Assembly (NCBI RefSeq): GCF_008274585.1
Contig: NZ_VTRT01000004.1
Location: 186,001 to 250,000, forward strand
Length of the DNA stretch: 64,000 bases
Direction of reading: 5' to 3'
Source of the DNA: Pedobacter sp. BS3
GTDB taxonomy: Bacteria > Bacteroidota > Bacteroidia > Sphingobacteriales > Sphingobacteriaceae
In this document: in pieces, positions 1 through 64,000 of the stretch
Numbering within the stretch: position 1 is the stretch's first letter
How the letters are laid out: each line of letters begins with the position of its first letter
The notes under the pieces: generated by a model
The model's database searches: none
Told to the model about the DNA's origin: nothing
The model's input: only the letters and a program-made list of their open reading frames with translations
Program-made: the position numbers and the translations under genes

Positions 1-153
1 TACCTTAATACCCCTGGTTTTTAACCCCAGGAAAGCAACCGGGCTGGTTACTTCGTGAATTAAATGACGGTCTATAAATAATACGTCGGGGCCTCCCTCT
101 ATTTTACGCACCACATGCGCATCCCACACCTTATCAAATAACGTCTTGCTCAT
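1..153 (-). CDS. leuC: 3-isopropylmalate dehydratase large subunit, N-terminal part (runs off window)
   Basis: The first 51 codons of an aconitase-family protein, read leftwards from an ATG at 153 and continuing past position 1. The residues [15 protein letters not shown], then a [19 protein letters not shown] segment, are the characteristic start of LeuC, which isomerises 2- to 3-isopropylmalate in leucine synthesis. It lies 284 bp downstream of leuA in the same direction, as expected for a leuACDB cluster. The cysteines that bind the Fe-S cluster lie outside the window, so activity cannot be judged. Confidence 0.93.
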
Positions 154-285
154 TTTTGTTATATTTCTCTATTGTTGTTAATGCTTATTGTTAAGTCAAA
201 AGTAAAAAGTCAAAATTAAAAACAGGTAACACGTTTAAAACCAGATATATCAAAAATGTACTAATCAGACAATTTATAATTGACT

Positions 286-431
286 TAGAGCCGGTTTAAA
301 TTTCATATAAAGATTTTACAGGCTTTAATTAATGGACGGTGAAGACACCGTCCATGGCTTCCTGCCGCTGCTGGTGGCGACTACCAGCAGCTCCGTATAT
401 CTTAACTTTTTCATTTTTAAACAGGCTCTTA
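286..431 (-). repeat. MITE-like palindromic element, copy 1
   Basis: About 146 bp bounded by imperfect terminal inverted repeats (TTAGAGCCGGTTTAAA on the left; the right end reads TTAAGAGCCTGTTTAAA on the other strand). Inside are two hairpins: 332-355 has perfect 10-bp arms (ATGGACGGTG) with a 4-nt loop, and 367-391 has 9-bp arms (GCTGCTGGT). A closely related copy lies in the opposite orientation at 37739-37879, and a diverged relative at 21672-21806. It fills most of the leuC-leuA gap. The rest of that gap (154-285) is AT-rich and has a stretch resembling 61730-61805. No transposase is encoded, so mobilisation in trans is inferred. Confidence 0.75.
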
Positions 432-437
432 ATACTA

Positions 438-1943
438 TTATATAAATTTGTTTACCGCGTCTAAGTAGGCTTGCGCCGATGCCTGTACAATATCGGTATG
501 GAAACCATAGCCTAAATAGGTTTTTTCGTTGTAAACCAGTGTCATGGTTACTTTACAGTTATCGGTGCTGCCGCCATGTATGGAGTCGATATGCAATTCT
601 TTGAGATTAATATCTTTCCCGATAATGGCATTTACGGCATTGATAGTAGCGTTTACCGGCCCGTTACCGGTTGCCGACGCTTCCTTTACCTCATTTTTAT
701 ATTCTATCCGGATGGTTGATGTTGGAACTAACGGATGCCCGCATTGCACCTGTAAAAGCTTAATGTGGATTCCATCCTTATAGTTGTTAGTACCTTCGCC
801 CATCAACGATAACAGATCATCATCGTTAATCTCTTTCTTTTTGTCTGCAAGAATAAGGAATCTTTCGTAAACCTCGTCTAAATTAATTTTATCCGGTACA
901 TAACCTAAACGCTCTAAATGGTGTTTCAGTGCGTGGCGGCCACTTCTGGCAGTCAGGATAATTTCAGACTGGTCAATGCCCACATCTTCGGGGTTAATGA
1001 TCTCATAGTTTTCCCTGAATTTTAATACACCGTCCTGGTGGATGCCCGAGCTGTGCGCAAAAGCGTTTTTACCTACAATGGCTTTGTTGGGCTGAACAGG
1101 CATACGCATCATGCGGCTTACCATGCCGCTTAGCTGGTGGAATTTTTTGCTGTTGATGTTAGTGTATTTACCCAGCGTAGTGTGGGTTTTTAATATCATG
1201 GCAACTTCTTCCAGCGACGTGTTACCAGCCCGCTCACCGATGCCGTTTATGGTACACTCAACCTGACGGGCGCCGTTCTGGATGCCGGCAATGGTGTTCG
1301 CGGTAGCTAAACCTAAATCGTTATGACAGTGAACAGAAATAATGGCTTTGTCGATATTCTTAACATTATCCATTAAGAACTTGATTTTTGCGCCATACTG
1401 ATCGGGCAGGCAGTAACCGTTCGTGTCGGGAATATTTACTACTGTTGCTCCCGCGGCAATAACGGCTTCAACCATTTTTGCCAGAAATTCGATATCCGCC
1501 CGGCCCGCATCTTCTGCATAGAACTCAATATCCTCAACAAACTTCTTGGCATATTTTACCGCATCAACACCCCGTTGCAGGATTTCTTCGCGGGTACTGT
1601 TGAATTTGTATTTAATGTGCATGTCCGATGAGCCGATACCGGTGTGTATCCGTGGTCTTTTGGCGTATTTAAGCGATTCCACAGCAGCGTCGATATCTTT
1701 GGTATTGGCTCTTGTCAAAGCGCAGATAACAGGCTCACTTACCGCTTTAGACAATTCTACCACGCTTTGGAAATCTCCCGGACTAGAAATAGGAAATCCT
1801 GCCTCAATAACATCAACACCCAGCAGTTCAAGCTCTTTTGCTATTTCAATCTTTTCGCTTGTGGTTAACTGGCAACCAGGTACCTGCTCGCCATCTCTTA
1901 ACGTGGTGTCAAATACATAAATACGGTTCGGATCGTGTATCAT
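438..1943 (-). CDS. leuA: 2-isopropylmalate synthase
   Basis: 501 residues. Catalyses the first committed step of leucine synthesis: acetyl-CoA + 2-oxoisovalerate to 2-isopropylmalate. The N-terminal HMGL-like TIM barrel begins with [13 protein letters not shown], which carries the metal-binding Asp, and continues with the metal-ligand segment [11 protein letters not shown] near residue 210 and [13 protein letters not shown]. The C-terminal part (about 390-501) is the LeuA regulatory domain for leucine feedback, with [12 protein letters not shown] and [13 protein letters not shown]. Length matches the family. It is downstream of the ABC-ATPase gene and upstream of leuC, all on the minus strand. 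The ATG at 1943 is followed directly by the conserved N-terminus. Confidence 0.96.
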
Positions 1944-2030
1944 AGTTCTGTTTGTATTTTTAAGGCCCAGGGCCGGTTTTTATACTTTATTCAGAAGTCG
2001 CTTGTTAAACGCGACCTGTTTGTTTCAATG

Positions 2031-3521
2031 TTAATTTACCTGCTGAAAATCTGCCGGTTCTGTTTCCGGTACGTTGATATCTTCAATTATTTTTACTGTT
2101 CCTTTTTCCAGCACAATTCTTTTTTCCAGTGTGTCCGGCAAAGCCGATTCATAGTGACCTACGTAAATCAGGGTCATGCCATTGCTGCACAGCTCGTCGA
2201 CCAATTGGTTGAAGTATCGGGTTTGCTGCTGGTCTAATCCCTGGCAGGGCTCATCTAAAATCAGTAATTCCGGATCTTTGATAATGGTTCTTGCCAGCAG
2301 TGTCAGACGTTGTTTTCCTAAAGGCAAGGTGCCTAAAATTTCGTTTTTGATATCTGTAAGTCCGAAATAAGCTACCAGCTCATCTACTTTCTGGGCTTTA
2401 CTGTAAGGTAATTCCAGCGTTAAGCCAAAATTATCGTACAGGCCGGATGCAATGCTTTGCCATACGGTGGAAGATGAGTCAAAGTACCAGTGAAACTCGG
2501 GGGAAATCAGGCCGATACGTTGTTTGATATCCCAGATACTTTCCCCGCTTCCTCTCGGCTTACCAAAAAGATAAAGCCCATCGGTATAAGCCTGCGGATG
2601 ATCACCGTTCAACAGGCTTAACAGGGTTGACTTCCCGGAACCATTATGACCTTGTAAAAGCCATTTTTCTCCTTTGTTTACCTCCCAATTGATATTCTTT
2701 AACACTTGCTTTTCACCATAACTAATGTTGATGTTCACCATCTTAACAATATGGTCTGATGAATAATTAGGCGGTACTTTTAAGAAACCGGGAATCTCAC
2801 GCAATGGCTGGTCGGCTTCTAATTGTAATTCTTCTGCCGAAGCGACTTCAACTAAGGTTCCTTCTAACAAGGCAAAACGATTTATCGCCGAAGGTGCATG
2901 CTCATCGTTGGAAATCAATATCAGCGTAACGCCTTCCGCGGCCGCCTCATCTAACAGTCTATTCAGAACTTTACGGGAGTTTACGTCTAAACCGGTGTAA
3001 GGCTGATCGATGATAAGCAATTGTGGTTTTAGCCATAACGCTTTTATCAATTGGAGTTTTTTATGCTCGCCGCTTGATAGCTCAATCAGTTGTGAATCCC
3101 GTTGTCCGGAATAGCCCAGGGCATCTATCAATACTTCCGCCTCTGTAAAATCAAGATTATTTTCTTTGCCAAAAAGTTTTAATTCGGCTTTTACCGTTAG
3201 CGTTTCTTTAAACTGGAGATTGGTGTAACGCTGCTGATAATAGAAATTGGCAACGCCTTCTAAATTTTTGAACTGATACCAGCTTTCTACATAAAGTACG
3301 CGGGCCGGAAGCTTGCTTGTGGTATCAAAGTTAATGTCGATTTCTCCAACTGCACTTTGCTGCCCCGCAATGATTTTAGCTAACGATGTTTTACCGCTTC
3401 CGCTGATACCGTTTAATAACCAATTGTCTCCACGATTAATGGTCCAATTCAAATCCTTTAATACAACGTTGTTTTTGTATTTCAGGTTTAAATGCCGGAT
3501 ATGGACGACGGGTTGTTTCAT
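2031..3521 (-). CDS. Soluble twin-ATPase ABC protein, ModF/PhrA-like
   Basis: 496 residues from the ATG at 3521; the frame stays open a few codons further upstream, but that stretch is repeat DNA. Two ABC ATPase domains lie in tandem and there are no membrane segments. Domain 1 has Walker A GISGSGKTS, signature LSSGEHKKL and Walker B LLIIDQPYTGL. Domain 2 has Walker A GHNGSGKST, a weaker signature LPLGKQRL and Walker B LLILDEPCQGL. Size and layout match E. coli ModF (PhrA), whose role is poorly defined. It is embedded between ilvC and leuA. The GGGGTGAGG core of an intergenic palindrome lies immediately before the ATG and probably acts as the ribosome binding site. Confidence 0.85.
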   Translation of the reverse strand: MKQPVVHIRHLNLKYKNNVVLKDLNWTINRGDNWLLNGISGSGKTSLAKIIAGQQSAVGEIDINFDTTSKLPARVLYVESWYQFKNLEGVANFYYQQRYTNLQFKETLTVKAELKLFGKENNLDFTEAEVLIDALGYSGQRDSQLIELSSGEHKKLQLIKALWLKPQLLIIDQPYTGLDVNSRKVLNRLLDEAAAEGVTLILISNDEHAPSAINRFALLEGTLVEVASAEELQLEADQPLREIPGFLKVPPNYSSDHIVKMVNINISYGEKQVLKNINWEVNKGEKWLLQGHNGSGKSTLLSLLNGDHPQAYTDGLYLFGKPRGSGESIWDIKQRIGLISPEFHWYFDSSSTVWQSIASGLYDNFGLTLELPYSKAQKVDELVAYFGLTDIKNEILGTLPLGKQRLTLLARTIIKDPELLILDEPCQGLDQQQTRYFNQLVDELCSNGMTLIYVGHYESALPDTLEKRIVLEKGTVKIIEDINVPETEPADFQQVN

Positions 3522-3563
3522 GGCCTCACCCCTAAATCCCCTCTCCAAAAGAGAGGGGACTTT
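3522..3563. repeat. Intergenic palindrome abutting the ABC gene start
   Basis: A GC-rich inverted repeat. On the minus strand it reads roughly GTCCCCTCTC-TTTTG-GAGAGGGG followed by a GGGGTGAGGCC tail that touches the ATG at 3521. The same kind of unit appears near 3616, 7583, 7873, 11108, 11164 and 27753. Because it directly precedes the start codon, its purine-rich tail probably serves as the Shine-Dalgarno sequence. Confidence 0.7.
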
Positions 3564-3615
3564 TAGAAGAATAAATTTAATTTATTACATTAATTAATAC
3601 ATAGCGCTCTCGTTA

Positions 3616-3652
3616 CTCCCTCTCCCTTGGAGAGGTTCGGGGAGAGGCCTTT
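3616..3652. repeat. Intergenic palindrome at the ilvC stop codon
   Basis: CCCTCTCCCTTGGAGAGG stem-loop followed by a GGGGAGAGGCC tail that runs into the ilvC stop codon. Same family as the repeat at 3522-3563, in the opposite orientation. The two copies bracket a short AT-rich spacer between ilvC and the ABC gene. Confidence 0.65.
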
Positions 3653-5132
3653 AAACTGTTTTTATCGCTTTCATGGCAGTCATGGCTTTACGCAGCTTTC
3701 TGCCTACAATTTCTACCGGATGCTCACGTAAAACCTCGTTAATGGCCACTAATTCTGCATTATCAACAGAACCGTCTTTACCTTCGTTATAGTTTTTGCC
3801 TACTAAATCGGTATCAACAGTTTTCATGAAATCTGCCAACAAAGGTTTACAAGCCTGATCGAATAAATAACAACCATATTCAGCTGTATCAGAAATTACC
3901 CGGTTCATTTCGAATAATTTTTTACGTGCAATGGTGTTGGCGATAAGCGGGGTTTCGTGCAGCGATTCGTAGTAAGCGGATTCTGCTTTGATGCCGGCCT
4001 CAACCATGGTTTCAAAAGCTAATTCAACACCGGCTCTGATAAAGGCAACCATTAACAGGTAATTGTCGAAATATTCCTGCTCGCCAATTTTAACATCGCC
4101 TGCCGGAGTTTTTTCAAAAGCGGTTTCGCCTGTTTCAGCCCGCCATTTTAACAAATTAGCATCGCCATTGGCCCAGTCTTCCATCATGGTTTTGCTGAAC
4201 TCGCCCGACATGATATCGTCCTGGTGCTTTTGAAACAGCGGGCGCATGATGTCTTTCAGCTCTTCAGAAATTTTAAATGCTTTGATCTTTGCAGGATTAC
4301 TTAAACGATCCATCATGCCGCTTACGCCGCCGTGCTTTAAGGCTTCGGTAATTACTTCAACGCCATACTGAACCAATTTAGAGGCATAACCCGGATCAAT
4401 TCCTTTTTCAATCATCTTATCGAAAGAAAGGATGGAGCCTGTTTGCAGTAAACCGCAAAGGATGGTTTGCTCGCCCATTAAGTCGGACTTTACCTCGGCT
4501 ACAAAAGATGATCTCAGCACACCTGCCCGGTGACCGCCGGTTCCTACACAATACGCTTTTGCCTGAGCCAGGCCTTTTCCTTCCGGATCATTTTCGGGGT
4601 GAACGGCAATTAATGTAGGTACACCAAATCCTCTTAAATACTCTGATCTAACCTCAGAACCGGGGCTTTTAGGGGCAACCATAATTACGGTAATATCCTT
4701 ACGGATCTGCATGCCTTCTTCTACAATGTTAAAGCCATGAGAATACAGCAGGGTAGAGCCCTGTTTCATAAAAGGCATTATGGCATTAACTACAGCAGTA
4801 TGTTGTTTGTCGGGAGTTAAATTTACAACCAGGTCGGCCGTAGGGATCAGCTCCTCGTAAGTGCCTACCTTAAAGTTATTGCTGGTAGCGTTTTTCCATG
4901 AATCTCTTTTGCCTTCGATAGCTTCCTTACGCAGTGCGTACGAAACGTCCAGTCCGCTATCTCTTAAGTTTAAACCCTGGTTCAAACCTTGAGCACCGCA
5001 TCCAACGATCACAATTTTTTTACCTTTTAAAGCGTTTACGCCGTCTGCAAATTCTGAGTTTTCCATGAACTCGCACACGCCTAACTGGTTTAATTGCTCT
5101 CTTAAGGGTAAGGTGTTAAAATAATTTGCCAT
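3651..5132 (-). CDS. ilvC: Ketol-acid reductoisomerase (class II)
   Basis: 493 residues, the length of the long (class II, E. coli-type) enzyme. It converts acetolactate or acetohydroxybutyrate to the dihydroxy acid using NADPH and Mg2+. The Rossmann segment [20 protein letters not shown] is near residue 37, followed by [10 protein letters not shown] and [18 protein letters not shown]. Two C-terminal knotted domains carry acidic metal ligands ([10 protein letters not shown]). The gene follows ilvN by 44 bp in the minus-strand ilv operon. Confidence 0.97.
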
Positions 5133-5176
5133 TTTCTTAATTATGTTCTGTTTTTATGTTACTGTTTAAATCTTAA

Positions 5177-5788
5177 TTACATTGTGAATACCTTATCCCG
5201 TTTATTTAAGTATTCATTTTCTATAACCTCTTCGCCGGGCTCACGTTGCTCAAATTCACGGAGCTTCTGGTTGAAGCCCTCGCTGTCTTTAATAATAGCT
5301 ACACGGGCGCTACGCACAAACTCTATCAATCCATAGGGTTGTAATACCTCAATTAAGGTATCTGTTTCTTCGCGATGGCCGGTAGTTTCAAAAACGGTAT
5401 AATCTTTACGGATAACCACCGCCCGGGCCCCATGCTCACGCAACAGGCGCTCAACGCTGGCTTTTTCGGCGATAGCCTCGGTTGGGACTTTGTATAAAGC
5501 CATTTCCTGCCAGATGATGTCATCGTTGGTATTGTAATATACCTTTAACACTTCAACCTGCTTCTCTATCTGCCGGGCCAGCTTGCGTACAACATCTTCG
5601 GTTTCATCAATAACAATGTTGAACCGGTGAATTCCCTCAATTTCAGAAGGCGATGTATTTAAACTATCGATATTAATTTTTCGGCGTGTAAATATAATAG
5701 CTATCCGGTTAAGTAAACCAATTTGGTTTTCAGTATAAACGGTGATATTAAATTCCTTCTTTTCCGGATGTTTATGATTTGTTTCCAT
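5177..5788 (-). CDS. ilvN: Acetolactate synthase small (regulatory) subunit
   Basis: 203 residues. An N-terminal ACT domain (FNITVYTENQIGLLNRIAII, then RRKINIDSLNTSPSE) binds valine and regulates the IlvB catalytic subunit. The remaining part matches the ALS small-subunit C-terminal domain (about residues 95-180). Spacing to the end of ilvB is 11 bp, so translation is probably coupled. The last 20 or so residues (EFEQREPGEEVIENEYLN) are charged and likely flexible. Confidence 0.94.
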   Translation of the reverse strand: METNHKHPEKKEFNITVYTENQIGLLNRIAIIFTRRKINIDSLNTSPSEIEGIHRFNIVIDETEDVVRKLARQIEKQVEVLKVYYNTNDDIIWQEMALYKVPTEAIAEKASVERLLREHGARAVVIRKDYTVFETTGHREETDTLIEVLQPYGLIEFVRSARVAIIKDSEGFNQKLREFEQREPGEEVIENEYLNKRDKVFTM

Positions 5789-5799
5789 CTTGTTTGCGT

Positions 5800-7542
5800 T
5801 TATTTTAACCTGATCTCACTTACGCTGCATCCCTGTGGCACCATCGGGAAAACATTATTTTCTTTGGTAACAGTTACTTCGAGCAGGTAAGAGCCCTGAT
5901 GATTTAACATGGTCTGCAATGCTGCTTCGAGATCTTTGCGATCTGAAATGCTGTTACCGTCAATTTTGTATGCTTTTGCCAGGGCTACAAAATCAGGACT
6001 TTCGATATCTACAAATGAATACCGGCGATCGTTGAACAGCTCCTGCCATTGCCGTACCATGCCCAGGAAGTGATTATTGAGGATAAGTATTTTCACATCG
6101 ATGCCGGTTTGCATGATGGTTCCAAGTTCCTGTAAAGTCATCTGGAAGCCACCGTCGCCAATTACAGCGACTACCGTACGGTTAGGTGCGCCGAACTTAG
6201 CGCCGATAGCCGCCGGAAGTGCAAAGCCCATTGTGCCTAATCCGCCGCTGGTAACATTGCTGCGGGTTTGATTAAATTTGGCATAGCGGCAGGCCACCAT
6301 CTGGTGCTGGCCAACATCGGTTACAATCACAGCATCGCCTTTGGTCAATTTGTTGAGCTTGTCAATCACTTCGCCCATGGTCATCTCCCCGGTTTGCGGA
6401 TGCAATTCCTTCCGGATAACCGCCTCAATTTCCTGCTGCTCATAATCCCTGAACTTTTGTAGCCATTCGGGATGTTCTTTTTTCTCAACCAGCCTGGTCA
6501 GCAAAGGCAGTGTTTCCTTGCAATCGCCCCATACCGGAACGGTTGTTTGTACGTTTTTGTCGATCTCCGCCGGATCAATATCCAGGTGGATCACCTGTGC
6601 CTGCCTGGCGTATTTGTCTAAACGGCCTGTTACACGGTCGTCAAAACGCATGCCTACGGCTATCAGCACGTCGCATTCGTTGGTCAAAACGTTAGGGCCG
6701 TAGTTACCGTGCATGCCCAGCATGCCCACGTTTAACGGATGGCCGGTTGGCAAAGCGCCTGCGCCCAGAACCGTCCAGGCTGAAGGAATACCGCTTTTTT
6801 CTACAAAGGCTTTGAACTCGGCTTCGGCGCCGCCTAAAATAACCCCCTGGCCAAACAACACGAACGGTTTCTTTGCTGCGTTGATCAGCTCGGCGGCACG
6901 CTCAATATATTCTTCGCGTACGTTGGGCTTTGGCCGGTAGCTGCGTATGTGATTACAAGGCGTATATCCTTTATAGTTAAATTTCTGAACCTGGGCGTTC
7001 TTGGTAATATCGATCAATACCGGCCCGGGACGGCCGCTGCGGGCGATGTAGAATGCCTTGGCTATGGCTTCGGGAATTTCGCAGGCATCGGTTACCTGGT
7101 AATTCCATTTGGTTACCGGAGTGGTGATGTTGATAACATCCGTTTCCTGGAAAGCATCGGTTCCCAGCAGGTGCGCAAACACTTGTCCGGTAATACATAC
7201 TACCGGCGTGCTGTCTATCTGCGCATCGGCTAAACCGGTAACCAGGTTGGTTGCCCCGGGGCCGCTGGTGGCAAATACCACGCCTACCTTGCCGGAAGTA
7301 CGGGCATATCCCTGACCGGCATGGATGCCTCCCTGTTCATGACGGACTAAGATGTGGTTCACCTTATCACGATAATCGTAAAGCGCATCATAAATTGGCA
7401 TAATAGCACCGCCGGGATAGCCAAAAATAGTATCTGTCCCTTCAGCAAGAAGACACTCAATTACTGCCTGGCTGCCAGTCATCGTTTGAGCTTGTTCGGG
7501 CTGTGTTGAGGCTTCTTCTTTTTGTAATTCAAGGGTATTCAT
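5800..7542 (-). CDS. ilvB: Acetolactate synthase large (catalytic) subunit
   Basis: 580 residues, a thiamine diphosphate-dependent enzyme making acetolactate and acetohydroxybutyrate. The N-terminal PYR domain has GYPGGAIMPIYDAL and the catalytic Glu in HEQGGIHAGQGYAR. The central domain has the RFDDRVTGRLD segment, and the C-terminal PP domain has the GDGGFQMTLQELGT...NN ThDP motif. It is the third gene of the ilv operon, directly upstream of ilvN. Confidence 0.97.
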   Translation of the reverse strand: MNTLELQKEEASTQPEQAQTMTGSQAVIECLLAEGTDTIFGYPGGAIMPIYDALYDYRDKVNHILVRHEQGGIHAGQGYARTSGKVGVVFATSGPGATNLVTGLADAQIDSTPVVCITGQVFAHLLGTDAFQETDVINITTPVTKWNYQVTDACEIPEAIAKAFYIARSGRPGPVLIDITKNAQVQKFNYKGYTPCNHIRSYRPKPNVREEYIERAAELINAAKKPFVLFGQGVILGGAEAEFKAFVEKSGIPSAWTVLGAGALPTGHPLNVGMLGMHGNYGPNVLTNECDVLIAVGMRFDDRVTGRLDKYARQAQVIHLDIDPAEIDKNVQTTVPVWGDCKETLPLLTRLVEKKEHPEWLQKFRDYEQQEIEAVIRKELHPQTGEMTMGEVIDKLNKLTKGDAVIVTDVGQHQMVACRYAKFNQTRSNVTSGGLGTMGFALPAAIGAKFGAPNRTVVAVIGDGGFQMTLQELGTIMQTGIDVKILILNNHFLGMVRQWQELFNDRRYSFVDIESPDFVALAKAYKIDGNSISDRKDLEAALQTMLNHQGSYLLEVTVTKENNVFPMVPQGCSVSEIRLK

Positions 7543-7582
7543 AACTTAATGTTTTTATTATTGTTTTATAATTTGAAACCGA

Positions 7583-7625
7583 TTCTTTCGGCCCCCTCCA
7601 ACTCCCCCTTAAGGGGAGGGTTTTA
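7583..7625. repeat. Intergenic palindrome upstream of ilvB
   Basis: CCCCCTCCAACTCCCCC TTAA GGGGAGGG, a short GC-rich inverted repeat of the family seen at 3522, 3616, 7873 and 11108-11197. It lies between ilvB and the ORF6N remnant and touches the remnant's stop codon. Confidence 0.6.
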
Positions 7626-7856
7626 GGCCGCTGCTTTTTCACCCGGTATATTTTCGAGTGCCTTGTAAACCTGGATGGGTTGTATATCATGGCTACAGAC
7701 TCGGTCTTTTAGCTCTTTCAATTGCTCTTTTAAATCACTTTGCTGTAACAATACTCTTCTTACTTCCACAAATGCCCGCATAATTGTAACCCCTATCTTC
7801 AAAGGAGGAGCTTTAGTAGCTGTTGTATGTGTGATTTTCTCGCTCAATGAATACAA
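7623..7856 (-). pseudogene. C-terminal remnant of an ORF6N-domain protein
   Basis: 77 open codons. From about residue 20 the sequence (KIGVTIMRAFVEVRRVLLQQ, then LKEQLKELKDRV.SHD.QP..VYKALENI) resembles the C-terminal helix and coiled-coil tail of ORF6N proteins, which are phage and plasmid antirepressor-like DNA-binding proteins. The N-terminal DNA-binding ORF6N domain is absent, so this is most likely a degraded fragment. It sits between ilvD and ilvB, flanked on both sides by palindromic repeats, which suggests the ilvD-ilvB gap is tolerant of insertions. A short expressed coiled-coil peptide cannot be excluded. Confidence 0.55.
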
Positions 7857-7872
7857 TTTAAATTATTTACGC

Positions 7873-7911
7873 AATTATAATCCCTCCCTTTGGGAGGGTT
7901 GGGTGGGCCTA
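7873..7911. repeat. Intergenic palindrome overlapping the ilvD stop
   Basis: CCCTCCC TTT GGGAGGG stem followed by TTGGGTGGGCC, whose end forms part of the ilvD stop codon (TAG on the minus strand at 7909-7911). Same family as the other short palindromes in the ilv and atp operons. Confidence 0.65.
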
Positions 7912-9606
7912 TTCATCGGTTACGCATCCTTCAGAAGCATCTTTTACAAATTTTGCGTATTTGTAAAGAACACCGCGGCTAACCTTTAGCGCCGGTTTTT
8001 GCCAGGCAGCACGGCGTTTCGCAATTTCTTCCTCTGATACTTTTAAATTGATGGTATTATTTACAGCGTCTATTTCAATAACATCATCATCTTTTACGAG
8101 GCCTATCAAGCCGCCTTCAAAAGCTTCGGGTGTAATGTGCCCTACCACAAATCCGTGGGTGCCTCCGCTAAACCGTCCGTCGGTAATTAAGGCTACAGAT
8201 TTTCCAAGTCCGGCGCCAATAATAGCAGAAGTTGGTTTCAGCATTTCGGGCATACCTGGTGCGCCCTTAGGCCCTTCATTCTTAATTACCACCACGTCTC
8301 CGGATTTTACTTTACCTTCTGCCAGCCCGGCAATGAGTTTCTTCTCCCCGTCAAACACCCGAGCGGTACCGGTGAATTTTTCACCTTCTTTACCGCTGAT
8401 TTTCGCTACGCTTCCTTTTTCTGCCAGGTTGCCGTATAATATTTGTAAATGCCCTGTTTTTTTGATGGGGTTTTCAAGCGGATGAATAATGTCCTGGGTT
8501 TCAAAATTTAAATCAGGAACATCTGCCAGATTCTCTGCCAGTGTTTTTCCGGTTACTGTCAGGCAATCGCCATGCAATAATCCTTTCTGTAATAAATATT
8601 TTAAAACAGCCGGAGTACCGCCATTTTTATGCAGGTCTTCCATCATGTATTTCCCGCTGGGCTTAAAGTCTGCCAGCACAGGAATCCGGTCGCTTATAGC
8701 CTGAAAATCGTCTAAGGTTAAAGGAATATCCACACTTTTAGCCATAGCTATTAAATGCAGTACAGCGTTGGTGCTTCCACCCAATACCATAATGGTGACG
8801 ATAGCGTTTTCAAATGCTTCGCGGGTCATGATATCGCGGGGCTTGATATCTTTTTCAAGCAGAATACGGATATATTTTCCGGCTTCAACGCATTCTTTTC
8901 GTTTTTCTTCGCCTCTTGCCGGGTTGCTGCTTGAGTAGGGGAGGCTCATTCCCATAGCCTCGATGGCTGAGGCCATTGTATTAGCGGTATACATACCACC
9001 ACATGCGCCGGGGCCAATGCAGCTTCTTTTGATAATTTCCTTGAAATCTATCTCATCTATATTGTCGGCAATTTTTTGGCCTAATGCTTCAAATACAGAA
9101 ACAATGTTCAGATCGTCTTTATCTTTATAATGCCCCGGTGCTATCGTTCCGCCGTATACCATGATGGAGGGGCGGTTAAGCCGGCCCATTGCCATTATTG
9201 AGCCGGGCATGTTTTTATCACAACCGGGTATGGTTATCAGCCCGTCGTAGTATTGTCCGCCACACACGGTTTCGATAGAATCAGCAATAAGATCGCGGCT
9301 AACCAGCGAATAGCGCATGCCATCTGTTCCGTTGGTCATGCCGTCACTTATGCCGATGGTATTAAAAATAAGGCCCACCAGGTTATTATCCCAGACGCCT
9401 TTTTTTACATCTTGTGCTAAGTCGTTCAGGTGCATGTTACACGGATTCCCGTCATATCCCATACTGGCAATGCCTACCTGCGCTTTGTCCAGATCTTCAT
9501 CAGTAAGCCCGATGCCATAGAGTTGTGATTGTGCGGCCGGTTGGGTCGGATCCTGGGTAAGTGTTCTGCTGTAGCGGTTTAATACTGTCTTTTCTGCTGT
9601 TTCCAT
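7909..9606 (-). CDS. ilvD: Dihydroxy-acid dehydratase
   Basis: 565 residues, the IlvD/Edd Fe-S dehydratase that forms 2-oxo acids in isoleucine and valine synthesis. Cluster cysteines are seen in the [10 protein letters not shown] segment (near residue 56), GCDKNMPG (near 128) and [15 protein letters not shown] (near 200). The C-terminal swivelling domain has [20 protein letters not shown]. The start at 9606 lies 1 bp from the end of ilvE, so the two are translationally coupled. Confidence 0.97.
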
Positions 9607-9607
9607 A

Positions 9608-10498
9608 TTATATGATTACTTCATAATTTTCTTTTTCAAGAACCAGGTTCCTGTAAAATCGTTTAATTGTTGCTCCTATTGAATCTTCCCAATCGGTTTC
9701 AAAGGTTATATGATCAATGCTGCCTACGCCTACAATTTCTGTAGCAGTGCCGCACAGAAAGGCGCTTGTGCCGTTTCTGACATCGTTCAGCGTAAGTTGT
9801 TTTTCTACCAGCTCTATGCCTAACTGCCTGCAAATACCGATAACGGTTTGCCGGGTGATGCCTGGAAAAATATTACCTGTAGCCGGCGTAAACAGTTTGC
9901 CATTGCGTTCTAAAAAGAAATTGGCTCCGGATGTTTGGGCGATATATTGCTGATGGTCGAGCAGCAAGGCTTCGTCGTATCCTCGTTGCTTTGCATCGTT
10001 CGAGGCAAGGATAGAGGTAACGTAATGCCCTGTTACTTTTGCTTCTGTATGAATGGAGTTAGGATTATGCCGTTGATAGTTTGAGGTGCACAGGCGCAAA
10101 AGCCGCTCGCCTAAAACCGCCGACCACTCCCAGGCCGCAATCATTAAATGAGGCTCGCCGGGATGGCTAAGCTTCATATTGGGGCCGCAATAAACCAGCG
10201 GCCGGATATAGGCGTTGCGTAAGTGGTTTAGCTCCAGTAAATGATAAGTGTCTTCTATTAAGCGCCGGTTATTCCATTTGTAATCAATAGATAAGGCTCT
10301 GCACGATTGCTGAAGACGGTCAAAATGCTCTTCGGCCTTGAATATGCGAACACCGTTGTGGGTGTTGTATGCCCGGAGTCCTTCAAATACACCATAACCA
10401 TAATGCAGCGTTTGGCTGAACAAATCGACACCTGTATCGGCAGCGTAAACAAATTTGCCGTTAAGGTATACCTGTGTTTTATGGTTATAATATTGCAT
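9608..10498 (-). CDS. ilvE: Branched-chain amino acid aminotransferase
   Basis: 296 residues, fold-type IV PLP transaminase that makes Leu, Ile and Val from their 2-oxo acids. Visible are the N-terminal [17 protein letters not shown] motif, the PLP Lys region in [22 protein letters not shown], and the phosphate-binding loops [17 protein letters not shown] and [12 protein letters not shown]. It is the first gene of the minus-strand ilv operon; a promoter-like sequence lies 70-100 bp upstream. Confidence 0.95.
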
Positions 10499-10508
10499 CT
10501 GATTTTAT

Positions 10509-10542
10509 AAAAAAAGCGTCGGCCGTATTAAGGGCAGGCGCC
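10509..10542 (-). terminator. Possible leader attenuator hairpin before ilvE
   Basis: On the minus strand, GGCGCCTGCC-CTTAATAC-GGCCGACGC can pair imperfectly (about seven pairs, two mismatches) and is followed by seven T's, only about 12 nt before the ilvE ATG. This geometry resembles an intrinsic terminator inside a short leader and could attenuate ilv expression. No leader peptide ORF with branched-chain codons was found. Confidence 0.3.
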
Positions 10543-10568
10543 ACAACTTTTATAATTAAGTTGCAAAT

Positions 10569-10600
10569 CCAAGGTAGGTAGTTCAATTAATAGTGTCAAT
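10569..10600 (-). promoter_or_regulatory. Candidate ilv operon promoter
   Basis: On the minus strand ATTG-N20-TACCTTGG, one mismatch in each box from the Bacteroidota consensus TTTG-N19-21-TAnnTTTG. It would give a leader of about 60 nt for ilvE containing the hairpin at 10509-10542. The remainder of the gap up to 10806 is AT-rich with no other recognisable feature. Confidence 0.4.
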
Positions 10601-10806
10601 AGCTTGTATAAAATAATTGAAATTAGAATTTTATTTTGCTATATGCTGATTTATCCAAATTATTAAGTGAATATGTCGTGGTTTTTAAAAATATAAATAT
10701 ATTGATTGTATACCAAAGTTCAAAACGGTATACGGTTCAAATTTAATGATGAAGGTAAGATGATGCCTGTTTTCTGCGTAAAAATGAAATTTCTGCAAGA
10801 AAATTT

Positions 10807-10848
10807 AAAAAAAAGGCCGGCTGAATCTGTTCAGCCGGCCTTTTTTTT
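10807..10848. terminator. Strong bidirectional intrinsic terminator
   Basis: A perfect 11-bp GC-rich stem (GGCCGGCTGAA / TTCAGCCGGCC) with a 4-nt loop, flanked by A8 on one side and T8 on the other. It lies 14 bp past the atpC stop codon and would end the minus-strand atpDC transcript, separating it from the ilv operon. It could also work in the plus direction. Confidence 0.9.
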
Positions 10849-10861
10849 GCCTGATTTTGTG

Positions 10862-11107
10862 TTATTGATTAATGCCTTCGGCAAGCACTACAATAGAGTT
10901 ACGTAATGCCTCAATAACGCCTCCTTTTATAAACAAGGATTGTGAGTCTTTGCCATTTCTGATGATCACCTGGCCATCGTCAAGTGTAGAGATAATAGGC
11001 GCATGATCTTTCAGTATTTCAAAAGATCCGGCACTTCCCGGTACGGTGATCGAAGTGATCTCGCCTTCAAAAACGGTTTTATCAGGTGTTAATATTTCTA
11101 ATTTCAT
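10862..11107 (-). CDS. atpC: F1Fo ATP synthase epsilon subunit (short form)
   Basis: 81 residues: the N-terminal beta-sandwich (MKLEILTPDKTVFEGEI, then GSFEILKDHAPIISTL) with no C-terminal two-helix domain, against about 130-140 residues in E. coli. Short epsilon subunits are usual in Bacteroidota, as is an atpDC pair separate from the rest of the atp operon. Loss of the helical arm implies no epsilon-type inhibition of ATP hydrolysis. The start codon at 11107 is directly preceded by a palindromic repeat whose GAGAGGGG can act as the ribosome binding site. Confidence 0.93.
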   Translation of the reverse strand: MKLEILTPDKTVFEGEITSITVPGSAGSFEILKDHAPIISTLDDGQVIIRNGKDSQSLFIKGGVIEALRNSIVVLAEGINQ

Positions 11108-11197
11108 TGCCCCTCTCTTATCTCCCCAAAGGGGAGAGGATTAAAATAGTTATTTATAAGCCTTTCCTTTTCCTCCATTTTGGGGAGGCCGGTGGGG

Positions 11198-11200
<3 letters not shown>
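11108..11200. repeat. Pair of palindromes filling the atpD-atpC gap
   Basis: Two units: 11108-11143 (CCCCTCTC...CTCCCC AAAG GGGAG) and 11164-11200 (CCTCCATTTTGGGGAGG plus a CCGGTGGGG tail). The first abuts the atpC ATG and the second abuts the atpD TAG stop. Nearly the entire spacer is therefore repeat-derived. Confidence 0.65.
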
Positions 11201-12721
<1,521 letters not shown>

Positions 12722-12770
12722 TTATAAATCAACTGTTTATCCCCTTCAAATGGGCGTATTTTTTGGTCTG

Positions 12771-12801
12771 CAAAAATATGCTTTATTCACAACAACTCAA
12801 A
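12771..12801 (-). promoter_or_regulatory. atpDC promoter, Bacteroidota consensus
   Basis: Read on the minus strand: TTTG, 19 bp, TATTTTTG, an exact match to the TTTG-N19-TAnnTTTG consensus of the primary sigma factor in this phylum. It lies 68-98 bp upstream of the atpD ATG in the correct orientation. Confidence 0.7.
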
Positions 12802-12887
12802 CATCTAAATGCAGAAATTTATTTTTTGTGTAAAAAGCGAAAACTTGTCACGACATCAAGTGTTAATCAGAAGAAATACAGTTGGAA

Positions 12888-13118
12888 ATGAAGTGCTGGG
12901 GTAACTATAAAAAAACGCTTTTATTCGCCGTTCTGGGAATATTAATGAGCCAATCGGCCTGGGCTATGGATGTCATGGATGATGTATCTGTAGTTAAGCA
13001 CTGGTACACTCAACCTTTTATCGGATGCCTGGTTGTGCTCTTGTTAATATTTGTGCTGGTCTGGTGCAATGATTCCAAACATCATGACGGGCAGAAGGAG
13101 GGAAGATTTAAGGTATAA
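12888..13118 (+). CDS. Small membrane protein, function unknown
   Basis: 76 residues from the ATG at 12888 (an in-frame TTG two codons earlier is less likely). A signal-peptide-like N-terminus (KKTLLFAVLGILMSQSAWA) ends at an Ala-x-Ala site, then there is a short exposed stretch, one hydrophobic segment (PFIGCLVVLLLIFVLVW) and a charged tail. It is divergent from atpD. No family recognised. The single ORF with a clear signal peptide and TM segment supports it being real. Confidence 0.6.
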   Translation: MKCWGNYKKTLLFAVLGILMSQSAWAMDVMDDVSVVKHWYTQPFIGCLVVLLLIFVLVWCNDSKHHDGQKEGRFKV

Positions 13119-13134
13119 GGTTTATAGCCTATAG

Positions 13135-13440
13135 TCCGGAAAGTCGGAAAGTCGGAAAGTCGGAAAGTCCGGAAGTCGGAAAGTCCGGAAAGTCGGAAAA
13201 GACAAGAAAGTTTTAAGTTGTAAGTTTTACGTAGTACGTTTTAGGTAGAGAGCTAATAGAAACAAGAGTAAAGAAGCAAGAGACAAGAAAGGCTGGAAGG
13301 AGTAAAGTTTAGGGCTTAGGGTAGCTAATGGCTTATGGTTCATGGTTCATAGTCCGGAAAGTCCGAAAGACAGAAAAGACCGGAAGCGAGAAAGGTGGAA
13401 GGCAGAAGGTTTGAGGGCGTAAGGCGAACAATCCCGGGAT
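13135..13440. repeat. Tandem GGAAAGTC repeat and degenerate intergenic repeat block
   Basis: 13135-13200 carries about eight copies of an 8-bp unit (GGAAAGTC, some with an extra C). The following 240 bp is low-complexity purine-rich DNA made of short near-repeats (GGTTCATGGTTCATAG, AAGGTGGAAGGCAGAAGG). A similar block lies at 27535-27665 and shares the order of motifs. The interval 13119-13500 between two genes holds no ORF. Confidence 0.7.
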
Positions 13441-13500
13441 TTCACTTTGCTCAACGACACCGGCAAGACAAACTAACCAACTAATCATTACCTTTAAGCC

Positions 13501-14436
13501 ATGAAACGCATACTGGTAACGGGCAGCAACGGCTTATTGGGGCAAAAACTCACAGAACTTTTAGTAAAGCAACCTGATATCGTATTGATTGCTACATCCA
13601 AAGGCGAAGATCGTTATCCTGATCAGGATGGGTATTTGTACCGTTCACTTGATATTTCTGACGAGGCTGCCATTCGCCGGGTTGTTGCAGAAACCAATCC
13701 CGATGTGATCATCCATACAGCCGCAGTGACCAATGTTGATGTGTGCGAAGTGGATAAGCAGCAGTGTTATCATTTAAATGTACAGGTTGTGGCTAACCTG
13801 GCTGCCATTTGTTATGAGCACGATATTCACCTGATCCATCTTTCTACTGATTTTGTTTTTGACGGTGAAAACGGCCCTTACCGGGAAGATGATTTGCCTA
13901 ATCCCTTGAGCTATTACGGTTATACCAAGTACGAGGCGGAGAAAGTTTTGCAGAATGCTCCATGCCGGTGGACCATTGTGCGTACGATATTGGTTTATGG
14001 TATTTTGCAGGATATGAGCCGCAGCAATATTATTTTGTGGGCAAAGGGGGCGCTGGAAAAGCAGCAGCCTATCCGGGTGGTGAATGATCAGTGGCGAATG
14101 CCTACCCTTGCTGAAGACCTGGCGATGGCCTGCTTACTGATAGCTCAAAAAGAAGCGTATGGAATTTACCATATATCAGGCAAGGATATGATGAGTATTT
14201 TTGAGCTGGTTAACCGGGTTGCTGCCTTCTGGAAGCTCGATCAGTCATTGATTATACCGGTTTCATCAGATGAATTGAACCAGACGGCAAACCGTCCGGC
14301 AAAAACCGGGTTTATTCTGGATAAGGCAATTGCCGGTTTGAATTACCAGCCGCATAGCTTTGCAGAAGGATTAAGCGAGGTTGACCGGCAACTGAGCAGC
14401 CGGATAGCACAACGTGAAATTAATATTAAACACTAA
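13501..14436 (+). CDS. SDR/RmlD-like NAD(P)-dependent sugar-nucleotide reductase
   Basis: 311 residues. The extended SDR fold begins with the nucleotide-binding motif ILVTGSNGLLGQKL; further features are DVIIHTAAVTNVDVCE, the STDFVFDGENGPYRE loop and the catalytic YxxxK in YGYTKYEAEKVL. This pattern is that of dTDP-4-dehydrorhamnose reductase (RmlD) and related sugar-nucleotide reductases. No other rhamnose genes are nearby, so the substrate is uncertain. The peroxiredoxin gene starts 17 bp downstream, suggesting co-transcription. Confidence 0.85.
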   Translation: MKRILVTGSNGLLGQKLTELLVKQPDIVLIATSKGEDRYPDQDGYLYRSLDISDEAAIRRVVAETNPDVIIHTAAVTNVDVCEVDKQQCYHLNVQVVANLAAICYEHDIHLIHLSTDFVFDGENGPYREDDLPNPLSYYGYTKYEAEKVLQNAPCRWTIVRTILVYGILQDMSRSNIILWAKGALEKQQPIRVVNDQWRMPTLAEDLAMACLLIAQKEAYGIYHISGKDMMSIFELVNRVAAFWKLDQSLIIPVSSDELNQTANRPAKTGFILDKAIAGLNYQPHSFAEGLSEVDRQLSSRIAQREINIKH

Positions 14437-14453
14437 CACATAAATTAAATATC

Positions 14454-14915
14454 ATGGCACTAAAAAAAGGCGATAAAGCTCCTGCTTTTACATTAATTAG
14501 TTCTGAACTTAAAGAAGTCTCCCTGGATGATTACAAGGGTCGCAAGCTGGTTATCCACTTTTTCCCGATGGCCTTTACCGGCGTTTGCACCACGCAGCTT
14601 TGTACCATGCGTGATGATTTTGGTTATTATGAGGGTATAGGAGCGGGCATTATTGGTATTTCGGTGGATTCTCCTTTTACGTTGGCCAAGTTTAAAGCTG
14701 AGAATAATTACCAGTTCCCGTTGCTGTCTGATTTTAATAAAGAGGTTTCTAAGGCGTATGGTGCTTTTTATGATGAATTTGTTTTCGGATTGAAGGGTGT
14801 TGCTAAACGTGCAGCTTTTGTGGTAGACGAAAATCAGCAGATTGCTTATGCCGAAGTGTTGGATAATGCGGGCGATCTGCCGGATTTTGAAGCCATCAAA
14901 GCATCGCTGGGATAG
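14454..14915 (+). CDS. Peroxiredoxin (AhpC/TSA family, Bcp/PrxQ-like)
   Basis: 153 residues, thioredoxin fold. The peroxidatic Cys45 lies in FTGVCTTQLCTMRDD, with Cys50 five residues later, the spacing known for Bcp/PrxQ enzymes that form an intramolecular disulfide. It reduces hydrogen peroxide and organic peroxides with a thiol donor. No signal peptide, so cytoplasmic. Probably in one transcript with the upstream SDR gene and the downstream topoisomerase. Confidence 0.9.
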   Translation: MALKKGDKAPAFTLISSELKEVSLDDYKGRKLVIHFFPMAFTGVCTTQLCTMRDDFGYYEGIGAGIIGISVDSPFTLAKFKAENNYQFPLLSDFNKEVSKAYGAFYDEFVFGLKGVAKRAAFVVDENQQIAYAEVLDNAGDLPDFEAIKASLG

Positions 14916-14964
14916 TTTTCTGCCGGTTTTGAGAACATTTGTTCCGTAATTTGTTATTGGAGAT

Positions 14965-16026
14965 ATGACAGATACGGAACAACTGCTCCAGGAGAATCAT
15001 CTGATTTATCAAACCGATGCCACGCCTGGCATAAGTCGTAAAAAATCAGGTAAAAACTTTATTTATATTGATGCCAAAGGAAACAAGGTTACCGATGAGA
15101 GAACGTTGTTGCGGATAAAGCAACTGGTTTTGCCGCCGGCCTGGACCAATGTATGGATATCGCCCAAAGCGAATGCCCATTTGCAGGCAACCGGTGTGGA
15201 TGCTGCGGGCCGGAAACAGTACCGGTATCATACCGACTGGTGTAAATCGCGTAATCAGAATAAATTTTATCGCCTGCTTGAGTTCGGAACCAAGCTCCCT
15301 GAATTCAGGCGAAATCTGCGTAAAGACCTTCGCCGTCATCAGCTTGATGAGCGGAAGGTGCTGGCTATATCGGTAAGCCTCATGCAAAAAACGTTTATCC
15401 GTATTGGTAACGAATCATACAAGCAACTGTATGGAAGCTATGGGCTGAGCACACTTCGCGATAAGCATGTAAAAATAAACGGCAGCCGGATGAAACTGGC
15501 TTTTAAAGGAAAGAAAGGTGTTTTTCATGAGATTGAATTTTCTGACCGGACACTGGCCCGTTTGGTGAAGAAATGCCGCGATATCCCGGGGCAGGAACTG
15601 TTTCAATACTATACGGATAACGGTGAACGGCGCTCTATTGGCTCGGGGGCCATCAATAATTATATTAAAGAAATAACCTGTTGCGATTTTACGGCTAAAG
15701 ATTTCAGAACCTGGTACGGCACGCTCGAAGCGCTGAAATGTTATGCAGGTTTTGAGGCGCCGGGAAGTCAGACGCTATCGCGGAAGATAACTAATACCAT
15801 GCTGGACGAAGTGTCGGCAAAATTGGGTAACACCCGCAGTGTGTGTAAGAAATATTATGTTTTTCCGCCCCTGATCGAAGCTTATGAAGCAGGCAGGCTG
15901 CAACCGTATCTGAAAAAGCTGCATAACGATACGATCTCATCTACAGAAACGGGGCTGACGACGGATGAAAAAGTGCTGCTCAGCTTTTTAAAAGCTGAAC
16001 GGAAACTGGAGGGTAAAAAGAAATGA
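14965..16026 (+). CDS. DNA topoisomerase IB (poxvirus/bacterial type)
   Basis: 353 residues. The N-terminal bacterial TopIB domain has FIYIDAKGNKVTDERTLLRI and LPPAWTNVWISP. The catalytic domain carries GNESYKQLYGSYGLSTLRDKH, the Arg in TAKDFRTWYGT and the predicted nucleophile Tyr298 in VCKKYYVFPP. It relaxes positive and negative supercoils by a 3'-phosphotyrosyl intermediate, and bacterial homologues are scattered and mostly accessory. The start at 14965 is 49 bp past the peroxiredoxin stop. Confidence 0.93.
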   Translation: MTDTEQLLQENHLIYQTDATPGISRKKSGKNFIYIDAKGNKVTDERTLLRIKQLVLPPAWTNVWISPKANAHLQATGVDAAGRKQYRYHTDWCKSRNQNKFYRLLEFGTKLPEFRRNLRKDLRRHQLDERKVLAISVSLMQKTFIRIGNESYKQLYGSYGLSTLRDKHVKINGSRMKLAFKGKKGVFHEIEFSDRTLARLVKKCRDIPGQELFQYYTDNGERRSIGSGAINNYIKEITCCDFTAKDFRTWYGTLEALKCYAGFEAPGSQTLSRKITNTMLDEVSAKLGNTRSVCKKYYVFPPLIEAYEAGRLQPYLKKLHNDTISSTETGLTTDEKVLLSFLKAERKLEGKKK

Positions 16027-16081
16027 CACTGTTTTCCTTACTTAGTTGATGCTACTTTTGTTAATAAAAGGATTACCCTCC

Positions 16082-16378
16082 TTAAATACAGGTGAAGAAA
16101 GGTGTTATGCTAACTATCTCCATGGCTGCTGTTTTAAGCAACGGATCATTGTCAATAATTTCTGTCAGATGCTCATCCGACGAAACTTGTAAAATAATAT
16201 ACAGCCCGGTATCATTTAAGGTGTTGCCGTAAAACAATACACTGTTTTGCTTTTTCAGGCGATGGTAATAGGACTGATGAAGATTTCTATTCTTTTTATT
16301 GCCATTTTGTAGCTGCGCCTGCTCATCCATTGTTAAAACCAATGCAACATAATGCGGTTTAGAAAAATCGGTTGCCAT
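16082..16378 (-). CDS. YciI-like small protein
   Basis: 98 residues from the ATG at 16378; an upstream GTG at 16408 would add ten basic residues without support. The arrangement KPHYVALVLTM...QNGNKKNRNLHQSYYHRL, then VLFYGNTLNDTGLYIILQ, DNDPLLKTAAMEIVSI fits the ferredoxin-like YciI family (dimeric alpha+beta barrel, function generally unknown, some hydrolase-like). It is divergent from the AraC regulator and shares an intergenic region containing phased direct repeats, so it is a candidate target of that regulator. Confidence 0.7.
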   Translation of the reverse strand: MATDFSKPHYVALVLTMDEQAQLQNGNKKNRNLHQSYYHRLKKQNSVLFYGNTLNDTGLYIILQVSSDEHLTEIIDNDPLLKTAAMEIVSITPFFTCI

Positions 16379-16434
16379 CTGTTGTTTCTTTTTAACGTTC
16401 AAGTGCACAAAAGTGGATGAATAAAGCGGGACAG

Positions 16435-16473
16435 TTTTTATATCAAAAGGATGTTTTTTTATACCAAAAGGAT
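16435..16473. promoter_or_regulatory. Two 18-bp direct repeats spaced 21 bp: probable AraC-family operator
   Basis: TTTTTATATCAAAAGGAT at 16435-16452 and TTTTTATACCAAAAGGAT at 16456-16473 differ at one position. Their starts are 21 bp apart, two helical turns, as in classical AraC half-site pairs. They lie between the YciI-like gene (minus) and the AraC-type gene (plus), which starts 52 bp downstream. Confidence 0.6.
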
Positions 16474-16524
16474 TTTTAACACAAATTTTAAAATCATTTC
16501 CATTTTAATTGCCAATTTGCCCGT

Positions 16525-17514
16525 ATGGGTATGAATATTCGCGATAACTCCGGAATCTGGCAGGAAATAGGCGCCAGTTTTGACCTGTTCCTTATGCAAG
16601 CGCCGCTGGTGGCAGAACGGCGGGAGAAGTACAGCTTTTCCTTCGGGGATGCAGAGCTGGTACAGATCTCTATGCCGGATATTTTCATCGTATATGGCGA
16701 TATTCTGTTCAAGCATAGTCAATTGCATTTCCGCTCAACCGATATTCCGGATATGGTTGAACTGCACTTTGCCTTGTCCGGTAACGGAACGATGTATAAT
16801 TATATTGACCAGAGAAGATATTTTTTCGAGCCCAACCAGCACAATATTATTTATACACCGGAACTGGATGGTGTTGGAGAATATGATACCAAATGCAATT
16901 ACCGTTTTTTCGAGGTCCATTTTACCAAAGAGCGATTTCTGCAACTGGCAAAAGATTCGTGTAAAGCCCTCCAGGAATTTGCAGAACATGTGGCTTCCGG
17001 ACGCTATACACAGATAGCAGAGCGAAGTCTTCCTGTCTCCCTGGTCATGCATAACTGTATCCGGGATATTATGAACTGTGATCATACCGCTGGTTTAAAA
17101 CTGTTGTTCCTCCAGGCAAAGTGTATTGAATTGCTTGTTCTCCAGGCCGAGGCTTTTGAAAAGGCTGTTTCAAGAAAGCAGTCCCGGATATTGAAATCTG
17201 CATACGACAGAGACTGTATCTTCTACGCACGGGACTACCTGCTTCAGCATATTCACCAGCCACCCTCCATTGCACAACTGGCAAAAGTATGCGGGATCAA
17301 TGAATTTAAGCTAAAGCAGGGATTTAAGGAGGTGTTTGACAGCAGCATATATGGTTATCTGAATAATCATAAACTTGATCATGCTAAAGACCTGCTACTG
17401 GCAGGCAAGCCGATAAAGTCGGTTGCAGCAGAACTGGGATATTCGTCTGTTCAGCACTTTAATACCGCCTTCCGGAAGAAGTTTGCTGTTTCTCCGGGTA
17501 AAGTGAAATCATAA
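16525..17514 (+). CDS. AraC-family transcriptional regulator
   Basis: 329 residues. The N-terminal 200 or so form a cupin-like sensing domain of unknown ligand (MVELHFALSGNGTMYNYIDQ, then FFEPNQHNIIYTPELDG). The C-terminal 100 hold two helix-turn-helix motifs: PPSIAQLAKVCGINEFKLKQGF and PIKSVAAELGYSSVQHFNTAF, ending RKKFAVSPGK. The second matches the AraC signature. It is preceded by 21-bp-phased direct repeats, consistent with autoregulation. Confidence 0.92.
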   Translation: MGMNIRDNSGIWQEIGASFDLFLMQAPLVAERREKYSFSFGDAELVQISMPDIFIVYGDILFKHSQLHFRSTDIPDMVELHFALSGNGTMYNYIDQRRYFFEPNQHNIIYTPELDGVGEYDTKCNYRFFEVHFTKERFLQLAKDSCKALQEFAEHVASGRYTQIAERSLPVSLVMHNCIRDIMNCDHTAGLKLLFLQAKCIELLVLQAEAFEKAVSRKQSRILKSAYDRDCIFYARDYLLQHIHQPPSIAQLAKVCGINEFKLKQGFKEVFDSSIYGYLNNHKLDHAKDLLLAGKPIKSVAAELGYSSVQHFNTAFRKKFAVSPGKVKS

Positions 17515-17536
17515 AGCGGATGTATGTTTAAAGCGG

Positions 17537-17637
17537 TCAGATAACTGGCTTATCGGCAGATAAGTTACCGCTTTTGCTTGGTAATTTAACGGTAAACCGG
17601 CTTCCTTTGTCAAACTCACTTTGTACCTCAATACTAC
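17537..17637 (-). pseudogene. C-terminal scrap of a sensor histidine kinase
   Basis: About 30 codons in frame to a stop at 17537: SIEVQSEFDKGSRFTVKLPS followed by a 12-residue tail. This is the end of a HATPase_c domain (the usual GG-S-I-x-V-x-S-x-G-x-G-S-x-F-x-x-x-LP pattern). The rest of the kinase is missing; upstream the reading frame runs into kdpC sequence in another frame. In kdp operons a sensor kinase (KdpD) lies downstream of kdpC, so this may be the last part of kdpD left after an internal deletion. Confidence 0.6.
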
Positions 17638-18119
17638 ACTCTTTCTGTTCCGAACAGTCCCAACAATGGTTTTTCAGTGCTGGAAAGAATGAGCTGTTGC
17701 AGCTTGCCTTCAGAAATGCCACGAACCCTGGCAATACGTTTTACCTGTACTTTGGCTGCCTGTACGGAAATGTGCGGATCTAAACCACTGCCACTGGCTG
17801 TAACTAAATCGGAGGGAATATCCGGTTTATTGACGCCGGGATTGTGTGCTAAAAATGTATCAATTCTTGCCTGTACCGTTTTTAAGTAATCAGGATTGGT
17901 GGAGCCTTTGTTGCTGCCTGCCGAACCTGCGGCATTGTAATCTGTTGCAGAAGGACGGGAATAAAAATAATTGTCGTTTGTGAATTTTTGTCCGACGTTA
18001 GCATAATAAGTTTTACCGTTATGGATAATTACTTCGCCCTTACCCCTGTTATCTGCAAATTGTGCAACACCCAATACAATCAGGGTGTAAATACCTGAGA
18101 AAAATAAAAAGCAAACTAT
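17634..18119 (-). pseudogene. kdpC: KdpC (K+-transporting ATPase subunit C), truncated at both ends
   Basis: The frame reads IVCFLFFSGIYTLIVLGVAQFAD (the membrane helix), GKTYYANVGQKFTND, YFYSRPSATDYNAAGSAGSN and SGSGLDPHISVQAAKVQV.RIA, all typical of KdpC. The N-terminal dozen residues with the start codon are lost at about 18119, where the sequence becomes part of a SusC gene on the other strand. The usual C-terminal RVNVLELN block is cut after GTERV and joined to a histidine-kinase tail. kdpA and kdpB are not in the window, so no functional Kdp system is encoded here. Confidence 0.85.
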
Positions 18120-19019
18120 GGCTCACGCCTCATCAATCTGGGCAAAACCGAATCATACGGGTTTGAATTTACCCTTTCGGGCGATGTAATACGTTCCAAA
18201 AATTTTACCTGGAACTCTACATTTACATTATCAACCAACCGGCAAACGGTATTAGATATTGGCCCTTTGGTTAAAGTATCTATTGATAATAACGGCTATA
18301 GCGCTAATACCAACTATCTGGTTGTGGGCGTACCAATAGGGGCCAATTTTGGTGTAGACTATGCAGGGGTATGGCATAACCAGGCCGAAATTGATGCCGA
18401 ACTGGCCAAACCTGCCGGGCAGCGCACCATGGTATCGCCATCAGGTTTTTATAAACCTGGTAAGCCACGTTATGGTGATTATAACCACGATGGTAATCTT
18501 AATGCTGATGATTATCATTATCTGGGCACACCAAACCCAACTTTATATGGCGGTTTTGGTAACAGGTTCGCCTACAAAAATCTATCGCTTGATTTTTTCT
18601 TCCAGTATAACCATGGCGCTACTATGTACAATGCCATCGAGTTCTTTATGGGCGCAGGTGCTGAGTATACTAACCAGTTTGCTTACATGGTTAACCGCTG
18701 GACACCGTCAAACCCGACATCGGATATACCTGCGGTAAACTCACGGGATAATGTGCCAAGCTCTCGTTTTTTGCATGATGCTTCATTGATCCGTTTAAAA
18801 ACCGTGCAGCTTAATTATACCCTTAAAAAGGGATTGCCAAAAATCTTCAGGCAGGTTGATGTATTTTTTACTGCATCAAACCTTTTCCTGATAACTAAAT
18901 ACAACGGTTTTGATCCTGAAGTAAATAAAGGAGGCACCAACTCGCTTATCAGGGCTAAAGATGATGGGACTTATCCAAATGCCCGCGTATTTGCATTTGG
19001 TGTTAATGTTGGATTTTAA
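18111..19019 (+). pseudogene. SusC-type outer-membrane receptor, C-terminal fragment
   Basis: Open without a start codon from the breakpoint near 18111 to the stop at 19019, about 300 residues of the roughly 1000 expected. It shows SusC C-terminal barrel motifs: NYGSRLINLGKTESYGFEF, PRYGDYNHDGNLNADDYHYL, GTPNPTLYGGFGNRFAYKNL and a final strand ending FAFGVNVGF. The TonB box, plug and most of the barrel are absent. It precedes a SusD gene, as in intact PULs. Both it and the oppositely oriented kdpC lost their 5' ends at the same point. Confidence 0.9.
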
Positions 19020-19032
19020 TGAAACAAAGACA

Positions 19033-20516
19033 ATGAAAAAGCAAGTAAAACTATTATATATATTATCAACTGCATTGCTGCTATCGGCCTGTAGCAAAAA
19101 CCTGGTCGAAACACCTAAAGATGCCATTTCGCCCGATCAGTTTTTACCACTGAGGCGCAATGCATACAAGGCGTAAACGGTGTTTATTCCGGTCTGAATG
19201 ATTTATTTGGCCAGGAAGATCTGTGGAAATCAATAGAAGAAGGTACCGATGTGGTAATGTATCTGCCAACTAATGATGGCAACCAGGAATATACGCTGTC
19301 ACCTGGTGCGCCTGGTAACATATCAGGCGTATGGACCAAATGCTACAAGGCCATAACCCAGGCTAATCTGGTAATAAACCGAGTTGGTAAGGCACCCATT
19401 GGCGCTGCGCTAAAAAGCCGCCTTATTGGCGAGTGTAAGTATTTGCGTGCCTTACATTATTATATCCTTAGTAACTCATTCGGTGCAGTACCATTATGGA
19501 CAGATGAGCTTGATGTAACGGTGGTAAGCAGTTTACCCCGCACTCCGCTGGCAGACGTTCGCAAGCAGATCAAGGCCGACCTGACCGATGCCGCGGCAGA
19601 TCTGCCAACATCATATCCCGCTACGGATGTTGGCCGGGCTACCAGGGGGGCCGCTCTGGCCTTACTGGCAAAGGTTTACCTTTTTGATAAAGATTGGGCA
19701 AATGCTCAGAAATATGCACAGCAGGTGGTTGATCTTAACCAATATCAGCTGGTTAATTTTGCCAATCTGTTTGATATCAATAATGGTTTCAAGAATAATA
19801 AAGAGTCTATTTTTGAAATTCAGTTTAAACGTGATAATGCAACTAATACTAATGTAAAGGTGAACTATTATTACACCTGGTTTTTTCCGTTAAAAGATAG
19901 CAATAACAGAACCTATGCCGGGGTTGATTTCGGTTCGACCGTTTTACGCGGATATGAGAACTTTTACCCATCGGCCGTTTTTGTGAACATGTTTGATAAT
20001 GCTGATAAGCGCAAAGCCGTAACATTGGCTACCGGTTATAACGGTCAGAATTTTACACGCTTTATAAAACCCGGGCGGCCATGGTTTGGCGCCAAATTCT
20101 GGGATTTACAGGCAAACGACAGAAATAGCGGTAAGGATATTTACTTTCAGCGTTATGCAGATGTATTGCTGATACTGGCCGAGGCCGAAAATGAGCAGAA
20201 CAATACAACAGGTGCGCTTACCTGGATAAATAAAGTCAGGCTGGAGCATGGGGGCTTAACTACGCCGCTTTCGGGTTTAACGCAGGCCGATATACGAAAT
20301 GTGTTATTTACAGAACGTGCCATTGAGTTTGCCGGCGAGTTTCAACGTAAATGGGATCTGGCACGTTGGGGTAAATTAGTTGATGCTGTAAGATCAGTAG
20401 CTGCAGATAACCCTAAGGGAGCTGCAAATATTAAGGCCGAATATGCACTGTTCCCGGTACCCGATGCTGAAATAGTTAAAGACCCGAATTTGAAACCGCA
20501 GAACCCCGGGTATTGA
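19033..20516 (+). pseudogene. SusD/RagB-family lipoprotein with a frameshift
   Basis: Begins with a lipoprotein signal (KKQVKLLYILSTALLLSACSK), then the frame breaks near 19140 and continues in the next frame as GVNGVYSGLNDLFGQEDLW through to a normal C-terminus (FPVPDAEIVKDPNLKPQNPGY). Adding one T to the T5 run at 19140-19144 restores the frame (DQFFTTEAQCIQGVNG). Otherwise it has full-length SusD features, including CYKAITQANLVINRV and ERAIEFAGEFQRKWDLARW. This is either a genuine one-base deletion or a homopolymer sequencing error; the truncated susC upstream favours decay. Confidence 0.85.
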
Positions 20517-20559
20517 TAAAGAAGCTCTGAACCTAATTTAACCCTTAAATTTTTTAAGT

Positions 20560-21603
20560 ATGAAAAATGTACTATGGATTGCTTGTGCCGTAATTTTCCT
20601 GGGTGCATGTACAAAAAAGGAAAACATAAACGAGTTCAATTCATCACCCGGATCGTCAGAAACCGGCAAACTTATATCCAATGCGTCTGATGACTGGGTA
20701 TGGATAACTAACGAGCAACAGGTTGAGGTCTTTAACCCGGCTACTACTACCTGGAATGGATCGCCCATTTGGCAATGGAAGCCCGAGGCGGCCAAATCAT
20801 ATACTCCCTATGCCATATCAAAATGGGATGGTGCCACTGATTTTAAGTTGCGCAATGTAACGCGGTGGGGTGGTAACTGTTTTGTATCCTGTTCTGTACA
20901 AGGTTTGGCCACAATTGCCACCTATCCTTCAGGTACTAAGCAATGGGCTTATTCGGTGGGCAACAAAGTTTATCCGCATTCGGTTGAATTGCTGCCAGAT
21001 GGAAATATCGCGGTTGCCGCTGCTGCTGGTAACTGGGTAAAAGTGTATACATCATCAACTACCCATGTTGATGATACGACTAACTGCAAATTCAATTTGA
21101 TTGGTGCGCATAGTGTATTATGGGATCCGACAATTTCACGTTTGTGGTGTATTGGGAATGATTACCTGAAGGCATTGATAGTAGGCGGTACATCGTCGGC
21201 ACCAACACTTACTGAAGATATCAATTATACAGTTAGTTTGAGTGCTTCAGCAACTATCTACGGACATGATATTTCACCAGATCTGAATGATCATAACATC
21301 ATCTGGTTTAGTACCAATCATGGTGTTTACTCTTATAATAAAAGTACGCATACGGTGGCTACTGCACCCGGGTCGCTCGGGGGCAAATGGTTTGTAAAGG
21401 GTATTAGCCGTCAAAATTCGGGCATATTTGTGGTTACACAGGCCGATTCGTTTAAATCACCTTTCCCAAGTGGCGGTATAGATAACAATAATGATACACG
21501 CTGGGTTGACTTTTATACCCAGGCAGGGGCATTCTCTTATTCAAGAACACGCACTAACGCCGTAATTTATAAAGGCAAGCTTTTCAGATCATCTTACAAT
21601 TGA
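20560..21603 (+). CDS. Secreted lipoprotein, probably beta-propeller (DUF6528-like)
   Basis: 347 residues. The lipobox FLGACTKK gives Cys17 as the lipidated residue. The rest is Trp/Gly-rich and repeats strand patterns such as WVWITNEQQVEVFNP, PHSVELLPDGNIAVAAAAGNW, HSVLWDPTISRLWCIG and GHDISPDLNDHNIIWFSTN, typical of a propeller fold. I believe it matches the DUF6528 family, but only from memory. It follows the decayed susCD pair and precedes the GH20 gene, so it is probably a surface glycan-binding protein of the same locus. It appears intact. Confidence 0.7.
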   Translation: MKNVLWIACAVIFLGACTKKENINEFNSSPGSSETGKLISNASDDWVWITNEQQVEVFNPATTTWNGSPIWQWKPEAAKSYTPYAISKWDGATDFKLRNVTRWGGNCFVSCSVQGLATIATYPSGTKQWAYSVGNKVYPHSVELLPDGNIAVAAAAGNWVKVYTSSTTHVDDTTNCKFNLIGAHSVLWDPTISRLWCIGNDYLKALIVGGTSSAPTLTEDINYTVSLSASATIYGHDISPDLNDHNIIWFSTNHGVYSYNKSTHTVATAPGSLGGKWFVKGISRQNSGIFVVTQADSFKSPFPSGGIDNNNDTRWVDFYTQAGAFSYSRTRTNAVIYKGKLFRSSYN

Positions 21604-21671
21604 TTATTCTTGCCAAATTTTTATTGATAAAAAGCTGAACCCGTAAGGTAATATTGATCATAGAGAAATAT

Positions 21672-21806
21672 CAGGGCTGTTTAAACTTCTGAAAGTTGAG
21701 CCTGTTGACGCGAATGCGGAACTTCGGGATCGGGATGACGAGAACTTTTTAATCAGTCCCTAATTAAAGCCTGTGAGATCTTTATATGAAATTTAACAGG
21801 CCCTTA
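21672..21806 (+). repeat. MITE-like element, diverged relative
   Basis: Ends AGGGCTGTTTAAA (left) and ATTTAACAGGCCCT (right) form an imperfect inverted pair. The right-hand 45 bp (TAATTAAAGCCTGTGAGATC then TTTATATGAAATTTAACAGG) closely matches the elements at 286-431 and 37739-37879, but the internal hairpins are replaced by unrelated sequence. The gap 21604-22082 otherwise holds only a short possible gene remnant near 22029. Confidence 0.6.
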
Positions 21807-22028
21807 GTTTTATAATCACACTTTGTCTGTACTTCGGCAGGTTCTCTTTGCCGGGGGCAGGCAAAGGCTTTTTATATAGGTTTGATCCTTTTATACATTT
21901 TGTACATTGCCCGGAGCATTTCTAACTCAAAACCAGTGCCATGTCAGTGGAATAATGTCCTATTCAGACGTTCAAAAATTAAGGTTAGCCCGTGTGTGGC
22001 TTTTTTACTTTTTTACTTAACACCAGGA

Positions 22029-22076
22029 ACAAATGCCGTAATTTACCACGGTAAAATTTTATTAATTGCTATATAA
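22029..22076 (+). pseudogene. Possible tail remnant of a second DUF6528-like gene
   Basis: The last codons before a stop at 22076 read TNAVIYHGKILLIA. The end of the lipoprotein gene at 21555-21603 reads TNAVIYKGKLFRSS; the DNA is about 70 percent identical over 33 bp. Nothing upstream resembles the rest of that gene. A degraded duplicate tail is one explanation, chance another. Confidence 0.25.
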
Positions 22077-22082
22077 CTTATC

Positions 22083-23972
22083 ATGAAACAGGTTCTCTGC
22101 ATTGCCCTCATCGTTCTGTTTAATACATTTTGTTATGCTCAAAGTGGTGTTCCGGCCATTATACCCACACCATCATCGGTTAAAATGCAAAGCGGTAATT
22201 TTATCTTTAGTGCAAATACTGTTATCAGGGCCGATGCAGCGGAACAAAAAACGGTAGCCTTTTTTACCGGTTATTTGCTGAATACCTGGAAATTTAAAAA
22301 CAGCGTGATTACCGGTAACGGAAAAAGCGTACTGAAGCAGTCTGTTGTTTCTATTACAACAGCAGGTTCAGAGCAACTCCCTGCCGATGGCTATAAACTG
22401 TCTGTAACACCTGCTGCTATAACGCTTGTAGGAAAAGATGCCGGGCTGTTTTATGGTATACAAACATTGATCCAGCTGTTTCCTGTTAACGTACAGGGAA
22501 CGGCTGTTTTACCCTGCCTTACTATTGAAGATAGTCCCAGGTTTGCTTACAGGGGGCTAATGCTGGATGTATCGCGGCATTTTTTTACCATTGAGCAAAT
22601 TAAAGATCTGCTTGATCTGATGGCCCATTATAAGCTGAACCGTTTTCACTGGCATTTAACCGATGATCAGGGCTGGCGACTGGAGATCAAAAGCTACCCA
22701 AAGCTTACGCAGGTAGGAGCCTGGCGTGTGCCGCGTATAGAGTTTGGAGGCAATACCTTGCCGCCGCAGCCCGGAGAAAAAGCCACAGATGGAGGCTTTT
22801 ACACACAGCAGCAGGTAAAAGATATTATCCGCTATGCAGCCCGGCGGCATATTGAGGTACTGCCTGAAATTGATGTTCCGGGACACGCTATGGCGGCAAT
22901 TGCCGCTTATCCCCAATTATGTGTTACCCAAAACCCTGACATCCGGGTAAATCCGGGCAGTAGCTTTGCCAGGTGGTTTCCGCAGGGTGGGTTTGAAATG
23001 TACATAGACAATACCCTCAATCCCACCAATGAATATGTTTACCAGTTCCTGGATAAAGTGTTTACCGAAGTGGCGACCCTGTTCCCTTACAAATACATAC
23101 ATATAGGTGGAGATGAATGTTATAAGGGTTTTTGGGCGAAAGACCCCGGCGTGCAGAACTTTATGCAGCAGCACGAAATAAAAGATATGCATGCCTTACA
23201 GGGCTACTTTATTTCAAGGCTTAATAAGATCATTCGGGCTAAAGGCAAAAAGCTGATCGGCTGGGATGAAATATTGGAAGGTGATCTGACCGATGATGTA
23301 ACCGTAATGAACCGTTTTGGCGAAAAAGGCGCTAAAGAGCAGATCGGCAAAGGTTTAGACATTGTGCTGGCGCCCGGTAGCAATGGTTTTTATTTTGATT
23401 ATGCTCAAAGCAGATCAGATATGGAGCCATCCAGCCATGGCGGAAATGCGCCCTTATGGCAATCGTTTAGCTATGATCCTGAATATCCGGAATTATCTCC
23501 CGAAGAAAAAAAGCATATTTTAGGCGTTGAAGCCTGTATCTGGACGGAGCATATAGCTACCTCTGCCAAACTTTATTATATGCTGCTTCCGCGAATGCTG
23601 GGGCTGGCCGAAACGGCATGGTCATTACAGGCTAATAAGCAATACAGGCAATTTACCGATGATATTTTGCCTGTGCATTTGCTGAAGTTTGACAGATCAG
23701 GCATTAACTATCGTGTGCCAACGGCATTAGAAACTATCGACACCACTATCACTGCCACCTCTTATAAACTTACAGCTAAGATACCGTTTGAGGGGGCAAA
23801 AGTTTATTACACTTTGAATAATAGGTTTCCCGGCGAGGCTGATCATGAATACACGCAGCCCGTGCTGTTGAACATTCCCGAAAATAAAAAAATGGTGCTG
23901 AAAACCATAGTTGTTACGCCGGCAGGCAGGCGAAGCGTAGTTACAAGCACTACTATTATCAATAAAAAGTGA
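22083..23972 (+). CDS. Beta-N-acetylhexosaminidase, GH20
   Basis: 629 residues. Signal peptide MKQVLCIALIVLFNTFCYAQ, then the GH20b domain (IIPTPSSVKMQSGNF, KDAGLFYGIQTLIQLFP) and the catalytic TIM barrel (FAYRGLMLDVSRHFFTIEQI, FHWHLTDDQGWRLEIK, EIDVPGHAMAAIAAYP). Asp344-Glu345 in HIGGDECYK are the substrate-assisted catalytic pair. A C-terminal chitobiase-type domain follows. Expected in the periplasm or at the cell surface, cutting terminal GlcNAc/GalNAc. It follows the decayed susCD locus, from which its substrate was probably once imported. Confidence 0.95.
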   Translation: MKQVLCIALIVLFNTFCYAQSGVPAIIPTPSSVKMQSGNFIFSANTVIRADAAEQKTVAFFTGYLLNTWKFKNSVITGNGKSVLKQSVVSITTAGSEQLPADGYKLSVTPAAITLVGKDAGLFYGIQTLIQLFPVNVQGTAVLPCLTIEDSPRFAYRGLMLDVSRHFFTIEQIKDLLDLMAHYKLNRFHWHLTDDQGWRLEIKSYPKLTQVGAWRVPRIEFGGNTLPPQPGEKATDGGFYTQQQVKDIIRYAARRHIEVLPEIDVPGHAMAAIAAYPQLCVTQNPDIRVNPGSSFARWFPQGGFEMYIDNTLNPTNEYVYQFLDKVFTEVATLFPYKYIHIGGDECYKGFWAKDPGVQNFMQQHEIKDMHALQGYFISRLNKIIRAKGKKLIGWDEILEGDLTDDVTVMNRFGEKGAKEQIGKGLDIVLAPGSNGFYFDYAQSRSDMEPSSHGGNAPLWQSFSYDPEYPELSPEEKKHILGVEACIWTEHIATSAKLYYMLLPRMLGLAETAWSLQANKQYRQFTDDILPVHLLKFDRSGINYRVPTALETIDTTITATSYKLTAKIPFEGAKVYYTLNNRFPGEADHEYTQPVLLNIPENKKMVLKTIVVTPAGRRSVVTSTTIINKK

Positions 23973-24157
23973 AGTGTGTTGAGGAAGCTCCTGTATCAGA
24001 TCTCCCTGTTGAATTTTTGATTGAGCCAGATCACCGCTTCGTTCGGTTACTTTTGCGACTCCGGAGATTGCCAGGGAAGAATCTTGCTGGTGAAGACACC
24101 GGCCTCAAAGCAGAACGAACGTAAGAAAAGCTCCAAAACTTTCCTGTTATTCTTTGA

Positions 24158-24194
24158 GGCTTAAGTTAGTCCATTCCCTGCTAAAACTTAAGCC
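24158..24194. repeat. REP-like hairpin, copy A
   Basis: GGCTTAAGTTAG, an 11-bp loop, then CTAAAACTTAAGCC: 10-bp palindromic arms (GGCTTAAGTT / AACTTAAGCC). Two further copies at 32511-32555 and 35670-35714 flank a broken RAYT transposase gene. The surrounding gap 23973-24645 has no convincing ORF; 24195-24360 is GC-rich, unassigned and looks repeat-like, and 24361-24645 is AT-rich upstream DNA. Confidence 0.75.
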
Positions 24195-24578
24195 GGATCG
24201 GGGTGGGAATATTTTGCACAGAATGAAGTTAGCTAAACCGGATGAAAGCGGATACCGGCCTGTGACTAAGGCCCCCACGAGGTTTCGGGGCAGGTTGCAG
24301 GCGTATGAGCGCACAGCCGGACTACCGGAGCCAAAGTGATGCCGGCCCTGCTTTTCAACATAACATTTGCTTTAACCGGCCTTAACGGGATATGATGCTT
24401 ATTGCTTATTACAAGCCTGCAGATTTTTCCGTATATACTAAAACAGTTTCCAAGTAGTGAATTTTTAATAATTTAGCGTACTGATAATTAATAATTATTC
24501 AAAATACACGTATTTTTATTTAGACATTGGCTGGCGGTGTTAACATTATAGAACGCAATACAATATCGATATCCTCTT

Positions 24579-24608
24579 TTTGTGTTTGATCTTTACGCGG
24601 TATATTTC
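24579..24608 (+). promoter_or_regulatory. Candidate promoter of the TonB receptor gene
   Basis: TTTG, 18 bp, TATATTTC, close to the Bacteroidota consensus TTTG-N19-TAnnTTTG (one mismatch, spacer one short). It lies 37 bp upstream of the start codon at 24646. Confidence 0.4.
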
Positions 24609-24645
24609 TGAAAATCAGGAAATTATCATCATTAATTAAGTATAC

Positions 24646-27498
24646 ATGACTAAAATTTACCTATTAACATCTTTAAAAAAAACGAATATTTGGCGCATAT
24701 TAATTGGCTTGCTGTTAGTTGTGCCAGCTTTTGTTAATGCGCAAACCACCATTTTGTCGGGCAATGTAACCGATATGCTTACCCGGAAGGGCATTGCCGG
24801 TGTGTCCCTGTTGGTTAAAGGATCATCCGCGGGTACATCCACAGATGCCAATGGAGATTTTAAGCTGACCGTTAAACGGAAATCGCCTTTGGTGTTGGTG
24901 GTTTCGGCCATTGGATATAGTATGAAGGAGGTTCATGTTGACGGCTCTGCGGCTAATTTGACCATTGCCCTTGAAACAGAGCATATCCTTGCGGATGAGG
25001 TTGTGGTGTCTGCTTCGCGTGTGCAGGAGCGCATGATAGAGTCGCCTGTAGCTATTGAACGGATGGGCCCGGAAAGCATCCGGATGTCCGCAGCAAACTC
25101 ATTTTACGATGCGCTGGCTAATCTGAAAGGCGTAGAGCAGAGCATCCAGAGCTTTACATTTACTTCCATTAATACCCGTGGATTTAATGCAAATGGTAAT
25201 GTGCGCTTTAACCAGTTTATAGACGGAATGGATAACCAGGCGCCCGGCCTGAACTTCGCGGTGGGCAATATTGTCGGTATATCTGATCTTGACCTGGAAA
25301 GTGCGGAGCTTTTGCCCGGTTCTTCTTCTGCTTTGTATGGCGCCGGAGGTATTAACGGTACATTGCTGCTCAATTCAAAAGATCCGTTCCGTTACCAGGG
25401 CCTAAGTTTTCAATTAAAAACAGGGGTAAGTCATTTTAATGATGAAATCCAAAAGCCCGGCTCCTGGAATGACGTGCAGCTGCGGTACGCTAAAGCATGG
25501 AATAATAAACTGGCATTTAAAGTGAACCTGTCGTACATTAAAGCGAATGACTGGCGTGCCCGCGATTATTCAAATTTTGATCGTACCAAACAAATGGCAA
25601 AAGCCGGTAACAGGGACACCGATCCGGCGTATGATGGTGTGAATGTTTATGGCGACGAAATAAAAGCGAATATGCGCATGGTGGCGCAATCGGTAATTAC
25701 TGCGGGAAGAAGCGCATATATTAGCCAGTACCAGGCAGCAACAGGAGGTATGACTCCTTCGGAAACACAAATACAAATATTTTTGGCAACCAACCCGCAA
25801 ACCAGTCCGTTTTACCAGGGTTTACAGGCCGGCATTATTCCTGATCAGGATGTGTCAAGAACGGGATATAAGGAAGCTGACCTGTTTGATGCTGGTACAG
25901 AGGCGCTTCGTACCAGTATTTCGCTGAATTACAAAATTACGCCGGGCATTGAGGCTGTTGCACAGGCCTACTGGGGAACGGGTACATCGGCATATACCGG
26001 CGCCGATCGTTTTTCGCTGAACAATTTTAATTTAGGTCAGTATAAGCTGGAACTGAAAGGCAGGAACTTCTTTTTAAGAGGATATACTACGCAGGAACGC
26101 TCGGGCGATACGTATGATGCGGTAGCGCTTGCCTCGTACATGAATGAAGCCTCCAAAGCAAGCACGGTATGGTTTCCGCAATATGTGGGCACGTATGTGG
26201 GCGCTATAGCTGCCGGTGCAAACGATGCGCAGGCAAACCAGGCGGCAAGAGCCGCCGCCGATCAGGGTCATTACCAGCCGGGCTCATCCGAATTTAATAC
26301 CACGAAAGCCGCGATTGTTTCGCAAACTATTGGAGCGGGGCCGGGAGCAAAGTTTAACGATAAAACAAACCTGTATCATTATGAGGGGATGTACAACTTT
26401 TCTGACCTGCTGCCCGAAACAGAGCTGCTGGCCGGGGCCTCATACCGTCTGTATGACCTGAATTCTGGCGGGACTATTTTCGATGACCTGAACAGGAAGC
26501 TTACCATCAGGGAATACGGTGCTTATGCCCAGGCTGCAAGGAAACTATTTAAAGAACGGTTGAAGCTTCAGCTGGCGCTGCGGTATGATAAAAATGAGAA
26601 CTTCGCCGGAAGGCTTACGCCCCGGATCTCCGGTGTGATTACCGTGGCAAAAAATAACACGCTACGCTTATCGTACCAAACAGGCTACCGCAACCCGACA
26701 GCACAGGGGCAATACATTGATATACTGGTGCGGGCCGGTTCGCGATTGGTGGGCGCTCTGCCTCAAATGCTTGATAAATATAACCTGCGCACCAATAAAC
26801 CATACACTGATGAAAGCTACCAGGCTTTTATTGCCGGTGGCGGCGCAGATCCGTCTGTGCTGCAGTCCTATACGTTTAACCAGTTCAAACCGGAAAGCGT
26901 ACAATCGTACGAGGCCGGTTACCGGAGCCTGGTAGGCGATAAGCTGTTTTTAGATACATATTACTACTACAACGTATTTCATAATTACCTGGCAGGTGTT
27001 GTGGTATGGCAAAATCCAACACCCGGCGATTTATCGGGAATGGCGATGCCGACCCGGTACGAGATGTCGGCTAACAGTACCGAAAAAGTAATAACACACG
27101 GCTGGGGATTAGGCCTGGAGTATAAATTAGGTAAATTTACGTGGAGTGGAAATGTTTCGCACGATAAGCTGACAGGGTTGCCCAAACAATTTCTGAATAT
27201 GTATAATACTCCGGAATACCGCTTTAATATAGGTATAAGAAATGAACAACTGCTGAAAAATATCGGCTTTAACGTGGTTTACCGCTGGCAGGATCAGTTC
27301 AGGTGGCTGTCTACGTTTGTAGAAGGCCAGGTTCCGGCCTATGGTTCGTTAGACGGACAGCTTAGCTTTAAGTTGCCGCAATACCAGTCTGTAGTAAAGA
27401 TCGGCGGCTCCAACCTGCTCAACCGTTATTACCGTACCTCTTATGGAAACCCGGCAATAGGAGCAGCGTATTATGTGTCGCTGGTGTTTAACCAGTAG
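24646..27498 (+). CDS. TonB-dependent outer-membrane receptor
   Basis: 950 residues. A signal peptide ending FVNAQ is followed by a carboxypeptidase-regulatory-like domain (GNVTDMLTRKGIAGVSLLVKG, about 37-115), the plug domain (VVVSASRVQERMIESPVAI, INTRGFNANGNVRFNQFIDG, LPGSSSALYGAGGINGTLLL) and a beta-barrel ending in an aromatic residue pattern (YYVSLVFNQ). There is no SusD partner, so it probably imports a small ligand rather than large glycans; the ligand cannot be told from sequence. It stands alone with its own promoter-like element. Confidence 0.93.
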   Translation: MTKIYLLTSLKKTNIWRILIGLLLVVPAFVNAQTTILSGNVTDMLTRKGIAGVSLLVKGSSAGTSTDANGDFKLTVKRKSPLVLVVSAIGYSMKEVHVDGSAANLTIALETEHILADEVVVSASRVQERMIESPVAIERMGPESIRMSAANSFYDALANLKGVEQSIQSFTFTSINTRGFNANGNVRFNQFIDGMDNQAPGLNFAVGNIVGISDLDLESAELLPGSSSALYGAGGINGTLLLNSKDPFRYQGLSFQLKTGVSHFNDEIQKPGSWNDVQLRYAKAWNNKLAFKVNLSYIKANDWRARDYSNFDRTKQMAKAGNRDTDPAYDGVNVYGDEIKANMRMVAQSVITAGRSAYISQYQAATGGMTPSETQIQIFLATNPQTSPFYQGLQAGIIPDQDVSRTGYKEADLFDAGTEALRTSISLNYKITPGIEAVAQAYWGTGTSAYTGADRFSLNNFNLGQYKLELKGRNFFLRGYTTQERSGDTYDAVALASYMNEASKASTVWFPQYVGTYVGAIAAGANDAQANQAARAAADQGHYQPGSSEFNTTKAAIVSQTIGAGPGAKFNDKTNLYHYEGMYNFSDLLPETELLAGASYRLYDLNSGGTIFDDLNRKLTIREYGAYAQAARKLFKERLKLQLALRYDKNENFAGRLTPRISGVITVAKNNTLRLSYQTGYRNPTAQGQYIDILVRAGSRLVGALPQMLDKYNLRTNKPYTDESYQAFIAGGGADPSVLQSYTFNQFKPESVQSYEAGYRSLVGDKLFLDTYYYYNVFHNYLAGVVVWQNPTPGDLSGMAMPTRYEMSANSTEKVITHGWGLGLEYKLGKFTWSGNVSHDKLTGLPKQFLNMYNTPEYRFNIGIRNEQLLKNIGFNVVYRWQDQFRWLSTFVEGQVPAYGSLDGQLSFKLPQYQSVVKIGGSNLLNRYYRTSYGNPAIGAAYYVSLVFNQ

Positions 27499-27808
27499 AG
27501 GTGAAAAGGTGGAAGGCGGAAGGTTTAAGGCGTGAGGTAGCTGATGGCTGATGGTTCATAGTTCATAGTCCCGAAGTCGGGAAAGTTGAGCGCAGCGAAA
27601 TCCCGATTATTCGGGGTCAGAAAAGACCGGGAGCGGGAAAGGTAGGAGGCGGAAGGTTTAAGGTGATTTACGAGTTACGATTTTAGATTTACGAATTTTA
27701 GAGACGAGAACATAGAAGCAAGAAACAAGATAAAGAGCACAAGCTGCTCCCTCTTCCGCCAACTGGCGGAGCTGGGGTGAGGCTATAAAGCAACTAACCA
27801 ACTAACAA
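27499..27808. repeat. Degenerate intergenic repeat block
   Basis: About 300 bp of low-complexity DNA between converging genes. It repeats motifs of the 13135-13440 block in the same order (GGTTCATAGTTCATAG, AAAAGACCGGGAGCGGGAAA, GGCGGAAGGTTTAAGG) and ends in a palindrome related to the ilv/atp repeats (27750-27786, GCTCC...GGAGC with a GGGGTGAGGC tail). No ORF is supported. Confidence 0.6.
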
Positions 27809-29482
27809 CTAACCACCATTTACCGTGATATAAAAGTGTTTGGTGTCGGGGATGATTTTGGTTCCGGCGTTTTCGGGCTTTATTGTTTGCCAGCTTGTGG
27901 TTGGATAGATCCAATGCCAGTTGCCACTGGTTAAGTATTTAACTTTTATTGGCATATTAAAATCAGCGACGTCGACTTTCCACCTGACAGTGAATGTGCC
28001 GTTTTTAGCTTTCCGGATTTGCAGATCGGGGATGCGGGTGTATCGCAGGTATTGGTCAAAAATGTTAGTGAGGTTTTTCCCCGCAAGCCGGTTGATAAAG
28101 GCTATAACTTCTGCCGTAGTAGTGGTTTTATGTCCGAACTGTTGGTTTAGTCCGCGTAAAATAGCCAGCCACTTGCTATCATCGTTAATAACAGACCGGA
28201 TAGTTTGCAGCATGTTGGCTCCTTTGTAGTACATATCCGATGAACCTTCGGTATTTACCCCATAAGGGCCGATAATTGGCTTATCGTTTAAAACATTTTT
28301 CCGCAATCCTGCGATATAAGCTGCGCCAGCCTCTTTGCCTTTGTTACATTCTACAAAAAGACCTTCGGCATACATGGTAAAGGCTTCGTGTATCCACATA
28401 TCGGCAATATCTTTTGCCGTAATGCTGTTGCCGAACCATTCGTGCCCCGATTCGTGGATAATGATATAATCCCATGAAAGACCTAATCCTGTCCCCGACA
28501 GGTCTGAACCCCGGTACCCATTTTTATAGTCGTTACCATAAGCTACGGCGCTCTGGTGTTCCATGCCGAAGTAAGGGGCGTCAACCAGTTTATAACCATC
28601 CTTGTAAAAGGGATAAGCCCCAAACCAATGCTCAAAACAACGCAGCATGGGGTTTACGTTAGCCGAAAATTGCTTTTTCGCTTTCGCGAGATTTTCTTTT
28701 AAAACGTAATAATCCAGTGTAAGCGGTCCGTTAACTCCCTGATACACATCATTAAAATGAATATAATCACCGATGTAAAATGTTACGTCGTAATTGTTTA
28801 TCGGGTTGGAAACAAACCAGTTGTGTTTGGTCAGGCCATGGTCTGTTATCGCAGAACGTAATCTTCCGTTACTGATTACCGAAAGGTTTTGCGGAGCGGT
28901 AATGCTGATGAGCATGCTGTCCGCTTCATCGGCCTGCTGGTCTTTGTTAGGCCACCAGCAGCTGGCGCCAAATCCCTGGCAAGCTACGCTGACCCAGGGC
29001 TTTCCCGCGGCATCTTTAGAAAAAACCAGGCCGCCATCCCAGGGAGGGCTTTTAGCTTCAACCGGCTGACCGTGATAAAATACGGTAAACTGCTGCATTG
29101 AACCGTTAGGTATTTGTCCGGGAAATTCAATAAAAACCGCATTATACTCACGCTTAACCGGCAGATGTGTATGTTGATACACAACACTGTCTATTTCGAG
29201 GTTGCTGAACAAATCAAATTGCAGGCGGTTAAAATCCCGCGTAGCGGTAAGCTGGAAAAGATTCGAGCCTGTAATTGTTTTCCGGTTGATGTCAAGCTGC
29301 ACATCCAGATGATAATAAGTGATGTCGTAGCAGGTTCGCTCCGGCGATTGTGCACCGCGTAAGGTGTCAGCACGGGTAAACGTTCCGGTTTCGCTTTGCG
29401 CAGAAGCAATAACAGGCGCCAGGAGAAATCCCATAAGGAAAAGTTCCCGGATAAGTTTTCCTGTCCTGTAATGTGCAGCCAT
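27809..29482 (-). CDS. M1-family zinc metallopeptidase, secreted
   Basis: 557 residues from the ATG at 29482; an in-frame TTG further upstream is unlikely. A signal peptide ends VIASAQ. The N-terminal aminopeptidase domain carries the beta-sandwich of the M1 family (YDITYYHLDVQLDINRKTITG), and the catalytic domain has the zinc site HESGHEWFGN with the third ligand Glu in DMWIHEAFTMYAE and the tyrosine-containing segment SDMYYKGANMLQTIRS. It probably trims peptides in the periplasm. It converges with the TonB receptor gene and is divergent from the FAD/Fe-S oxidoreductase. Confidence 0.93.
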   Translation of the reverse strand: MAAHYRTGKLIRELFLMGFLLAPVIASAQSETGTFTRADTLRGAQSPERTCYDITYYHLDVQLDINRKTITGSNLFQLTATRDFNRLQFDLFSNLEIDSVVYQHTHLPVKREYNAVFIEFPGQIPNGSMQQFTVFYHGQPVEAKSPPWDGGLVFSKDAAGKPWVSVACQGFGASCWWPNKDQQADEADSMLISITAPQNLSVISNGRLRSAITDHGLTKHNWFVSNPINNYDVTFYIGDYIHFNDVYQGVNGPLTLDYYVLKENLAKAKKQFSANVNPMLRCFEHWFGAYPFYKDGYKLVDAPYFGMEHQSAVAYGNDYKNGYRGSDLSGTGLGLSWDYIIIHESGHEWFGNSITAKDIADMWIHEAFTMYAEGLFVECNKGKEAGAAYIAGLRKNVLNDKPIIGPYGVNTEGSSDMYYKGANMLQTIRSVINDDSKWLAILRGLNQQFGHKTTTTAEVIAFINRLAGKNLTNIFDQYLRYTRIPDLQIRKAKNGTFTVRWKVDVADFNMPIKVKYLTSGNWHWIYPTTSWQTIKPENAGTKIIPDTKHFYITVNGG

Positions 29483-29564
29483 GATACCTGCGAATATAGT
29501 GGTAAAAAATAACCGGATATTGGATAATGATGCTATTCTGTGAAAATAGTACAATGAATATACA

Positions 29565-29604
29565 CAAAAATATGCCTAAAGCCGCGGTAACTCTTGTATT
29601 TTTG
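29565..29604. promoter_or_regulatory. Divergent -7 boxes
   Basis: Two TATTTTTG boxes matching TAnnTTTG face away from each other: 29565-29572 on the minus strand toward the M1 peptidase and 29597-29604 on the plus strand toward the FAD/Fe-S gene. No convincing TTTG upstream box is seen for either. Confidence 0.35.
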
Positions 29605-29632
29605 TAATACAGCCAACACGTGTTAACTGACA

Positions 29633-32458
29633 ATGAGTATACCCCAACTGCTGGAAAGCATATTGCCGCCCGAAAGGATAAAAAGCCGTTTGATAGATAT
29701 TGCTGCTTATGCGCCCGATGCCGGGTTTTATTATATGCAGCCCAAGGCGGTTGTGCGTCCCGTTTCGGAAGATGAAGTGCGGGCGCTTTTTGCGTTTTCG
29801 CATCAGCATAAGGTTCCGTTAACTTTCCGTACGGCAGGAACCAGCCTGTCCGGGCAAGCCATATCCAGCGGTATTCTGGTTGATTTGAGCCAGTTCTGGA
29901 ATCGTATCACTATTGAAAAAGATGGACAGCAGGTGCGGGTTCAGCCGGGCATAACCGGAGCCATTGTTAATGCGCATCTGAAAAAATACCGTAAAAAAAT
30001 CGGCCCCGACCCGGCAAGCATCAATTCGGCCATGATGGGCGGTATATTGTCTAACAATGCCAGCGGCATGTGCTGTAGTGTGAGTAAGAACTCGTATCAT
30101 ACGGTACAATATATTCGTTTTATGCTGCCGGATGGGAACGTTTTTTCTACCGAGAATACTGCGGATTATGCCCGGTTTGAAGCGGAATGTCCCGGGATTT
30201 ATCAGCAGATAATTGCTTTGCGCAACCAGATCATGGCCAGCCCGGAGCTGTATAGCCGCATCCGGAGTAAATACCAGACTAAAAATACGGTTGGCTATTC
30301 GGTAAACGCGTTTATCGATTATGAGCAGCCGCTGGATATTCTTGCCCATTTACTGGTCGGCGCTGAAGGTACGCTTGGTTTTATTTCAGAGGCTGTTATG
30401 CGTACCATTCCCGATTACCCGGTTAAGTCTACGGCCTTACTATATTTCCCGGACATTTATGCCGCATGCCGGGCTATAAAACCGCTTAACGATGCCGGTG
30501 CCGAAGCCGTAGAGCTGATGGACAGGGCTTCATTGCGCTCTATTGAGCATATTGCCGGTGTACCGGATGTTATCAAAACATTACCGGAACAGGCGGCAGC
30601 GCTGCTGGTAGAATTTCAGGGTAATGAATTAGCGGAAGTAAGACAGAAAATAAACAATTTTTTGGCTGTCTCGGCTACGCTTTCGCTATACTTGGAGCCG
30701 GAGTTTACCGAAGACCCGGTGAAGCAGGCTTTTTTGTGGAAAGTCCGTAAAGGGATGTTCCCGGCAGTGGGAGCCGTGCGGGCCAGTGGTACAACGGTTA
30801 TCCTGGAAGATATTGCTTTCCCGGTAGTGCAGTTGGGAGATGCCATATTGGATTTGCAGCAACTGTTCAGGAAATACCGGTACGGTAATGCTATTATTTT
30901 CGGTCATGCCAAAGATGGAAATATCCACTTTGTAGTTACACAAGCGTTTAATACACCTGAAGAAACGGAACGTTACAGTCGCTTTCTGAACGAAGTTGTA
31001 GAGCTTGTTGTAAAGAAATATGATGGCGCTTTGAAGGCTGAGCACGGCACCGGCCGTAACATGGCTCCCTTTGTGGAAACCGAATGGGGTGGTGAGATTT
31101 ATGGTATCATGAAAGCGTTGAAGCAGGTGGTTGACCCTGAAAACCTGCTGAATCCGGGAGTGATTATTAACGAGGATAAGGAAGCGCATATTCATCATCT
31201 TAAGGATTTGCCTCAGGTAGAGGAGGAGGTTGACAAATGTATGGAGTGCGGTTTTTGCGAGCATCGTTGTCCCAGCCGGAATATCACCCTTACACCGCGT
31301 CAGCGTATTGTTATACGCCGCTCGTTGGTTACCCTGAAAAACGAAGGTAAAACCGCACAATACAAAGAGCTTTTGCATCAGTACCAGTACGATGGCATGG
31401 ATACCTGTGCGGTAGACGGTTTATGCGCCATTGCCTGTCCGGTAGATATTAATACAGGCAAGCTGATTAAGCGTCTGCGTCGCGAGAACCATAACGAATG
31501 GGCCAACCGGTTCGCTCTTGTGCTTGCCAGGAATTTTAAGCTGGTTGCATTTTCGGTGAAAACGGGTTTGCGTGCCGGCGTACTTCTTAACCGGGTGTTC
31601 GGGCAAAATACGATGCATAACCTGACAAAAGCGCTCAAAAAGCTGATTCCGGCTGTGCCTTTGTGGTCGAACCAGCTAAAACCTGCGGACAGTATTTCGG
31701 CATATAAAGCATTGCCCGGAGCTTTTAATACGGATACGGCAGTGGTTTACTTCCCTACCTGCATTTCACGTGTGATGGGCGCTTCTGTGGAAGGAAAGAA
31801 AAGCATTGCGGAAACGTTTATGAGCGTTTCGGCTAAAGCTGGTATTCCTTTTTTGATTCACCCGGATATTGGCGGAAGCTGCTGCGGTCAGCCTTTTTCG
31901 TCTAAAGGTTTCGGTCCGGCCTTTCAATATACGGCTAACGAAACGGTGGGCAAACTCTGGCAATGGACGAATGGGGGTAAGCTGCCGGTTGTGCTTGATA
32001 TTACATCGTGCACACATACCTTACAGGATTGCCGCCCGGTACTTACCGATGAAAATAAACAGCGATTTGACCAATTAACCATCATAGACAGTGTGGATTA
32101 CCTGTCTGATTATGTGCTGCCCAAAGTACAGGTATCAAAGAAGCAGAAACGTGTGGTGCTGCATCCGGTGTGTTCATTGCAGCACATGAACCTGGAGAAC
32201 AGGTTTGTAGCGATAGCCCGTCAGCTGGCCGAAGATGTTACCGTGCCCATGCATGCGGGTTGCTGCGGTATGGCCGGTGACCGGGGATTTCTGTTCCCGG
32301 AATTAACGCAATCTGCTACTTTACCCGAAGCCATGGAAGTTAAACAGTGCAGTTATGATGGCTATTATTCGTCTGCCAAAACCTGTGAAATGGCCATGTC
32401 TGATGCGGTGGGCAAAAACTACGAGTCTATTGTGTATCTGCTGGATGAGTGTTTGTAG
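29633..32458 (+). CDS. FAD-linked oxidase fused to Fe-S (GlcD-GlcF/D-lactate dehydrogenase-like)
   Basis: 941 residues. The N-terminal FAD-binding PCMH domain (VPLTFRTAGTSLSGQAIS, MMGGILSNNASGMCC) and FAD-oxidase C domain (HAKDGNIHFVV, AEHGTGRNMAPFVE, LNPGVIIN) reach about residue 520. A ferredoxin domain then has CMECGFCEHRCPSR and CAVDGLCAIACPVD for two 4Fe-4S clusters. The C-terminal part carries two CCG motifs (GSCCGQPF, AGCCGMAGD) as in GlcF/heterodisulfide reductases. This layout fits D-lactate or D-2-hydroxy acid dehydrogenases feeding the quinone pool. The hydroxy acid substrate is not determined by the sequence. Confidence 0.9.
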   Translation: MSIPQLLESILPPERIKSRLIDIAAYAPDAGFYYMQPKAVVRPVSEDEVRALFAFSHQHKVPLTFRTAGTSLSGQAISSGILVDLSQFWNRITIEKDGQQVRVQPGITGAIVNAHLKKYRKKIGPDPASINSAMMGGILSNNASGMCCSVSKNSYHTVQYIRFMLPDGNVFSTENTADYARFEAECPGIYQQIIALRNQIMASPELYSRIRSKYQTKNTVGYSVNAFIDYEQPLDILAHLLVGAEGTLGFISEAVMRTIPDYPVKSTALLYFPDIYAACRAIKPLNDAGAEAVELMDRASLRSIEHIAGVPDVIKTLPEQAAALLVEFQGNELAEVRQKINNFLAVSATLSLYLEPEFTEDPVKQAFLWKVRKGMFPAVGAVRASGTTVILEDIAFPVVQLGDAILDLQQLFRKYRYGNAIIFGHAKDGNIHFVVTQAFNTPEETERYSRFLNEVVELVVKKYDGALKAEHGTGRNMAPFVETEWGGEIYGIMKALKQVVDPENLLNPGVIINEDKEAHIHHLKDLPQVEEEVDKCMECGFCEHRCPSRNITLTPRQRIVIRRSLVTLKNEGKTAQYKELLHQYQYDGMDTCAVDGLCAIACPVDINTGKLIKRLRRENHNEWANRFALVLARNFKLVAFSVKTGLRAGVLLNRVFGQNTMHNLTKALKKLIPAVPLWSNQLKPADSISAYKALPGAFNTDTAVVYFPTCISRVMGASVEGKKSIAETFMSVSAKAGIPFLIHPDIGGSCCGQPFSSKGFGPAFQYTANETVGKLWQWTNGGKLPVVLDITSCTHTLQDCRPVLTDENKQRFDQLTIIDSVDYLSDYVLPKVQVSKKQKRVVLHPVCSLQHMNLENRFVAIARQLAEDVTVPMHAGCCGMAGDRGFLFPELTQSATLPEAMEVKQCSYDGYYSSAKTCEMAMSDAVGKNYESIVYLLDECL

Positions 32459-32510
32459 TGCCTAAGTTAAAAGTAAAAAGTAAAAACCCGGCACAGGCTC
32501 GCCGGAATCT

Positions 32511-32555
32511 GGCTTAAGTTTTAGTGTGGATTGTGTGTTGCGCCTAACTTAAGCC
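32511..32555. repeat. REP-like hairpin, copy B (downstream of the RAYT remnant)
   Basis: GGCTTAAGTT / AACTTAAGCC arms with a 25-bp interior. In the same orientation as the RAYT gene it reads GGCTTAAGTTAG...CTAAAACTTAAGCC, like copy A. It lies 26 bp past the RAYT C-terminal remnant. Confidence 0.75.
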
Positions 32556-32581
32556 TTCAAATAGCATGAAGTTTATCAACT

Positions 32582-32887
32582 TCAATATAAAAATTCAATA
32601 TCTATTTTTCCCTTACTGCCTGCGTGGTCAATGGCGCTGCTGTAGCAATAATGTTCCGGTGCATATACCAGGCCTTCTTTTACCGGATTGGCATGAATAT
32701 ATTCCAGCCGTTGCCTTGCCATTTCCGGCGTGCTTAGTTGTATAGGCCGGTTATCCTGTTGCCAGAGCTGGAAGTCTTTATTCTTCGGGTTCCTTTTGCC
32801 AGCCGTATCCATAGCATCTGAAGGCTTTGCGAAGTGGCAAACTTTTATATGAGCTTTCAATCGAAGCTCTTTGTCTTCATTCCACAA
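32582..32887 (-). pseudogene. REP-associated tyrosine transposase (RAYT), C-terminal remnant
   Basis: The last 75 or so residues (KRNPKNKDFQLWQQDNRPIQ, then RLEYIHANPVKEGLVY, YCYSSAIDHAG) match the C-terminus of Bacteroidota RAYT/IS200-like proteins (Y1_Tnp). The first 25 or so open codons are not recognisably RAYT. The HUH histidine motif and catalytic tyrosine region are absent. The N-terminal portion lies about 2.6 kb away at 35495-35620 on the same strand, with a restriction-modification cassette between them. Confidence 0.82.
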
Positions 32888-32928
32888 AATTCTTCTTGCT
32901 ATATACTAACACCCCCATCGGTAGGATT

Positions 32929-33870
32929 TTATTTTACTACAAATATGATATCCGTTAAAGCTGTAAATATTTGCGATTTTCCTTTGTAGCCAAACATAAC
33001 TTTCAAGTCGTCGATTTTTTTGTTCTTGAAATTGTCTAAATAGTTCATAATTGTTGGCTTCAAAAGCTCAAGATTTCTTTTCAGCTTCCAGGAATTGTTA
33101 AAGTTGTCTGTATCAACAAGCACAAGGAACAAACGGTTTTCTGAACCGAAACGCATTTCGCCCTGATTTTCGTAAAGCCATTTTGCCAATATTTTTGGGT
33201 TGTCTTGCACTTCTTTCAGAATCTCAAGTTTCTCGTTTTTCAACGTCGTCAAAATGCTATTACAAAACTCGTCATTCTTATCCTTCATCTTTTCAACAAT
33301 TTCATAAAAGATGTCCGTGTCTTTCGCTTTTTTATCAAACGTTATTTTTGCTTCTGTCGCTTTACTTTTCAGAAAAGTAAGTTCAACAGGCAATCCTCTT
33401 TCTTTCCGTTTAAACTTAATGTATTCGGCAGGTAAATACGTTACTTTCAAATCAAAAGGAACATTGCTGATGAAGAAATCAACGCTTTTGATTTGTCCGA
33501 CTGTTGGCAAAACCGTTGGGTGCGATTTGAAGATATGTTCAATCAAAATACTGCTCCAATGGTTATACCAGCTATTTAAAACATATCCCTGAACAGCAAC
33601 GTGAATTTCCGTTTCAAACTTTGAAACGAGTGTGTCGTAAGATTTATGAACTTTTACGTAGCGACTTACCAAATACTTATCCAATGAGTTTTGATAGTCG
33701 CCACCCCAATCAAAGTTTTTCAACTTATACAATTCCGAAACCAATTGCTCGGTATTGAGTTTTGAAGCCTGGATTTTGTTTTTCTCTTGGATGTAAGCAT
33801 TTAAAAGCTGGTGAGAATTACCTGCATTTTCACAAAGCAAATCAAAGAGCTCAATAAACTGTTTTTCCAA
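32929..33870 (-). CDS. Type II restriction endonuclease (PD-(D/E)XK-like)
   Basis: 313 residues. A central segment SVDFFISNVPFDLKVTYLP has the D...DxK spacing of a PD-(D/E)XK nuclease core (Asp in VDF, then Asp-Leu-Lys). The N-terminal third is helical and the C-terminal end (ALTDIIFVVK) is hydrophobic. The assignment rests on this motif and its position as the last gene of an operon with an adenine methyltransferase. Base composition is clearly more AT-rich than the flanks. It starts 6 bp after the 52-residue ORF. Recognition site unknown; expected to match that of the adjacent methyltransferase. Confidence 0.78.
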   Translation of the reverse strand: MEKQFIELFDLLCENAGNSHQLLNAYIQEKNKIQASKLNTEQLVSELYKLKNFDWGGDYQNSLDKYLVSRYVKVHKSYDTLVSKFETEIHVAVQGYVLNSWYNHWSSILIEHIFKSHPTVLPTVGQIKSVDFFISNVPFDLKVTYLPAEYIKFKRKERGLPVELTFLKSKATEAKITFDKKAKDTDIFYEIVEKMKDKNDEFCNSILTTLKNEKLEILKEVQDNPKILAKWLYENQGEMRFGSENRLFLVLVDTDNFNNSWKLKRNLELLKPTIMNYLDNFKNKKIDDLKVMFGYKGKSQIFTALTDIIFVVK

Positions 33871-33876
33871 AGCAGT

Positions 33877-34035
33877 TTATTTGAGTGTGATATTATTTTG
33901 TAAAACAAACTCCGCTATTAATTCTTTACGAATAATTGATTTTGCTTTCAGCCACAATAAGCCAATATTGTCTGTGCTAAATTCTTCAAGTTGTTCACTT
34001 TCGTGCAGTCGCTTCCAATAATTAAAATCTTTCAT
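33877..34035 (-). CDS. 52-residue protein between methyltransferase and endonuclease
   Basis: ATG at 34035 lies inside the end of the methyltransferase gene (14-bp overlap), and the stop is 6 bp before the endonuclease start. It begins MKDFNYWKRLHESEQLEEF and is mostly helical and charged. No family recognised. The overlap implies translational coupling, so it is probably expressed; it could be a small regulatory or accessory subunit of the restriction-modification system, or a linker that couples nuclease translation to the methyltransferase. Confidence 0.55.
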   Translation of the reverse strand: MKDFNYWKRLHESEQLEEFSTDNIGLLWLKAKSIIRKELIAEFVLQNNITLK

Positions 34036-35128
34036 TCACGGCTTCTTGTTCTGTTGTTGGGATAAAGTGTTTTTTCTTCGGTTTGCACACAAATAAAACT
34101 TCATGACTTCCGGCCACACTTCCCTTACCACCTCTGCCATTGTGATACGCTTTTGCTTCAATGGTTACTGCCCTGTATTTTGAAATTATCTTTGATAATG
34201 CTTCCACACTCGGATAACTTCTGTCGTTGTAGCTGATTAACCAATGCGGAATTTCCTGCGAATACTCAAATAGTTTTTCAAACGATGAAATAACATCACG
34301 TTTTTTGTCAAAGCCACTGAAACGTTGCGGTTCGTAACGTTTAATTCCGTTGACAAATTCTTTGTCTTTCCAATATTCCGTAAAGGTTTCCAGCAAATGA
34401 TAGAAACTTTGATAATCAGCGTGGCTGTCGCAATAAGGCGGGTCAAAATATGCCAGATCAACGTTTTCAAGTGTCGGCAACAAATCAAGAATATTTTGAT
34501 TGTAGCTTCGGTTGTCTTGCTTGTTGTCAAACACCGCATCATTGTATTTTGGCAATAAATCTTCAAAAATTTCTTTGATTGGTCTTATCAAACTTCTGTT
34601 GCGTTTAATGCGTTCGGGGTCGCTTGCGTATTTCAACGCTTGTGTATGTCCGAAATGCCCCATTGTTACTTTTCGTGTCATACTTCTGTTAATGATCGCG
34701 TAAGCCAGCGCCTGTTTGTGTAGCGTGCTCAACAAAGGAATGTTTGCCCGGAAATTGTCTAAAAACTCCGTTTCGGTTTCTTCAAAAAACACGTTTGTAA
34801 AAACGGATTTCATCAGTTGAAAAACTTCTTTATTTTTTGCAGATTGAAACAAAACTTCTAAATCTTCTTTTGTAATTTTTTCGCTTCTGTTTTCAACCAA
34901 TGCCAAACCAATTTGATTATTGAAATTCAAAAAGTCGTTTGTAATGGTTTGTAATCCCATTTGTTTAAATAAAAACGCAACCGACTGCGAACCTGCGAAA
35001 GCGTCCAAAGCCACATTTACATTTTCGGGAACAAACTTTTTAATCCATGCCAAATGCATGTGCTTTGCTCCCAAATATTGCGGTTCTGGAAATTTATGAT
35101 TGAAATATGTGTATTCTTCAAATAGCAT
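34022..35128 (-). CDS. D12-class DNA adenine N6-methyltransferase
   Basis: 368 residues from the ATG at 35128 (an upstream TTG two codons earlier is less likely). It shows the D12/Dam-type order: motif X QYLGAKHMHLAW, the SAM-binding motif I DAFAGSQSVAF, ITNDF, and the catalytic motif IV LAYFDPPYCDS. It methylates adenine, presumably at the same site cut by the downstream endonuclease. Dam relatives often use GATC, but the target recognition region here is not informative. The gene lies 38 bp after the KTSC gene in a four-gene minus-strand operon. Confidence 0.92.
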   Translation of the reverse strand: MLFEEYTYFNHKFPEPQYLGAKHMHLAWIKKFVPENVNVALDAFAGSQSVAFLFKQMGLQTITNDFLNFNNQIGLALVENRSEKITKEDLEVLFQSAKNKEVFQLMKSVFTNVFFEETETEFLDNFRANIPLLSTLHKQALAYAIINRSMTRKVTMGHFGHTQALKYASDPERIKRNRSLIRPIKEIFEDLLPKYNDAVFDNKQDNRSYNQNILDLLPTLENVDLAYFDPPYCDSHADYQSFYHLLETFTEYWKDKEFVNGIKRYEPQRFSGFDKKRDVISSFEKLFEYSQEIPHWLISYNDRSYPSVEALSKIISKYRAVTIEAKAYHNGRGGKGSVAGSHEVLFVCKPKKKHFIPTTEQEAVNERF

Positions 35129-35166
35129 TGTCAAGAATTTGTTTATCCAACTTGAGATTCGGAATA

Positions 35167-35355
35167 TTATCCTCTAATGTTAGCGTTAAAATACTTTCCA
35201 ATTGGATCGGCATTTCGCATATCATAATAAATACTTTTAGGAACGTCGTAATACTGCCAAACAGCACTACTATTGAACTCGACTTCCAATGTTGAAGTGT
35301 TGGAATCGTAACACAAACTTCTTATTATACTTGACTGAACGCTTTCTTTTTCCAT
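35167..35355 (-). CDS. KTSC-domain small protein
   Basis: 62 residues: VQSSIIRSLCYDSNTSTLEV, VWQYYDVPKSIYYDM, ADPIGKYFNANIRG, the full pattern of the KTSC domain (named from the C-terminus of some lysyl-tRNA synthetases; nucleic-acid binding suspected). It is the first gene of the restriction-modification operon and has a GAGAA ribosome binding site right before its ATG. By position it could play the part of a controller protein, though it is not a helix-turn-helix C protein. Confidence 0.85.
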   Translation of the reverse strand: MEKESVQSSIIRSLCYDSNTSTLEVEFNSSAVWQYYDVPKSIYYDMRNADPIGKYFNANIRG

Positions 35356-35494
35356 TTCTCACAGTTTTTACATTGTATCGCTTAAGTCATTCTTTTGGAT
35401 GGACTATATGTGTCAAAAATGCAAAACAAATCCTCAAGTCGTTTTGAATGTTTCAATGAAGTTTTCAACATGTTAAGAAACCGTCAAGTTTCTA

Positions 35495-35620
35495 TTATGA
35501 AACATTACTCATGATAATATCTTTATACTCAGGTCTGCTCAAGGCGTCAACCCATTGCACCGTTGCAAAGGTTATAAAATGTATATCCTGATGGTCTGAT
35601 ATTTTATATTTTGAGGACAA
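35495..35620 (-). pseudogene. RAYT transposase, N-terminal remnant
   Basis: 41 codons from a TTG at 35620: SSKYKISDHQDIHFITFATV, then QWVDALSRPEYKDII, which is the conserved start of Bacteroidota RAYT proteins. It ends in two consecutive stops after MSNVS, where the homology stops. With the C-terminal piece at 32582-32887 it marks a RAYT gene interrupted by the restriction-modification cassette, with about 70 central residues missing. The interval 35356-35494 between it and the KTSC start should hold the cassette promoter, but no clear consensus was seen. Confidence 0.82.
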
Positions 35621-35669
35621 TTGGTTTTGTTTTGTGGAAAGAAAGTTACTAAAACTTTCTTGTATAACA

Positions 35670-35714
35670 GGCTTAAGTTGGGCCCGCCACAGACCCCTCA
35701 CTGAAACTTAAGCC
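35670..35714. repeat. REP-like hairpin, copy C (upstream of the RAYT remnant)
   Basis: GGCTTAAGTT, a 25-bp interior, AACTTAAGCC. It lies 50 bp upstream of the RAYT N-terminal remnant, mirroring copy B downstream of the C-terminal remnant. RAYT genes are typically bracketed by the REPs they act on. Confidence 0.75.
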
Positions 35715-35748
35715 AGGTAAATGCCAGATAAATGGTTTGTAGGGTGAA

Positions 35749-35780
35749 CTTGTTTCGCTGCCATAATCGCCTTACATTTG
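35749..35780 (+). promoter_or_regulatory. Promoter of the thioredoxin-like lipoprotein gene
   Basis: CTTG, 20 bp, TACATTTG: an exact TAnnTTTG box and a one-mismatch upstream box, 22 bp before the ATG at 35802, implying a short leader. Confidence 0.5.
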
Positions 35781-35801
35781 TTTGCATTAGTATCGATTTC
35801 T

Positions 35802-36314
35802 ATGAGTTGTAAACGATTATTATCTTCAGCAGTTGTTGCGTTTATTTTACTGGCTTCGTGTCAGCGGGTAAAATCCCAGCAAAATAACCAGACACAGCCT
35901 GCTACCATGCCCGAATTTTTGTTCTCGAAAATGGATGGTGCTCCTTTCCGTAAAGAAAATATCGCGACCGATAAAAGCAACCTGATTATATTTTTCGATG
36001 CCAGTTGTGAGCACTGCCAGCGTGAAGTGTCGGCTATCAATAAAAATCTTTCTTCGTTTAAGCATGTGAATTTTTACATGGTTTCGCTGGATGAACGTCC
36101 CGAGATGATCAAATTTATGGAGAAGTATGGCCCCGAACTTTACCGGCGAAAGAATGTAACATTGTTATGGGATAAAAACCGCATATTCATTCCAACGTTT
36201 ATGCCTACACGATACCCGGCCATGTACCTGTATTCTAAAAATAAAGAGCTCATTAAATACTGGGGTGGCGATAAAGACATGAAAGAGCTGATTGCCACAG
36301 TGAACGGGCGGTAA
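35802..36314 (+). CDS. Thioredoxin-like (TlpA/redoxin) lipoprotein
   Basis: 170 residues from the ATG at 35802. A lipoprotein signal peptide (SAVVAFILLASCQ) is followed by a thioredoxin fold with the CxxC site in FFDASCEHCQREVSAI and the cis-Pro region TRYPAMYLYSKNKELIKYW. It is a periplasmic thiol-disulfide reductase of the TlpA class, as often found in Bacteroidota. The next gene starts 17 bp downstream and is probably co-transcribed. Confidence 0.85.
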   Translation: MSCKRLLSSAVVAFILLASCQRVKSQQNNQTQPATMPEFLFSKMDGAPFRKENIATDKSNLIIFFDASCEHCQREVSAINKNLSSFKHVNFYMVSLDERPEMIKFMEKYGPELYRRKNVTLLWDKNRIFIPTFMPTRYPAMYLYSKNKELIKYWGGDKDMKELIATVNGR

Positions 36315-36331
36315 AACTTTAAATTAAGCAG

Positions 36332-36940
36332 ATGCGGATCAGATTAGGTATTATTTTATTTTTAGTTGCAGGAGCGCTTGTAAATTCCTGCTACGCACAG
36401 GATTTTTCTAAAGCAATTATTAAGCTATCGGGCTCGTATACAAACCTGAAAAGCATCACGCTGTTATTTGATGATGCTTCCATAAAGTTAGATGGGGATG
36501 GGAATATATCATCTTTTAACCTATTGAATAAAGGTGAGACTGGTTTTAACGGGGAGAGCATTATGTATTATGACCAGTTTGCAAACAGGAGTAAAATTGG
36601 CAAGCTGAAATCGGTGAATAGTGTAAATATAGATTATTACGATATTTTTGACGGTGACGACCTTGATGGCAAGGTAAAATCAGTAGGTAATACGGTCATT
36701 AAATATTATGACCGGTTCGACAGAAAAGAGGATCTTGGGAAGATCAAGTCGTTAGGCAATGTGAATATTACATATTACGATCAGTTTGAGCTTAGCGAAA
36801 GAACAGGGAAACTGAAAACCATTGGTAACACAACTATTGATTACTATGATCGTTTTGATATTGACCGGAGGCCCGGGCGTGTTAAATCAATAGAGGGTAA
36901 AACGGATGGCGTTGTTATTATTGCCGGAAATATGTTGTAG
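36332..36940 (+). CDS. Secreted protein with five 23-residue YYDxF repeats
   Basis: 202 residues. A signal peptide (RIRLGIILFLVAGALVNSCYAQ) is followed, from residue 79, by five tandem repeats of exactly 23 residues with the pattern YYDxF.....xGKxKSxGNxxI (for example YYDRFDRKEDLGKIKSLGN). The regularity suggests a stacked beta-solenoid or beta-hairpin structure. Family not recognised. The DNA of the repeats has diverged, so the array is old or under selection. It is the second gene after the thioredoxin-like lipoprotein; its function is unknown. Confidence 0.75.
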   Translation: MRIRLGIILFLVAGALVNSCYAQDFSKAIIKLSGSYTNLKSITLLFDDASIKLDGDGNISSFNLLNKGETGFNGESIMYYDQFANRSKIGKLKSVNSVNIDYYDIFDGDDLDGKVKSVGNTVIKYYDRFDRKEDLGKIKSLGNVNITYYDQFELSERTGKLKTIGNTTIDYYDRFDIDRRPGRVKSIEGKTDGVVIIAGNML

Positions 36941-37086
36941 TAACAGGGATGTGTATCACGTCTGGATCACTTTATAAGTAAAGTATTCGGGTTAAGCTCT
37001 GTTTATCCGGTTGGAACGTAAGTCGTATACGTCCCCAACATCGTCTGTCATGTAACCTATTTGAATATTAATCTTCAATTTTATAC

Positions 37087-37458
37087 ATGCGAGCATTATT
37101 TACCGTCGCCCTGCTATTGGTATCCAACACATTTATGACCCTGGCCTGGTACGGCCACCTGAAATTTAAGGATATGGACTGGAGCCGAAGCCTGGGGCTG
37201 GTCGCCATTATTTTGATCAGCTGGGCCATCGCTTTCTTTGAATATGTGTTCCAGGTTCCGGCCAACCGGTTCGGGTTTAAAGAAAATGGCGGGCCGTTTA
37301 ACCTCCTGCAGCTTAAAGTATTGCAGGAAGCCATTTCCATTACCGTGTTCCTGATCTTTACTGTGCTGGTTTTTAAAACCGAAAAGATCGCCTGGAATCA
37401 CCTGGTAGGCTTTACACTGATCATCCTGGCGGTGTTTTTTATTTTTAAGAAGTGGTGA
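37087..37458 (+). CDS. DUF486 (DMT-like) small membrane protein
   Basis: 123 residues with four hydrophobic helices: one from residue 4, one near SLGLVAIILISWAIAFFEYV, one near ISITVFLIFTVLVF and one near LVGFTLIILAVFFIF. The FEYVFQVPANRFGF segment is a hallmark of DUF486, a family related to small drug/metabolite transporters. Substrate unknown. The gap that follows (37459-37738) has no ORF; the MITE at 37739 fills its end. Confidence 0.88.
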   Translation: MRALFTVALLLVSNTFMTLAWYGHLKFKDMDWSRSLGLVAIILISWAIAFFEYVFQVPANRFGFKENGGPFNLLQLKVLQEAISITVFLIFTVLVFKTEKIAWNHLVGFTLIILAVFFIFKKW

Positions 37459-37738
37459 AAAAAGTTGAAAGGGTGTTAAGCTGAAGCGATCTTAGTAAAT
37501 TTTATCCTGATTTTCTTCGATCTGTTCCTGGTGAGTGAGCAGGGAGTGAGTTGTATGTGCCTTGTTTTATCCTACCTTGAATAGATTTTCATAAAAGTGA
37601 TTTTTCTGGCAGGGCTCATTGCCTGGTGGGGATGGGTGGTAATTTTTATACTATCCACAGTTACTTAGAGATAAGAAAATAGCAACTATCCTGATTGTCA
37701 AAAACTGTTATATTTAGTTTCGGGAGATTAATTTTATC

Positions 37739-37879
37739 TTAGAAGCTGTTAAAAATGAAAAAGATAAGTTATACGGCGCTGCTGGTGGTGACAGCAGCGG
37801 CAGGAAGCTATGGACGGTGTCTTCACCGTCCATTAATTAAACCTGTAAAACCTTTATATAAAACTTAACAGCTTCTTAG
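37739..37879 (+). repeat. MITE-like palindromic element, copy 2
   Basis: About 141 bp with terminal inverted repeats (TTAGAAGCTGTTAA / TTAACAGCTTCTTA). It contains the hairpin CGCTGCTG...CAGCAGCG and a perfect 10-bp-arm hairpin at 37810-37833 (ATGGACGGTG tctt CACCGTCCAT), as in copy 1 at 286-431 in reverse orientation. One strand is open for 37 codons (37755-37868; begins MKKISYTALLVVTAAAGSYG, signal-peptide-like), but copy 1 reads differently, so this is probably not a gene. It lies 17 bp before the PUL regulator and may carry its promoter. Confidence 0.78.
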
Positions 37880-37896
37880 AGCATTGTAAATTAACC

Positions 37897-40791
37897 ATGC
37901 ACCTAAAGCACATCCTTTCAATAAGTTTTCTGGCCGTCATGTTTAAGATGATGTCGGCACAGGCCGCAGATATTAAAAGTATCGGCGTACCGTATGTGCA
38001 GAATTACACCAAAGCAGTTTACCAGTCCGGTAACCAGAACTGGTCGGTAAGTAAGGATGAGCGGGGAGTGCTTTATTTTGGTAATGCCGAAGGTTTGCTG
38101 TCGTTTGACGGACGTTACTGGCAGCTGTATAAAATGCCGAACCGGCTCATTGTGCGTGCCGTGGCTGCCGACGGAAAGGGGAAAGTTTATGTAGGCGGAT
38201 TCGGCGAGCTGGGTTATTGGGCCTATGACAATCACGGGATATTCCGGTATTATTCGCTGGTGAACCTCATTCCCGCAAAGGATAAGCCTAATGACGAGAT
38301 CTGGAAAATTTATACCGATGGCGGGCGGATCATTTTTCAATCATTTGCCGCGATATACAGTTATGAACATGGTAAAATGCAGGTTATCCGGGCCGGCAGT
38401 CCTTTCCTGTTTTTGCTCAAAGCCGGCAACCGCTTTTTCGCCGAGGTTATTGGTAAAGGCCTGTTCGAGCTTAAAGGAACATCGTTAAGTTTTATTCGCG
38501 GAAGTGAGCTATTGGGCAATAGCGGTGTGCTCTCCATTCTCCCGGACAATACCGGTTTCATTATCGGCACGGCAAAAAACGGATTGTTTCTGTACGATGG
38601 TACAAGCATACGTCCCTGGAAAACCCAGGCCGATAGTTTCCTGCGCACCTACCAGCTTAATAATGGTACGGTTGTTCTTGATAAATATTTTGCTTTTGGA
38701 ACTATCCTGAACGGAATAATTATTATTGACCGGCAGGGAAATGTTGTGCAGCGTATTAATAAGGAAAGTGGCCTGCAGAATAACACGGTGCTGAGCCTGT
38801 TTACCGATAATGGTCAAAATATCTGGGCGGGCCTGGATAATGGTGTAGACCGCATCGAAGCTAATTCGTCCCTGTATTACTACTTTGATAAAACCGGCCG
38901 GTTCGGCACGGTTTATTCCAGCATCATTTACAAAAACAATATTTACCTGGGCACCAATCAGGGATTGTTTTACAGTGCCATAAATCCGGGGCAGCAATCC
39001 CTGTTCCAGTCGTTTGACTTCAGGCTGATTGAGAATTCCCAGGGACAGGTATGGGATCTCTCCCTGCTCGACGGACAACTGTTTTGCGGTCACAACAACG
39101 GAACGTACAAGGTAACGGGTAACTCCATCACCAGGATATCTGATGTAAATGGTGGCTGGGTGATCAAAAAGCTGTACTTGCATCCCGATCTGCTTATACA
39201 GGGAACCTATAACGGCCTGGTGATCTATAAAAAAGACAAAGCCGGAAGCTGGATATTCTCCCATAAAGTAGCGGGATTTAACCAGCCATCGCGATATGTG
39301 GAGCAGGACAGCAAGGGACAAATATGGGTGGGACACGCCTATAAAGGCATTTTCAAGCTCACGCTGAATGAAGATTTCAGCCGGGTAAAAAGCGTAAAAT
39401 ATTACGATGAGCATTATGGGTTGCCCGGCAGCTATAACATCAACATTTTTAGCCTTGAAGGCCGTATTGTGTTCTCTTCGGATGCCGGTTTTTACGTGTA
39501 CGATGAAATTAACGACCGTTTCTATCCTTATACTTCGCTGAACAGGAAACTGGGCTCCTTTGCATCATCCAATAAAATTATACCTGCCACGCCACGCAAA
39601 TACTGGTTCATTAATCATGGTAAAGTGGCTCTGGCCGATATCGGTAATCCCGGTAAATTCTCTATGGATTCTGTGCGTTTCAGCATGCTTGAAAACAGGA
39701 TGGTGCAGTATTATGAGAATATCAGCCGCATTAATAACTCCCTATATCTCATCAGCGTGGATGATGGGTTTGTGATTTTCAATGCCAGCGATACCGGCGA
39801 GCAAAAGCTGCAATTACCGGCCGTATTGATACGCAAAATAGAAAATACTACCGGCAGAAATACCCTGATCAGCGAAAACGGAGCCGGCGACAGGCTCCGG
39901 AATATCCGGTTTGCAGAAAATAACATCCGGATACAGTACGCATTGCCTTATTACCGGCAATCAACCGTAAAGTACCAGTACTTTCTGGAAGGTTACTCGC
40001 AGCAATGGTCTGAATGGAGCTCGCAATCGCAAAAAGAATTTACCAACCTGGGCCGGGGCAATTATGTCTTTAAGGTGAGAGCAAAAGTAAACGATAGTAT
40101 ATTGTCGGGTATTTCAACCGTTGCCTTTACCATATTGCCACCCTGGTATGCTACCGTATGGGCCTGGCTGGCTTACCTGGTTTTAATTGTGGTGCTGTTG
40201 CTGGTGTTCAGGCGGGTTTACTATGCCAAGCTTCATCAGCACCAGCAGGAAATTCAGCGAAAATTGATTATTGAGCAGGAAGAGTACCTGAAGCGTGAAG
40301 CCATTTTGAATGAGCAGAAAATTATGCACCTTAAAAATGAGCAGCTGCAGGCCGACCTGGCATCAAAAAACCGGGAGATAGCCAATTCGGCAATGAATAT
40401 TGCATCTAAAAATGAGTTGCTGCATAAAATAAAAAATGAGCTTCATAACATAAAGGCCGAAAGCAAAGGAAAGCTGTCAGATAATGAGCTCCGGAAAATT
40501 CACAAAGTAATTGATGAAGGCCTGAATGACAAACGCGACTGGAACCTGTTTGAAAAAAGCTTTAACGAAGCCCACGAAAATTTCTTCAAAAAACTCAAAG
40601 CCGGTCACCCCGACCTGGTGCCGAACGACTTAAAGCTATGCGCTTACCTGCGAATGAACATGAGCAGTAAAGAAATAGCATCGCTGCTGAACATTACAGT
40701 CCGCGGAGTAGAAATACGGCGTTACCGTTTACGGAAAAAGCTCAACCTGGAGCATGATAAGAACCTGGTAGAGTTTCTCATAGAGCTATAA
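37897..40791 (+). CDS. Membrane-spanning PUL regulator: sensor propellers, YYY domain, LuxR-type HTH
   Basis: 964 residues. After a signal peptide, a long periplasmic region with propeller-like repeats (VSKDERGVLYFGNAEGLLSF, LFTDNGQNIWAGLDNGVDRI) runs to about 680, followed by a YYY domain (YQYFLEGYSQQWSEWSSQSQ), one membrane helix (VWAWLAYLVLIVVLLLVF), a coiled coil (760-840) and a C-terminal HTH (LCAYLRMNMSSKEIASLLNI, then GVEIRRYRLRKKL). There is no kinase or receiver domain, so it resembles SusR-type one-component regulators that sense glycan in the periplasm and bind DNA directly. It is followed by the susC operon, its likely target. Confidence 0.88.
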   Translation: MHLKHILSISFLAVMFKMMSAQAADIKSIGVPYVQNYTKAVYQSGNQNWSVSKDERGVLYFGNAEGLLSFDGRYWQLYKMPNRLIVRAVAADGKGKVYVGGFGELGYWAYDNHGIFRYYSLVNLIPAKDKPNDEIWKIYTDGGRIIFQSFAAIYSYEHGKMQVIRAGSPFLFLLKAGNRFFAEVIGKGLFELKGTSLSFIRGSELLGNSGVLSILPDNTGFIIGTAKNGLFLYDGTSIRPWKTQADSFLRTYQLNNGTVVLDKYFAFGTILNGIIIIDRQGNVVQRINKESGLQNNTVLSLFTDNGQNIWAGLDNGVDRIEANSSLYYYFDKTGRFGTVYSSIIYKNNIYLGTNQGLFYSAINPGQQSLFQSFDFRLIENSQGQVWDLSLLDGQLFCGHNNGTYKVTGNSITRISDVNGGWVIKKLYLHPDLLIQGTYNGLVIYKKDKAGSWIFSHKVAGFNQPSRYVEQDSKGQIWVGHAYKGIFKLTLNEDFSRVKSVKYYDEHYGLPGSYNINIFSLEGRIVFSSDAGFYVYDEINDRFYPYTSLNRKLGSFASSNKIIPATPRKYWFINHGKVALADIGNPGKFSMDSVRFSMLENRMVQYYENISRINNSLYLISVDDGFVIFNASDTGEQKLQLPAVLIRKIENTTGRNTLISENGAGDRLRNIRFAENNIRIQYALPYYRQSTVKYQYFLEGYSQQWSEWSSQSQKEFTNLGRGNYVFKVRAKVNDSILSGISTVAFTILPPWYATVWAWLAYLVLIVVLLLVFRRVYYAKLHQHQQEIQRKLIIEQEEYLKREAILNEQKIMHLKNEQLQADLASKNREIANSAMNIASKNELLHKIKNELHNIKAESKGKLSDNELRKIHKVIDEGLNDKRDWNLFEKSFNEAHENFFKKLKAGHPDLVPNDLKLCAYLRMNMSSKEIASLLNITVRGVEIRRYRLRKKLNLEHDKNLVEFLIEL

Positions 40792-40876
40792 GCACTACAT
40801 CATTACCTCTCATAGCGGTCCCTCCGTGTATATTCCAATATATCATTCAGATTGAACTTTTTACTCGTTTAAAAAT

Positions 40877-40907
40877 GGCTTATTAGGCCTTTAAAAGGCT
40901 TTTTTCA
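40877..40907 (+). terminator. Weak intrinsic terminator after the PUL regulator
   Basis: GCCTTTaaaAGGC-type short stem followed by six T's, 90 bp past the regulator stop codon. The stem is short, so confidence is moderate. Confidence 0.4.
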
Positions 40908-40912
40908 TGTTT

Positions 40913-40929
40913 TGAAACATAGTGTTTCA
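40913..40929. promoter_or_regulatory. Palindrome TGAAACA-TAG-TGTTTCA, candidate PUL operator
   Basis: Perfect 7-bp arms separated by 3 bp, 113 bp upstream of the susC start and 122 bp after the regulator gene. Dyad symmetry of this size suits a dimeric LuxR-type HTH such as that of the upstream regulator. Binding is inferred from position only. Confidence 0.5.
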
Positions 40930-41041
40930 GGTACACAAGTTGCAATTTGATGTAGTAAAGATGAGGCTTACAGGTACTACAAGCGTCAACTTTTTACTTC
41001 AACTTCGGTTTTGATTTTAAAAACCAATTAAAGCCATTATT

Positions 41042-44000
41042 ATGAGAAAATTTTTTACTAACCTGACAGCTTTGCTGGTACTTTCAGTGCTGGTAGTTAG
41101 CCTGTCATACGGTCAGCAGAACCTGACTGTAAGGGGAACAGTAACTGATGCCGGTACCAATGAAACCTTGATTGGCGTAAGCGTCCGGGTAAAAGATGGT
41201 ACCACCGGAACATCCACCAGTCCCGATGGTACGTATACCATCACGGTACCCGGAAATGCCACACTGGTGTTTAGTTACATTGGTTATGCTTCGCAGGAGA
41301 TCGCTGTGAACAACCAGACAACGCTGAACGTTGCCCTCCATACTTCGGCTACCAGCCTGGAGCAGGTGGTGGTAGTAGGTTATGGAACACAAAAACGCAA
41401 GGACTTAACCGGTACCATAGCCAGCGTACAGGGAGAAGAGATTGAGCGTTTTACCACCACAAATCCTGTTGCTGCCTTACAAGGAAAAGTTCCGGGTATG
41501 ACCATAACCAATGCAGGGTCGCCTGGCTCGAAGCCTACCGTACGTTTGAGGGGTATTTCCAGTACCAAGTATGCGGATCCCCTGTATGTAGTAGACGGGA
41601 TCCTTTAGGATAATATCGATTATCTGAATCCGGCAGACATTGAAACCATCGATGTGCTGAAAGATGCCTCATCTACAGCGATTTACGGTATGCGGGGCGC
41701 TAATGGCGTAATTGCCATTACTACCAAACGGGCAGCAAGAGGAAAAACTACCGTTACCTTACAAAGCACGGCAGGTGTACAGCACGTTGATAAGCTGATC
41801 GATGTGGTAGACGCCGAAGGCTTTAAAAAGCTCTATTCGGCAGCATTAGCCAATGCCGGTTCCGCTCCGTTTGATTTTACCAACTATAACGGCAATACCA
41901 ACTGGCAGAAAGAAATACTGAGGGATGCGGCCATCACCACCAATTCACTAACTATTTCTAACAGTAACGATAAAAGTACTACACTGGTCAATATCGGCTA
42001 TAATGACCAGGACGGTGTAGTGAAATACAATAATTATAAAAAGTATATCGCCCGCTTAAGCGAGGAGATCAGGATCAATGATAACATTAAAGTAGGAGGT
42101 AATCTTACCGGTTATCACTGGCGTAATGAGCCTACCGCTGCCAACCTGAATACAGCCATTTACGCGGCGCCCATTGTGCCTGTAAAAAATGAAAATGGAC
42201 TGTACTATACCATGCCTTCGTTTCAGCGGGCGCAGGTTGGCAACGTGGTATATGCTATTGATCGTAACCGCAATACCGCTATTGACCGCGGCTACCGTTT
42301 TAACGGAAGCCTGTTTGCCGAAATTAAATTCTTAAAAGATTTTACATGGCGCTCAACCGTTTATACCGATCTGGGCTTCAACAATAACCGCAATTATACA
42401 CCTTTGCCTTATACGGTTGTAAATATTGGCGAGGGAGCTACTCCGACAGAAACTTATTTTGATAATTCGGCCCGGACATCCGTAAGCCAGACCGCGTTCG
42501 AAAGCAGGAAATATCAGCAGGATCATACCTTAACGTATGATAAGGTAATTAACGATGATCACCGTCTAACCGCCATGGTTGGCTTTACCACCCTGTATAC
42601 CTCGAGTACAAATTTAACCGGCTCAAGAACCGACTCGGTATTGAAAGTACCGCGGGATCCTGACCTTTGGTACCTGGACATCATTTCAAAAGACAACATT
42701 ACCTCAAACGGTGGCACCGGTGCCGAGGAATCAAACGTGGGTATGTTTGGCCGTGTTAGTTATGCGTATAAAAATAAATACCTGCTTAACGCAACCATCC
42801 GCCACGACGGTAGCTCCAGGTTTGCACCCGAAAACCGCTGGGGAACGTTTGGAAGCGTTGGTTTAGGATGGGTAGCCAGCGAGGAAAGCTTCTTTAAGGA
42901 TAATATCAAATTTATTGATTTCCTGAAATTGCGTACAGCCTGGGGCCGGTTAGGCAATGCCAACGGTGTGGATGCCAACTTATACCAGCAAACTATTTCC
43001 CAGTCTTCTGCAGCCGTGTTTGGTGAAAATGTGTTCCCTTCGGTTACTTACACGTATATACCTGACTCTGCGCTGCATTGGGAAGTGGTACAGGGTTTTG
43101 ATATTGGTATGGATGTGCGGGCGCTAAACAGCCGGTTGAGTGTTGAAGTGAACTACTATAACAAAACAACTGATGGCATTTTAACCAGCTTTACATTGCC
43201 CAACACTCAGGTAACTTATTTTACCAACTTAGGTAAACTAACCAATAAAGGAATAGAAGCTTCATTAGGCTGGAGCGATAAAATAGGGAAAGACTTTAGC
43301 TATAGCCTTTCGGGAAGCTTCAGCTATAATAAGAACATTGTCAATTCAGTAGGAAATAACAGTGCTTTTCAGATCACAAATAATGGTAGTATAAATATTA
43401 CCGAGACCGGTAAATCGGTAGGCTATTTTTACGGGTATGTGCAAACCGGTATCTACCAGTCAACAGCAGATCTGGATAAGACCCCGCACATGACTACTTC
43501 TTTGCCCGGCGATATCTCGTATGCCGATATAGATGGTAACGGGGAGATCACCCCTGCCGACCGTACTTACCTGGGTACGCCATTCCCTCCATATAGCTAT
43601 GGCCTTAACCTTTCGGTAGCCTACAAGTCTTTTGACCTGAACGTATATGGACAGGGGGTTGCCGGTAATAAAATATACCTGCAGCGCAGAACAGCCAGCT
43701 TTGCGCCTTTAAGCTATGAAAGTAACCGCTTAAACGCATGGACAGGCCCCGGTTCTACCAATATCGAGCCTATTATTAACGCAAGAGGTAATAACCTGCT
43801 CTTTAGCACCTATTACCTGGAATCAGGCAGCTATTTCCGCCTGCGTAATGTTCAGTTAGGCTATACCTTTAACCGGGCGATGATCTCTAAAATAGGTATT
43901 CAGGCCTTGCGGATTTATGTTAGCGGCCAGAATATAAAAACCTGGAGCCGGGTAAGCGGCTACACGCCCGAGGCCCAGATATCCAACATATTGGCCAGCG

Positions 44001-44065
44001 GTGCCGATAACGGCATCTATCCTATACCTGCTGTTTATTCGGTTGGCCTGAACGTAACTTTCTAA
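41042..44065 (+). pseudogene. SusC-type receptor with an in-frame amber codon
   Basis: The complete SusC reading frame (1007 codons) is open except for TAG at 41606-41608. Before it: a signal peptide, carboxypeptidase-like domain (VRGTVTDAGTNETLIGVSVR), a TonB-box-like VVVVGYGTQKRKDLTG, and the plug up to YVVDGIL. After it: DNIDYLNPADIETIDVLKDA, STAIYGMRGANGVIAITTK and a full barrel ending YSVGLNVTF. SusC proteins usually read VDGxxxxxIxxLNP here, so one CAG-to-TAG change (Gln) explains it. Translation would end after 188 residues without readthrough, yet susD and the enzyme genes downstream look intact. Confidence 0.88.
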
Positions 44066-44091
44066 CGAACATTCTTTAAAATCTGAATAAG

Positions 44092-45633
44092 ATGAAAAAA
44101 ATATTTAAAACTGAAAAGGTTATCCTGGTAGCATTAAGCATGATGCTGATGTTTTCTTTCACTGCATGCAAGAAATTCCTGGATACAGAAAGACAGGGCG
44201 TATATACCGTAGATAATTACCCTTATCCGGGCGGTTCCGGCCCTTACGATGTATATTTATACTCTGCGTATGATGATTTGCGCTCTTATGATGTGCATTG
44301 CACCGCTTTCTTCCTGGCAACCAGCGTACGCGGCGATGATGCCGATAAGGGCAGCGTTTCTACCGATAACCCGGCCAATGGCGATCCCTTTGATTTTTTC
44401 CCGGTGCAGGCCAGCAATTCGTTTCTTAACGGCATGTGGACTGGTTATTACAATTTAATAACCAAATGTAACAGGGTGATAGACCAGGTAAGGAATAATA
44501 CGACCATTGTGGCTACCGATCTTCAAAAAACGCAGTCTATGGCAGAAGCCCGTTTTTTACGGGGATACGCTTATTTTAACCTGGTTCGTTTGTGGGGACG
44601 CGTTCCGTTAATTGATACCTTATTATCAGTTGATCAGATCAACGTTCCGCAAAGCTCACCGGCACAGATCTATGCCTTTATTGAGAACGACCTGCGGTTT
44701 GCCGCTACCAACCTGCCGCCAAGCTGGGATAAGAAATTTATTGGACGGCTTACCAGCGGCGCAGCAAACGGCTTATTGGCTAAAGTGTACCTCACCCAGC
44801 AAAAATGGGCCGCTGCAATGAATGCAGCTAACCTGGTCATGACCTCGGGACAATATGATCTAAGCACGTCATACGATAAGATATTTGGTGAATCCGGCGA
44901 AAACAGTAAGGAGTCTGTTTTTGAAGTTCAGGCAACGGCGAGTGCACAGGAACCTACCAAAAATGGCGCTGAAATTACCCAGTGGCAGGGTGTACGGGCA
45001 TCGGGCGACTGGAATTTAGGCTACGGTTGGAATGTACCGAACACTTATCTTGAAAATGCGTACGAGGCCAATGATCCGCGTAAGGCCCGGACACTTTTGT
45101 ATAGAAGCACGGCTACTACAACCTATAAAACCGTATATGGGGAGATTACGCCAACAACCTGGACTAATCCGATTTATAATCACAAAGCCTATACCAATCC
45201 GGCTTACCGGGCCGCTTATAATAATAAGGCCGGCAGGTGGATGAATATCCGCTTGTTGCGCTACGCCGATGTGGTGCTGATGTATGCCGAGGCTGCAAAT
45301 GAAGTGGGCGGTACGGATAATATTACCGCTGCACGGAATGCCTTAAACAGTGTTCGGGCAAGGGCCAGGATCGGAGCTGTGGCTGGCACCTTGCCTGATA
45401 TTACTACAACAGACCAGGGCGCTTTACGCGATGCCATACGCCGTGAACGTCACGTTGAGCTGGCCATGGAGTACGATCGCTTTTTTGACCTGGTGCGCTG
45501 GGGCATTGCTACCGAAGTATTGCACGCCGCCGGAAGACCGAACTTTACCGCTCCGCGGGATAACCTGTTGCCCATTCCGCAAACCCAGATCGATTTAAGC
45601 AAAGGCGTATTAACACAGAATTTTGGCTATTAA
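44092..45633 (+). CDS. SusD/RagB-family glycan-binding lipoprotein
   Basis: 513 residues. Lipobox MLMFSFTACKK, then the TPR-containing SusD fold: WTGYYNLITKCNRVIDQVRN, MAEARFLRGYAYFNLVRLWG, VYLTQQKWAAAMNAAN, and the C-terminal RRERHVELAMEYDRFFDLVRWG...LLPIPQTQIDL. It is the surface partner lid of the SusC receptor, starting 26 bp after the susC stop. It appears intact even though susC carries a nonsense codon. Confidence 0.95.
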   Translation: MKKIFKTEKVILVALSMMLMFSFTACKKFLDTERQGVYTVDNYPYPGGSGPYDVYLYSAYDDLRSYDVHCTAFFLATSVRGDDADKGSVSTDNPANGDPFDFFPVQASNSFLNGMWTGYYNLITKCNRVIDQVRNNTTIVATDLQKTQSMAEARFLRGYAYFNLVRLWGRVPLIDTLLSVDQINVPQSSPAQIYAFIENDLRFAATNLPPSWDKKFIGRLTSGAANGLLAKVYLTQQKWAAAMNAANLVMTSGQYDLSTSYDKIFGESGENSKESVFEVQATASAQEPTKNGAEITQWQGVRASGDWNLGYGWNVPNTYLENAYEANDPRKARTLLYRSTATTTYKTVYGEITPTTWTNPIYNHKAYTNPAYRAAYNNKAGRWMNIRLLRYADVVLMYAEAANEVGGTDNITAARNALNSVRARARIGAVAGTLPDITTTDQGALRDAIRRERHVELAMEYDRFFDLVRWGIATEVLHAAGRPNFTAPRDNLLPIPQTQIDLSKGVLTQNFGY

Positions 45634-45651
45634 TTCTAAAAATGGTATAAC

Positions 45652-46539
45652 ATGAAACGTTTAAATTCATATATCGGGCGTTTGGCATACAGCACTGCCG
45701 TTTGCGCCCTCCTCTTTTCTTCCTGTAAGAAAAGCGATAATCCCAATAATCTGCCTGGTGTAGATCCTGCCGCCTACGAAGGGAAAGTTGACGGTTATGA
45801 TAACTCAGAGCAAATATATCCTGGCCATTTAAAGGCTTACTGGTCGTTTGATGATACTAAAAATGAGATCAAATCAGGCACTGCACCTACGCAAACCGCC
45901 AACGATGCATTTATTACCGGTGTAAGAGGAAAGGCGATCAAGCTGAGCGCCGGCTACCTGTATTATGCAAAACAATTCGGAGCATTTAAAACCGATTCGC
46001 TGAAAAATTTTACCATAAGTGTCTGGATACAGATCACCAATAACGGGTCGAAGAAAACTATGGTAATGCAGTTAGCACGGCCCGGTATTTTTGACGGCAG
46101 CCTGGATTTCAGGCTGAACACCAACAGCTATCCCGCCTCAAATACCGATATTTTAAAGGTTGCACCCAGGTTTACTACCGTTGGCGGTGGCTCCCAGGAT
46201 AACCTGAATGCCACACTTTCGCCAAAGATCGGGGCGAACGTATGGACACACCTGGTATTGACTTATGACAGCACTTCGGGTACATTTAAAGAGTGGGCAA
46301 ATGGCGTTGACATTGGTTCTTACAACAGCCGGGGCACAGGAAATAATCTGTTCAAAGCATACGAGCCCGGCGAATTTATTATTGGCGGGAATTACAATGT
46401 AATTCCGGGTAAAGCTGTAAGTACTAACGCCGATTTTGCTGCTATGACCGGTAGCATTGATGAGATAAGAATATATGACATGGTGCTGCCTGATGCCCAC
46501 ATAAAAGCGTTATACAATTTAGGGCTGGCAGGTAAATAA
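45652..46539 (+). CDS. LamG/concanavalin-like surface lipoprotein
   Basis: 295 residues. Lipoprotein signal ending LLFSSCKKS. From about residue 58 a LamG-like jelly roll: LKAYWSFDDTKNEIKSG, FITGVRGKAIKLSAGYLYYA, FTISVWIQI, WTHLVLTYDSTSGTFKEW and SIDEIRIYDMVLPDAHIKALY. Such proteins in PULs bind or display glycan at the surface (SusE/F-like position). It starts 18 bp after susD; a MITE immediately follows its stop codon. Confidence 0.88.
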   Translation: MKRLNSYIGRLAYSTAVCALLFSSCKKSDNPNNLPGVDPAAYEGKVDGYDNSEQIYPGHLKAYWSFDDTKNEIKSGTAPTQTANDAFITGVRGKAIKLSAGYLYYAKQFGAFKTDSLKNFTISVWIQITNNGSKKTMVMQLARPGIFDGSLDFRLNTNSYPASNTDILKVAPRFTTVGGGSQDNLNATLSPKIGANVWTHLVLTYDSTSGTFKEWANGVDIGSYNSRGTGNNLFKAYEPGEFIIGGNYNVIPGKAVSTNADFAAMTGSIDEIRIYDMVLPDAHIKALYNLGLAGK

Positions 46540-46693
46540 AGGGTGTCTGAAAAGTCGCAACCAGCATGCTTGGAGATTGCTTCGTCGTTCCTCCTCGCAA
46601 TGACGATAATAGGAGCGTCATTGCGAGCACAGCGAAGCAATCTTATTCAGTGTAACTGTAAATACAGTCCTGTTGCCTTTTAGACACCTTTTA
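46538..46693. repeat. MITE with a long inner palindrome
   Basis: Terminal inverted repeats AAAGGGTGTCTGAAAAG (left) and AAAAGGTGTCTAAAAGG (right, on the other strand) enclose about 156 bp. The centre (46575-46642) is a long hairpin: GATTGCTTCG...CGCAATGACG / CGTCATTGCG...CGAAGCAATC. This GATTGCTTCG/CGTCATTGCGAG sequence is a palindromic repeat I recognise from many unrelated bacterial genomes. Here it is inserted between PUL genes, starting within the stop codon of the LamG gene. Confidence 0.75.
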
Positions 46694-46731
46694 TCCAGGC
46701 ATTGATAGAATTAAACACATAATAATACATA

Positions 46732-48087
46732 ATGAAAATAACCCTATCCCTTTTTGTTGCTTTTACAGTCACGGCGTTTACAGCCTGTAGCCGCTCATCT
46801 GTAAAACAGGATGCTGTTGATACAGGGATTAAAAAAGGTTTGAGCGATGAACAACTGCTTGACCTGGTGCAAAAGCAAACATTTCAGTATTTCTGGGATG
46901 GCGCCGAACCTAATTCGGGAGCAGCCCGCGAACGCATTCATATCGATGGAAATTATCCTCAAAATGACGCGAATGTAGTTGCTGCCGGAGCTACAGGTTT
47001 TGGCATTATGGCCATGATCAGCGCTATCGACAGAAATTATATCAGCAGGGATGAAGGTGTTGCCCGCCTGGCTAAAATTATGGATTTCCTGGGCAAAGCC
47101 GATCGCTTTCATGGCGCCTGGCCGCACTGGATGTATGGTGAAACCGGTAAAGTAAAACCCTTTTCTGCAAAAGATGACGGCGGCGACCTGGTAGAAAGCT
47201 CGTTTGTAGCGCAGGCGCTTATTTGCGTACGGCAATATTTTGCCAACGGCACAGCGGCAGAAAAGTCGCTGGCCGCTAAAGCCGACCAGCTCTGGCAGGC
47301 TATTGATTTCAGCTGGTATCGTAACGGGCAAAACATCCTGTACTGGCACTGGTCGCCAAATTACGACTGGCAGATGAACTTCCCCGTAAAGGGATATAAC
47401 GAGTGTCTCATTATGTACGTGCTGGCCGCTTCATCGCCAAAATATGGCGTTCCGGCCGAAGTATACCACGAAGGCTGGGCCCGTAACGGGGATATTAAAA
47501 CAGACTTTGAGCTGTACGGGCATCGCATCACATTAGACCACCAGGGCGCAAAAGGCTCCGTTGGCCCTTTGTTCTGGGCACATTATTCGTACCTGGGTTT
47601 AAACCCCAAAGGACTTAAAGACCGCTATGCCGATTACTGGGAGCACAACCGGAATCACACGCTCATTGTACATGCCTATTGCGTGTCTAATCCCAAAGGC
47701 TATAAAGGGTACGGCGTAAACGAATGGGGATTAACGGCCAGCTATTCGGTAAACGGGTATGCCGGGCACAGCATAAATCGCGATTTGGGTGTGATATCGC
47801 CTACGGCAGCCATCTCATCCATTCCGTACACGCCGGAAGAAGCCATGAAGGTTATCAGGCATTTGTATGAAGATATGGGTGATAAGGTATGGGGAAAATA
47901 CGGCTTTTACGATGCGTTTAGCGAAACCGATAACTGGTACCCGAAAAGATACCTGGGCATTGACCAGGGGCCTATGGTAGTAATGATAGAAAACCATCGC
48001 AGCGGCCTGTTATGGAAACTGTTTATGAGCGCACCCGAAGTAAAGCAGGGCTTAACGAAGCTGGGTTTCCAGAGCCCGGAGATTTAA
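46732..48087 (+). CDS. Glucoamylase-family glucanase, GH144-like
   Basis: 451 residues. A lipoprotein-type signal (TAFTACSRSS) is followed by the (alpha/alpha)6-barrel glucoamylase-like family (Pfam Glycoamylase): LLDLVQKQTFQYFWDGAEPN, GIMAMISAID, HGAWPHWMYGETGKVKPFSA, DDGGDLVESSFVAQALIC, YDWQMNFPVKGYNECLIMYV and WGLTASYSVNGYAGHSI. Characterised members in Bacteroidota (CAZy GH144) are endo-beta-1,2-glucanases. Its neighbour, a GH3 beta-glucosidase, fits the same substrate. The precise specificity is inferred. Confidence 0.85.
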   Translation: MKITLSLFVAFTVTAFTACSRSSVKQDAVDTGIKKGLSDEQLLDLVQKQTFQYFWDGAEPNSGAARERIHIDGNYPQNDANVVAAGATGFGIMAMISAIDRNYISRDEGVARLAKIMDFLGKADRFHGAWPHWMYGETGKVKPFSAKDDGGDLVESSFVAQALICVRQYFANGTAAEKSLAAKADQLWQAIDFSWYRNGQNILYWHWSPNYDWQMNFPVKGYNECLIMYVLAASSPKYGVPAEVYHEGWARNGDIKTDFELYGHRITLDHQGAKGSVGPLFWAHYSYLGLNPKGLKDRYADYWEHNRNHTLIVHAYCVSNPKGYKGYGVNEWGLTASYSVNGYAGHSINRDLGVISPTAAISSIPYTPEEAMKVIRHLYEDMGDKVWGKYGFYDAFSETDNWYPKRYLGIDQGPMVVMIENHRSGLLWKLFMSAPEVKQGLTKLGFQSPEI

Positions 48088-48170
48088 AAAAGTCTTTGGT
48101 TACGGGTTGTGTGTTACGGGTTATGGGCAGTCAAACTCGTAACATATAACTCGCAGCCTGTAACATTAAA
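48088..48170. repeat. Short repeat of GTTACGGGTT units
   Basis: Degenerate copies of TTACGGGTT and CTCGTAAC/CTGTAAC in the spacer between the GH144-like and GH3 genes; related in style to the ACGAGTTACGATTTTAG stretch near 27670. No coding sense. Confidence 0.45.
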
Positions 48171-48173
48171 AAC

Positions 48174-50459
48174 ATGAAATATACATCCATCCTGACCTGT
48201 TTGCTGGGTTGTGTTAGCCTGGGTTATGCGCAAAATAAAATGCCGCAGGCAGAAGAAAAGAAGATGCAGGTATTCATCAGCAACCTGATGGGTAAAATGA
48301 CCGTCGACGAAAAGATCGGGCAGCTTAACCTGCCATCCGTAGGTTTTGATGTAACCGGCCCGATACTGAGCCAGGGCGTTGATGAGAAAATTGAAAAAGG
48401 ACTGGTTGGCGGAGTGTTCAATACCTATACTCCGCAGGCGGTACGTAAGTTACAGGACATTGCGGTTAAACAATCGCGGCTAAAAATTCCCTTGCTGTTT
48501 GGTTACGACGTAGTGCATGGGCATAAAACCATCTTTCCTATCCCGCTTGGGTTAAGCTGTACCTGGGATATGAGCCTGATCGAGAAAAGCGCCCGTATTG
48601 CAGCAAAAGAAGCCAGCGCCGACGGTCTGAGCTGGACATTCTCGCCCATGGTGGATATTACCCGTGATCCGCGTTGGGGACGTATGTCCGAAGGTTCGGG
48701 CGAAGACCCTTACCTGGGTTCGTTAATTGCCAAAGCTATGGTAAAAGGTTACCAGACCAATAGTCTGACCCGTAAAGATGCCATACTGGCCTGTGTGAAA
48801 CATTTTGCTTTGTACGGTGCGGCTGAATCCGGTCGTGATTACAATACTACAGACATGAGCCTGAACCGGATGTACAACGAGTATCTGCCGCCTTACAGAG
48901 CCGCTGTTAACGCGGGAGTAGCCAGTGTGATGAGCTCGTTCAACGATATTAACGGTGTTCCGGCAACAGCCAATAAGTGGCTGCTTACCGATGTGCTTAG
49001 AAAACAATGGGGCTTTAGCGGTTTTGTGGTGAGCGATTATACCGGCATTAACGAGCTGGTTCCGCATGGACTGGGTAATTTACAGCAGGTAAGCGTACTG
49101 GCGCTTAAAGCTGGTGTGGATATGGATATGGTGGGCGAAGGTTTTCTGACCACATTAAAGCAGTCGCTTAACGAGAAGAAGATCAGCATAGCCGATATTG
49201 ACCGGGCCTGTCGCCGGATATTGGAAGCCAAATATAAGCTGGGCTTGTTCAGTGATCCTTATAAATATATTAATGAGCAACGTGCCGCAACCGAAATTCT
49301 GACACCGCAAAATCGTGCGGATGCCCGGATGATCGCCGAACGTTCGCTGGTTTTGCTTAAAAACGATAAGCAGGTATTGCCGTTAAAAAAATCGGCCAGG
49401 ATAGCGCTGATAGGGCCTTTGGCAGATAACCGCCGTGATATGATCGGTAACTGGAGTGCTGCCGGCGACTGGCAAAAAGCCGTAAGCATTCTGGAAGGCT
49501 TAAAAAATGTGGCTCCGCAACTGGATATTACTTATGCGAAGGGTGCAAACCTGGTTGATGATCCGCTGATCCTGAAACAGATCAACCATAACGGCGCTGA
49601 TATTGTTCCCGACAAAAGATCACCGGAAGAATTGATCCGGGATGCTGTTTCAGCTACAAAGAAAGCCGATGTCGCGGTGGTTGTATTGGGAGAGAGTGCC
49701 CTGATGGGAGGCGAGGCTACCAGTCGCACCAGCCTCGATCTGTTACCCAACCAAAAAGAATTGCTCAAAGCCGTTACCGCTACCGGAAAACCGGTTGTAT
49801 TGGTGCTCATGAACAGCCGGCCTTTAACGCTGGAATGGGAAGATGCCAACGTATCAGCCATTCTTGAAACCTGGTTTGCCGGAACTGAAGCCGGTAACGC
49901 CATAGCCAACGTACTTACCGGCAATTATAATCCCTCAGGTAAATTAACTGCCACGTTTCCACATAACGTGGGCCAAATTCCCATTTACTACAATCATAAA
50001 AATACCGGCCGGCCTTATTCCGGCGATCTTATGGATAAGTACAAATCACGGTATATCGATAGTCCGAATGAACCTTTATACCCGTTCGGTTATGGCTTAA
50101 GCTATACTACCTTTATATATTCGCCGGTAACGCTGAGTGCTGCAACACTTACCGGTACGCAAACCTTGCAGGCAAGCGTAACCGTTACCAATACCGGTAA
50201 TTTTGATGGCGAAGAAGTGGTTCAGTTATACATTCGCGATATGGTAGGAAGCATTACCCGTCCGGTAAAGGAACTTAAAGGCTTTGAAAAGATCTTCCTG
50301 AAAAAAGGCGAAAGCAGGAAAGTAACGTTTAATATCAGTGTTAACGATTTAAAGTTTTATAATAATAGCTTGAACTATGTAGCCGAACCCGGCGATTTTA
50401 AGATATTTATCGGAACAAATAGCAGGGATGTGCAGGAAGCCTCGTTTACATTGAAATAA
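48174..50459 (+). CDS. Beta-glucosidase, GH3 (BglX-like)
   Basis: 761 residues with a signal peptide (YTSILTCLLGCVSLGYAQ). The N-terminal TIM barrel has PLLFGYDVVHGHKTIFPIPL, WGRMSEGSGEDPYLGS and KHFALYGAAESGRDYN; the nucleophile is Asp288 in GFVVSDYTGINEL. A second alpha/beta domain (GEATSRTSLDLLPNQKELLK) and a fibronectin III-like domain at the end (VTVTNTGNFDGEEVVQLYI) complete the family architecture. Periplasmic, releasing glucose from oligosaccharides made by the upstream glucanase. It is close in type to GH3 enzymes of beta-1,2-glucan loci. Confidence 0.93.
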   Translation: MKYTSILTCLLGCVSLGYAQNKMPQAEEKKMQVFISNLMGKMTVDEKIGQLNLPSVGFDVTGPILSQGVDEKIEKGLVGGVFNTYTPQAVRKLQDIAVKQSRLKIPLLFGYDVVHGHKTIFPIPLGLSCTWDMSLIEKSARIAAKEASADGLSWTFSPMVDITRDPRWGRMSEGSGEDPYLGSLIAKAMVKGYQTNSLTRKDAILACVKHFALYGAAESGRDYNTTDMSLNRMYNEYLPPYRAAVNAGVASVMSSFNDINGVPATANKWLLTDVLRKQWGFSGFVVSDYTGINELVPHGLGNLQQVSVLALKAGVDMDMVGEGFLTTLKQSLNEKKISIADIDRACRRILEAKYKLGLFSDPYKYINEQRAATEILTPQNRADARMIAERSLVLLKNDKQVLPLKKSARIALIGPLADNRRDMIGNWSAAGDWQKAVSILEGLKNVAPQLDITYAKGANLVDDPLILKQINHNGADIVPDKRSPEELIRDAVSATKKADVAVVVLGESALMGGEATSRTSLDLLPNQKELLKAVTATGKPVVLVLMNSRPLTLEWEDANVSAILETWFAGTEAGNAIANVLTGNYNPSGKLTATFPHNVGQIPIYYNHKNTGRPYSGDLMDKYKSRYIDSPNEPLYPFGYGLSYTTFIYSPVTLSAATLTGTQTLQASVTVTNTGNFDGEEVVQLYIRDMVGSITRPVKELKGFEKIFLKKGESRKVTFNISVNDLKFYNNSLNYVAEPGDFKIFIGTNSRDVQEASFTLK

Positions 50460-50547
50460 ACTTGGTTTTAGATGTTGTTATCTTTTCACGAAGTTTCGCA
50501 TAGATGTTACGTTAAGAAGCTAAAAAGCCCCTGCCTAATTAACAGTA

Positions 50548-51330
50548 ATGCAACTAAAATCATTTTCTATTCTTTTATTCATTGCAGCCGGTTTGCTGAA
50601 TGCGGTCAATGCCCAGAACCGGGATTTTTATGAGAAAAGCACATTCGTATCCGGTAAAGATACATTGCCTTACAGGATATTGTTTCCACGGCATTTTGAC
50701 GCGAATCGCAAATATCCCTTACTGGTATTCTTGCATGGCCGCGGAGAAAGCGGTACCGATAATCAATCGCAGCTGGTACACGGAGCCGACCTGTTTCTCA
50801 GGGATTCGATACGAGCCAATTACCCGGCCATTATCGTATTTCCCCAATGTCCTAAAACCAGTTACTGGTCTAATGTGCATATCACTACCGATAGTGCCGG
50901 CAAGCGATATTTTGACTTCCGGAAAGGCGGACCGCCAACATCAGCCATGAAGCTGGTTTTAAAGCTTATGAAGCAATTACGGGATAAACCTTTCGTGGAT
51001 AAGTCCCGCGTGTACGCCGGCGGCTTATCGATGGGCGGTATGGGAACATTTGAGCTATTGAGGCGGAAACCCTATTGGTTTGCATCTGCCTTTGCCATTT
51101 GCGGCGGCGATAACCCGGCGAACGTCCGCCGGTACCGGAAAGTTCCTTTATGGATATTTCATGGTGCAAAAGATGATATTGTGCCGCCGGCAGCTTCGCG
51201 GGCCGTGGTTGATCAACTGAAACAATACAGTGAGCCGGTTAAGTATACCGTTTACCCGAATGCCAATCATAACAGTTGGGATGCGGCTCTTGCCGAGCCG
51301 GATTTGCTGCATTGGTTATTTTCGCACTGA
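50548..51330 (+). CDS. Secreted alpha/beta-hydrolase (esterase/phospholipase type)
   Basis: 260 residues. Signal peptide ending LNAVNAQ, then an alpha/beta-hydrolase: YPLLVFLHGRGESGTDNQSQ (oxyanion region), the nucleophile elbow GGLSMGGMGTFEL (Ser), Asp in IFHGAKDDIVPP and His in PNANHNSWDAAL. This pattern fits the dienelactone-hydrolase/PHB-depolymerase-like esterases of PULs and may remove acyl groups (for example acetyl or succinyl substituents) from the glycan. It is the last gene of the first PUL. Confidence 0.85.
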   Translation: MQLKSFSILLFIAAGLLNAVNAQNRDFYEKSTFVSGKDTLPYRILFPRHFDANRKYPLLVFLHGRGESGTDNQSQLVHGADLFLRDSIRANYPAIIVFPQCPKTSYWSNVHITTDSAGKRYFDFRKGGPPTSAMKLVLKLMKQLRDKPFVDKSRVYAGGLSMGGMGTFELLRRKPYWFASAFAICGGDNPANVRRYRKVPLWIFHGAKDDIVPPAASRAVVDQLKQYSEPVKYTVYPNANHNSWDAALAEPDLLHWLFSH

Positions 51331-51435
51331 TCATTTAGATGTAACGATAATATATCTTTAATTTCTTTAATTGGCTTTTAACCGGGCGTGAGCTCATCGG
51401 AGGTAATTCTTAATTATAATATCAGGAAGAACGCA

Positions 51436-51545
51436 TGTGCCGTAGGCACAACCGCTTTGTAAGTGCGTGTAAACCTATATTTTGCCCTCAGGGGCAACCC
51501 ATTGGTATTGCTTCTTAATAGTGCCATAGGTACGCACCTTATAGT
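51436..51545. repeat. Cluster of small hairpins in the gap before fecR
   Basis: TGTGCC-gta-GGCACA (51436-51450), TTGCCC-tcag-GGGCAA (51482-51497), and a GTGCCATAGGTACGCAC-type palindrome near 51522. They form a dispersed intergenic repeat cluster. No ECF sigma factor gene is present in 51331-51634, although one is normally found directly upstream of fecR. Confidence 0.55.
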
Positions 51546-51634
51546 GGCGTATCCGGGCAATTGCCAGGTGTTTCAAAAAAAATAATTTTCATTCCACCCT
51601 TTTTTCAGTTTAAGGTTTCTTAATAGTATTACGC

Positions 51635-52894
51635 ATGGATAAGAATAAAGAAGCGCTTGAAAAAGCAGGATTAATACTAAAGCGGTTACAAAACGAGCCG
51701 TTATCGCCTCAGGAAGAAGCGGCATTGGATGCGTGGCTTGCAGAAAATCCGCAGCATGCGGAGTTATTTGATACACTCCAGGACAAGAGGAAATTGCAGG
51801 ATGAGCTACGCTTTTTTTCTGACGTAGATACCGGGGCGGCACTAACAAAATTAAAAAATACCATAAAACCGGCTTCAGCCCGCAGACTAAATCTTTTAAA
51901 ATATGCTGCCACTGTTGCCTTATTTCTGGTTGCGGGATATGCTGCATTGATCGTCAAGCGCAAACAGCAGCAGCGCTTAGCAGCAAATACCTACCGGGAT
52001 ATTAAGCCGGGTGGAAACAGGGCTATGCTTACACTTTCTGATGGTTCTGTAATTACATTAGATCAGCAGGCAAACGGGTTAATAAAACAAGAGTATAACG
52101 CCCGTATTACCAAAAAAGATGGTCAGGTACTATACCAGCTCAATCCGGCAAAAAGTTCTGTATCCGTAAAGTATAACACCGTTACAACACCAACCGGAGG
52201 CGAATACCAGGTTGTTTTGCCCGATGGTACAAAGGTTTGGCTTAATGCGATGTCATCATTACGTTTCCCAACCTCATTCCCCGGTAAAGAACGTATAGTA
52301 GAGCTTACCGGCGAAGCCTATTTTGAGGTAGCTAAAAAGGTGGAAGGTGGTAAGGCCGAAGGTAAAAGAGTTCCCTTCATTGTAAAGGCTAATGGCCAGC
52401 AGGTAGAAGTATTAGGCACACACTTCAACATCAATGCTTATCCTGATGAGGAAGTTATAAAAACAACGCTGTTGGAAGGAAGTGTAAAAGTCTCAAATCT
52501 CAAGCCTCTCCAAAAGAATGCTATGGGACAAGTCTCAAATCTCAAATCTCAAATCTCAAATCTTGATGATGGGGTGAGGCTTAAACCCGGACAACAGTCA
52601 ACCTATAACCCTGTATCGGGAAATATAGCCTTAAAAAATGTAGATACCGATGAGGCTGTGGCCTGGAAGAACGGGTATTTCCTGTTTAACGACGAAAATA
52701 TTGAAAGCATTATGCGCAAAATTGCCCGTTGGTATGATGTTGATGTGCAATACAGCGAAGGCGTTAGCTCAAAGCTCACGTTTAACGGAAGCGTATCGCG
52801 TTTTGAAAAAGTTTCAGAAGTGCTCAAAATTATGGAGCTGACCGATGTGGTTCATTTTAAAATAGAAGGGAGGAAGATTATGGTAATGAAATAG
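51635..52894 (+). CDS. FecR-family anti-sigma factor with in-frame repeat insertions
   Basis: 419 residues. The N-terminal cytoplasmic FecR-N region (LSPQEEAALDAWLAENPQHA), one membrane helix (YAATVALFLVAGYAALIV), the FecR domain (VTTPTGGEYQVVLPDGTKVW, NAMSSLRFP, GEAYFEVAK) and the C-terminal DUF4974 domain (YFLFNDENIESIMRKIARWY) are all present. Two extra segments sit in the FecR domain: KKVEGGKAEGKR and a VSNLK...VSNLKSQISNL stretch, both from DNA resembling intergenic repeats. No ECF sigma gene is adjacent. It should act with the STN-type SusC downstream. Confidence 0.88.
   Translation: MDKNKEALEKAGLILKRLQNEPLSPQEEAALDAWLAENPQHAELFDTLQDKRKLQDELRFFSDVDTGAALTKLKNTIKPASARRLNLLKYAATVALFLVAGYAALIVKRKQQQRLAANTYRDIKPGGNRAMLTLSDGSVITLDQQANGLIKQEYNARITKKDGQVLYQLNPAKSSVSVKYNTVTTPTGGEYQVVLPDGTKVWLNAMSSLRFPTSFPGKERIVELTGEAYFEVAKKVEGGKAEGKRVPFIVKANGQQVEVLGTHFNINAYPDEEVIKTTLLEGSVKVSNLKPLQKNAMGQVSNLKSQISNLDDGVRLKPGQQSTYNPVSGNIALKNVDTDEAVAWKNGYFLFNDENIESIMRKIARWYDVDVQYSEGVSSKLTFNGSVSRFEKVSEVLKIMELTDVVHFKIEGRKIMVMK
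52491..52582 (+). repeat. Intergenic-type repeat inserted in fecR, including a 7-bp tandem array
   Basis: 52533-52563 is (TCTCAAA)4 plus TCT; a partial array is at 52491-52503. Between and after lie CCTCTCCAAAAG and GATGGGGTGAGGC, pieces of the palindromic repeat seen between ilv and atp genes. A period of 7 bp is not a multiple of 3, so gain or loss of one unit would shift the reading frame of fecR. Confidence 0.8.
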
Positions 52895-52931
52895 AACCAG
52901 CCAGCATAACAGGAGCATAAAAAATAAACAA

Positions 52932-52951
52932 GGGAGCGCTGCCACGCTCCC
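52932..52951 (+). other. Leader hairpin before the STN-SusC gene
   Basis: GGGAGCG-ctgcca-CGCTCCC, a perfect 7-bp GC-rich stem, 38 bp past the fecR stop and 74 bp before the susC start. No T-run follows, so it is more likely an mRNA structure than a terminator. Confidence 0.4.
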
Positions 52952-53024
52952 CGGAAAAATTTGAGCCTGTTTACAGTATAAGCAATTCATAGCATTATAA
53001 ACTTAACCCAAATTATTCAAATGT

Positions 53025-56000
53025 ATGAAAATTTACACGCATTGTAAATGTGGTTTATGGAATGATAAACTAAACAAAACACTGCTGATTATGAAATTAA
53101 CCTTTGTTTTTATGGTCGCAGTATTCTTACAGGCAAATGCCATAGGATATGCTCAGAAGCTTTCAATAACGGCAAAAAATGCCCCGCTTGAAAAAATATT
53201 CAAAGAAATAAAAAAACAGGGAGGCTACAGTTTCTTTTACAACATTCAAATGATTAAAGAAGCGCAGCCCGTTACCGTATCATTAAACAACGCCAGTATA
53301 GAAGAAGTGCTGGATAAATGTTTTACCGGTCAGCCGCTTACGTATGTAGTTTCAAACCGTACCGTAGTAGTTAAGCGAAATGATGAATTACAGAAGCGTG
53401 GTAAAAATCTTTTTCCTGTACCAGAGCGGTTGTTTATTGATATAAGAGGCAAGGTGGTCGATAAGCAGGGCCAGCCGCTTGCCGGGGCCAGCGTACGGGT
53501 AAAGGGCAGCAATAATGCCACCCAAACGGATGTGAACGGCATGTTTCGTCTATCGGGTGTGAGTGCTGGCGATGTACTGCAAATAACCTATATTGGTTTT
53601 AAAGCAAAAGAGGTCACGGTAGGTAACAGTACGAATATCAGTATCCCGCTTGAAGAAGATGTACAGGCCATCAGCGAAGTAGTAGTTACCGCTTTGGGTA
53701 TTAAACGCGAAGAAAAAGCGCTGGGATATGCCATTACCAAAATAGACAGCACACAGCTTACCGATGCTGTTTCCGGGAACTGGATTGACGCCCTTTCCGG
53801 AAAAGTGGCCGGATTAAATATGATACGGTCGAATGGCGGTCCAACAGGCTCAAATAAGATCATCTTACGTGGACAAAATAATCTTGACGAACGGGAAAAT
53901 GAGGCGCTGATTGTTGTTGACGGAGTTGTTCTTAACAGTAGTAGCGGACGCCGTACTGCCACCGGCGGCGGTGATGCCGGTTTAGCCGATGCTACGGGTG
54001 TTATGCCAACCGATTTTGGCAGCAGCATAAACGATATCAATCCTGAAGATATAGAAAGTGTTACCGTGTTAAAAGGGCCCGGAGCCGCAGCCTTGTATGG
54101 ACAGCGTGGTGCTAACGGTGCGGTAATTATAACCACCAAATCAGGCGGTGCTAAGAAGAAAGGTGTCAAGATCACGGTAACCTCAAACGGCTCGCTTGAA
54201 AGCGTGAACCGCTGGCCCGATATGCAATACGAGTATGGAGGAGGATTAAACGGGGAAGAAACCTATACCTATAACACAACCCTCGGCTCTAACACCAGTG
54301 CAGCCTATGGGCCTCGTTTTAACGGACAGTCTTTTTATCAGTACGATCCGGTTACCGGAACAAAGGGTACCGAGCCAACACCCTGGGTTCCTTATACCAA
54401 CTCATTCCGTGATTTTTTTAACACCGGTAAAACATTAACCAACTCCATCAGCCTTAACGGCGGTTTTAAAACCACCAGCTACCGCTTGTCGGCAACACAT
54501 GCCGATAATTCGTGGATCATTCCCAATACCGGATATGATCGTACCAATTTTTCATTATCAACCAATACCAAGATCACCAAAAAACTTAGCCTGGCAATTA
54601 AGGCCAATTACACCAATAAGCATAGCGATAACCTGCCAGCTATGGGATATGGCAACCAGTCGGTAATGTATGCGTTCATTTATCAGTTACCCAATGCCGA
54701 TGTTAACTGGTATCGCAATTACTGGGTGCCTGGTCAGGAATACATGGCGTTAAAAGATATCTTTACAACGGCTCCCGAAAATCCTTATGCCATATCGTAT
54801 GAGTTTATAAATGGTACGAACCGTAACGGACTTACCGGGAACGCCCAGGTAAACTACAGCTTTACAAAAGCATTAAGCCTGCAACTTAGAGCTTCGTTAG
54901 ATTACGCGAAAGATAACCGCTGGCAACAACGTCCCTGGACGGCAAGTAATCTTCCTACCGGAGCTTATCGTACGCAGGATATCAGGGCCAAGGAATATAC
55001 AGGAGATTTTTTGCTGAAGTATGATAAAAAGCTGAGCAAGGATTTCCAGCTCACGGCTTCTGTTGGCGGCAGCATGCTGAAAAACCGCTATAATAAGCAG
55101 GAACTCCAGGCCAATGGCTTAACCATACCCAACATCTATAGCTTTGATAATGCTACCAACGCTTTGATATCTATCCCAGACACCAGCCGGTTTAGCATTA
55201 ACAGTCTTTATGGGTTATTTTCAGGAAGCTATAAAAATTACCTCTACCTGGATATTACCGGCCGGCAAGACTGGAGCAGTGTATTGGCAACACCGTACCG
55301 TACCGATAATGTTGGGTTTTTCTATCCCTCGGCAAGTTTGAGCTTTATCGCGTCAGAGTATTTTAAGCTGCCTAAAGCGGTTGATCTGGCAAAGCTCAGG
55401 TTCTCGGCTTCGCAGGTAGGTAGCGGCGGCACTACGCCGTATCGTACCGCTTACCTGTATCAGCTGGCTGCAAAAAATACAACGCCATATCCGGACGGTT
55501 CGTTACAAAATCCGACAATTATCCCCAATCCCGACCTTAAACCGTTAAAAACAACAACATACGAGGTAGGAGCAGACCTGCGATTTTTCAAAAACCGCTT
55601 AGGTGCTGATGTGGCCTGGTACACCGGCAATACCAAGAACCAGATACTGGAGCGTATTGTCGATCGTTCATCGGGCTATACCCGGCAAATCATCAACGCG
55701 GGGCAGATTGATAACAAGGGTTTTGAGGTTGCTCTTAACGGAACCCCGGTGAGCACCAAAAACTTTAAGTGGACCATGTTTATGACCTTCTCCACCAATA
55801 AAAATAAGATCGTTGCCCTGTCTAACGACAAAGATACCACGGTAGTATTGCGTACAGGTGCAGGCGGAACCACCATTGTGGCCAAGGTTGGCGGCAGCAT
55901 GGGAGATATGTATGGTATAGGTTACCAGCGGTCTCCCGATGGGCAGGTGATCTACGATGCTGCTACAGGTTTTCCCCTGCTTACCACCACACAGGTGTAC

Positions 56001-56555
56001 CTCGGCAATACCATACCAAAATATAAGGGAAGCATTGGCAGTGAATTTAAGTACAAGCAATTCAGGCTCAATGTATTGTTTGATGGTCAGTACGGCGCTG
56101 TAGGGCACTCCTATACCCATGCCCGCCTGGCCGATCTGGGAAAACTTTCCGCTACCCTGCCGGGAAGGTATAGCGGCATTACCGGTAACGGCGTGGTACA
56201 AAACCCGGATGGTTCGTTTAGCCCCAATACTACCATGGCCATGGATATCAGGAATTTCTATGTTAACATGATGGGTATTGCAAACGGAGAGGGAGCTACC
56301 TATAAAACCGATTTTATTAAATTCAGAGAAGCCAGCCTGAGCTATACATTCAAGCCAAAATGGCTTTATGATACCGGCCTGTCTTCTTTAACCCTGGGCG
56401 TATATGGCCGTAACCTCTTTATCTGGTCTAAGTGGCCAATGTTCGATCCGGAATTTGGTACGCTTAACGGTACTGATATTGTACAAGGCATGGAAGTTGG
56501 CCAGCTCCCATCAACCCGTACCTATGGTTTTAACTTAGTAATAGGCGTTAATTAA
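53025..56555 (+). CDS. SusC-type TonB transducer with STN domain
   Basis: 1176 residues. After the signal peptide, an N-terminal secretin/TonB short N-terminal domain (LSITAKNAPLEKIFKEIKKQ, then SFFYNIQM, TVSLNNASIEEVLDKCF) can contact FecR. A carboxypeptidase-like domain (RGKVVDKQGQPLAGASVRVK), plug (SEVVVTALGIKREEKALGYA, GPGAAALYGQRGANGAVIIT) and barrel follow. The STN domain marks it as a signal-transducing receptor in a FecA-FecR type pathway. It precedes a SusD-like lipoprotein. No frame damage seen. Confidence 0.95.
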   Translation: MKIYTHCKCGLWNDKLNKTLLIMKLTFVFMVAVFLQANAIGYAQKLSITAKNAPLEKIFKEIKKQGGYSFFYNIQMIKEAQPVTVSLNNASIEEVLDKCFTGQPLTYVVSNRTVVVKRNDELQKRGKNLFPVPERLFIDIRGKVVDKQGQPLAGASVRVKGSNNATQTDVNGMFRLSGVSAGDVLQITYIGFKAKEVTVGNSTNISIPLEEDVQAISEVVVTALGIKREEKALGYAITKIDSTQLTDAVSGNWIDALSGKVAGLNMIRSNGGPTGSNKIILRGQNNLDERENEALIVVDGVVLNSSSGRRTATGGGDAGLADATGVMPTDFGSSINDINPEDIESVTVLKGPGAAALYGQRGANGAVIITTKSGGAKKKGVKITVTSNGSLESVNRWPDMQYEYGGGLNGEETYTYNTTLGSNTSAAYGPRFNGQSFYQYDPVTGTKGTEPTPWVPYTNSFRDFFNTGKTLTNSISLNGGFKTTSYRLSATHADNSWIIPNTGYDRTNFSLSTNTKITKKLSLAIKANYTNKHSDNLPAMGYGNQSVMYAFIYQLPNADVNWYRNYWVPGQEYMALKDIFTTAPENPYAISYEFINGTNRNGLTGNAQVNYSFTKALSLQLRASLDYAKDNRWQQRPWTASNLPTGAYRTQDIRAKEYTGDFLLKYDKKLSKDFQLTASVGGSMLKNRYNKQELQANGLTIPNIYSFDNATNALISIPDTSRFSINSLYGLFSGSYKNYLYLDITGRQDWSSVLATPYRTDNVGFFYPSASLSFIASEYFKLPKAVDLAKLRFSASQVGSGGTTPYRTAYLYQLAAKNTTPYPDGSLQNPTIIPNPDLKPLKTTTYEVGADLRFFKNRLGADVAWYTGNTKNQILERIVDRSSGYTRQIINAGQIDNKGFEVALNGTPVSTKNFKWTMFMTFSTNKNKIVALSNDKDTTVVLRTGAGGTTIVAKVGGSMGDMYGIGYQRSPDGQVIYDAATGFPLLTTTQVYLGNTIPKYKGSIGSEFKYKQFRLNVLFDGQYGAVGHSYTHARLADLGKLSATLPGRYSGITGNGVVQNPDGSFSPNTTMAMDIRNFYVNMMGIANGEGATYKTDFIKFREASLSYTFKPKWLYDTGLSSLTLGVYGRNLFIWSKWPMFDPEFGTLNGTDIVQGMEVGQLPSTRTYGFNLVIGVN

Positions 56556-56655
56556 GCAAAAGCATGAAGCCGGCATGATTAAAACAAACACAGGACAGTG
56601 TTGATTTTAAACATTAACGGTTCCATCTGACCATTAAAAATTAAACAATAACCAG

Positions 56656-58215
56656 ATGAAAAAGATTTTAACGACTGTGCTGATACTATCCGTTGTGTTC
56701 AGCTTTACAGCGTGCGATAAAGGATTTGAGAAGGAGAATACCGATCCGATCGGTATCATCAGTTCGCCTCCGGAAAAATTGTTGGCACCGGCATTGGTAA
56801 ACCTGCTGAAAACGAACCTTGTTCGTAACCGTACATTTAGCAATGAGTTGATGCAGGTTACCGTTACCATGAGCGATGATGAAAATGCGGTGTTCCGGTA
56901 TGATTTCAGGCCCAGCTATGCCGATTATACCTGGAATGGCTGGTATTCTGAGCTTACCAATATCAAGGATATATATGATATTGCGTCTACACCCGAGCAT
57001 CAGAATGATTCTTATAAAGGTATTTCCCGGATATTAGAATCGTGGGTATTTTCCTTACTGACCGATTCTTATGGCGATGTACCCTTCACGGAGGCCAACC
57101 AGGGCAAAACCGGTTTAGTAGAACCTGTTTTTGATAGTCAGAAAGATATTTACAAAGCTTTATTCAGCAAGCTGGAAGAAGCCAATACCTTATTATCCGG
57201 AAGTACCGCGGCAGTAGTACCGTCAAGCGACCCGGTTTATCATGGCGATATCAGTTTATGGCGGAAATTTGGTAACAGCTTGTATCTCAGGCTGCTTTTA
57301 CGGGTGTCTGCAAAAGCAGAGGTTTCATCAGAAGTAATAGCCAAAATAAAGGAGATCATACAGGATAATCCTTCAAAATACCCGGTGTTCACTTCCAATA
57401 ATGAGTCCGCCGTTCTTAAATGGACAGGAGGAACGAATGTCCAGGATCCCTTTACCAATCCCTATGTGATGCAGTACAAGGAAGCGGATTTTCCCCTGGT
57501 AGCATTAGCTTACTTCTTCATGCAGAAGCTAAATGAGTGGCATGACCCGAGGATAGACCTGACAAACCAATACGGGCATAATTCCCGCAACAGGTTAGGC
57601 ATTGCCCCGGGAGGAAATGGCCTGGTAGGTATAGAAAGCGGATACGTGCCCGGAACAGTAGATATGCGGCAATCCTATTTCTATTCCAGCAGCAATTCTG
57701 AATTTTCTTTGCAGACAAGCCCTTTGACCGGTATTCTCATGACCTGTGCCGAAGTAGAATTTATAAAGGCCGAAGCTATAGCGAAAGGCTGGGTTAGCGG
57801 TTCGGCGTCAGAACATTATTATAAAGGTATTGCCAATGCCATCAATTACTGGGTTCCCAATTTTAGCACCAACATAACAGGTGCGGAGTTTACCAGCTAT
57901 ATTTCCAATGCGGGTCTTGAGTGGAATGATGCCTTGCCGTTAGATGCAACCACCGGGGATAGTAAAATGGAGCGTATCCTGCTGCCAAAGTATTTTTGCC
58001 TGTTTATTACAGATTTTCAGCAATGGTTTGAGTACCGCCGTACCGGACACCCCATTTTACCAAAGGGCGCCGGCTTGCAAAATGGCGGTAAAATGCCCGC
58101 CCGCTTAAATTACCCTACTTATTTACAGTCGGCTAACCCCACAAATTACAGTAAAGCGGCAGCTAATATGGGCGGCGATAATATCAATAGCCTGGTTTGG
58201 TGGCAAAAACCTTAA
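56656..58215 (+). CDS. SusD/RagB-like lipoprotein
   Basis: 519 residues. Lipobox VVFSFTACDKG. The sequence NTDPIGIISSPPEKLLAPAL, WVFSLLTDSYGDVPFTEANQ, KFGNSLYLRLLLRVSAKAEV and TCAEVEFIKAEAIAKGW is typical of the SusD-like subgroup that pairs with STN-type SusC. It is expected to bind substrate at the surface for the upstream transporter. 100 bp follow the susC stop; the next gene begins 33 bp downstream. Confidence 0.92.
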   Translation: MKKILTTVLILSVVFSFTACDKGFEKENTDPIGIISSPPEKLLAPALVNLLKTNLVRNRTFSNELMQVTVTMSDDENAVFRYDFRPSYADYTWNGWYSELTNIKDIYDIASTPEHQNDSYKGISRILESWVFSLLTDSYGDVPFTEANQGKTGLVEPVFDSQKDIYKALFSKLEEANTLLSGSTAAVVPSSDPVYHGDISLWRKFGNSLYLRLLLRVSAKAEVSSEVIAKIKEIIQDNPSKYPVFTSNNESAVLKWTGGTNVQDPFTNPYVMQYKEADFPLVALAYFFMQKLNEWHDPRIDLTNQYGHNSRNRLGIAPGGNGLVGIESGYVPGTVDMRQSYFYSSSNSEFSLQTSPLTGILMTCAEVEFIKAEAIAKGWVSGSASEHYYKGIANAINYWVPNFSTNITGAEFTSYISNAGLEWNDALPLDATTGDSKMERILLPKYFCLFITDFQQWFEYRRTGHPILPKGAGLQNGGKMPARLNYPTYLQSANPTNYSKAAANMGGDNINSLVWWQKP

Positions 58216-58248
58216 TGAATTAAATAGTCATTTTAAAATATTAACACA

Positions 58249-59811
58249 ATGAAAAGGTTAATACTAAATACCATATCGCTGATAGCCGTTATCATCATTT
58301 TTGGCGGATGCGATAAAACAGGGAATTTTCCCGGAGCGGAAGTTAACCCCAATATTGCCATATACGATTTGAGAAGTTTCTATAAAGGCACTGATTATCC
58401 TTTAACAAAGAAATCCATGCTGGGGTCTGTAGGCATTACAGGAGTTGTAGTTTCTGACCATAGCGGCAAAAATTTACCGGCCGGTTTATTGATGGTACAG
58501 AATAAGGTGCGTTTAAATGCGCTTCGGGGTATTGCCATTAATATTGGTGCTGCTGCCGGACAGTTCGTGCCCGGAGATTCTGTCATAGTACATCTGGAAG
58601 GCGGAGTGTTGACACGTATTGACGGATTATTGCAGGTAACCGGCTTAGATGCTTCGGCAGTTACCAGGGTGGCATCGGGCGTAAATATACCGGTTAACCG
58701 GGTGCCCAGCAGCTACATCCTGGCAGAACCCGATAAATACGAGAGCACCGAGCTGGTTATTGTAAAAGCCGGGTTTGACCCGCTGCCTCAGCCAACAGAT
58801 ACCTACAGTGGCGATAAAATGGTTAACGATGGTTTTGCCTCCCTTACCGTGCATACGGAGCCTGGGGCTACCTTTGCCAATAATTCATTACCCGGTATGG
58901 CCAACTTTTTTGGCGTGATAGCGTATAGTAAAGACGGCAATGGCAAGTATGTGCCCCATTTGCGCATTCGCAGACCTGAAGATATCACCGTATTAAGCTC
59001 TACCATCACACAGGCGGCAATTGTTATTTCCGGTTATATCGGCGATGTGAAAGGCACCGACCTGGATGGAGAATATATGCAGTTTCTGGCCACTAAGGAT
59101 ATCGATTTTTCAGTAACGCCTTATTCCGTAGTAACACATAATACAAGCAGCGGTTACTCACCAACCGGGGTTCCGGTTAATGGCTGGGCAACAGGTGGCA
59201 AACGGGATTATAAATTTGACCTTAAGAGTGGTACGGTTAAAAAGGGTGAATACTTCTACGTGGGTAACTCCGCGAAGCTGATCAATGGGGTGGGTTCTAC
59301 ATCCATAGCGCAGGGCAAGTGGATCGTATCAAGGAAAACTAACACAACTGCCGGAGATGGTATCGGAGATGCAAGCTCAGACTTATTCCTTAACGCCACC
59401 AGTGCGTTTACCGATGGTATAGCCGTATTTGAAGGAACCACGGTTACTAAAAACTCGGTGCCCATAGATGTTATTATAACAGGTTATAACGGGGCCATCC
59501 TGAATGTTGCACAAGGAGCAGGTTTACGCATAGCCAATACCGATTGGTACGATATTGTAAACCCGGTTACATTAGAGGAACAGCCGTTCTATAAACAGGG
59601 GTCTAACACGCTTTATATAACCCGTAAGGGCGAAGGTTATTTTTATAAGCTGGGAGGTCAGTATAATACCCGTTTGGGCCGTTGGGTGCAAGCCAGGTTT
59701 GACAGGGCGCTGCTTTTGAGCACAACGTCTACATTAGATGAGCTTGAAAAAGAATACCCGGTAGCCAATGGCTCTACAGACGGATGGTTCCCCACTAAGC
59801 TTGTAGAATAA
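58249..59811 (+). CDS. DUF5689-domain surface lipoprotein
   Basis: 520 residues. Lipobox VIIIFGGCDKT. The N-terminal half is DUF5689-like (IYDLRSFYKGTDYPLTKKSM, GITGVVVSDHSGKNLPAGLL, PGDSVIVHLEGGVLTRIDGL), a fold with OB-like character often found beside or fused to secreted nuclease-fold proteins. The C-terminal half is beta-rich without an assigned family. In this locus it probably acts as a substrate-binding protein at the surface with the SusCD pair and the two EEP enzymes. Confidence 0.85.
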   Translation: MKRLILNTISLIAVIIIFGGCDKTGNFPGAEVNPNIAIYDLRSFYKGTDYPLTKKSMLGSVGITGVVVSDHSGKNLPAGLLMVQNKVRLNALRGIAINIGAAAGQFVPGDSVIVHLEGGVLTRIDGLLQVTGLDASAVTRVASGVNIPVNRVPSSYILAEPDKYESTELVIVKAGFDPLPQPTDTYSGDKMVNDGFASLTVHTEPGATFANNSLPGMANFFGVIAYSKDGNGKYVPHLRIRRPEDITVLSSTITQAAIVISGYIGDVKGTDLDGEYMQFLATKDIDFSVTPYSVVTHNTSSGYSPTGVPVNGWATGGKRDYKFDLKSGTVKKGEYFYVGNSAKLINGVGSTSIAQGKWIVSRKTNTTAGDGIGDASSDLFLNATSAFTDGIAVFEGTTVTKNSVPIDVIITGYNGAILNVAQGAGLRIANTDWYDIVNPVTLEEQPFYKQGSNTLYITRKGEGYFYKLGGQYNTRLGRWVQARFDRALLLSTTSTLDELEKEYPVANGSTDGWFPTKLVE

Positions 59812-59830
59812 TCTGTAAGATTATCTTAAT

Positions 59831-59866
59831 AAGGTACGGTTCCGGTAAAAGGAATCGTACCTTTTA
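59831..59866 (+). terminator. Intrinsic terminator after the DUF5689 gene
   Basis: AAGGTACGGTTCC, 7-nt loop, GGAATCGTACCTT, followed by TTATAA: a 13-bp stem with one mismatch, 20 bp past the stop codon. It may end the fecR-susCD-DUF5689 transcript or separate it from the EEP genes. Confidence 0.65.
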
Positions 59867-59935
59867 TAAATGCCCCATCAAAGGTGCGCAGGCTTATGTT
59901 TGCCTTTTTTTGACTTTTAACTTTTGAATTATTTT

Positions 59936-60730
59936 ATGTTCAGAACGATTTTTTTAATTGCTTTATTCCTTCAGCTATCCTTTCAAAAGGACATGTTCGG
60001 CCAGAATGCTGACTCCCCGCAAAAGGTAGTGCGCATCATGAGCTATAATACCCATCACGCCAATCCGCCATCAAAGCCCGATTTTATAGATATCGATGCC
60101 ATTGCACGTGTAATTAATGAAGCCAGGGCAGATATAGTCGCTTTGCAGGAAATTGATAAGAACACAAAGCGTAGCGGCAATATCGATGAAGCCAGACTAA
60201 TTGCAGAAAAAACAGGAATGCATTATCATTTCTTCAAAGCCATTGATTACGATGGCGGAGATTATGGGATTGCTATCCTGAGCCGTTATCCCTTAAAAAA
60301 GGTAAAATTATTGCCCTTGCCTCAGCAAATAAAAACCGAAGGCAGGGTGCTTAGTTATGCCACAGTTAAAGTTGGCAGGCAAAAAATCATATTTGCCAAT
60401 ACGCACCTGGATGCTTTGCGGACTGATGAGAACCGTAATGTGCAAATGCAGTTTATACTGAAACAGTTTGAAAATTCCAGCCTGCCAGTAATATTATGCG
60501 GTGATCTGAACAGTGTAGCAGGGTCTGAGGCAATCAATATGCTGGATAAGCAATTTAAGCGTACCTGCATAGACAATTGTCCCGGTACAGTACCACAAAC
60601 CAAGCCCCGTCGTACCATAGATTTTATTGCAACCAAAGGGCTGAGCTGGCCATTATCAGAATATAAAGTGATCGAAGAAACCTATGCATCAGACCACCGG
60701 CCAATAATGGCAACATTCAACCTGGAATAA
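59936..60730 (+). CDS. Secreted endonuclease/exonuclease/phosphatase-family enzyme (copy 1)
   Basis: 264 residues from the ATG at 59936. Signal peptide (FLIALFLQLSFQKD...FGQ). The EEP fold (DNase I-like) shows its metal and catalytic motifs: MSYNTHHANP, DIVALQEIDKNT, FANTHLDAL, LCGDLNSV and the terminal YASDHRPI (catalytic His). Substrates may be phosphodiesters or sugar phosphates. It is a close paralogue of the next gene and sits between DUF5689 and GH89 genes. Confidence 0.88.
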   Translation: MFRTIFLIALFLQLSFQKDMFGQNADSPQKVVRIMSYNTHHANPPSKPDFIDIDAIARVINEARADIVALQEIDKNTKRSGNIDEARLIAEKTGMHYHFFKAIDYDGGDYGIAILSRYPLKKVKLLPLPQQIKTEGRVLSYATVKVGRQKIIFANTHLDALRTDENRNVQMQFILKQFENSSLPVILCGDLNSVAGSEAINMLDKQFKRTCIDNCPGTVPQTKPRRTIDFIATKGLSWPLSEYKVIEETYASDHRPIMATFNLE

Positions 60731-60831
60731 AATAAAATATATAGTATATCAACAGAAATTACTTTTTAACGGCTTAAATGCGGAAGTTCATTCCTTCGGG
60801 CTATATTTATAGCTCATTAAAACATAAACAG

Positions 60832-61647
60832 ATGAAAATCATTTGCTCCTACTGTATAGCAGCTTTATTATTACTCGCTTCCTGTTCGCATAAAGTTATC
60901 ACGGCAGGTAAAACAGGCAGCACTGCTGCCAATGCTGACCAGCTCAAAGTGCTTACATACAATATCCATCATGCCAATCCGCCGTCAAAGCCCGGTTTTA
61001 TTGACCTGGATGCGGTGGCACAGGTTATTAAAAATGCAGATGCTGATCTGATCGCATTGCAGGAAGTCGATAAATTCACCAAACGTTCGGAAGGGGTAGA
61101 CGAGGCAAAAGTCATTGCCGAAAAAACCGGGCTTAACTATCAGTTCTTTAAAGCCATTGACTACGATGGTGGCGAATATGGACTGGCGATATTAAGCAAA
61201 CAACCGTTAGAAGATACAAAACAAATAGCGCTTCCAAAAGCACAGGAAAAAGCTGAAAACCGTATTCTGGCTTACGCCGATATTAGCCTGCCGGGAAATA
61301 AGAAAATCACATTTGCCTGCACCCATCTGGATGTACAAAGCGATGCCAGCCGGGTGATGCAGGTAAAAACCATTTTGAACGAATTTAAAGAAGCAAAACA
61401 CCCGGTAATCCTCTGCGGCGATTTGAATAGCGTAGCCAATACAGAGGCCATCCGTTTATTAGACGGGCAATTTAAACGTACCTGCATTGAGAATTGCCCC
61501 GGCACTATCCCGGCAACCAGACCTAATCGTACCATTGATTATATCGCCGTTAAAAATGCCGGTTGGGAGATTAGCGAATACCGTGTCGTTGAGGAAACGT
61601 ATGCTTCAGATCACCGGCCTGTATTAACGATTTTTAAAACCAAGTGA
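60832..61647 (+). CDS. Endonuclease/exonuclease/phosphatase-family lipoprotein (copy 2)
   Basis: 271 residues from the ATG at 60832 (upstream codons lack a signal peptide). Lipobox LLLLASCSHK. EEP motifs are all present: LTYNIHHANPPSKPGFIDLD, LIALQEVDKFTKRS, CTHLDVQ, LCGDLNSVAN and ASDHRPVL. It is clearly homologous along its whole length to the preceding gene, indicating tandem duplication, but this copy is a lipoprotein whereas copy 1 has an ordinary signal peptide. The two may work on opposite sides of the outer membrane or on different substrates. Confidence 0.88.
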   Translation: MKIICSYCIAALLLLASCSHKVITAGKTGSTAANADQLKVLTYNIHHANPPSKPGFIDLDAVAQVIKNADADLIALQEVDKFTKRSEGVDEAKVIAEKTGLNYQFFKAIDYDGGEYGLAILSKQPLEDTKQIALPKAQEKAENRILAYADISLPGNKKITFACTHLDVQSDASRVMQVKTILNEFKEAKHPVILCGDLNSVANTEAIRLLDGQFKRTCIENCPGTIPATRPNRTIDYIAVKNAGWEISEYRVVEETYASDHRPVLTIFKTK

Positions 61648-61876
61648 TGTTTGCCGGGAAATTGAAAAAATTACTGAAAAATAGTCTATGTTTTGCCGGT
61701 ATCCGGCTTTAGTATTGAACTGATGTTAAGTCAAAAGTGAAAATAGTCAACAGATTTAAATCAACAACATAAGAATGTATTGTGTGCCAGTTTATAATGG
61801 ACTTGACACTAATTACAGATTGACTTTCAACTTTTTACTTAATATACAGGTATACAGATAATTTTAAATTTAAGAA

Positions 61877-64000
61877 ATGAGAATAAGACTGCTCACATTT
61901 TTGCTTATACTAGGCTTTATCCGGGTTAATGCGGAAAGCAGGTTTGAGTTAACCTATACGGCTGATGATCAGCGTATCACCGAACCCGCCCGTGGCGTTA
62001 TAAAACGGTTAATAGGCCCACGGGCCGATGATATTAAGCTGGCCGTCATACCTTCTGCCAGCGGCTATGATACCTTTGAGATAGAGGCCGCAAGCAACAC
62101 ACTTACCATAAAAGGAAACAGCCCCGTTGCCATTTGCTCCGGATTTTATACTTACCTGAAAAAAGGCTGCAACGGGATGGTAAGCTGGAGCGGTAACCAT
62201 ATCCCGGACTTGTCCGTATGGCCCGATTATAAAAAAGAGCGGGTAACCTCACCCTACCAATATCGTTACTTTTTAAATGTAGTAACATACGGCTATACCA
62301 TGCCGTATTGGACATGGGAACGCTGGCAGAAAGAAATTGACTGGATGGCGTTGCATGGCATCAATATGCCGTTGGCCTTAGTGGCGCATGAAGCGATAGC
62401 CTTACGCGTATGGCAAAAATTAGGATTGAAAAAAGACGATGTGAACCGGTTCTTTACCGGCCCCGCCTATTTGCCCTGGCACCGGATGGGAAATATAAAC
62501 AGCTGGTCGGGGCCGTTAACCGATGCCTGGCATAACGATCAGCTCAAGCTGGAGCATCAGATCCTGAACCGGATGAAAGAGCTTGATTTTTCGCCCATTG
62601 TTCCCGCTTTTGCGGGATTTGTACCTTTGGAGTTCAGGGAAAAATATCCCGATGTAAAATTGAGTGAGCTTAGCTGGGGCGGATTCCCGAAAGAAAATCA
62701 TGCCTTTGTGCTTTCGCCCGATTCGCCCTGGTTTAAAAAGATCGGTCAGTTGTTTATCCAGGAGTGGGAGAAAGAGTTTGGTAAATGCAAATTCTACCTG
62801 TCGGATACCTTTAACGAAATGGATGTGCCCGTTCCGGCAAATAACCCGGCAAAGAAATACGAAATACTGGCCGGTTATGGCAAATCTGTTTACGAATCCA
62901 TCAAAGCCGGTAACCCGGATGCCGTCTGGGTAACCCAGGGCTGGACGTTTGGCTGGATGCATAAATTCTGGGATAAACCTTCGCTCAAGGCGATGCTGGG
63001 CGCTATCCCGAACGATAAAATGATGATCATCGATTTAGCCTGCGAGTACCCCGATTACGTATGGCACATTAACCCGGTGTGGCAAACTCACGAAGGCTTT
63101 TACGGTAAAGACTGGGTATACAGTTTTGTACCCAATTTCGGCGGCAAAACAGCGCTTACCGGTGTGCTGAAATTCTATGCCGAAAATCCCGCGAAAGCGC
63201 TGGCATCGCCGTACAGGAAAACCCTGAAAGGATTTGGTTCTGCGCCCGAAGGCATTGAAAATAACGAAGTGGTTTATGAGCTGCTGTCGGATCTCGGCTG
63301 GACAGATAAAGCGATTGATATCGATAGCTGGATAAACAATTACGCGTTATGCCGTTACGGAAACGTTCCTGCTAATATGAAAACCTCGTGGACAGAGTTG
63401 TTACAATCCTGTTATAACACCTTTGGCTCATATCCCCGTTTTGTATGGCAAACCATGGCCGAAGATACCCGCCGGAAAGGTAAGATCAACGACGACCCTA
63501 AGTTCCTGGATGCAGTGAAGCAGTTTTTAAGCTGTGCAGATTCGTTAAAGAATAACGCCCTGTATCGAAATGACGCCATTCAGTTATCCGCCATGTTTTT
63601 AGGTATCAAAGCCGATGAATTTTACCGTGTTGCCTTAATGGCCGATAAGAACAATGATGAGGTGCTTAAAAAAGCGAGCTTTGAAAAATCGGTTTACTTA
63701 TTACAGCAGGTAGATCGGTTGCTGGCCTCGCATCCGTTGGACAGGTTAGAACCCTGGGTAACTTATGCCCGGGCCCACGGCCAAAACACCGCACAAAAAA
63801 ATACTTATGAGGTCGATGCCAAACGTTTAATCACCATTTGGGGCGGACAGGTTGAAGATTACGCCGCCCGTGTATGGAGCGGACTGATCAGCGATTACTA
63901 TATTCCGCGAATGCAGCACTATTTGTATGGCGACAGGGCAACGCTTAACCAGTGGAAAGAAAATTGGATAGAAAAACCATATACTAATAACGTAAAACCA
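61877..64000 (+). CDS. Alpha-N-acetylglucosaminidase, GH89 (continues beyond window)
   Basis: 708 codons open from the ATG at 61877 to the window end. Signal peptide RIRLLTFLLILGFIRVNA. An N-terminal NAGLU domain is followed by the catalytic barrel: YGYTMPYWTWERWQKEIDWM, ALHGINMPLALVAHEA, GPAYLPWHRMGNINSW and Glu314 in LSDTFNEMDVPV, aligned with the acid/base Glu316 of human NAGLU. It removes terminal alpha-linked GlcNAc. The 3' end lies outside. The 229-bp upstream gap carries AT-rich DNA resembling 190-285. Confidence 0.95.
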   Translation, partial: MRIRLLTFLLILGFIRVNAESRFELTYTADDQRITEPARGVIKRLIGPRADDIKLAVIPSASGYDTFEIEAASNTLTIKGNSPVAICSGFYTYLKKGCNGMVSWSGNHIPDLSVWPDYKKERVTSPYQYRYFLNVVTYGYTMPYWTWERWQKEIDWMALHGINMPLALVAHEAIALRVWQKLGLKKDDVNRFFTGPAYLPWHRMGNINSWSGPLTDAWHNDQLKLEHQILNRMKELDFSPIVPAFAGFVPLEFREKYPDVKLSELSWGGFPKENHAFVLSPDSPWFKKIGQLFIQEWEKEFGKCKFYLSDTFNEMDVPVPANNPAKKYEILAGYGKSVYESIKAGNPDAVWVTQGWTFGWMHKFWDKPSLKAMLGAIPNDKMMIIDLACEYPDYVWHINPVWQTHEGFYGKDWVYSFVPNFGGKTALTGVLKFYAENPAKALASPYRKTLKGFGSAPEGIENNEVVYELLSDLGWTDKAIDIDSWINNYALCRYGNVPANMKTSWTELLQSCYNTFGSYPRFVWQTMAEDTRRKGKINDDPKFLDAVKQFLSCADSLKNNALYRNDAIQLSAMFLGIKADEFYRVALMADKNNDEVLKKASFEKSVYLLQQVDRLLASHPLDRLEPWVTYARAHGQNTAQKNTYEVDAKRLITIWGGQVEDYAARVWSGLISDYYIPRMQHYLYGDRATLNQWKENWIEKPYTNNVKP

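What the first reader, a model, noticed from the sequence alone, without database searches (positions are those of the whole stretch)
32511..35714. Restriction-modification cassette inserted in a REP-flanked RAYT transposase gene
The two ends of a RAYT gene (N-terminal 35495-35620, C-terminal 32582-32887, same strand) are separated by a four-gene AT-rich cassette: KTSC, D12 adenine methyltransferase, 52-residue ORF, endonuclease. REP-like hairpins with identical GGCTTAAGTT/AACTTAAGCC arms lie outside both ends. About 70 central RAYT residues, including the HUH motif, are replaced. So a defence system has used, or been dropped into, a REP/RAYT locus. This suggests RAYT/REP sites act as landing places for defence genes; the mechanism (REP-guided insertion, recombination between REPs, or chance) is open.
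Basis: partly seen in the sequence, partly recalled or inferred. Interest (0 to 1): 0.8.

Follow-up and report, generated by a model that had tools for sequence, protein, structure and literature searches.

The report
Restriction genes inside a broken RAYT
A piece of foreign DNA carrying a restriction-modification gene pair (its cutting enzyme now itself broken by a stop codon) sits inside a dead REP-associated transposase gene, but the same gene pair sits in unrelated places in about 80 other genomes, so this looks like an ordinary chance insertion and not a dedicated landing site.

Summary
Two collinear RAYT pieces (model positions 2-38 and 104-176 of 177) lie between two inverted GGCTTAAGTT/AACTTAAGCC REPs. 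That REP occurs in only 3 of 151 family genomes, and the other two also carry a close RAYT relative: one near-full gene with REPs downstream, one N-terminal fragment with the same upstream REP. So the two pieces are one dead REPtron whose HUH segment is missing. Between them lies a foreign operon segment. The "four-gene cassette" is really KTSC + adenine methyltransferase + ONE predicted endonuclease: the "52-residue ORF" and the "endonuclease" are two parts of a 368-codon gene split by an in-frame TAA (33877-33879). Methyltransferase and nuclease are 87/84/68% identical in DNA to copies in other Bacteroidota. The generalisation fails: none of 80 loci encoding this nuclease has a RAYT or this REP in its flanks (0.62 Mb), and in one genome the pair sits between pth and holB where 17 congeners are empty. 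Best explanation: a mobile type II R-M operon inserted by illegitimate recombination into a REPtron, with or after loss of about 65 RAYT codons; its nuclease was then inactivated. No empty orthologous site was found to date the deletion or prove the mechanism.

The parts
32511..32555 (+). REP hairpin, downstream end of the RAYT locus (5' head CTG before GGCTTAAGTT)
32582..32815 (-). RAYT C-terminal piece with the catalytic-tyrosine motif (Y-IHA-NP); stop codon at 32582-32584
   Evidence: HMM 104-176, E 4e-27; NF047646 partial; 63% identical to the G012 RAYT
32816..32926 (.). about 110 nt of unknown origin between the RAYT C piece and the R-M genes; contains a TTTGCGAAGTGGCAAA palindrome, found in no other locus held
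   Evidence: no own-genome match; palindrome
32929..34035 (-). predicted type II restriction endonuclease gene, 368 codons plus stop, broken by an in-frame TAA at 33877-33879 (52 + 313 residue ORFs)
   Evidence: alignments to intact copies; stop codon; invariant E166, D186, D195-L-K197 in 31 relatives
34022..35131 (-). D12-class DNA adenine methyltransferase, intact
   Evidence: PF02086 E 3.5e-16; PADLOC MTase_II PDLC03385 E 5e-50; 92% identical to two relatives
35167..35355 (-). KTSC-domain gene, particular to this copy of the operon
   Evidence: PF13619 E 1.5e-21; not found in the 80 other loci
35402..35474 (-). promoter-like block of the foreign operon; in G183 the matching block ends just upstream of an XRE-type regulator gene
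   Evidence: 75% over 73 nt, E 1e-7
35475..35500 (.). right junction between foreign DNA and the RAYT N piece, located to 26 nt
   Evidence: end of the G183 homology and end of the RAYT HMM match
35501..35620 (-). RAYT N-terminal piece
   Evidence: HMM 2-38, E 4e-9; 84% over 32 aa to the G001 fragment
35670..35714 (-). REP hairpin, upstream end of the RAYT locus, inverted relative to the left one; same position as in G001

Best explanation
A REPtron (REP, RAYT gene, inverted REP) was interrupted by a horizontally acquired type II R-M operon segment of about 2.6 kb (promoter block, KTSC gene, adenine methyltransferase, endonuclease). It most likely entered by illegitimate recombination that removed, or followed the loss of, about 65 RAYT codons including the HUH motif. 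The RAYT is dead, and its ten GGCTTAAGTT hairpins in this genome are orphans. The R-M pair spreads independently of RAYTs. After arrival a nonsense mutation broke the nuclease, leaving an intact, probably orphan methyltransferase. Shown: same RAYT/REP family on both sides, foreign origin and modular nature of the gene pair, broken nuclease, right junction within 26 nt. Inferred: one insertion event, the illegitimate mechanism, loss of function of both proteins.
For: Non-overlapping collinear RAYT pieces between inverted REPs; RAYTs flanked by two inverted REPs are the published arrangement (PMC2817692). The REP occurs in 3 of 151 family genomes; of the other two, G012 has a near-full RAYT with four REPs downstream and G001 an N fragment with the same upstream REP. 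R-M pair 87/84/68% identical in DNA to G183/G229/G227, with similarity ending at the methyltransferase start and nuclease stop in different contexts. In G229 it lies between pth and holB, contiguous in 17 congeners. Insert 35.8% GC, single copy in the genome. Promoter block shared with G183 fixes the right junction. In-frame TAA. R-M units moving without any known mobile element are described (PMC3874152).
Against: No empty orthologous site: the genus-mate lacks the region. No target duplication found. The 110 nt at the left junction are unexplained. One G012 RAYT (L028) has lost about the same internal segment with no insert, so the deletion may be older than the R-M arrival.
Confidence: 0.8

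Rival explanations
1. A sub-version of the best explanation: the RAYT had already lost its central segment, and the R-M operon landed later in a pseudogene with no selective cost.
For: L028 in G012 lacks HMM positions 54-103 with no insert, and in L031 only positions 104-176 are found. Truncated RAYT pieces occur in several relatives. G001 keeps only the N end of this RAYT.
Against: Nothing specific. The foreign DNA abuts the N piece within 26 nt, which is also what one insertion-deletion event would give.
Confidence: 0.4
2. REP/RAYT activity captured the operon: RAYT cleavage at REPs or inside its own gene opened the site (REP-guided insertion).
For: RAYT/TnpAREP enzymes cleave and rejoin REP sequences (PMC6006769). 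Three RAYT C pieces start at HMM position 104 (window, L028, L031).
Against: The foreign DNA ends lie inside the RAYT, roughly 200 nt or more from the REPs. No REP or RAYT in any of 80 other loci of the nuclease. No obvious defence gene at the REP loci read in this genome.
Confidence: 0.04
3. The R-M unit arrived as a cassette with flanking repeats (integron-like cassette or long target duplication) that were later lost here.
For: Four other copies have 116-375 nt direct repeats on both sides (L080, L087, L121, L130). A 132-nt hairpin element bounded by GCATAAC/GTTATGC follows the L066 copy.
Against: No such repeat here. Most of the 42 testable copies lack them. The attC-like screen is barely above its shuffled control (4 against 2).
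Confidence: 0.12
4. Assembly artefact or chimera.
For: Draft genome of 27 contigs; reads not available.
Against: The locus lies inside a 445-kb contig. Both RAYT pieces, both REPs and the R-M genes are coherent. The R-M segment is single copy, so not a collapsed repeat.
Confidence: 0.03

Closest known systems
REP-associated tyrosine transposase (RAYT/TnpAREP), Bacteroidetes-type REPtrons (subclass 2.6 / RAYT group 5 of PMC6006769)
   Same: Y1 HUH family, Y---NP motif, gene between two inverted hairpins with copies elsewhere in the genome
   Different: Here the gene is split, lacks the HUH segment and is presumably inactive; the subclass assignment itself was not tested
Type II R-M systems that move without a known mobile element (reviewed in PMC3874152)
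   Same: Adjacent methyltransferase and nuclease genes in unrelated contexts across phyla; some copies with long flanking repeats
   Different: No target duplication at this copy; the insertion lies within a gene and coincides with a gap in it; nuclease broken by a stop codon
Flavobacteriales MAG SJ571 copy (G183, L056/L065)
   Same: 87% DNA identity over methyltransferase and nuclease; related promoter block
   Different: XRE regulator and three further genes in place of KTSC; intact nuclease; no RAYT

Membership tests
RAYT / REPtron | RAYT sequence on both sides, collinear and non-overlapping | tested here: met
   HMM 2-38 and 104-176, same strand
[quoted passage not shown]
   48-nt inverted arms at 32509-32556 and 35669-35716
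RAYT / REPtron | Cognate REP copies elsewhere in the genome, found together with the RAYT | tested here: met
   10 in the genome; REP in 3 of 151 family genomes, the two others also holding this RAYT type
RAYT / REPtron (functional) | Intact HUH motif and catalytic tyrosine | tested here: not met
   HUH segment absent (model positions 39-103), tyrosine kept
Type II R-M system | DNA methyltransferase | tested here: met
   PF02086 and PDLC03385
Type II R-M system | Linked endonuclease gene | tested here: inconclusive
   The nuclease gene has a related methyltransferase directly upstream in 47 of 80 loci; no Pfam/PADLOC family; invariant E166/D186/D195-x-K197 on a helix-strand-strand core is PD-(D/E)XK-like, an inference; no significant fold match
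Type II R-M system (functional) | Intact nuclease reading frame | tested here: not met
   TAA at 33877-33879
Type II R-M system (functional) | Sequence-specific cleavage and matching methylation | not testable with these tools
   needs biochemistry or a methylome
Defence landing site at RAYT/REP loci | Recurrent association of defence genes with RAYT or REP | tested here: not met
   0 of 80 nuclease loci with RAYT or REP in the flanks; only this R-M family was surveyed

The most novel reading that the evidence does not exclude
RAYT genes are a preferred entry point for foreign DNA because the RAYT's own single-strand cleavage breaks its gene or the adjacent REPs, so that defence genes are captured in REPtrons in Bacteroidota.
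Probability: 0.04. Interest if true: 0.6.

Novelty: new member of a known kind. Interest (0 to 1): 0.27.

Why it matters
It is a clear example of a REPtron killed in place, with its cognate REPs left as orphans, and of an R-M operon that was itself broken after arrival. It gives a dead-RAYT genome in which the fate of orphan REPs could be followed. It does not show a new defence mechanism or a dedicated integration site.

Tried and rejected
Looked for an empty orthologous site: the genus-mate G001 lacks the left neighbour, and synteny resumes only at about 37.1 kb; a family-wide search with a right-hand neighbour gene gave only distant homologues. Looked for the origin of 32816-32926 and 35130-35497: only the 73-nt promoter block matched. 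Considered the 13-nt exact repeat CTTCAAATAGCAT at 32555-32567 and 35116-35128 as a target duplication: a second 13-mer repeat lies in the same 5 kb and one copy is inside the methyltransferase start, so probably chance. Plasmid collection: no match to the nuclease; viral contigs: one locus, 39% identical. Sequence search of solved structures with nuclease and methyltransferase profiles: nothing meaningful. Fold search of the nuclease model (mean pLDDT 91): no Foldseek match below E 0.4 and best VIA-align Z 5.2, to an unrelated protein. An XRE-type regulator as a constant part of the operon: found upstream in only 4 of 47 loci, one of them at 40% identity, so not constant. attC-like elements as the general mover: 4 hits against 2 in the shuffled control. 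Literature searches for RAYT together with restriction-modification gave no title or abstract describing such an insertion; only open-licence papers were searched, and the 2010 paper on R-M mobility was not held.

Full report
What is there. The window lies in a 4.8-Mb draft genome of 27 contigs, contig C22:186001-250000; its gene content and its relatives point to Bacteroidota. Reading from right to left on the minus strand there are: a REP hairpin (35670-35714), a RAYT N-terminal piece (35501-35620), a promoter-like block (35402-35474), a KTSC gene (35167-35355), a D12 adenine methyltransferase (34022-35131), a predicted endonuclease gene (32929-34035), about 110 nt of unknown origin, a RAYT C-terminal piece (32582-32815) and a second, inverted REP hairpin (32511-32555).

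The two RAYT pieces belong together. An HMM built from RAYTs of this and related genomes matches the window at model positions 2-38 (E 4e-9) and 104-176 of 177 (E 4e-27). The two matches are collinear, on the same strand and do not overlap. The closest relative of the C piece, 63% identical, is a near-full RAYT in genome G012, and the N piece is 67% identical over 24 residues to the same protein; a fragment in the genus-mate G001 is 84% identical to the N piece over 32 residues. The window's own C piece was among the sequences used to build the HMM, so its E-value is flattered; the NCBIfam hit (E 6e-10) and the blast matches are independent of that. The REP gives a further link. The exact hairpin GGCTTAAGTT...AACTTAAGCC occurs 10 times in this genome, with none for the reversed control pattern, and in only 3 of 151 genomes of the family: this one, G001 and G012, all of which carry this RAYT type. 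In G012 the REPs lie just downstream of the RAYT, and in G001 the REP lies just upstream of the fragment, the same positions as in the window. RAYT genes between two inverted REPs are the published arrangement (PMC2817692; PMC6006769). The missing segment, positions 39-103, contains the HUH-type motif; the tyrosine segment LEYIHANP remains. The enzyme is presumably inactive, and no close paralogue was found in the genome.

The insert. The 52-residue ORF and the 313-residue ORF are in the same frame and align end to end with a single 368-residue protein in relatives; an in-frame TAA at 33877-33879 separates them, and relatives have a sense codon there. The rest of the frame is undamaged, so the break is probably recent, or is a sequencing error. 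The nuclease has no convincing Pfam or PADLOC family and no significant fold match, but E166, D186 and D195-L-K197 are invariant in 31 relatives and lie on a helix-strand-strand arrangement in a confident model (mean pLDDT 91). That is typical of PD-(D/E)XK nucleases; this is my inference and was not tested.

The gene pair is mobile and independent of RAYTs. DNA similarity to genomes of other families (87%, 84%, 68%) covers exactly the two genes and stops at the methyltransferase start and the nuclease stop. The named relatives of the nuclease range over Bacteroidota, Planctomycetota, Cyanobacteria, Spirochaetota and others; in 47 of 80 loci a related methyltransferase is directly upstream. 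In genome G229 the pair sits in the short gap between pth and holB; 17 congeners have pth and holB next to each other with nothing between, an empty site. No RAYT piece and no GGCTTAAGTT REP lies in any of the 80 loci (0.62 Mb of flank). By a simple binomial bound this excludes a frequent association (upper 95% limit near 4% of loci) but not a weak one, because many contigs are short and only 24 loci have 1.5 kb on both sides. The separately fetched REP loci in this genome lie among ordinary genes, with no defence gene evident from reading the ORFs.

Junctions. A 73-nt block upstream of KTSC (35402-35474) is 75% identical to the region just upstream of the XRE-type regulator gene that leads the operon in G183 (E 1e-7 in 1.36 Mb of fetched loci). 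The foreign DNA therefore reaches to within 26 nt of the RAYT N piece. In G183 the regulator and three further genes stand where the window has KTSC, so the gene slot ahead of the methyltransferase is variable. On the left, the foreign similarity ends at the nuclease stop, and about 110 nt remain unassigned. The insert segment is single copy in the genome.

What happened, and what is not known. The simplest history is that a REPtron was interrupted by an R-M operon segment through illegitimate recombination, and that the nuclease then broke. Whether the loss of about 65 RAYT codons was part of the insertion is open: a RAYT in G012 lacks nearly the same segment with no insert (L028), and G001 keeps only the N end. 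No orthologous empty site was found. Movement of R-M units without a recognised mobile element, with short or long target duplications, is reviewed in PMC3874152. A few other copies of this pair have 116-375 nt flanking repeats; the window copy has none.

Verdict. The wider claim of REP/RAYT loci as landing places is not supported. It is a new example of known processes: R-M mobility, REPtron decay and nuclease loss.

Noticed in passing
window 24228-24366, 27514-27808, 37739-37892: Three intergenic stretches belong to repeat families of about 100-150 bp with roughly 10-20 partial copies each across the genome (76-95% identity).
   Followed up: no
window 24158-24194: A third GGCTTAAGTT hairpin with a shorter loop lies in the window, away from any RAYT.
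   Followed up: partly
L087 (116 nt), L121:4660-4821 and 7183-7344, L080 (122 nt), L130 (375 nt): Other copies of the methyltransferase-nuclease pair are flanked on both sides by 116-375 nt direct repeats; in L087 the repeat runs from GGCATAAC to CGTTAT, like an integron attC site.
   Followed up: partly
L066:7132-7263: A 132-nt hairpin element bounded by GCATAAC/GTTATGC directly follows the nuclease gene, attC-like.
   Followed up: partly
L028:1510-1886, L031:1504-1725, window 32597-32815: Three truncated RAYTs in different genomes have their C-terminal piece starting at the same model position (104); in L031 hairpin sequences directly precede it.
   Followed up: partly
L056:3542-5626: In the closest relative the R-M operon is led by an XRE regulator and three further genes (two TIR-like by eye, one with a membrane segment); the slot ahead of the methyltransferase differs from genome to genome.
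   Followed up: partly
L061:6721-7453 (G001): In the genus-mate the fragment of this RAYT lies directly upstream of an intact RAYT of another type; a hairpin-like GAGCGCTGCGCT element sits at the break.
   Followed up: no
window 59924-61647: Two adjacent, similar genes that look like endonuclease/exonuclease/phosphatase-family proteins (59924-60730 and 60778-61647) look like a tandem duplication (by eye).
   Followed up: no
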